Origin: an uncultured Desulfuromonadales bacterium
GTDB taxonomy: Bacteria; Desulfobacterota; Desulfuromonadia; Desulfuromonadales; Geopsychrobacteraceae
Reading direction: 5' to 3'
Assembly (NCBI GenBank): GCA_945787295.1
Contig: CALZHQ010000036.1
Span: 1-25,552, forward strand
DNA length: 25,552 bases
Notes under the pieces: model-generated
Seen by the model: the letters and a program-made list of their open reading frames with translations, nothing else
What the model was told of the DNA's origin: nothing
Database searches by the model: none
Made by a program: the position numbers and the translations under genes
Part shown: piece after piece, positions 1 through 25,552 of the stretch
Layout: every line of letters starts with the position of its first letter
Numbering within the stretch: position 1 is the first letter of the stretch

Positions 1-63
1 AACACGGAAAGCTATCGCGAAAAAGTTCGCAGTGAATTTAAAGAAGGGAACCCGACGTCATAA
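1..63 (+). CDS. C-terminal end of an unidentified protein (partial)
   Basis: Frame 1 is open from the first base to a TAA at 61-63 and gives 20 residues ending in KEGNPTS. The fragment is hydrophilic and rich in Lys, Arg and Glu, as many protein tails are. It is too short to assign a family. It points the same way as the transporter that starts 176 bp downstream. I see no convincing terminator between them. Confidence 0.5.
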   Translation, partial: NTESYREKVRSEFKEGNPTS

Positions 64-239
64 ACCGATGCTTCATGATTGACTGACATCTGAGGGTGAA
101 TTCTGGGCTGAATCCCCTCCCCCTTTATTGGTTCACAAGCTGGGTGGATGGATAATCACGTGCTGTCCATCCCCTTTAGTGATTTCCTCCAGCCATAAAA
201 TCCGCTACCCTGTTCAAGACTACTTTTCTGGAGAACAGG

Positions 240-1529
240 GTGAACAAACAGCTTAAAAAAGCCAAATTCGGTTGGTGCCTATACGACTGGGCAAATTCCG
301 CTTTTGCCACGGTCATTCTTGCCGCAGTCCTACCGGTTTATTTTGTTTCACTGGTTCCGGAAGGCGGCGCCACCCTGCCCTTTGTTGCCGAGCACAAATT
401 TTCTGCCAGCAGCCTTTGGGGCTATAGCGTTTCTCTGTCGATGTTGATTATCACCGTCGCGGCACCGGCACTCGGTGCCCTGGCCGACCGACAGGGCTGG
501 CATAAAAAGATGCTTGGCATCTTCTGTATTACCGGCTGTTCAGCGACAGCTCTGTTAGGTGTGACCGCCAGTGGTGATTTTCTTTGGGCGGCCACACTTT
601 TTATTCTTGGCAATATCGGTTTTGCCGGTGGCAACATCCTTTACAATGCTTATTTACCATTACTAGCACCAGCCGAGGAAGTCGACCGGCTCTCGGCCCG
701 CGGGTTCGCTTACGGTTACATCGGTGGAGGCTTGTTGCTGGCACTGGTGTTCCTGTTGATTCTGCAGCATCAGACCTTCGGCTTTTCAGGTCCAGGCAGT
801 GCCACCCGCTTTGGTTTTTTCCTGACAGGTCTGTGGTGGCTGCTGTTTTCGATACCAACTTTCAGCTATCTGCCAAAAACCGAAAAAGGCCAGGTGACGA
901 GCGAAGAATACAACCTGAAAGCTTATTTTGCTCTCTTCAAAGAGTTGTTGCGTTTTCGCGACCTCAGCCTGTTTCTGCTCGCCTTTCTCTGCTATAACGA
1001 TGGCATTCAAACGGTCATCAGCGTCTCGGCGATCTTCGCCCGAGAAGAACTGCAGCTCGGACAAACAACTATTATCGGTTGTTTTCTGATGATTCAGTTT
1101 CTGGCAATGCCCGGCGCCCTGCTGTTCGGGCGCCTCGCGGAATGGATCGGCACCGCGCGTAGCATCCTGCTCAGCTTGGCAATTTTCACGCTGGTTTGTG
1201 TGTTCGCCTTCCGGATGACCGGTGCCTTGGAGTTCTGGATTCTCGGTGGCGTCATCGCGATTATCCTCGGAGGCAGTCAGGCACTGAGCCGCTCCCTGTT
1301 CGCCAGCATGATCCCCAAACATAAAAGCGCAGAATTCTTTGGTTTCTACGCCATCAGTTCGCGCTTCGCCTCGATTTTCGGCCCTCTCCTGTTTGCCGTG
1401 GTTGCCGACCTCACCGGCAGCTCACGCAATTCGATACTCGCGCTGGGGATTTTCTTTGTCATTGGTGGGCTGTTGCTGCTGTTGGTCAATGTGCCGCGCG
1501 GTAGAAAGTTGGCAGCAGAAGAGGATTAA
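240..1529 (+). CDS. UMF1-type major facilitator superfamily transporter
   Basis: A 429-residue inner-membrane protein, probably a 12-helix secondary transporter of the UMF1/Atg22-like branch of the major facilitator superfamily. The N-terminus (KAKFGWCLYDWANSAFATVI) carries the YDWANSAFA signature typical of that branch. A second mark is the loop ALADRQGWHKK after the second helix, which resembles the MFS motif A (G-x-L-a-D-r-x-G-r-k/r). Alternating hydrophobic segments run the whole length, and the tail is short and charged (GRKLAAEED). The start is GTG, chosen because a GGAG lies about eight bases upstream and the family motif follows at once. The substrate cannot be read from sequence; members of this branch are mostly uncharacterised in bacteria, and the yeast relative Atg22 exports amino acids from the vacuole. 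The gene ends tail to tail with mtaB, with a 4-bp overlap. Confidence 0.85.
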   Translation: MNKQLKKAKFGWCLYDWANSAFATVILAAVLPVYFVSLVPEGGATLPFVAEHKFSASSLWGYSVSLSMLIITVAAPALGALADRQGWHKKMLGIFCITGCSATALLGVTASGDFLWAATLFILGNIGFAGGNILYNAYLPLLAPAEEVDRLSARGFAYGYIGGGLLLALVFLLILQHQTFGFSGPGSATRFGFFLTGLWWLLFSIPTFSYLPKTEKGQVTSEEYNLKAYFALFKELLRFRDLSLFLLAFLCYNDGIQTVISVSAIFAREELQLGQTTIIGCFLMIQFLAMPGALLFGRLAEWIGTARSILLSLAIFTLVCVFAFRMTGALEFWILGGVIAIILGGSQALSRSLFASMIPKHKSAEFFGFYAISSRFASIFGPLLFAVVADLTGSSRNSILALGIFFVIGGLLLLLVNVPRGRKLAAEED

Positions 1530-2821
1530 ACAATTTTTCCGTACAGGACTCCATTACGGTTGGTTTCGATTTCAGCCAGAACAGATTGCCCCTGTTCTAC
1601 TCTCGCATCGACATAGACCGACAGATAATTCGCCGCCAGCCCTTTTTTCAGCCCATCGGTTTCTCCCCCCTCAATCACAACCTCAAGGGTTTGGCCTACA
1701 AACTGTTGCGCATAAGCGGCCAGTTTCTGCGCCCCGATGGCACGCAACCTGGCGGCACGTTCCTTGATAACATTTCCAGGCAGTTGCTCTTTCATCTCTG
1801 CTGCCGGAGTACCGGGGCGACGACTGAAGGGAAATACGTGCAAATGGGAGAACGGCAGTTGCTCCAGCAGCTCACAAGTCGCAGCAAACTGCTGCTCGGT
1901 CTCGCCAGGAAACCCGGTGATGATATCGAGCCCGATGGCAGCCTGCGGCTGCCGGCGGCGAATGCCGGCTAGTAAGGCAGAGAAAAAACCGGTCGTGTAG
2001 TGACGGTTCATCTGCTTCAGGATCTCATCATCGCCAGCCTGCAACGGGATATGGTAGTGCGAGCAGATCCACTCAGCGGCAGCAATATAATCGAGCAGAT
2101 CCTCAGGCAGTTCGGTCGGCTCGATCGAGCCGAGCCGCAAACGACCGGAAAAGCCTGATGGTTCGATCTGTTTCAGCAACATCAGCAGATCAAGCTGCGG
2201 CTGCAGATCCTGTCCATAATGACCGATATGGATGCCGGTCAGTACCACTTCCGGGTAGCCGGCAGCAGAGAGATTCTCCACCTGTTTAACAACGTCGGCA
2301 GCAGCCACCGAACGACTGCGGCCACGGGCGTAAGGGATGATGCAGTAGGAACAGAAGGCATCACAGCCATTCTGAATCTGCACGAAGGCACGGCTTCTTT
2401 GCTCAAAGCTGCTGAGCGGCAGAGTCTCAGCCTTTTTTACTTGACGGATGTCGGCAACTTCAACGTGGGTTGTTTTCGAATCGAGCGAAGTCAGTCGGGA
2501 AAGAAAATCTTTCTTCTCCTCGTTGCCGATCACCAAAGCGACACCGGGCAATTCCGCCAGCACCTGCGGGTCGACCTGTGCATAACAGCCGGTCACCACC
2601 ACCCGCGCCTGCTCGTTGAGCCTCCGGGCCCGGCGGATCAGGTTGCGCGATTGCGAATCGGTCGCGGCCGTCACGGTGCAGGTATTGACAATCACCAGCT
2701 CGGCGCCGGCGTCAAAATCGACCTGCCGATAACCGGCCTTGCCGAGCTGCTCGCTCATCGCCGCCGATTCGAACTGATTGGTCTTGCAACCGAGGGTCAC
2801 AATCGAAACGGTCCGGCTCAT
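1526..2821 (-). CDS. mtaB: tRNA (N6-threonylcarbamoyladenosine(37)-C2)-methylthiotransferase MtaB
   Basis: A 431-residue radical-SAM methylthiotransferase that adds a methylthio group to t6A37 of ANN-decoding tRNAs. The N-terminal UPF0004 domain has its three cluster cysteines at C12 (TLGCKTNQ), C48 (VNTCTV) and C79 (VTGCYAQ). The radical-SAM triad C153, C157 and C160 lies in [22 protein letters not shown]-like segment closes the protein. The start [11 protein letters not shown] and the [11 protein letters not shown] stretch favour MtaB over MiaB, whose motif reads VPYVRG/TRG, and a true MiaB is present at the far end of the window. The ATG overlaps the mnmA stop by four bases (ATGA), so the two are probably translationally coupled. 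Two Fe-S clusters are needed, which fits its place downstream of iscS and iscU. Confidence 0.93.
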
Positions 2822-3894
2822 TTAATCCAGCCCCCGCCGACCACCTTATCGCCCTCGTAAAAAACGGCAGCCTGCCCCGGTGTTATCCCCTTTTGCGGCT
2901 CTTCGAAAATGATCCGCGCCTGTCGATCAGCCAGCGGTTCGACGGTGGCGGGAACCTCATGATGACGATAACGGATCCGGCAGTGGGTCGAAAGCGGCTG
3001 CGTCGGTTCCGGGATACTCCAGTTACAGCCGTCAATTTCCAGCTCCTTACGGCTAAGATGCTCTTTTTCGCCAACAATCACCTGCCTTTTGTTCGCATCG
3101 ATACCGACCACAAAAAGTGGTGCCGTCCAGCCGATCCCCAAGCCTTTACGCTGGCCAACGGTATAACGATAAATCCCCTGATGCTGGCCGAGCACTTTGC
3201 CGGAGACATGGACAATCTCGCCGTCCAGCTGGCCGGAGCCACGCTCCTCTTCAAGGAAACGGACATAATCACCGTCCGGGACAAAGCAGATATCTTGGCT
3301 TTCAGCCTTTTCCGCCACCCGCAGGTTGAAACGCGCCGCATGTTCGCGCACCTGTTCCTTGGTCATCTGCCCCAGGGGGAACAGGGTGCGTGCCATCTGC
3401 TCCTGGGTGAGAGTAAAAAGGAAATAGCTCTGATCCTTGCTTTGATCGAGCCCCTTGCGCAGAAAATACTGCTCACCCGCTTTTTCGATACTGGCGTAAT
3501 GGCCGGTCGCCATAAAGTCGGCTTCCAGCTCACGGGCTTTGCGCAGCAACAGCTCAAATTTGAGGATCTGATTACAGAGCACGCAGGGGTTAGGCGTGCG
3601 ACCCTGAAAATATTCGTTGCAGAAGCGGTCGATAACCTCTTTCTGAAACTCATCTTCAAAATTGATCACGTAAAACGGGATATCGATCTGTTCGGCGACC
3701 CGTCGCGCATCATAGACATCATCGAGCGAGCAACAGGTGCCAAAGGTTTCACCATGCTCGGCCGTAAAACTGGAATAATCCCAGATCTGCATGGTCATAC
3801 CGATCACCTCATAACCCTGCTCTTTGAGCAAAGCTGCGGTGACCGATGAATCGACCCCGCCACTCATGGCGACGACTACACGTTGTTTTTTCAC
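2818..3894 (-). CDS. mnmA: tRNA-specific 2-thiouridylase MnmA
   Basis: A 358-residue cytoplasmic enzyme that activates U34 of Lys, Glu and Gln tRNAs with ATP and inserts sulfur to give 2-thiouridine. The PP-loop SGGVDSS is at residues 11-17. The catalytic cysteine pair is visible as C104 (NPCVLCN) and C203 (SQDICFV). [15 protein letters not shown] and VGQRKGLG are further family signatures. The length is normal. The start is GTG; GAGG lies a few bases upstream and the MSGGVDSS motif begins at residue 10. It sits downstream of iscS, whose product is the usual primary sulfur donor, but a strong terminator separates it from iscU, so it may have its own promoter in the 60 bp before the start. It overlaps mtaB by four bases. 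Confidence 0.95.
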
Positions 3895-3951
3895 ACCATC
3901 CTCTTAAAGCTGAACCGAACCGACCCATTCTGAAGTGCAGAGGTTATACAC

Positions 3952-3986
3952 AAAAAGGAGGGCCACCGCAAGTTGCGGCGCCCTCC
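3952..3986 (-). terminator. Intrinsic terminator after iscU
   Basis: Read on the minus strand, a GC-rich hairpin has an outer 7-bp stem GGAGGGC/GCCCTCC (3980-3986 with 3957-3963) and an inner stem CCGCAA/TTGCGG, separated by a small bulge. A run of five T follows at 3956-3952. It lies about 30 bp after the iscU stop and about 60 bp before mnmA. This is a typical rho-independent signal that would separate the isc block from the tRNA thiolation pair, or attenuate into it. Confidence 0.88.
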
Positions 3987-4019
3987 CGTAAGCTCAAGCA
4001 ACACTTCAACAGTACTGGC

Positions 4020-4388
4020 CTAAGAGTTCTGCTCCTTATAGTTTTTGATCGCCTCATGCAGCGCATCAGCGGCCAGGTTCGAACAGTGCATTTTTGCCGG
4101 CGGCAAACCGTCCAGTGCCTCGGCAACCGCTTCGTTGGTCAAAATCAAGGCCTCATCGATCGTTTTGCCGATCGCCATTTCTGTGACCATCGATGAGGTC
4201 GCGATCGCGGCGCCGCACCCGAAGGTCTTGAACTTGACATCTTTGATGACATTATCCTCGACCTTGAGGAAAATCTTCATAATATCGCCACAAGAGGCGT
4301 TGCCAACCTCGCCGACACCATTAGCATCCTCGAGCTCACCGACGTTACGCGGATTGGAAAAGTGGTCCATAACTTTTTCAGTATACAT
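4020..4388 (-). CDS. iscU: Iron-sulfur cluster assembly scaffold IscU/NifU N-domain
   Basis: A 122-residue scaffold on which [2Fe-2S] and [4Fe-4S] clusters are built from IscS-derived sulfur before transfer to apo-proteins. The three cluster cysteines are C33 (NASCGD, with D35), C58 (FGCGAA) and C102 (KMHCSNLA, next to H101). The loop LPPAK at 95-99 matches the LPPVK motif that the HscA chaperone recognises in IscU. No hscA, hscB, ferredoxin or iscA is adjacent. It is shorter than NifU, having neither the bacterioferritin-associated-ferredoxin-like middle nor the C-terminal thioredoxin-like domain. AAGGAG lies about eight bases before the ATG. It follows iscS by 49 bp and is the last gene before the terminator at 3952-3986. 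Confidence 0.94.
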   Translation of the reverse strand: MYTEKVMDHFSNPRNVGELEDANGVGEVGNASCGDIMKIFLKVEDNVIKDVKFKTFGCGAAIATSSMVTEMAIGKTIDEALILTNEAVAEALDGLPPAKMHCSNLAADALHEAIKNYKEQNS

Positions 4389-4437
4389 AGGGTGTCTCCT
4401 TGACTATTTTCTCTTCCGGCAAAACCGAAAGGATCGG

Positions 4438-5649
4438 TTATACACGACGGACCACGCGGCATTCCTCGCAGGTCAGTGGCTGTTCACGGTTATATAAAGG
4501 GCTCATCTCCCGCAAGCGCTGGACGATCGGTGGCAGCTCCTGCAGAACAAAATCGACATCTTCCCCAGTATTGTCAGCACCAAGGCTGAACCTGGTACTC
4601 GAATGTGCCAGCACCACATCAACACACATGGCGCCCATAACGTGCGACGGTTCCAGGGAACCGGACGTACAGGCCGAGCCGGATGAGGCGGCAATCCCTT
4701 TCATATCGAAGTTCAGCAATAATGACTCCCCTTCAATATAGGCGAAGCTGACATTCAGCGTATTTGGCAGCCGCAGATTTGGGTCCGGGTGGCCATTCAG
4801 CTTGATTTCCGGCACTAAATCCTTGATACCGCTTTCCAGTTTATCTCGCAACTTGCGCACATAAGCATAATCTCGTTCCATATTCTGCTTGGCCATTTCG
4901 CAGGCGATGCCCAGGCCGACGATGCCGGCGACATTGTGCGTTCCTGCCCGGCGGTTGCGCTCCTGATGGCCACCGTGCATGAAACGGGACATGCGGGTGC
5001 CGCGACGAATATACATGGCGCCAACACCCTTCGGCGCGCCGATTTTATGACCGGAAATCACCGCCAGATCGACATTGGCTTTCTGCACATCGACCGGGAT
5101 CTTGCCAACCGCCTGGACAGCATCGGTGTGGAAACGCACCTTGTATTTCTTGGCGATCTGACCGATCTCTTCCATCGGAAAGATGTTGCCGGTTTCGTTG
5201 TTGGCCCACATCACCGACAACAGAATGGTTTTGTCCGTAATTGCCGCTTCCAGTTCAGCCAGATCGAGCATGCCGTCACGATCAACCTTGAGATAGGTCA
5301 CATCGTAACCACACTTCTCCAAGTATTCACAAGTCTCCAGAACCGCAGGATGCTCAACTGAAGTGGTAATGATGTGATTACCTTTTTCTTTGAGCGCATC
5401 GGCTGTCCCCTTGATGGCAAAGTTATCACCTTCGCTGCCACAGGACACAAATACGATTTCAGCAGGTGAACAATTAATCAAATCCGCAACCTGCTCACGC
5501 GCATTTTCTACTGCACCACTGACCATCCGCCCAGCCCAATGGACACTTGACGGGTTGCCGAACTGTTCACGAAAAAATGGCAACATTGCCTCCAGAACTT
5601 CTGGCTTGACCGGCGTTGTTGCATTGTTATCCATGTAAATCTTTTTCAC
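4438..5649 (-). CDS. iscS: Cysteine desulfurase IscS/NifS
   Basis: A PLP-dependent enzyme that converts L-cysteine to alanine and carries the sulfur as a persulfide for IscU and for tRNA thiolation by MnmA. I start it at a GTG (5649-5647), which gives 403 residues: GGAGGA lies four bases upstream and the family N-terminus KKIYMDNNATTPV follows at once. A longer reading would add nine residues without similarity to the family. The PLP lysine is K202 (SGHKIGAPKG) and the persulfide cysteine C327 lies in SSGSACTSG, a long mobile loop as in the IscS/NifS class. THTDAV-like and HGGHQERNRRAGT motifs are also present. The tail CEECRVVRRV is slightly longer than usual and cysteine-bearing. It lies between the Rrf2 regulator and iscU, all on one strand. 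Confidence 0.94.
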   Translation of the reverse strand: MKKIYMDNNATTPVKPEVLEAMLPFFREQFGNPSSVHWAGRMVSGAVENAREQVADLINCSPAEIVFVSCGSEGDNFAIKGTADALKEKGNHIITTSVEHPAVLETCEYLEKCGYDVTYLKVDRDGMLDLAELEAAITDKTILLSVMWANNETGNIFPMEEIGQIAKKYKVRFHTDAVQAVGKIPVDVQKANVDLAVISGHKIGAPKGVGAMYIRRGTRMSRFMHGGHQERNRRAGTHNVAGIVGLGIACEMAKQNMERDYAYVRKLRDKLESGIKDLVPEIKLNGHPDPNLRLPNTLNVSFAYIEGESLLLNFDMKGIAASSGSACTSGSLEPSHVMGAMCVDVVLAHSSTRFSLGADNTGEDVDFVLQELPPIVQRLREMSPLYNREQPLTCEECRVVRRV

Positions 5650-5707
5650 TGATTCCTCCAAAGACGCTGTACCCAACCCTGCAATTTCAAATAATCAACT
5701 AATGTTT

Positions 5708-6130
5708 TTAACTATCAAGACGCTGACGACCTTCGTTGGTCAGATCTTCCAATGTCATCGACGCTAAAAAGCTACGTATCTGGTTACCAAGCCCCTGCCA
5801 GACAGACTGGGTTGCGCACTCCGATGTGCATTTGCAACTGCCATCAGCCTCCATACAGGAAACCGGGACCAGAGTTTCTTCAACGGTATCGATAATTTCA
5901 TCGACCCTTATCTCTGCAGCATCCCTGGCGAGAATATAACCACCGCCCGGCCCACGAACACTGCGAACAATCTCACCTCGGCGCAGCTTTACAAACAGCT
6001 GCTCCAGGTAATTGAGCGAAATATTCTCCCGCGCTGATATATCCTTGATCGAAACAGGGTTGCCGGTGCTGGTCAAGTTAAGACTCACCAAAGCGCGCAC
6101 TGCGTACTGTGCTTTCGTTGACATCCTCAT
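5708..6130 (-). CDS. iscR: Rrf2-family transcriptional regulator, IscR-like
   Basis: A 140-residue winged-helix regulator. Residues 1-65 form the Rrf2 DNA-binding domain, including the opening MSTKAQYAVRALV, the recognition helix region LNYLEQLFVKLRR and the wing VRGPGGGY. The effector region has four cysteines, C92, C99, C101 and C105, in the spacing CX6CXCX3C. This resembles but does not equal the IscR cluster ligands (CX5CX5C plus His). A bound Fe-S cluster that signals cluster or cysteine status is therefore likely but not proven. CymR-type cysteine regulators lack these cysteines. Its ATG shares one base with the cysE stop (TGATG), so it is co-transcribed and coupled with cysE. The two IscR-like sites upstream of cysE would let it control its own operon. 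Confidence 0.88.
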   Translation of the reverse strand: MRMSTKAQYAVRALVSLNLTSTGNPVSIKDISARENISLNYLEQLFVKLRRGEIVRSVRGPGGGYILARDAAEIRVDEIIDTVEETLVPVSCMEADGSCKCTSECATQSVWQGLGNQIRSFLASMTLEDLTNEGRQRLDS

Positions 6131-6831
6131 CAGACGGTCTCTGCCTCTCCTGCCTGCTGTTCCTGGCGAGCAAGCTCGATTTTCAAGTCGGACTGTTCCT
6201 TTTTCAGTGACTGAACCTGTTCTTCGAGTCGGGCAATCTGATCCATCATACAGCTGACAGCCTTGGCAACCGGGTCGGGAAGATCAGCATGTTCGAGATC
6301 AACACCCGTCTTGCGTTGTCCGGAAATAACAACCCGGCCAGGGATTCCGACAACCGTAGCACTCTCTGGCACCTCTTTAACGACGACCGAGTTAGAGCCA
6401 ATTTTACTGTTATCGCCAACAGTAAACGGTCCGAGAACCTTGGCCCCGGAACCGATAACAACATTATTCCCCAGAGTCGGGTGTCTTTTCTCCTTGGCCC
6501 AAGAGGTCCCCCCAAGGGTAACACCATGATACAAGGTGCAATTCTCACCAATTTCGGCCGTTTCACCGATAACCACGCCCATGCCATGGTCGATGAAAAA
6601 CCCCCGCCCAATCTGGGCACCTGGGTGAATCTCTATCCCGGTAAAGAACCGGCCGATATGCGAAACAAACCGACCAAGGAACTTGAAGTTTTTGGTCCAC
6701 AGCCAGTGGGACACACGGTAGAACAGCATGGCGTGAAAGCCGGGATAGCAGAAGAATATTTCAAACACACTGCGTACCGCCGGATCACGATCAAAAACAG
6801 CCCTCAGGTCATCTTTTAAATGTGAGAACAT
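6130..6831 (-). CDS. cysE: Serine O-acetyltransferase CysE
   Basis: A 233-residue enzyme that transfers acetyl from acetyl-CoA to L-serine, giving O-acetylserine, the direct precursor of cysteine. The N-terminal helical domain (1-65) is followed by the left-handed beta-helix built from hexapeptide repeats (about 66-165). The catalytic pair D81-H82 ([14 protein letters not shown]) and H117 (KEKRHPTLG) match E. coli Asp157/His158 and His193. The repeat GVTLGGT is also diagnostic. After the helix comes a predicted coiled coil of about 45 residues, rich in Glu, Lys and Gln, which replaces the short C-terminal tail that usually docks into CysK. This is a feature of some bacterial CysE, but it makes CysK docking uncertain. 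It is the first gene of the isc operon, with AGGAGGT ten bases before the ATG. Confidence 0.93.
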
Positions 6832-6944
6832 CGCGTTTTACCTCCTGACTCTGCTACTGAAACAGCTCTACTCAAGTTCACAGCAAACAACTCAACCACC
6901 GGGAATTCCTTTTCTTTCTCGATCCAGGTGGGCATAGAACTATC

Positions 6945-6969
6945 ATACCTGATCTTTTCTGTCAATTAT
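6945..6969. promoter_or_regulatory. IscR-type operator, proximal site
   Basis: A 25-bp sequence starting ATACCTGATC and ending CTGTCAATTAT matches the E. coli type 1 IscR consensus (ATASYYGACT, three W, then the mirrored half) at 20 of 25 positions by my count. On the minus strand it contains TTGACA (6965-6960) and TATGAT (6947-6942), but these are only 12 bp apart, so they are not a normal sigma-70 pair. It lies about 115 bp before the cysE start. Binding would cover the promoter and repress the operon. Confidence 0.6.
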
Positions 6970-6994
6970 TTAAGCAAGTGTTTTGGTCAGGTAT
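6970..6994. promoter_or_regulatory. IscR-type operator, distal site
   Basis: The next 25 bp, directly abutting the proximal site, end in TTTTGGTCAGGTAT and match the same consensus at 19 of 25 positions, with the right half near perfect and the left half weak. The strong outer halves of the two sites, ATACCTGATC at 6945 and GGTCAGGTAT at 6985, are inverted to each other, so the pair could also be read as one 50-bp palindrome bound by two dimers. Confidence 0.5.
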
Positions 6995-7052
6995 TATCAG
7001 AATACTACAGGGCACGACTGAAAGAAACTGGCGAGTATGTTATTTGCGGGAT

Positions 7053-8678
7053 TTATTGCGGTAAGCAGAAGGTAAAACGACTTCCCTGACCAAGGCTGCT
7101 CTCAGCCCAGATCCGGCCTTGGTGTGCTTCTATAATCTTTTTGCAGATCGATAATCCCAAACCGTTTCCGGCACGGGGATCAGCATGAGAGACGGAGGTG
7201 AACTCGTTGAATAATCGGGAAATCTGGCTCTGTTCAATGCCTGGCCCGTTGTCCTCAACCGAAATCCTGGCCTCACCATCGCCATCGGTCAGTTCAAGCT
7301 TAATCAAGCCCCCGTCCGGAGTAAATTTAAGCGCATTACTGACAATATTATAAAAGACCCGGCGAATCCCATGCTCATCACAAATGACCGGGACCTGCCG
7401 CGTTAAGCAGTCTGCCTGAAAGCGTATCTGCCGGCGCTGCATCAAAGGCATAAGGTCGCCATAAACCGAGCCAAGAATCTGGCAGACATCCTGCTCCTCG
7501 AATTTTAACTTGAATCGTCCGGCCTCCATCTGCGAAAAATCGAGCAGATCGTTTGCCATATCGACCAGCCGCCGGTTGCCGGCCATCAAGCCGTCGATAA
7601 TATCATTCTGCTCCGGTAAAAGATTTCCTTTACTGGTTTCGCTGAGCAGCAGACAATAACCATCGATGACCGAAACCAGCACACGGAGATCATGAGCTGC
7701 CATATTGAGTAAAGAGGAGCGTTCCTGAACATTTTTCTCATCCACATTTGCTGCAGCGAACGACAGGCCTCTTTCCCTCACTTTTAATTCAGATTTCCGT
7801 ACTTCGGCCAGCCGCAAGGCACTGGTCGCAACATTTGCGACTAACTGGCAGAATGAGATTTCCTCTTCGGTAAACCCGGTAATCGAGCGGGCGGTACGCA
7901 ACACCAGTACCCCGACAGTCCGTTGCCGATCTACCATCGGCAGCACCAGCAACGAGTTAAACCCGAGATTTTCCAGATACGGCCGGACACTCTCCATGAT
8001 CGGATGGTGAAAAACATCATCAATCAGTAGAGGCCGCCCCATTGTTATGGTTTCCTGAATTTCAGGATAGCGATCCAAGTCGATCCGCAGACCATTTACG
8101 CCCAGATCATCACTTGATGCCATCACATAAGCAGAATCTTCTTCTTCGCGCACCATGGTGACCGAACAACGTTCAACATCGATAACTTCCGAAATGGCAT
8201 TAACGACCCGCTGCAAAATTTCGGTGCTTGTCAGATCAGTTATTGCCAGATTAGACAGGCTACTCAAAAAAGCAAAATCGACGTTCGGCATTGGTTGTGG
8301 AGGACGTTTATTGAACTTTGACAAACGCAACATCAAGCGCGAGTGAAACTCATTGATGGAATACGGCTGACAAATGTAATCATCGGCCTCGGTGCCGCAG
8401 AGATAGCGACTGATATCACCAGGATCCTGCGGGATCAACAAAATGATCGGCAATCTTTTTTCGGGACAGGAAAGGCGCAACTTTCGGCACAGAGAAATAT
8501 CCTTCTCCACCAGATTGGCATCCAGCAAAACCAGGTCGGGGCGACTGACACGTATGGCTTGGCAAGCCGACACGGGATCTGCCACAAGCGAAGAGCTCAG
8601 ACCCGCCTCAGCGATATCCGCCTTGAATTGCTCCGAGGATTTGGAATCCGTATGAACGATGAGAATTTCAGCAGACAT
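7053..8678 (-). CDS. Receiver-GAF-histidine kinase sensor protein
   Basis: A soluble kinase of 541 residues from the ATG at 8678. A TTG start 18 bp upstream is possible but has no ribosome site, while AAGAGTGG precedes the ATG. Residues 1-125 are receiver-like with the Asp at D53 (LVLLDANL). However, the acidic pair is reduced to HTD (9-11) and the conserved lysine is glutamine (Q104 in YICQPY), so phosphorylation is doubtful. Residues about 145-295 are a GAF domain, followed by a short coiled linker. The HisKA H-box has H329 in AAHDLR and lacks the usual proline. The ATPase has the N box (NIVSNALKF), G1 (DNGPGIE) and G2 (GNGLGLS). No membrane helix is present, so the signal is cytoplasmic. 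No response regulator is adjacent. It is divergent from the fumarase gene. Confidence 0.85.
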   Translation of the reverse strand: MSAEILIVHTDSKSSEQFKADIAEAGLSSSLVADPVSACQAIRVSRPDLVLLDANLVEKDISLCRKLRLSCPEKRLPIILLIPQDPGDISRYLCGTEADDYICQPYSINEFHSRLMLRLSKFNKRPPQPMPNVDFAFLSSLSNLAITDLTSTEILQRVVNAISEVIDVERCSVTMVREEEDSAYVMASSDDLGVNGLRIDLDRYPEIQETITMGRPLLIDDVFHHPIMESVRPYLENLGFNSLLVLPMVDRQRTVGVLVLRTARSITGFTEEEISFCQLVANVATSALRLAEVRKSELKVRERGLSFAAANVDEKNVQERSSLLNMAAHDLRVLVSVIDGYCLLLSETSKGNLLPEQNDIIDGLMAGNRRLVDMANDLLDFSQMEAGRFKLKFEEQDVCQILGSVYGDLMPLMQRRQIRFQADCLTRQVPVICDEHGIRRVFYNIVSNALKFTPDGGLIKLELTDGDGEARISVEDNGPGIEQSQISRLFNEFTSVSHADPRAGNGLGLSICKKIIEAHQGRIWAESSLGQGSRFTFCLPQ

Positions 8679-8696
8679 ATCCACTCTTGTCAGCAA

Positions 8697-8991
8697 GCAA
8701 ACAAATTAAAATTTAAAAAAGTTCAGAACTAGTTTTTAATCTGCAGAGAATATACCAAACAAATATTAAAACCGAACACTGGGTCATCGGACAAAAGCTA
8801 TTGCAATCAATAAGTTTTTCTATATCACATTAGAAACGTCAGAAGCAAGCAACAAGAACCAACTTAAGTCAATTGGCCAATCACCCAGCGCTTTAACCAT
8901 TATCAGCTAGCATCGATCAAGCTATTTATAACAAATCAGCAATGACATATTTCTGAATTATAGGATGATCTGAAAGTAGCCGTGATAGCAG
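8697..8991. other. AT-rich divergent intergenic region
   Basis: Between the kinase (-) and the fumarase (+) lies a non-coding stretch that is clearly more AT-rich than the flanking genes. I see no ORF with a ribosome site, no tRNA and no clear terminator. The one structured element is a perfect 10-bp palindrome, ATTGGCCAAT, at 8872-8881, which could be an operator. No convincing sigma-70 promoter for the kinase was found. Confidence 0.5.
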
Positions 8992-9020
8992 TCGACATCT
9001 GTATACAATTCACTTATAAT
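8992..9020 (+). promoter_or_regulatory. Sigma-70-type promoter of the fumarase gene
   Basis: TCGACA (-35, 8992-8997, five of six matches) and a perfect TATAAT (-10, 9015-9020) are separated by 17 bp. The expected start of transcription is near 9027, leaving a leader of about 57 nt before the ATG. It is the only strong promoter I see in the 387-bp gap. Confidence 0.75.
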
Positions 9021-9083
9021 GTGTGCGTTTAATTCTGGCCGCTTTGGCCCGATTTCCCATCCCTATGCACAAGGAGTGAGAAG

Positions 9084-10703
9084 ATGCCCGATTTCAAGTA
9101 TCAGGACCCGATGCCTTTGAGCGCGGACACCACCAAGTACTACAAAATCGAAGGTTCAGAAGAGCTTGTCAGTGTTGCTAGCTTTGAGGGCAAAGAGGTT
9201 CTCAAGGTTGAGCCTCAGGCGCTGACGGTACTTTCAAACAATGCAATGCGTGACATTTCCTTCATGCTGCGTCCGGAGCACAACGAGCAGGTCGCCAAAA
9301 TCTTGAGCGATCCCGAAGCCTCCCAAAATGACCGTGGCGTTGCCATGGCCTTCCTGCGCAATGCCGAAATTTCAGCGAACTTTGAATTGCCGATCTGTCA
9401 GGACACCGGCACTGCTACGGTTGTCGCTAAAAAAGGCCAGCAGGTCTGGACCGGCTGCAATGATGCTGAGCGGATCGCTGAAGGTGTTTACAAGACCTAC
9501 ACCGAAGAAAACCTGCGCTACAGTCAGACTGTCGCTCTCGACATGTACACCGAAAAGAACACGGGCACCAACCTGCCGGCACAGATCGATATCATGGCCA
9601 CTGAAGGGGATGCCTACAAGTTCTTGTTCATGGCCAAAGGTGGCGGCAGCGCCAACAAAACCATGCTCTTCCAGGAGACCAAGGCCCTGCTCAACCCGGG
9701 GAAACTGGAAGAATTCCTGGTTGCCAAGATGAAAACCCTCGGCACCGCCGCCTGCCCGCCTTACCACATGGCATTTGTTGTCGGTGGCACCTCGGCCGAC
9801 GCCTGCATGAAGACCGTCAAGCTGGCGACAGCCAAAGAGCTAGATGGTCTCCCGACTGAAGGGAACGAGCATGGCCAGGCCTTCCGCGACCTGGAACTGG
9901 AGGCCAAGCTGCTCAAAGCGGCGCAGGATCTCGGTATCGGTGCCCAGTTCGGCGGCAAATACTTCGCCCACGATGTCCGCGTCATCCGCCTGCCGCGGCA
10001 CGGCGCTTCCTGTCCGGTCGGCATGGCCGTCTCCTGCTCCGCTGACCGCAACATCAAGGCCAAAATCACCCGGGACGGGCTGTTTGTTGAAGAAATGGAC
10101 CGCAACCCTGGCCGTCTGATTCCTGAGAAATATCGCGGCAAGCACAGCCACGGCACCCAGATTGATCTTGATCGCCCGATGAGTGAGATCCTCGCCGAGC
10201 TGAGCAAGCTGGAGGTTGGTGCCCCGTTGCTTCTGAAAGGGACCATCGTCGTCGGACGTGACATCGCTCACGCCAAATTCAAAGAGATCCTCGACAGCGG
10301 CAAGCCGTTGCCGGAATACCTGAAGAATCACCCGATCTACTACGCTGGTCCGGCCAAGACCCCGGCAGGCAAACCTTCCGGCTCCTTCGGCCCGACTACG
10401 GCCGGCCGGATGGACTCCTATGTCGGCCTGTTGCAGAACAACGGTGGCTCGATGGTGATGATTGCCAAGGGCAACCGGAGCCAGCAGGTCACTGACGCCT
10501 GTAAAGAACATGGTGGCTTCTACCTGGGATCGATCGGTGGGCCGGCTGCGGTGCTGGCGGAAGAAAATATCAAGAAGGTCGAATGTATCGACTTCCCGGA
10601 ACTGGGCATGGAAGCAGTCTGGAGAATCGAAGTCGAAGATTTCCCGGCATTCATCCTGGTTGACGATAAAGGCAACGACTTCTTCAAAAAGCTCGGCCTG
10701 TAA
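9084..10703 (+). CDS. Class I (iron-sulfur) fumarate hydratase
   Basis: A 539-residue single-chain fumarase of the E. coli FumA/FumB type, which interconverts fumarate and malate with an oxygen-sensitive [4Fe-4S] cluster. The cluster cysteines fall at exactly the E. coli positions: C105 ([10 protein letters not shown]), C224 (GTAACPPYH) and C318 (AVSCSADR). The N-terminal fumarase alpha domain runs to about residue 320, and the beta domain follows ([18 protein letters not shown]). AAGGAG precedes the ATG by about seven bases. It is monocistronic, with its own promoter and a perfect terminator after the stop. In this type of organism it serves the TCA cycle or the reductive branch to fumarate respiration. 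The FumA, FumB and FumC labels cannot be separated from sequence alone apart from class, so no symbol is given. Confidence 0.95.
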
Positions 10704-10721
10704 GATCAGACGCAACATCTA

Positions 10722-10760
10722 CGCAAAAGAGCCCCGCCTGACAGGCGGGGCTCTTTTGCG
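10722..10760. terminator. Bidirectional terminator between fumarase and the acyl ligase fusion
   Basis: A perfect inverted repeat with 19-bp arms (10722-10740 and 10742-10760) is separated by a single base, so the folded loop would be about three bases. The core is AGAGCCCCGCCTG with four T after the stem on each strand. It lies 18 bp after the fumarase stop and 60 bp after the end of the convergent gene, and serves both. Confidence 0.93.
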
Positions 10761-10820
10761 TTCATTCAAGAACATTTTCAGCGCTGCACACCGCGAATCC
10801 ACCGCTCACCGCTTTACAGT

Positions 10821-13655
10821 TTATTGCGCCCGCACCAAGTCAGGTTCCCCGCAATGGGCCAAGATATATCGACGGCTGCGTTCACGCAGATCGACCGCAC
10901 GATTCCAATTCGAAACGTCGTCACCCCCTTCAGCCATATCAGTACAGCTCATAGCAGGACCGACCTTAATGCTGATAGCGCCATGATGCACAAACTTGTT
11001 TTTTTCACGCATGATCGATCGGGTTCCACGAATGGCGATCGGCACCAGCGGCAGGCCCGACTCAGCAGCCGCGACGAAAGCCCCCATATGAAACATCTGC
11101 AGTCCAGGCACCCGGGAAAAGGTTCCCTCGGGAAAGAACAGCAAAGAGCTACCTTCGCAGGCGCGCCGCCCCAAATAGCGGGCATCCTCGATCCCTTTTT
11201 GCTTGTCGAAGCGATCGACAAATTCAGCGCCGATCCGTTGCAGCGGCAGACGCATCAAGATGCTGCCGGCCAGCTCCCGTTTGGCAACAAAACTGACCGG
11301 CTGCGGCAGAACAGCCGTCAGGGCAAAACCATCCAGATAGCTGGCATGATTGGCAACCAACACGCAGGGTCCGGCTGGCAGATTTTCCAGCCCCTCGATC
11401 AAAACCGGCGTTCCGGTCCCCCGGCGTAATACCCACAAAGCCAGCTGCAACATCCGCCAACGCAGCTTGGCCGTCGGCAGAATCAAAAGAGCCAGGTAAA
11501 CCGGCGGGGTGAGCACCATAAACAGAGTCCAACTCCAAATGGCGAACAGCAAACGAAATAAATATCTTTGCCCACGGTACAGTAAACCTTTTGCCCCGCC
11601 GACCGCCAAACGGAGATACTGCTGCCAAAGTTTTTGCTGTTGACCAAGAATTCCCTGTTCATAGAGATCGGCGGCGGCTGAACGTCTGATTTTACCACTC
11701 GAAGTTTTGGGTACCGTCTGTGGCGGAACAAGGAGCAGTTCATGTGGTGGAGAACCAACCAGTTCAATCGACAAGCTGTTGATCTCGGCAGATATGCGTT
11801 CCAGAGCCTGGGATTCGGTTTCGCGCGTTTCTGCTAAAACCACTAACCGCTCTGTGCCGGTTTGCTGGTCAGCAGTCCCGAATACCGCGACGTTCCCCTT
11901 CCGGACCCCTTTTACTTCGGCAACTGCGGCCTCTAACTCCTGGGGATAAATATTGCGCCCGGCAATGATGATCAGATCTTTGCTGCGACCGGTGATATAT
12001 ATATCACCGGCGTTGATATAGCCGAGATCGCCACTATCGAGCCACGTCCCATCAAATAGCTTTGCTGTCTCCTGAGGATTTCGATAATAGCCGCTGCACG
12101 CCGAGGGGCCACGAAACTGGACCCTCCCCTCCTGTCGATCTTGCAATTCTCGGCTGCTGCGGTCGACGATGCGGATTTCATGCCCCGACAAAGGACAACC
12201 ACAAGCAACAATCCGCTGCGGATTAACAGTATGGCGAGACACCGGAATCGCTTTACCGCTGCGGGAGAAAATCTCCCGATCGATGATATCGACCAGAGGA
12301 CCTCTCTCAAGCGGCGGAAAGGCCAATCCTACTGAGCACTCAGCCATGCCATAAACCGGCATCAGGGCCTCACGACGAAAACCATAACTGGCGAATCGAT
12401 CAACAAAACGCTCGATACTGTCGGCACTGACTGCTTCTGCACCATTAAATGCACATCTCCAGGAAGTCAGATCCAGACCGGAAAGCTCGGCATCAGAGAG
12501 ACGGCTCAAGCAGATTTCATAGGCAAAGTTTGGTGCAGGTGACAGGGTGGCGCGATATCGGTGAATGGCCCGTAGCCAGCGGATCGGGTGTCCAAGAAAA
12601 TCCAAGGGCGAAAGTAACACCAGCGGTATGGCGTGGTAAAGACAGGAAAGCCAGCAACCGATCAACCCCATATCGTGATACAGCGGCAGCCAGCTGACAA
12701 CAATATCAGTATCATCAACCCGAACAGCAGCCCCCATCGCCCTGATGTTTGCCAACAGGTTTGCGTGACTGAGAATAACGCCTTTAGGGTTTCCCGTTGA
12801 TCCTGAGGTGTACTGAAGAAAAGCGATATCAGACTCCTCTACAGGTGCTGCAATAAAATTCGACTTGCCAGCGGCCGACAAATCCTCAACGGTTAACAGC
12901 TCACGCATTTCCGGCAAGCTAGCCTTTAATAACCTGTTGAACAGCAGGGCTTCAGGCATGGTAATCAGCAGCGTTGCACGACAATTATCGAGGATAACCC
13001 TTTGGCGACGCAGATGATCTTCCATCTGACTTTTACGTGTCGGCGGGTAAATCGGCACCGGCACCCCACCGGCAAGAAGGATTCCGAAAAAAGCGAAAAA
13101 ATAATCCGCAGAACTCGGCAACATGATGGCAACTGGAGTCCCGGGAAGTAACTCAAACTGTTGTAGCCCTGCAGCAACACGGGAGGCGCCAGCAGCCAAT
13201 TGCCGATAGTTAAGAACCTCGGCCTCATCTTCTTCTGAATAAAAATAGATATGTGGTCTATCTGGCTGTTGTTCGAGTTGCCAGTTCAGCACCTCTATTA
13301 AGGTACGGGCAGTAACAGGAGTCGCCTCGACATCGGCTTTTAGTGCGGTAGGCGTTTGCACAGGTGCAAGTGCCGGGCCTACCTGTTCTGCATTCTGCAA
13401 TGCAACTAACAGTTCACCAACCCGTTCTGCGTTGGCAAAAACCTGCTCAGGCAAACTAACACCAAAATGCGTCTCCAGCCTGCGCAGCAACTCCATTCGT
13501 GCCAAACTGTCCAGCCCCAGATCCCGGTCAAGCGAATTATCAAGTGAGACCGACCGCTCCCGCACGTATTCTGGATGGAGTTCCTGAACAAGCCGGTGCA
13601 AGATCTCAAGCAGATCCACAACGATTTGATCAGATTCTCGAACTGAACCGTCCAT
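10821..13655 (-). CDS. Carrier protein / fatty acyl-AMP ligase / PlsC acyltransferase fusion
   Basis: A 944-residue three-part lipid enzyme. Residues 1-90 are an acyl carrier domain with the phosphopantetheine serine S50 in LGLDSLARMEL. After a Pro/Ala linker, about 115-680 is an adenylate-forming ligase with the P-loop YTSGSTGNPKG at 282-292, WLPLYHDMGLIG nearby, GDLGYI and a TSSGKIRR end. The WLPLYHDMG stretch resembles fatty acyl-AMP ligases more than acyl-CoA ligases. One or two membrane segments follow (about 701-727). The C-terminal PlsC domain has HX4D at 770-775 (NHASYLD) and FPEGT at 841-845. The likely job is to activate a free fatty acid, load the built-in carrier and pass the acyl group to a lysophospholipid or glycerol phosphate, as E. 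coli Aas does with the domains in the other order. This is inference. GAGGAG precedes the ATG. It is monocistronic. Confidence 0.85.
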   Translation of the reverse strand: MDGSVRESDQIVVDLLEILHRLVQELHPEYVRERSVSLDNSLDRDLGLDSLARMELLRRLETHFGVSLPEQVFANAERVGELLVALQNAEQVGPALAPVQTPTALKADVEATPVTARTLIEVLNWQLEQQPDRPHIYFYSEEDEAEVLNYRQLAAGASRVAAGLQQFELLPGTPVAIMLPSSADYFFAFFGILLAGGVPVPIYPPTRKSQMEDHLRRQRVILDNCRATLLITMPEALLFNRLLKASLPEMRELLTVEDLSAAGKSNFIAAPVEESDIAFLQYTSGSTGNPKGVILSHANLLANIRAMGAAVRVDDTDIVVSWLPLYHDMGLIGCWLSCLYHAIPLVLLSPLDFLGHPIRWLRAIHRYRATLSPAPNFAYEICLSRLSDAELSGLDLTSWRCAFNGAEAVSADSIERFVDRFASYGFRREALMPVYGMAECSVGLAFPPLERGPLVDIIDREIFSRSGKAIPVSRHTVNPQRIVACGCPLSGHEIRIVDRSSRELQDRQEGRVQFRGPSACSGYYRNPQETAKLFDGTWLDSGDLGYINAGDIYITGRSKDLIIIAGRNIYPQELEAAVAEVKGVRKGNVAVFGTADQQTGTERLVVLAETRETESQALERISAEINSLSIELVGSPPHELLLVPPQTVPKTSSGKIRRSAAADLYEQGILGQQQKLWQQYLRLAVGGAKGLLYRGQRYLFRLLFAIWSWTLFMVLTPPVYLALLILPTAKLRWRMLQLALWVLRRGTGTPVLIEGLENLPAGPCVLVANHASYLDGFALTAVLPQPVSFVAKRELAGSILMRLPLQRIGAEFVDRFDKQKGIEDARYLGRRACEGSSLLFFPEGTFSRVPGLQMFHMGAFVAAAESGLPLVPIAIRGTRSIMREKNKFVHHGAISIKVGPAMSCTDMAEGGDDVSNWNRAVDLRERSRRYILAHCGEPDLVRAQ

Positions 13656-13739
13656 GCCTTCTCCTCTTTTCCACCAACATGAGATTTTACTTTAATTTTA
13701 TCAGGAGTTAGGCATACTGCAGAGTAGGCGAACAACAAT

Positions 13740-13773
13740 AAAAGCCCTGCAACCGATAAGTTGCAGGGCTTTT
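13740..13773 (-). terminator. Intrinsic terminator of the 42-residue peptide gene
   Basis: A 14-bp perfect stem, AAAAGCCCTGCAAC with its complement, encloses a 6-base loop. On the minus strand the stem ends in TTTT followed by ATTGTTGTT. It lies 38 bp after the stop of the small peptide gene and about 85 bp upstream of the acyl ligase start, so it isolates the two. Confidence 0.88.
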
Positions 13774-13810
13774 CAAATTACAGAGGGAGGATTTGAGTGG
13801 CTGCCGACTT

Positions 13811-13939
13811 TCACATCAGCACATTGAAGGAGACAACCAGGAACAGAACCGATGTCAAAACCCCAAACAGCAGTATCTGCCATGCGTATGCAGACATTTT
13901 TCTGTTCGTTTCATCTTTACCCTTGTTGTGACGCTTCAT
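13811..13939 (-). CDS. Small single-helix membrane peptide, 42 residues, unknown function
   Basis: A short ORF with ATG at 13939-13937 and TGA at 13813-13811. The first 15 residues are basic and polar (MKRHNKGKDETNRK). Then comes a hydrophobic helix from about residue 17 to 40 (AYAWQILLFGVLTS, VLFLVVSFNV) and almost no tail. This predicts an N-in, C-out membrane peptide. The evidence that it is real is the whole transcription unit around it: AAAGGAG five bases before the ATG, TTGACT and TAGAAT spaced by 17 bp about 75-100 bp upstream, and an intrinsic terminator 38 bp downstream. I do not recognise a family. It may be a small regulatory or stress peptide, or a type I toxin-like peptide, although no antitoxin RNA was identified. 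Confidence 0.75.
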   Translation of the reverse strand: MKRHNKGKDETNRKMSAYAWQILLFGVLTSVLFLVVSFNVLM

Positions 13940-14011
13940 AAATACTCCTTTACATTTTTAAATTTTGACCCAAGTTAAAGCCTTGTCTTTCATTGATAAC
14001 TTGTACATGTA

Positions 14012-14040
14012 ATTCTATTTATTACCGGCTCGGTAGTCAA
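14012..14040 (-). promoter_or_regulatory. Sigma-70-type promoter of the small peptide gene
   Basis: On the minus strand, TTGACT (14040-14035) and TAGAAT (14017-14012) are separated by exactly 17 bp. The leader to the ATG would be about 65 nt. It contains ACATGTAC, a short palindrome. Confidence 0.7.
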
Positions 14041-14090
14041 TTTATTTATTATTCATTAGCTGGTCAATTATTTTCCGCTTCCCGACACCT

Positions 14091-14573
14091 TTACTTCGCT
14101 TTATATCCGGTTGAATTTATATCAGATTTTTCGATGGAACGAAAAACGATGATGGTCTCCTGCTGTCTAGCAGTTAGCAGTCTGACAACTTTCATTCGGT
14201 AGCCACCAAAGACCCTATAGGTATGCTTGGTACCTCCCTGGCGGGCAAAACTGATACTGTCGTTGGCGGTCAACACCTCTGCCACCCTTGCGGGCCAGTG
14301 ATTACCGAAATAACCGGTCGGTACAAATCCAGAGGCAGCCTCTGCAGACTTCAGATCGGCGAGTGATACAAACTCCTGGCCGACCATTGTCTTCGAATAT
14401 GAATATGCAGCAACATTTGTCTGTCCGCCCGAGTTGGTTTCTACAATTTTCAGTTCGGTTTTTTTTACCAAAGGAAGAAGGATAAGCACGGATAATAAGA
14501 GCAAGAAAAGTACAAACAATTGCTTTCGGTATAGAGTAAAAATAGCGATAATGTAGGCTATAAAATTACACAT
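14091..14573 (-). CDS. Unknown membrane-anchored protein, 160 residues
   Basis: I do not recognise a family. A hydrophobic N-terminus holds one long or two short helices (about 4-14 and 18-36, FVLFLLLLSVLILLPLV). A hydrophilic C-terminal domain of about 120 residues follows, probably exported and anchored by the N-terminus. That domain reads like a folded protein (SLADLKSAEAASGFVPTGY, TYRVFGGYRMKVVRLLTARQ) and has no cysteine, repeat or catalytic motif that I can name. The start is uncertain, as the only ATG has just a weak TAGGT before it. It lies in an AT-rich stretch between the small peptide gene and the selenoprotein gene, alone on its strand. Coding status is supported by length and a coherent domain pattern, not by homology. 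Confidence 0.6.
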   Translation of the reverse strand: MCNFIAYIIAIFTLYRKQLFVLFLLLLSVLILLPLVKKTELKIVETNSGGQTNVAAYSYSKTMVGQEFVSLADLKSAEAASGFVPTGYFGNHWPARVAEVLTANDSISFARQGGTKHTYRVFGGYRMKVVRLLTARQQETIIVFRSIEKSDINSTGYKAK

Positions 14574-14731
14574 ACCTAGATTTTACCGAATTATTGAGGC
14601 ATATAAAGTCAATGGATATCAAACATTCCACATCAACACATGCAGGGATCTTCGGGGAGCTGAAAAGTACGAGTCACAGTTCAATACTATTACAAAATCA
14701 CCTAAACGCTAGAAACCATTGGGAGACTGTT

Positions 14732-14956
14732 ATGAAAATCACCATCGAATACTGCAACGAGTGAAACTACCGTGATCGTGCTGCCAGTCTGGCAGACAAA
14801 TTTGCAAACAGACTCTTCGCAGAGTGTCAATTGATTGAATCTTCTGGTGGAGTCTTTGAAGTGGTCGTTAACGGTGAGCTGGTTTATTCGAAAAAAACGA
14901 CTGGCCAGTTTCCAGACGATGATCAATTGCTGGAAAAAGTTGCCGATAAGAGTTAG
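14732..14956 (+). CDS. SelW-like (Rdx family) selenoprotein with in-frame TGA for selenocysteine
   Basis: ATG at 14732, with GGGAG about seven bases upstream, opens a frame of 74 codons interrupted only by a TGA at codon 11 (14762-14764) and ended by TAG at 14954-14956. With Sec at the TGA the start reads KITIEYCNEU, a thioredoxin-like CXXU redox motif (C8, U11) at the place where Rdx proteins have CXXC or CXXU. The rest carries the family signature SSGGVFEVVVNGELVYSKK then TGQFP at 37-61. Length is normal for bacterial SelW-like proteins. A hairpin (14781-14795) lies just after the TGA as a SECIS should. Rdx proteins are small cytosolic thiol/selenol oxidoreductases whose substrates are mostly unknown. 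The organism must then have selA, selB, selC and selD elsewhere. An ordinary stop codon or a pseudogene is the alternative, but intact conserved sequence on both sides argues against it. Confidence 0.9.
14781..14795 (+). promoter_or_regulatory. Bacterial SECIS-like hairpin in the selenoprotein mRNA
   Basis: CTGCC (14781-14785) and GGCAG (14791-14795) form a 5-bp stem closing the loop AGTCT. The loop begins 21 bases after the TGA and has a G followed by T at its second and third positions, as required of bacterial SECIS loops recognised by SelB. The stem extends by two further pairs (T79-A96, G78-C97) if G80 bulges out. It lies inside the coding region, as in known bacterial selenoprotein genes. 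Confidence 0.8.
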
Positions 14957-14962
14957 CAACCA

Positions 14963-15010
14963 GACAGCAATCAGTCGCCTTGCACCATAAGTAGGCGACT
15001 GCTTGCTGTC
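14963..15010. terminator. Long hairpin between the convergent selenoprotein and DUF4197 genes
   Basis: Arms 14963-14980 and 14993-15010 pair over 18 positions with one T-C mismatch, around a 12-base loop. It starts 6 bp after the selenoprotein stop and ends 11 bp before the DUF4197 stop. There is no T-tract on either strand, so it may block transcription or protect mRNA 3' ends rather than act as a classical intrinsic terminator. Confidence 0.6.
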
Positions 15011-15021
15011 GAGTCAGATAG

Positions 15022-15798
15022 TTATTGGGCACCAAAAACTTTCTGCAGGATCTCGGTGGTTCGTTTGACCGGGTCCTGTCGAATCGCCGCCTCCTCTTTC
15101 GCTATGTAATAGAAAATTCCATCCAAACCTTTATCAAGTACATGCTGGGTCAAATCCCCCTTAACATCTGGGACAAACGGCAACTGCTGGTACTGGCCAA
15201 TCGCAGCATCGTACGCTTGTACCGCGCCGACTTCAGCCATGCTCTGTGAGACGATTGGCGACATCGCCTCTTTCAGAGGCTCTGACATTTTACCTTTGAA
15301 ATACTCTGTTGCCGCATCTTCCGGGCCCTCGTAAATATTCCTTGCCTGCTCAATGCTCATTTCCTTGATCGAGGTCAAGAACAGTTCTTTGGCCTGCGGC
15401 GCTGCCTGTTCCGCAGCCCGATTTAGTTTCAACTCCAAATCATCCATAAGGGCTGACTGGCCAATCGTATTTAAACCGGAGCGCACCTTTTGCATATAGC
15501 CTGGCAGCGGGATGTGAATCTCAGGATCGGCCATAAATCCGTCTGTCGCCCCAAGCTGTGACACCACCCGCTCAGAGGAAACCCGCAGGGCCTCTTTGAG
15601 TCCGGAAATGATATCGTTTTCCGATAATGGTGCAGCCGCTCGCGGTTTAATCTTCATCCCGCCTTGAAACATCTCCTTGCCTTTATCCAGCCAATCGAGA
15701 CCTGTCGCCGGGCCGGGCGAAAGCAGCAATCCGAACATCAGGCAGAAACTTGCAGCTACGGCACTATAACCGAACTTCAACTTAACCTTTTTTTTCAT
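15022..15798 (-). CDS. DUF4197 family exported protein
   Basis: A 258-residue protein of the DUF4197 family, which has no established function. The N-terminus (MKKKVKLKFGYSAVAASFCLMFGLLL) is a clear Sec signal peptide with basic, hydrophobic and polar regions; cleavage is likely near residues 32-34 (GPATG). A cysteine at 19 sits inside the hydrophobic core and is not followed by a lipobox pattern, so a soluble periplasmic protein is more likely than a lipoprotein. The mature part is alpha-helical and rich in Glu, Lys, Ala and Gln. It includes LSENDIISGLKEALRV, IHIPLPGYMQKV and LDKGLDGIFYYIAKEEAAIRQDP, all typical of the family. AGGAGG lies about nine bases before the ATG. It is divergent from the RND exporter, 203 bp apart. 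Confidence 0.85.
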   Translation of the reverse strand: MKKKVKLKFGYSAVAASFCLMFGLLLSPGPATGLDWLDKGKEMFQGGMKIKPRAAAPLSENDIISGLKEALRVSSERVVSQLGATDGFMADPEIHIPLPGYMQKVRSGLNTIGQSALMDDLELKLNRAAEQAAPQAKELFLTSIKEMSIEQARNIYEGPEDAATEYFKGKMSEPLKEAMSPIVSQSMAEVGAVQAYDAAIGQYQQLPFVPDVKGDLTQHVLDKGLDGIFYYIAKEEAAIRQDPVKRTTEILQKVFGAQ

Positions 15799-15928
15799 AA
15801 TCTGTACCTCCTGTAGCCGAGATAACAGCCAAGGGTCTCATATTTAGTTACATCATATCTTATAGGGCGCAATTATCGATAGTGCTCGGGCATTTTGTGC
15901 AGTTTTCAAGCACAAACGAAATCAGTCA

Positions 15929-15957
15929 TTCCCATCCTCTCTCATCGAAGTTATAAT
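15929..15957 (+). promoter_or_regulatory. Probable promoter of the RND exporter
   Basis: TTCCCA (15929-15934, four of six matches) and a perfect TATAAT (15952-15957) are 17 bp apart. Transcription would begin near 15964, giving about 38 nt of leader to the ATG at 16002. That is too close to the in-frame ATG at 15975 to serve it well, which supports the later start. Confidence 0.6.
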
Positions 15958-16001
15958 TATTGACTTTGTAGCTTATGCCTTTTTCCGCACAAAGGATCTA
16001 C

Positions 16002-18512
16002 ATGTACGAAGCAATCCTCAAACTCTACGAACGCGTCGTTCTGAAGCACCCCATCCTAACGATCTTGGCGATGATTCTGTTGATTGCTGCAGTCGGTAGC
16101 TACAGTAAAAATTTCCGCCTTGATGCTTCAGCAGATTCTCTCCTTCTGGAAAATGATCAGGACCTGAAATATTATCGGTCAATCAGCGCAAAATACGGCT
16201 CGGATGAATTTCTCGTCATCACCTACTCGCCTAAGCTAGACCTCTACGCTCCGGAAACACTGAACGATTTGAGAAAGTTACGTGGCAGCCTGCAGCAGAT
16301 CGAGAGAGTTGCTAGAGTTGTCAGCATTCTGGACGTTCCACTGATCGAAAGCCCGCGCATGAACCTTGGCGAGCTGAGCAACGGCATCCGAACACTGGAA
16401 ACCCCAGACATTGACATGGAATTGGCACGAACCGAGTTCAAGACCAGCCCCTTCTACAGCAACCTGCTGGTCAGCCCAGATGCCAAAACGACAGCCCTTC
16501 AGGTCATTTTCAAGCGTGACGAGACATATCATTCACTGCTGAAACAAAGAAACAGCCTGCGCGAGAAGATGCTTGAACGGCAGTTGACAGAAGAGGAAGA
16601 TCTGGCGCTGGAAAATGCGACCAAAGCGTTTGACGAATACAGCGCTAAACAGACCGAGCAGGAAGCGATCGACATTGCCCGGATCAGATCAATTATGGAC
16701 GACCACCGGCAGAACGCCCAACTATATCTCGGTGGCGTTCCTATGATCGTTACCGACATGATCGACTTCATCCGCCACGACCTGACCTCTTTCGGCATCG
16801 GCGTGTTGGTTTTTCTCGTCTCCATGCTGGTCCTGATCTTCCGCAAACCCCGCTGGGTGATCCTGCCGATGCTCTGCTGCTCTGCTTCAGTGCTGTTCAT
16901 GTTCGGCTTCCTCGGCTGGATCGAATGGAAGGTGACGGTGGTTTCATCAAACTTCACCTCATTGTTGCTGATCATCACCCTCTCCCTCTGTGTTCACCTG
17001 ATCGTCCGCTACAACGAACTGTTTGATGAAATTCCCGGCGCCGACCAAATGACCATGGTCCGCGAAATGGTACGGTCCAAGGCGGTGCCGAGTATCTACA
17101 CCGCCCTGACCACCATCGTCGCGTTCACTTCGCTGCTCACCAGTGACATCCGCCCGGTCATCGACTTCGGCTGGATGATGGCTATCGGTATCAGCTTTGC
17201 TTTACTCATTTCTTTTGCTCTATTTCCTGCAGGGCTGGTACTCTTCAAGCAGCCGGTAAAATTCAAACAACATTACGATATCACCGGCATCATCACCCGT
17301 GGTTGCGCTCGCTGTGTCGAACACCACAGCGGCCTGACACTGACCATATTTCTTGGCATTGCCCTCCTGAGTATCGTCGGCATATCCCGGCTGACGGTGG
17401 AAAACCGCTTTATCGATTATTTCAAACCGACCACCGAAATCTATCAGGGGATGGAGTTGATCGACCAGCAACTGGGCGGCACCACACCTCTCGATGTCGT
17501 CATCGATGCCGATCCTGACTTTCTGGCTGCAAAAAAATCGGAAGCTGCGTTTAAAGAGGACGATCCGTTCAAGGACGATTTTTTCGGCGAAGAGGAAGCA
17601 GATGCAGGACTTTCAGGCAGTAGCTACTGGTACAACAGCTACCAGATTGACACCCTGGATAAGATTCACGGCTATCTGGATGAGCTGCCGGAAAGCGGTA
17701 AAGTCCTGTCGATGGCAACGACGATGAGCATGATGCAGAAGGTCAACGAGGATCAGCCGCTCGACAACATCTCGCTGGCGGTTATCCATAAAAAACTGCC
17801 GGATGAAATTTCCAAGGCACTGTTTGCCCCCTACATGTCCAAGGATGGCAACCAGGTCCGTTTTTCGTTACGGGTAATAGATTCCGATCCGAACCTGCAA
17901 CGCAACGAACTGCTGAATAACATCCGCCAGGAGCTGACCGGCAAGTTCAATCTCAAAAGCGAACAGATCCACCTGACCGGCATGTTCGTGCTTTACAACA
18001 ATGTGCTGCAAAGCTTGTTCAGCTCGCAGATCAAGACCATCGGCGTGGTTTTCCTGGTCATTATGGGGATGTTCATGCTGCAGTTCCGCTCGCTCAGGCT
18101 GGCGATTATCTCTATTATTCCCAATCTGATTTCTGCCGGCATGGTCCTTGGACTAATGGGACTGCTCGGCATCCCGCTCGACATCATGACCATCACGATT
18201 GCCGCCATCACCATCGGCATTGCGGTTGACGACACCATCCATTACGTGCACCGCTTCATTGAAGAGATCGAAGTTGATGGCGACTATATGGCGGCCATGA
18301 AACGTTGCCATGACTCGGTCGGACGGGCCATGTACTACACCTCGATTACCATCATCATCGGCTTTTCAATTCTCTCCTTGTCGAATTTTCTGCCGACCAT
18401 CTATTTCGGTCTCTTTACCGGGCTGGCGATGCTGGTTGCGATGTTCGCCAACCTCACCTTGCTGGCCTTGTTACTGCTGAAATTCAGGCCGGCAAAAGAC
18501 AGACTGGGCTGA
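16002..18512 (+). CDS. RND superfamily (MMPL/SSD) exporter
   Basis: An 836-residue inner-membrane protein of the RND superfamily. I start it at the ATG at 16002, where AAAGGA lies six bases upstream; an in-frame ATG 27 bp earlier has no ribosome site. The layout is the usual duplicated one: TM1 (about 17-33), a large periplasmic loop with coiled-coil character, a block of five helices, TM7, a second loop, and five more helices. ITIGIAVDDTIHYVHRF near the end is the conserved helix with paired acids that relays protons in this group. An acidic insert of about 20 residues (around 519-537, DDPFKDDFFGEEEADA) stands in the second loop. The closest known relatives are MMPL-type and hopanoid- or lipid-associated transporters, so a lipid or sterol-like substrate is a guess. 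It has no adjacent membrane-fusion or outer-membrane partner. Confidence 0.85.
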   Translation: MYEAILKLYERVVLKHPILTILAMILLIAAVGSYSKNFRLDASADSLLLENDQDLKYYRSISAKYGSDEFLVITYSPKLDLYAPETLNDLRKLRGSLQQIERVARVVSILDVPLIESPRMNLGELSNGIRTLETPDIDMELARTEFKTSPFYSNLLVSPDAKTTALQVIFKRDETYHSLLKQRNSLREKMLERQLTEEEDLALENATKAFDEYSAKQTEQEAIDIARIRSIMDDHRQNAQLYLGGVPMIVTDMIDFIRHDLTSFGIGVLVFLVSMLVLIFRKPRWVILPMLCCSASVLFMFGFLGWIEWKVTVVSSNFTSLLLIITLSLCVHLIVRYNELFDEIPGADQMTMVREMVRSKAVPSIYTALTTIVAFTSLLTSDIRPVIDFGWMMAIGISFALLISFALFPAGLVLFKQPVKFKQHYDITGIITRGCARCVEHHSGLTLTIFLGIALLSIVGISRLTVENRFIDYFKPTTEIYQGMELIDQQLGGTTPLDVVIDADPDFLAAKKSEAAFKEDDPFKDDFFGEEEADAGLSGSSYWYNSYQIDTLDKIHGYLDELPESGKVLSMATTMSMMQKVNEDQPLDNISLAVIHKKLPDEISKALFAPYMSKDGNQVRFSLRVIDSDPNLQRNELLNNIRQELTGKFNLKSEQIHLTGMFVLYNNVLQSLFSSQIKTIGVVFLVIMGMFMLQFRSLRLAIISIIPNLISAGMVLGLMGLLGIPLDIMTITIAAITIGIAVDDTIHYVHRFIEEIEVDGDYMAAMKRCHDSVGRAMYYTSITIIIGFSILSLSNFLPTIYFGLFTGLAMLVAMFANLTLLALLLLKFRPAKDRLG

Positions 18513-18516
18513 GCAC

Positions 18517-18870
18517 ATGGATGATAATAAACGGAGCGAGCTGGTCGCAAAAATGCGCCAGGAAGAGCAGGATCGACAGGCCGGTTACCGGGAACAGGCG
18601 CTAAAACTGTTCCCACATGTCTGCGGCCGTTGTACTCGAGAGTTTTCTGGGAAGAACTTGCGTGAACTGACCGTCCACCACAAAGATCACAATCATGACA
18701 ACAACCCGGCAGATGGCAGCAACTGGGAACTGCTCTGCCTCTATTGTCACGACCATGAGCACACCCGCGCAGTACAGGAAGACCGTACCTCGGTCGACTC
18801 AAGTGCCAGCGGCCCGTCCATGGCTCACTCACCGTTCGCCGGACTCGGCGAGCGGCTCAAGCAGAAGTAG
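18517..18870 (+). CDS. yajD: HNH nuclease-fold protein, YajD-like
   Basis: A 117-residue protein with a zinc-stabilised HNH (beta-beta-alpha metal) fold. The zinc ligands are the pairs C36/C39 (HVCGRC) and C74/C77 (LCLYC). The catalytic part is LTVHHKDHNH (H54, H55), N69 in GSNWELL and the histidines of CHDHEH after C77. The first 30 residues are a charged helix, and the Ser-rich tail is probably disordered. YajD of E. coli has the same arrangement and an unknown role, so nuclease activity is inferred only. It starts 4 bp after the RND exporter stop, with no clear ribosome site, and is probably translated by coupling. It ends 3 bp before the convergent potassium channel gene. Confidence 0.82.
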   Translation: MDDNKRSELVAKMRQEEQDRQAGYREQALKLFPHVCGRCTREFSGKNLRELTVHHKDHNHDNNPADGSNWELLCLYCHDHEHTRAVQEDRTSVDSSASGPSMAHSPFAGLGERLKQK

Positions 18871-18873
18871 CTT

Positions 18874-20574
18874 TCAGGCTTCTCTGGCCCTACCGAACAA
18901 CTCGCCAAATTTTTCCTCTTGCGCTGGGCTACCGATCAAGACCAGTTTATTCTCTGCTCTTAAGCGGATACTCGGTTCGGGAGACAATAGCGGTTCTTCA
19001 CCTTCACTCTCAATGGCGACAATTGAACAGCCGGTCAGCGGACGCATTTTCGACTCTTCAATGCTCTGGCCGACCAGAGAAGCAGGGACCGAACGACGGA
19101 AGATAGAAACACCTTCGGTAAGAAAAATCGATTCTTTCGACTCAAGTATATTCATCAGAATATTGGCCCCAACCGAGGCATTCGAGACGACGAAATCCGC
19201 TCCAGCGGCATAGAGCTGCTCGACGTTCTCTTCGGTATTGGCGCGCGCGACAATCCGGACATGAGGGTTACTGTTACGGCTGCTCAGCGTCAGAAATATG
19301 TTGGTACTGTCATCATTGGTGGTAACAATCACGCCCTTAGCCTGCTCGATCCCTGATTTATGCAAAAGTTGACGGTTCGTTGCATCACCGATGACTGCGA
19401 TATGATGCAGGCACTCGGGATTCGCAATCTGGTCTATCAGAATAAAGGGCACTGGCTTGCGGTCGAGAAAATTCGCTGCGGCGCAACCGATTCGACCATG
19501 GCCAAGGATAAAGACCAGGTCCTCCCCTTCGTGCTCCCCGGTCAATTTTTCGATTGTGTGTAGCTGTTCTCTGGTTCCGGCCAGCACGACAAGTGAATCC
19601 GTAGTCAGCAGTGTCTCACGATGTGGCACGGTAAAAGCCCCCCGCTCCCACACACCAATCACCGTCATTCCAGTCTGCTGCCGGATTCTGGCCTGTTCCA
19701 GGGTCAAGCCCGCGAATGGAGTTCCAAAAACCGGTAATTCTGCAATCTGAAACTGGCCGAAAGAATCGATGACATGAGCCAGAGCTCCGCGGGTGGTTGA
19801 GCGGATACCAAGATAGCGGCCCAGAATAAGCTGCAACGGCACCGCCTTGTCAGCGCCGGCCAGGCGTAGCAGGTCGATATGATCTGGATCGTCAACAACT
19901 GCGGCGATCGGTGTCTTGCACATCGACCGGACCGTGAGGCACAGATTGGTGTTCTGAGTATCATTGAGATTGGCAAAAATATAACGTGCAGTCTCAACAC
20001 TCACGCGTTCGAGCAGCTTTTTATCAGTCGACGCTCCACAGATAACGCGAACGTTCTCCTCTTCTTCCAGACGTAATGATTCCTCGTAATCTTCAGTAAT
20101 CACTACGAATGGAATTTTTCGACTGACCAGACGCCGCAGCAAAACCCTGGCAGTCGGATTGACACCAAAAACCAGAACATGTCCACGCGTTTCAGGGGGC
20201 AGAGAATAACTGGGACGGTAACGCAGGCGCTGCTCAATCCATGGCGCCAGAAACAGGCTGATCAGACCGAACGGCAGGATGATCAACAAAAACACCACGC
20301 CGGAAACCGTGACCAGCGCAGCAAAGGCATAACCGAGATCGGTGTGAAAGGTAATATCGCCAAAACCGAGGGTCGTCATGACGGTGATGGCCCAATAAAC
20401 CCCGGCGATGAACGAAAACTCCCGCCCCTCGAGGTGCAACATCAGATAACGGAAAAGGATAGCGTAGGTCAAAATCAGCAGCAGTAAAAAGCCACAATAA
20501 TACAGCAGCACCTTGAGATTCTGTTTAGCGCGCCCGCGTAAGAAATATGCAAGTTCAACAGATATGGTCTTCAT
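18874..20574 (-). CDS. Two-RCK potassium channel, GsuK-like
   Basis: A 566-residue channel subunit. Two helices (about 22-46 and 84-110) flank a pore loop with the selectivity filter TTLGFGD at 67-73; the usual filter is T-x-G-Y/F-G. Two regulator-of-K-conductance units follow in tandem. RCK1 starts near 131 (HVLVFGVNPTAR) and its nucleotide loop deviates from GXGXXG. RCK2 starts near 352 (LVFILGHGRIG) and has an intact one. A TrkA-C-like domain (about 480-560) ends the chain. Because each subunit brings two RCKs, a tetramer makes its own eight-membered gating ring, as in GsuK of Geobacter sulfurreducens, which responds to ADP, NAD and calcium. The same ligands are inferred, not shown. The ATG has only a weak ribosome site. 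It is alone on its strand. Confidence 0.87.
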   Translation of the reverse strand: MKTISVELAYFLRGRAKQNLKVLLYYCGFLLLLILTYAILFRYLMLHLEGREFSFIAGVYWAITVMTTLGFGDITFHTDLGYAFAALVTVSGVVFLLIILPFGLISLFLAPWIEQRLRYRPSYSLPPETRGHVLVFGVNPTARVLLRRLVSRKIPFVVITEDYEESLRLEEEENVRVICGASTDKKLLERVSVETARYIFANLNDTQNTNLCLTVRSMCKTPIAAVVDDPDHIDLLRLAGADKAVPLQLILGRYLGIRSTTRGALAHVIDSFGQFQIAELPVFGTPFAGLTLEQARIRQQTGMTVIGVWERGAFTVPHRETLLTTDSLVVLAGTREQLHTIEKLTGEHEGEDLVFILGHGRIGCAAANFLDRKPVPFILIDQIANPECLHHIAVIGDATNRQLLHKSGIEQAKGVIVTTNDDSTNIFLTLSSRNSNPHVRIVARANTEENVEQLYAAGADFVVSNASVGANILMNILESKESIFLTEGVSIFRRSVPASLVGQSIEESKMRPLTGCSIVAIESEGEEPLLSPEPSIRLRAENKLVLIGSPAQEEKFGELFGRAREA

Positions 20575-20762
20575 AGGCCAAACAATTCACAGCAAGAGAA
20601 AATAACATGTAATTACGGCATCCTAACGACAACGACGGCAAATTGCCAGTCAAACTGCTAAATGCCAGACATTCCTATGAACTGCCTGGTGTTAACGGCT
20701 AGCGCAAGAGATAGCAAACAGACCCTAGATTTTCGCACCTATAACCAAAACAAAGGTTATTT

Positions 20763-20832
20763 GCCACCAAGACACCAAGAGCACCAAGAAAACTGCCCTC
20801 GAGAATTTGAATTCTCTTGCTGTCTTGGTGGC
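20763..20832. repeat. Nested inverted repeat with CACCAAGA units
   Basis: Outer arms of 12 bp, GCCACCAAGACA (20763-20774) and its complement (20821-20832), enclose an inner hairpin with 7-bp arms GAGAATT/AATTCTC (20801-20807 and 20810-20816). The left side carries three copies of CACCAAGA, spaced 8 and 9 bp apart. The T-rich right flank (20841-20880) is different. It looks like a dispersed intergenic palindromic element. I recall similar CCACCAAGACACCAAG stretches from related genomes, but cannot check copy number here. Confidence 0.55.
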
Positions 20833-20901
20833 TATCAGCAGAGTTTTTCTGGTGTTTTTCCTAGAACCTTCTTTTTGTTATAGAGCCGTAGATTTCTCGG
20901 A

Positions 20902-20937
20902 ATAAAGCACCCTGTCGCAAGCAGCGGGGTGCTTTAT
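20902..20937. terminator. Terminator-like hairpin
   Basis: ATAAAGCACCC (20902-20912) and GGGTGCTTTAT (20927-20937) form an 11-bp stem around a 14-base loop. The stem has terminator-like A/T ends, but no run of T follows on the plus strand. No gene ends nearby, so it may terminate an unseen transcript or belong to the repeat element. Confidence 0.4.
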
Positions 20938-20990
20938 GCTGAAATTAGTGGCTTTATTGATTGCTGATAAATAACTAGCTTTAGAGTTGC

Positions 20991-21016
20991 AGATGCGGTA
21001 AGGTGCGCATCTTTTT
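20991..21016 (+). promoter_or_regulatory. Possible attenuator hairpin in the helicase leader
   Basis: AGATGCG (20991-20997) and CGCATCT (21006-21012) pair around an 8-base loop and are followed by T-rich CTTTTTCC. The hairpin lies 45 bp before the helicase ATG. It looks like a short intrinsic terminator in a leader. Its role is unproven, as no strong promoter for the gene is visible upstream. Confidence 0.35.
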
Positions 21017-21057
21017 CCTGCAGCAAAAAAACACGCACTCTCAATTGGTTAGATATT

Positions 21058-22821
21058 ATGAGCGAAGAAACAACACCATCTTTTACCGAATTAAACCTGG
21101 CGCCAGAGATATTCAAAGTGATCAACGAGGTCGGCTACGAAACCCCCTCACCGATTCAGGCTCAAAGCATTCCACCATTACTGGAAGGCCGTGATCTGCT
21201 TGGCCAGGCCCAGACAGGCACTGGAAAAACGGCAGCATTTTCGTTACCACTGCTTAGCCGTATTAACCCGAAATTAAAAGCGCCGCAAATTCTGGTCCTG
21301 ACGCCGACGCGGGAACTAGCACTACAGGTCGCCGAGGCGATGCAGACCTACGCCCGCCACTTGAAAGGCTTTCAGGTTCTGCCGGTTTACGGTGGTCAAA
21401 ACTACACTCAACAACTCCGCCAATTGCAACGTGGCGTCCAGGTTGTCGTCGGGACTCCTGGTCGAATCCAGGATCACCTGAATCGCAAAACCTTGAAACT
21501 GGACAAACTCTCCTGCGTGGTCATCGATGAAGCAGACGAGATGCTGAAAATGGGTTTTATCGAAGAGGTCGAGCAGATCCTTGAATTCGCTCCCAAAGAG
21601 CGTCAGACCGCCCTCTTTTCTGCGACTATGCCTAACGAAGTCATGCGGGTCGCCCGCAAGCACCTGCAAGATCCGATAGAGATACGCATAAAAAGCAAAA
21701 CTTCAACAGTAGATACGATCTCCCAGCACTTCTGGCAGGTTAAAGGACTACACAAACTTGACGCGCTGACCAGGATTCTGGAAGCGGAAGAGATTGACGG
21801 AATGATCATCTTTGTCCGCACCAAGATCGCCACCGTTGAACTGGCGGAAAAACTTGAAGCCCGCGGATTTTCCAGTGCCGCGCTCAATGGCGACATGACG
21901 CAGATGCTGCGGGAGAAGACTGTCGAACGCCTTAAAGACGGCTCTCTCGACATTGTTGTCGCAACTGATGTCGCCGCACGTGGACTGGATGTCAAACGGA
22001 TAAGTCATGTCGTTAACTACGACATTCCTAACGACACCGAGGCCTACGTCCACCGCATCGGACGAACCGGCCGTGCTGGGCGCGAAGGCAAAGCGATCCT
22101 ATTTATCGCCCCCCGGGAACGGCGGATGCTTTCTGCAATTGAACGTGCCACCCGGCAACCGATCAAACCGATGGCCCTGCCGAGCCGAAAAGACATCACT
22201 AACCGGCGCATCGGTCTGTTCAAGGAACAGATTGCTGAAGCGATGGAGTCACAGGACCTGGAATTTTTCGAGGAACTGATCGACCAGTACCAGAGCGAAT
22301 ACGATATCGGTCACCGCAAGATCGCCGCCACCCTCGCCTATCTGCTGCAGAAAGAGCGTCCGTTGCAGCCGGATGAGGGCTTTGCCGAGGAAGTGCGTGT
22401 CGAACGACCGGAACCGCAACGCAGAGAGCGCGGCCCCAAAACCGCGGATACCGATATGCAGACCTACCGTATTGAAGTTGGTCGCAAACATGGTGTCGAA
22501 CCGGGCAACATTGTCGGTGCGATAAGTAACGAAGGTAAGCTCAACAGCCGGGACATCGGAAGAATTCGCCTGTTTGACAGCTTCAGCTTGGTCGATTTGC
22601 CGAAGAACCTGTCACCAGACGTGCTGCATAAATTGAAAACCGTCTGGGTCTGTGATGAGCAACTACAGATCAATCCCGATACTGGCAGCTACACCGGTCA
22701 ATCGGAACGCCCCGGAAAGCGGCGCGCTTTCGGCAAAGGAAAATTCGGCGCCAGCAGCAAATTCAAATCGGGTGGCGGCAAGAAACCATTCGGCAAACGG
22801 GGCAGCAGTAAAAATAAATAA
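21058..22821 (+). CDS. deaD: DEAD-box ATP-dependent RNA helicase, CsdA/DeaD-like
   Basis: A 587-residue RNA helicase that probably unwinds rRNA and mRNA structures, as DeaD/CsdA does at low temperature. The order of motifs is complete: Q motif (PSPIQAQSIP), Walker A AQTGTGKT (51-58), PTRELALQ, TPGR, DEAD (157-160), SAT (188-190), VATDVAARGLD and HRIGRTGRAGREG. After the core, residues 466-544 match a DbpA-type RNA-binding domain (TYRIEVGRKHGVEPGNIVGA). The last 45 residues are a Gly/Lys/Phe-rich basic tail (KFGASSKFKSGGGKKPFG). The start has no clear ribosome site, but the N-terminus fits the family, and a T-rich leader hairpin lies upstream. It is followed by a perfect terminator 21 bp after the stop. 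DbpA, RhlB and RhlE are less likely because of the length and the tail. Confidence 0.92.
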   Translation: MSEETTPSFTELNLAPEIFKVINEVGYETPSPIQAQSIPPLLEGRDLLGQAQTGTGKTAAFSLPLLSRINPKLKAPQILVLTPTRELALQVAEAMQTYARHLKGFQVLPVYGGQNYTQQLRQLQRGVQVVVGTPGRIQDHLNRKTLKLDKLSCVVIDEADEMLKMGFIEEVEQILEFAPKERQTALFSATMPNEVMRVARKHLQDPIEIRIKSKTSTVDTISQHFWQVKGLHKLDALTRILEAEEIDGMIIFVRTKIATVELAEKLEARGFSSAALNGDMTQMLREKTVERLKDGSLDIVVATDVAARGLDVKRISHVVNYDIPNDTEAYVHRIGRTGRAGREGKAILFIAPRERRMLSAIERATRQPIKPMALPSRKDITNRRIGLFKEQIAEAMESQDLEFFEELIDQYQSEYDIGHRKIAATLAYLLQKERPLQPDEGFAEEVRVERPEPQRRERGPKTADTDMQTYRIEVGRKHGVEPGNIVGAISNEGKLNSRDIGRIRLFDSFSLVDLPKNLSPDVLHKLKTVWVCDEQLQINPDTGSYTGQSERPGKRRAFGKGKFGASSKFKSGGGKKPFGKRGSSKNK

Positions 22822-22841
22822 CGCGTGCTTCGCGACTCAAT

Positions 22842-22882
22842 GCAAAACAAAAAAACCGGCCGAGCCGGTTTTTTTGTTTTGC
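22842..22882. terminator. Bidirectional terminator between the helicase and the M42 peptidase
   Basis: A perfect inverted repeat with 19-bp arms (22842-22860 and 22864-22882) around a 3-base loop CGA. A GC core (CCGGC/GCCGG) lies next to the loop, and T-runs end the stem on each strand. The right arm touches the stop codon of the M42 gene at 22883-22885. It serves both convergent genes. Confidence 0.93.
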
Positions 22883-23947
22883 TTACCTGGGGATAAAGCA
22901 TTGCTCCCTGGGAATCCGTTTCACCAAAGCCGTCAGTAAAGCGATCGCATTCTCCAGGTCGGTCAGCGAAAGGACTTCAACCGGGGTGTGCATGTAGCGT
23001 AGCGGGATACCGAGCAATGCCGTCGCTACGCCACCACGCGAGAGCTGCATCACGTTGGCATCGGTACCGGTCGCTCGAGGCACTCCGATCACCTGAACGG
23101 GTATATTTTCTGCTGCCGCGGTTTCCATCAACAGGTCGAACAACACCGGGTTGATATTGGCGCCCCGGGCAATGACCGGCCCCTTGCCAACTTCGACATC
23201 GCCTATCCCCTGCTTCTCTACGCCCGGGTAATCGGTGGCATGGGTCACCTCGACCACAATACCGGCATCCGGCTGCACTCCGTAAGTACTGGTGGTTCCG
23301 CCGCGCAGGCCGACCTCTTCCTGAACCGTTGAAACCGAGTAAAGTTCGGCTGTCGACCCACCTTGCTCTTTCACCCGCTTCATCACTTCACTGACGATAA
23401 AAGCACCCATCTTGTCATCGAAAGCCCTCGATGTGACCCGGTCCCCCTGCAAACGTTCGACACCAACAGCAAAAGTCACCGGATCACCGATCTGCACCAG
23501 GTTCAGAACCTCTGCTTTGCTGCTGCAGCCGATATCGATGTACTGTTCTTTCAGCTTGATAACGGTATCCCGATCTTTCGGTTCGATCAGGTGGATCGCT
23601 TTTTTGCCGATAACTCCAGGAATCGCCTTATCCTTGGAATGAATCGTTATTCTTTGTCCCGGCGACAAATGAGGATCCACGCCACCGATGGCGCCAAAGA
23701 AAATAAATCCGTTGTCATCAACATACTGCACCATGAAACCTATCTCGTCGCAGTGACCGGCGAGCATCAACTTAGGCCCACCATTTCCTCCGAGCCGGGC
23801 AATCAGGTTGCCCATCACGTCGGTCTGCAGCTCATCTGCAATGCCATCGAGCTGTGCCCGGATGACGCGTTGTGCTGGTTGCTCATACCCGGAAGGACTG
23901 GGGGTTTCAACCAATTCCTTGAGAAAGGCGAAGTCTTGCTTGTTCAT
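22883..23947 (-). CDS. M42 family metallo-aminopeptidase
   Basis: A 354-residue zinc or cobalt aminopeptidase of the M42 family (FrvX, glutamyl aminopeptidase, TET-like), cytosolic, forming large hollow dodecamers in characterised members. Metal and catalytic residues are H65 and D67 (LAGHCDEIG), D177/D178 (FDDKMGAF), E210/E211 (VSTVQEEVG) and D239 (VTHATDYPG), plus a late histidine in RYMHTPVEV. The substrate is probably small peptides released by proteases; a cellulase function, sometimes written for this family, is not supported. The ATG shares one base with the stop of the PHP gene (TAATG), with a G-rich AAGGGG just before it. This points to a coupled pair. The gene is closed by the terminator at 22842-22882. 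Confidence 0.9.
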   Translation of the reverse strand: MNKQDFAFLKELVETPSPSGYEQPAQRVIRAQLDGIADELQTDVMGNLIARLGGNGGPKLMLAGHCDEIGFMVQYVDDNGFIFFGAIGGVDPHLSPGQRITIHSKDKAIPGVIGKKAIHLIEPKDRDTVIKLKEQYIDIGCSSKAEVLNLVQIGDPVTFAVGVERLQGDRVTSRAFDDKMGAFIVSEVMKRVKEQGGSTAELYSVSTVQEEVGLRGGTTSTYGVQPDAGIVVEVTHATDYPGVEKQGIGDVEVGKGPVIARGANINPVLFDLLMETAAAENIPVQVIGVPRATGTDANVMQLSRGGVATALLGIPLRYMHTPVEVLSLTDLENAIALLTALVKRIPREQCFIPR

Positions 23948-24600
23948 TATTTCCCCTTGGCCTTTCTCACCAGTTCTGCCGAATTGTTCCGTGCCTGCTG
24001 AAATTGTTCTTCAGTCAGACCAGCCCCCAGTGCAATCTTTCGCGCCATATCCAACGACATCAGATCCCCTGGACCATGCGTATCATTATCGACCACCAGT
24101 TTGGCGCCATACTGCATCGCCAGCTTGGCGACGTGGCCGTTCGTCAGCGAGTGCCCCTTACGGGTGGTAATTTCCAGGCAGACCCCTTTTTCTGCGGCCA
24201 ACTGCACATCTTCGACACTGATCAGCCCCGGATGGGAAAGGATATCAACTCCTGCTTCAATCGCCGCACGGTTGGTTCCTTCCATCACCGGCTCGACAAT
24301 GGTTTCGCCATGCACGACAATCAGTTCCGCGCCTTTATCACGCGCCAATTGGGCCGCAGCGGCAATCATTTTCGGCGGCACATGGGTCAACTCAATTCCG
24401 GCCAACACCTGCATATTGTTGGCCGCACCGATCTCATCGACAACGCCAACCAGGTTTGACAACAGCCACTCCGTATTGCTCTGATCGGCATGGTCGGTGA
24501 TTGCCAGCGCCCGATAACCGGCCACTGCCGCGCGTCGTACCAGTTCGGCTGGAACCAGTTCGCCATCACTGAAAAAAGTATGGGTATGCAGATCGATCAT
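23947..24600 (-). CDS. PHP-domain metallophosphoesterase-like protein
   Basis: A 217-residue protein of the PHP superfamily (histidinol phosphatase-like and DNA polymerase III alpha N-domain-like fold), which binds two or three metals for phosphoester hydrolysis. Ligands visible are H5 and H7 (DLHTHTFFSDGE), D36/H37 (AITDHAD), E70 and H73 (GIELTH), a central VVHGET, LSHPGL and a final VDNDTHG. No other domain is attached. The size and motif order fit the small stand-alone PHP proteins found in many bacteria, whose substrate is unknown. It overlaps the M42 gene by one base and lies 22 bp after miaB. GGGAG precedes the ATG by seven bases. A true histidinol phosphatase is possible but there are no his genes nearby. 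Confidence 0.85.
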   Translation of the reverse strand: MIDLHTHTFFSDGELVPAELVRRAAVAGYRALAITDHADQSNTEWLLSNLVGVVDEIGAANNMQVLAGIELTHVPPKMIAAAAQLARDKGAELIVVHGETIVEPVMEGTNRAAIEAGVDILSHPGLISVEDVQLAAEKGVCLEITTRKGHSLTNGHVAKLAMQYGAKLVVDNDTHGPGDLMSLDMARKIALGAGLTEEQFQQARNNSAELVRKAKGK

Positions 24601-24622
24601 TGTTCAGCTCCCTCTCTTGCCA

Positions 24623-25552
24623 TTAATCGGCAATGGTCAACTCGCCTAGATTTGAATTGCGGAACACCTTGGTTATTTTCACCGGCACTGTCTTGCCGAT
24701 CAACTCTTTGCTGCCGGCAAAATTGACAATCCGGTTCCAGGTCGTGCGGCCGAACATCTGGCCAGCGCCCTGTTTGCTTTCCCCTTCAACCAGCACCGGC
24801 AGGACGTCATTCAGGTCAGACTGCCAGGTTTCCTCACCGATCCGGTTCTGTACTGACAGCAAACGATCGAAACGCTCTTGTTTCTGGACAGCCGATTGAT
24901 CATCTTTTAAATCAGCTGCTGCCGTTCCGGTGCGTGGCGAGTAGAGAAAGGTGAATGCATCAGCATAACGTACCTGTTCGACCAGATCGAGGGTCGCCTG
25001 GAAATCCTCCTCGGTCTCCCCCGGAAAGCCGACGATGATATCGGTCGTCAAACGGAGATCCGGACAAATTTGCTTCAGTCTTGCCACCTTCTGCAGGTAA
25101 TCGGCCGCGCTGTAGCCACGGTTCATCCACTCCAGAATCCGGTCGGAACCACTCTGCACCGGCAGGTGGATATGCTTGCAGAGTTTGTCGAGCCGACCGA
25201 AGGCATCGATCAAGTCATCGGTCATATCCTTTGGATGTGACGTCGCGAAACGCATACGCTCCAAACCCTCGACCTGGTTCACTTGCTGTAGAAGCTGGGC
25301 GAAGCTGACTTCTCCTTCATCCTTGAGGCCGTACGAGTTGACATTCTGTCCCAGCAGCGTCACCTCGCGGACACCCTGAGCGACCAGACTCTCAATTTCA
25401 GCGATTATCTCGCCACTCGGACGGCTGACTTCACGGCCGCGGACATAAGGGACGATGCAATAAGAACAGAAATTGTCGCAGCCCTGCATGACGGTCACAA
25501 ATCGCGTGATATTCTCACGCACGCTCCGCTGTGGAAACAGATTGAGCCGGGT
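24623..25552 (-). CDS. miaB: tRNA-2-methylthio-N6-dimethylallyladenosine synthase MiaB (5' end beyond the window)
   Basis: A radical-SAM methylthiotransferase that converts i6A37 to ms2i6A37 in tRNAs reading UNN codons. The frame is open to the last base, so the first third, the UPF0004 domain with its three cysteines, is missing from the window. What is present starts [18 protein letters not shown] and runs straight into the radical-SAM triad [18 protein letters not shown]. It continues with [26 protein letters not shown] and [15 protein letters not shown], and ends in a TRAM domain (about the last 65 residues, [16 protein letters not shown]). The LGQNVNSYG and VPYVRG motifs separate it from MtaB and RimO. 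It needs two Fe-S clusters. The PHP gene starts 22 bp after its stop, so they may share a transcript. Confidence 0.95.

Follow-up and report, generated by a model that had tools for sequence, protein, structure and literature searches.

A SelW-like reading frame around an in-frame TGA

The window, that is the whole stretch of 25,552 nucleotides analysed here, carries on its forward strand a short gene of the Rdx family that is probably a selenoprotein gene. The features of the locus are the following.

14721..14725, forward strand: likely ribosome-binding site GGGAG, as judged from the sequence, 6 nt upstream of the ATG at 14732
14732..14956, forward strand: predicted coding sequence of a SelW-like selenoprotein (Rdx, CxxU), 74 residues long with U at position 11 and ending at TAG, with TGA-form relatives
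14753..14764, forward strand: redox motif C8-N-E-U11; C..U occurs in 57 of 57 TGA rows of the comparison below, window included
14762..14764, forward strand: in-frame TGA, probably read as selenocysteine; 56 further rows also have TGA here
14781..14795, forward strand: SECIS-like hairpin, with a six-pair stem (14781-14786 with 14790-14795) and the loop GUC (14787-14789), from folding and covariation
14962..15012 (ends approximate), no strand assigned: strong hairpin between the selenoprotein gene and a convergent DUF4197 gene, -31.4 kcal/mol, z -6.90

The translation of 14732-14956 begins MKITIEYCNEUNYRDRAASLADKF...; it contains a single in-frame TGA, at codon 11, which occupies the second redox position of the CxxU motif, and it ends at a TAG. 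When the TGA is read through (U was entered as C for profile searches), the Pfam Rdx profile PF10262 covers the whole frame, positions 1-74 of 74, with 74.8 bits (E 6.3e-21; cut-off 22.6 bits), and TIGR02174 CXXU_selWTH gives 62.3 bits (cut-off 34.2). The 41-residue open reading frame lying 3' of the TGA scores 43.3 bits with Rdx by itself, so that the segment before it contributes about 31 bits; the match to Rdx proteins, on the whole frame as on the part after the TGA, is not due to chance. The two marks of the family, a full-frame Rdx/SelT-W-H domain and a CxxU motif with TGA at a selenocysteine position common to the homologues, are thus both present. The first-pass annotation had described this frame on both sides of the TGA, the CXXU motif with TGA at its redox position and a ribosome site ahead of the ATG, and all three hold. 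Among NCBIfam models the best match by E-value is NF041051 SelTWH_Campy, at 78.8 bits; since this is below the curated equivalog cut-off of 88, we do not file the protein under that model.

Seven distinct sequences of solved structures match the protein at E <= 0.001. The best is 2fa8_A (E 2.5e-10, residues 2-72), which carries CTQC at the motif. Rfam, at gathering scores, gave no match within the window. The neighbouring AMP-binding/acyltransferase protein shares 66% identity with a protein of Geothermobacter hydrogeniphilus and 62% with one of Malonomonas rubra, among the best 120 of 7995 matches. This points to a Desulfuromonadia-like bacterium as the probable source of the contig, which is probably of metagenomic origin. 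The strong hairpin at 14962-15012 is perhaps a two-way terminator; a terminator scan called none at this place.

A Pfam scan of 20 neighbouring open stretches at 11 loci revealed no partner common beyond close kin. Partners recur within close kin only, an exonuclease and a ketol-acid reductoisomerase at L014 and L016, and a transglutaminase at L021 and L024. The convergent neighbour of L001 may be, judging by eye, an iron-dependent repressor like that of L013.

Conservation of the TGA codon among relatives

A scan of genome contigs gave six relatives, one in Desulfocapsaceae, one in Verrucomicrobiales, one in Neomarinimicrobiota and three in Bacillaceae; all six have TGA at the same codon. Within the phylum of the Desulfocapsaceae relative, 54 of 395 genomes contain a relative at E <= 0.001, at 55 places, 50 of which have the TGA inside and five do not. 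We examined all 55 places, the other five genome-contig relatives and four of the 27 matching plasmid records. Leaving out L005, a near copy of L004, and L017, the same place as L001, the comparison comprises 62 Rdx rows: the window, 59 rows from genomes and two from plasmids. TGA stands at the site in 57 of these, each time within the C..U motif, and the frame stays open afterwards in 56. The five rows lacking TGA have Cys (four) or Gly (one, an additional copy adjoining a TGA-form one). Comparison with the Rdx family, Cys homologues included, was what the first-pass annotation had proposed as a check, and an ordinary stop codon followed by a lost frame in relatives was what it had named as evidence to the contrary; the rows show the reverse pattern. 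Among viral contigs, 20 pattern matches included no relative.

A few loci deserve mention for themselves. L015 (genome G118) is a TGA-form copy with a further in-frame TAG shortly downstream, which reflects either a sequencing error or decay. In L056 (genome G330) two Rdx copies adjoin, the first with U and the next with Gly at the selenocysteine position. Cys occupies the site in two further plasmid rows, L046 and L048. On the Thermomicrobium roseum plasmid NC_011961.1 (L045, 1501-1740), where thiI adjoins the Rdx gene, the annotated Rdx protein WP_012642931.1 begins after an in-frame TGA (CTSU); as its annotation starts there, this protein is probably a truncated selenoprotein.

Protein databases yielded 29 relatives, 25 of them pieces of 42-59 residues. 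Among the 21 that were examined, four span the site and 17 (43-59 residues) begin after the selenocysteine codon, like P0014 of Desulfuromonas soudanensis (46 aa). This agrees with the earlier expectation that gene callers split such genes: all 17 short relatives examined start beyond the codon. P0002, P0003, P0007 and P0017 display W where the window has U. Both the W rows and the short pieces would most readily come from the way gene callers treat a selenocysteine codon, either as Trp under code 4 or by a late start. The closest full-length database match is P0002 (69% identity over 96%), and a protein tree joins the window to P0002 and P0003 (support 96/87); this tree, made from few columns and with 18 open forks, was used solely to find the nearest rows of the window.

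A hairpin downstream of the TGA covaries

The stem of the SECIS-like hairpin starts 16 nt, and its loop 22 nt, 3' of the TGA. The first-pass annotation had placed a hairpin with GU in its loop 21 bases after the TGA: the GU is there, the distance suits the loop, and for the stem it is too long. With numbering from the first base of the TGA, the stem joins bases 20-25 to bases 29-34 across a three-base loop.

In the window alone the hairpin is not significant, whether compared with shuffles or with synonymous recodings. Against dinucleotide shuffles the z-score is -1.71 for 48 nt, with 13 of 200 shuffles folding as well, and -0.53 for 59 nt, with 55 of 200; against synonymous recodings, the 48 nt that follow the TGA give z -0.96 (p 0.180) in folding energy, and the formation of the six pairs gives p 0.072. 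The same folding test (48 nt, synonymous recoding) gave z from -1.87 to +1.36 for the ten sequences scored. The folding-energy signal being weak, we took covariation as the evidence for the hairpin.

Covariation was measured on 53 distinct TGA sequences, L015 and identical segments having been dropped (57 to 56 to 53). The stem pairs form at 302 of 318 cells, as against 89-157 when the 3' side is slid by one to three bases and 204.9 expected from synonymous recoding. All six pairs are present in 38 of the 53 sequences and at least five in 52, and the loop opens with G in every one. Two of the pairs, 21-33 and 24-30, each join two third codon positions, wobble to wobble. At 21-33, 49 of the 53 sequences have a Watson-Crick pair (C-G 28, T-A 16, G-C 5), the remainder being three T-G and one mismatch; the count in 5000 permutations averaged 23.6 and never exceeded 36. 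At 24-30 the Watson-Crick count is 51, with all four types represented (C-G 46, G-C 3, T-A 1, A-T 1) beside two T-G, for a permutation mean of 41.9 and a maximum of 47. Pair 22-32 forms in 44 sequences and fails in nine (mean 24.7, maximum 34). These permutations do not allow for kinship among the sequences. For the three other pairs, 20-34 (which is invariant), 23-31 and 25-29 (which fails in five of 53), covariation in the 53 sequences is not above permutation. The seven copies without TGA, six with Cys and one with Gly, keep two to four of the six stem pairs.

The contrast with the slid stem and the joint changes at the two wobble pairs suggest that the hairpin behaves as a bacterial SECIS element would. 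Such an element is described, in an excerpt of PMC1088965, as a stem-loop just after the UGA with a small apical loop containing a guanosine. The loop GUC and the covariation over 53 sequences correspond to the description given in that excerpt; the window's own fold is modest.

A possible link between the stem and the protein sequence

Pair 22-32 lies where the stem could weigh on the protein. Of the 53 TGA-form sequences, 21 carry Ala/Ala at residues U+7 and U+10, 15 carry Ser/Glu and 17 some other combination. Wherever U+10 is Glu (15 sequences), U+7 is Ser and the base pair 22-32 is T-A, while all 21 Ala/Ala sequences have G-C; three Ser/Ala sequences show an unpaired T-C. L056b, a copy without TGA, has Phe/Glu. 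On the tree, six changes of the Ser/Glu state are needed, of which only three supported independent pairs can be drawn, and the coupling goes in the same direction in 0.9 of them on average. It is conceivable, though we would lean slightly against it, that the SECIS stem dictates part of the protein here, U+7 and U+10 changing together from Ala/Ala to Ser/Glu because 22-32 must pair, from G-C to T-A. In a literature search that covered titles and abstract openings, none of the papers listed seemed to treat a residue coupling driven by SECIS; it may still be in print.

Selenocysteine machinery in the genomes of relatives

SelA is over the cut-off in 54 of the 55 TGA-form genomes (50 of the phylum and five others), and in six of the six genomes of the genome-contig relatives. 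As 356 of the 395 genomes of the phylum have SelA over the cut-off, this co-occurrence is expected rather than telling and adds little. SelB and tRNA-Sec were searched in 59 genomes, including four without the TGA form. SelB (TIGR00475) passes the cut-off in 53 of 59 and in two of 14 controls, and tRNA-Sec (RF01852) in 54 of 59; because five of the 14 controls pass the family cut-off for tRNA-Sec as well, we counted only the 51 of 59 genomes with at least 58 bits. Of the genomes without the TGA form, G098, which has the Cys form only, gave no SelA match, and G080, G113 and G366 have SelA.

L049 (genome G055) is a TGA form whose genome shows a marginal SelA (E 4.2e-4, under the cut-off) and neither SelB nor tRNA-Sec over the cut-off; the closely related L034 and L039 are in genomes with SelA. 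For G055 either an incomplete genome or a recent loss of the trait would account for this. A few hundred bases separate the TGA gene from selA in the three Bacillaceae genomes. On the Cytobacillus spongiae record NZ_CP089998.1 (L047, 1501-1713), which is labelled as a plasmid, an unannotated TGA-form SelW-like gene is located between annotated selD and selA, and so is an Hsp20 gene.

Interpretation of the locus

Conservation of the TGA and of the protein on either side of it, the covarying hairpin, the selenocysteine machinery of the relatives and the membership in a known family support the reading of the TGA as selenocysteine, as far as comparative data can tell. We consider it very probable that 14732-14956 encodes a stand-alone Rdx SelW-like selenoprotein, in which the hairpin would direct selenocysteine to codon 11 of a C8-x-x-U11 oxidoreductase. 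Conservation and covariation suggest that, during translation, the hairpin whose stem begins 16 nt after the UGA recruits SelB and Sec-tRNA, and that these decode codon 11. Rdx proteins have a thioredoxin-like fold. From the family and the motif, C8-x-x-U11 probably forms a reversible selenenylsulfide, and the product would act as a thiol/selenol oxidoreductase.

The TGA could also have arisen from an ancestral Cys codon by nonsense mutation, in an Rdx gene that has decayed and is dead: a single base change is enough to turn a Cys codon into TGA, and Cys-form homologues are known. Yet 56 further rows, drawn from several phyla, have TGA at this codon, and in 55 of them the frame is open afterwards; the hairpin has undergone compensatory changes; and the W of P0002 and P0003, the tree neighbours of the window, would most simply be a TGA read as Trp. 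Decay is therefore very improbable. The W at the site of P0002, P0003, P0007 and P0017 might rather suggest that this organism uses TGA for Trp (code 4), or inserts some other amino acid by readthrough. This we regard as scarcely more credible: four of the 19 open reading frames picked as likely genes in the window end in TGA, from which we take TGA to be a stop in this organism; a Trp would be unlikely at a redox site; the hairpin is conserved after the TGA; and the W of the database rows is best explained by gene calling under code 4.

A further reading would have the true gene on the opposite strand, the Rdx match being incidental. The antisense frame at 14702-14959, which the first-pass annotation expected standard callers to report, does exist and counts 85 codons; it has no Pfam match at E <= 0.1, against E 6.3e-21 for the forward frame, which makes this the most improbable of the readings considered. 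A selenoprotein gene on the forward strand is what we retain.

Comparison with known SelW-like proteins

The family is well documented. From the part of PMC1088965 available to us, SelW-like CxxU selenoproteins were the most abundant family of the Sargasso Sea set, with 48 genes, and their role in bacteria was called unclear in 2005; our literature search, which reached its sources in part, found no later answer on this role. In the GOS set, a table excerpted from PMC2398784 is headed by the SelW-like family, with 427. Extracts of PMC1794560 list SelW-like selenoproteins for Geobacter sulfurreducens and Desulfotalea psychrophila, and state that they have very few or no Cys homologues in Sec-using organisms; the TGA at 50 of 55 places in our analysis fits the scarcity described in these extracts. 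The section seen of a 2026 review (PMC13188914) places the family under PF10262, with CxxU, and rates its prediction as one of high confidence. For Desulfuromonas soudanensis, a table row in the portion at hand of PMC12013277 appears to give 13 selenoprotein genes. With Geobacter sulfurreducens and Desulfuromonas soudanensis, the use of selenocysteine by Desulfuromonadia-like bacteria is already published.

The gene of the window is thus real but unremarkable within a selenoprotein family already known, which according to the same excerpt of PMC1088965 has been recorded in bacteria since 2005 or earlier. With it, this widespread family gains a Desulfuromonadia-like member, and the tendency of gene callers to cut such genes at the TGA is illustrated once more. 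The bacterial SelW-like family still merits experiment.

With the bacterial SelW-like (SELENOW-like) family, PF10262, the window shares the Rdx domain, the CxxU motif, the in-frame TGA and the downstream hairpin; it differs by nothing in kind, only by a new sequence. NF041051 SelTWH_Campy is its nearest NCBIfam model, yet the score stays under the cut-off of that model. The Cys-form Rdx proteins (2fa8, Atu0228) have the same domain, but where theirs is CxxC, the motif of the window is CxxU.
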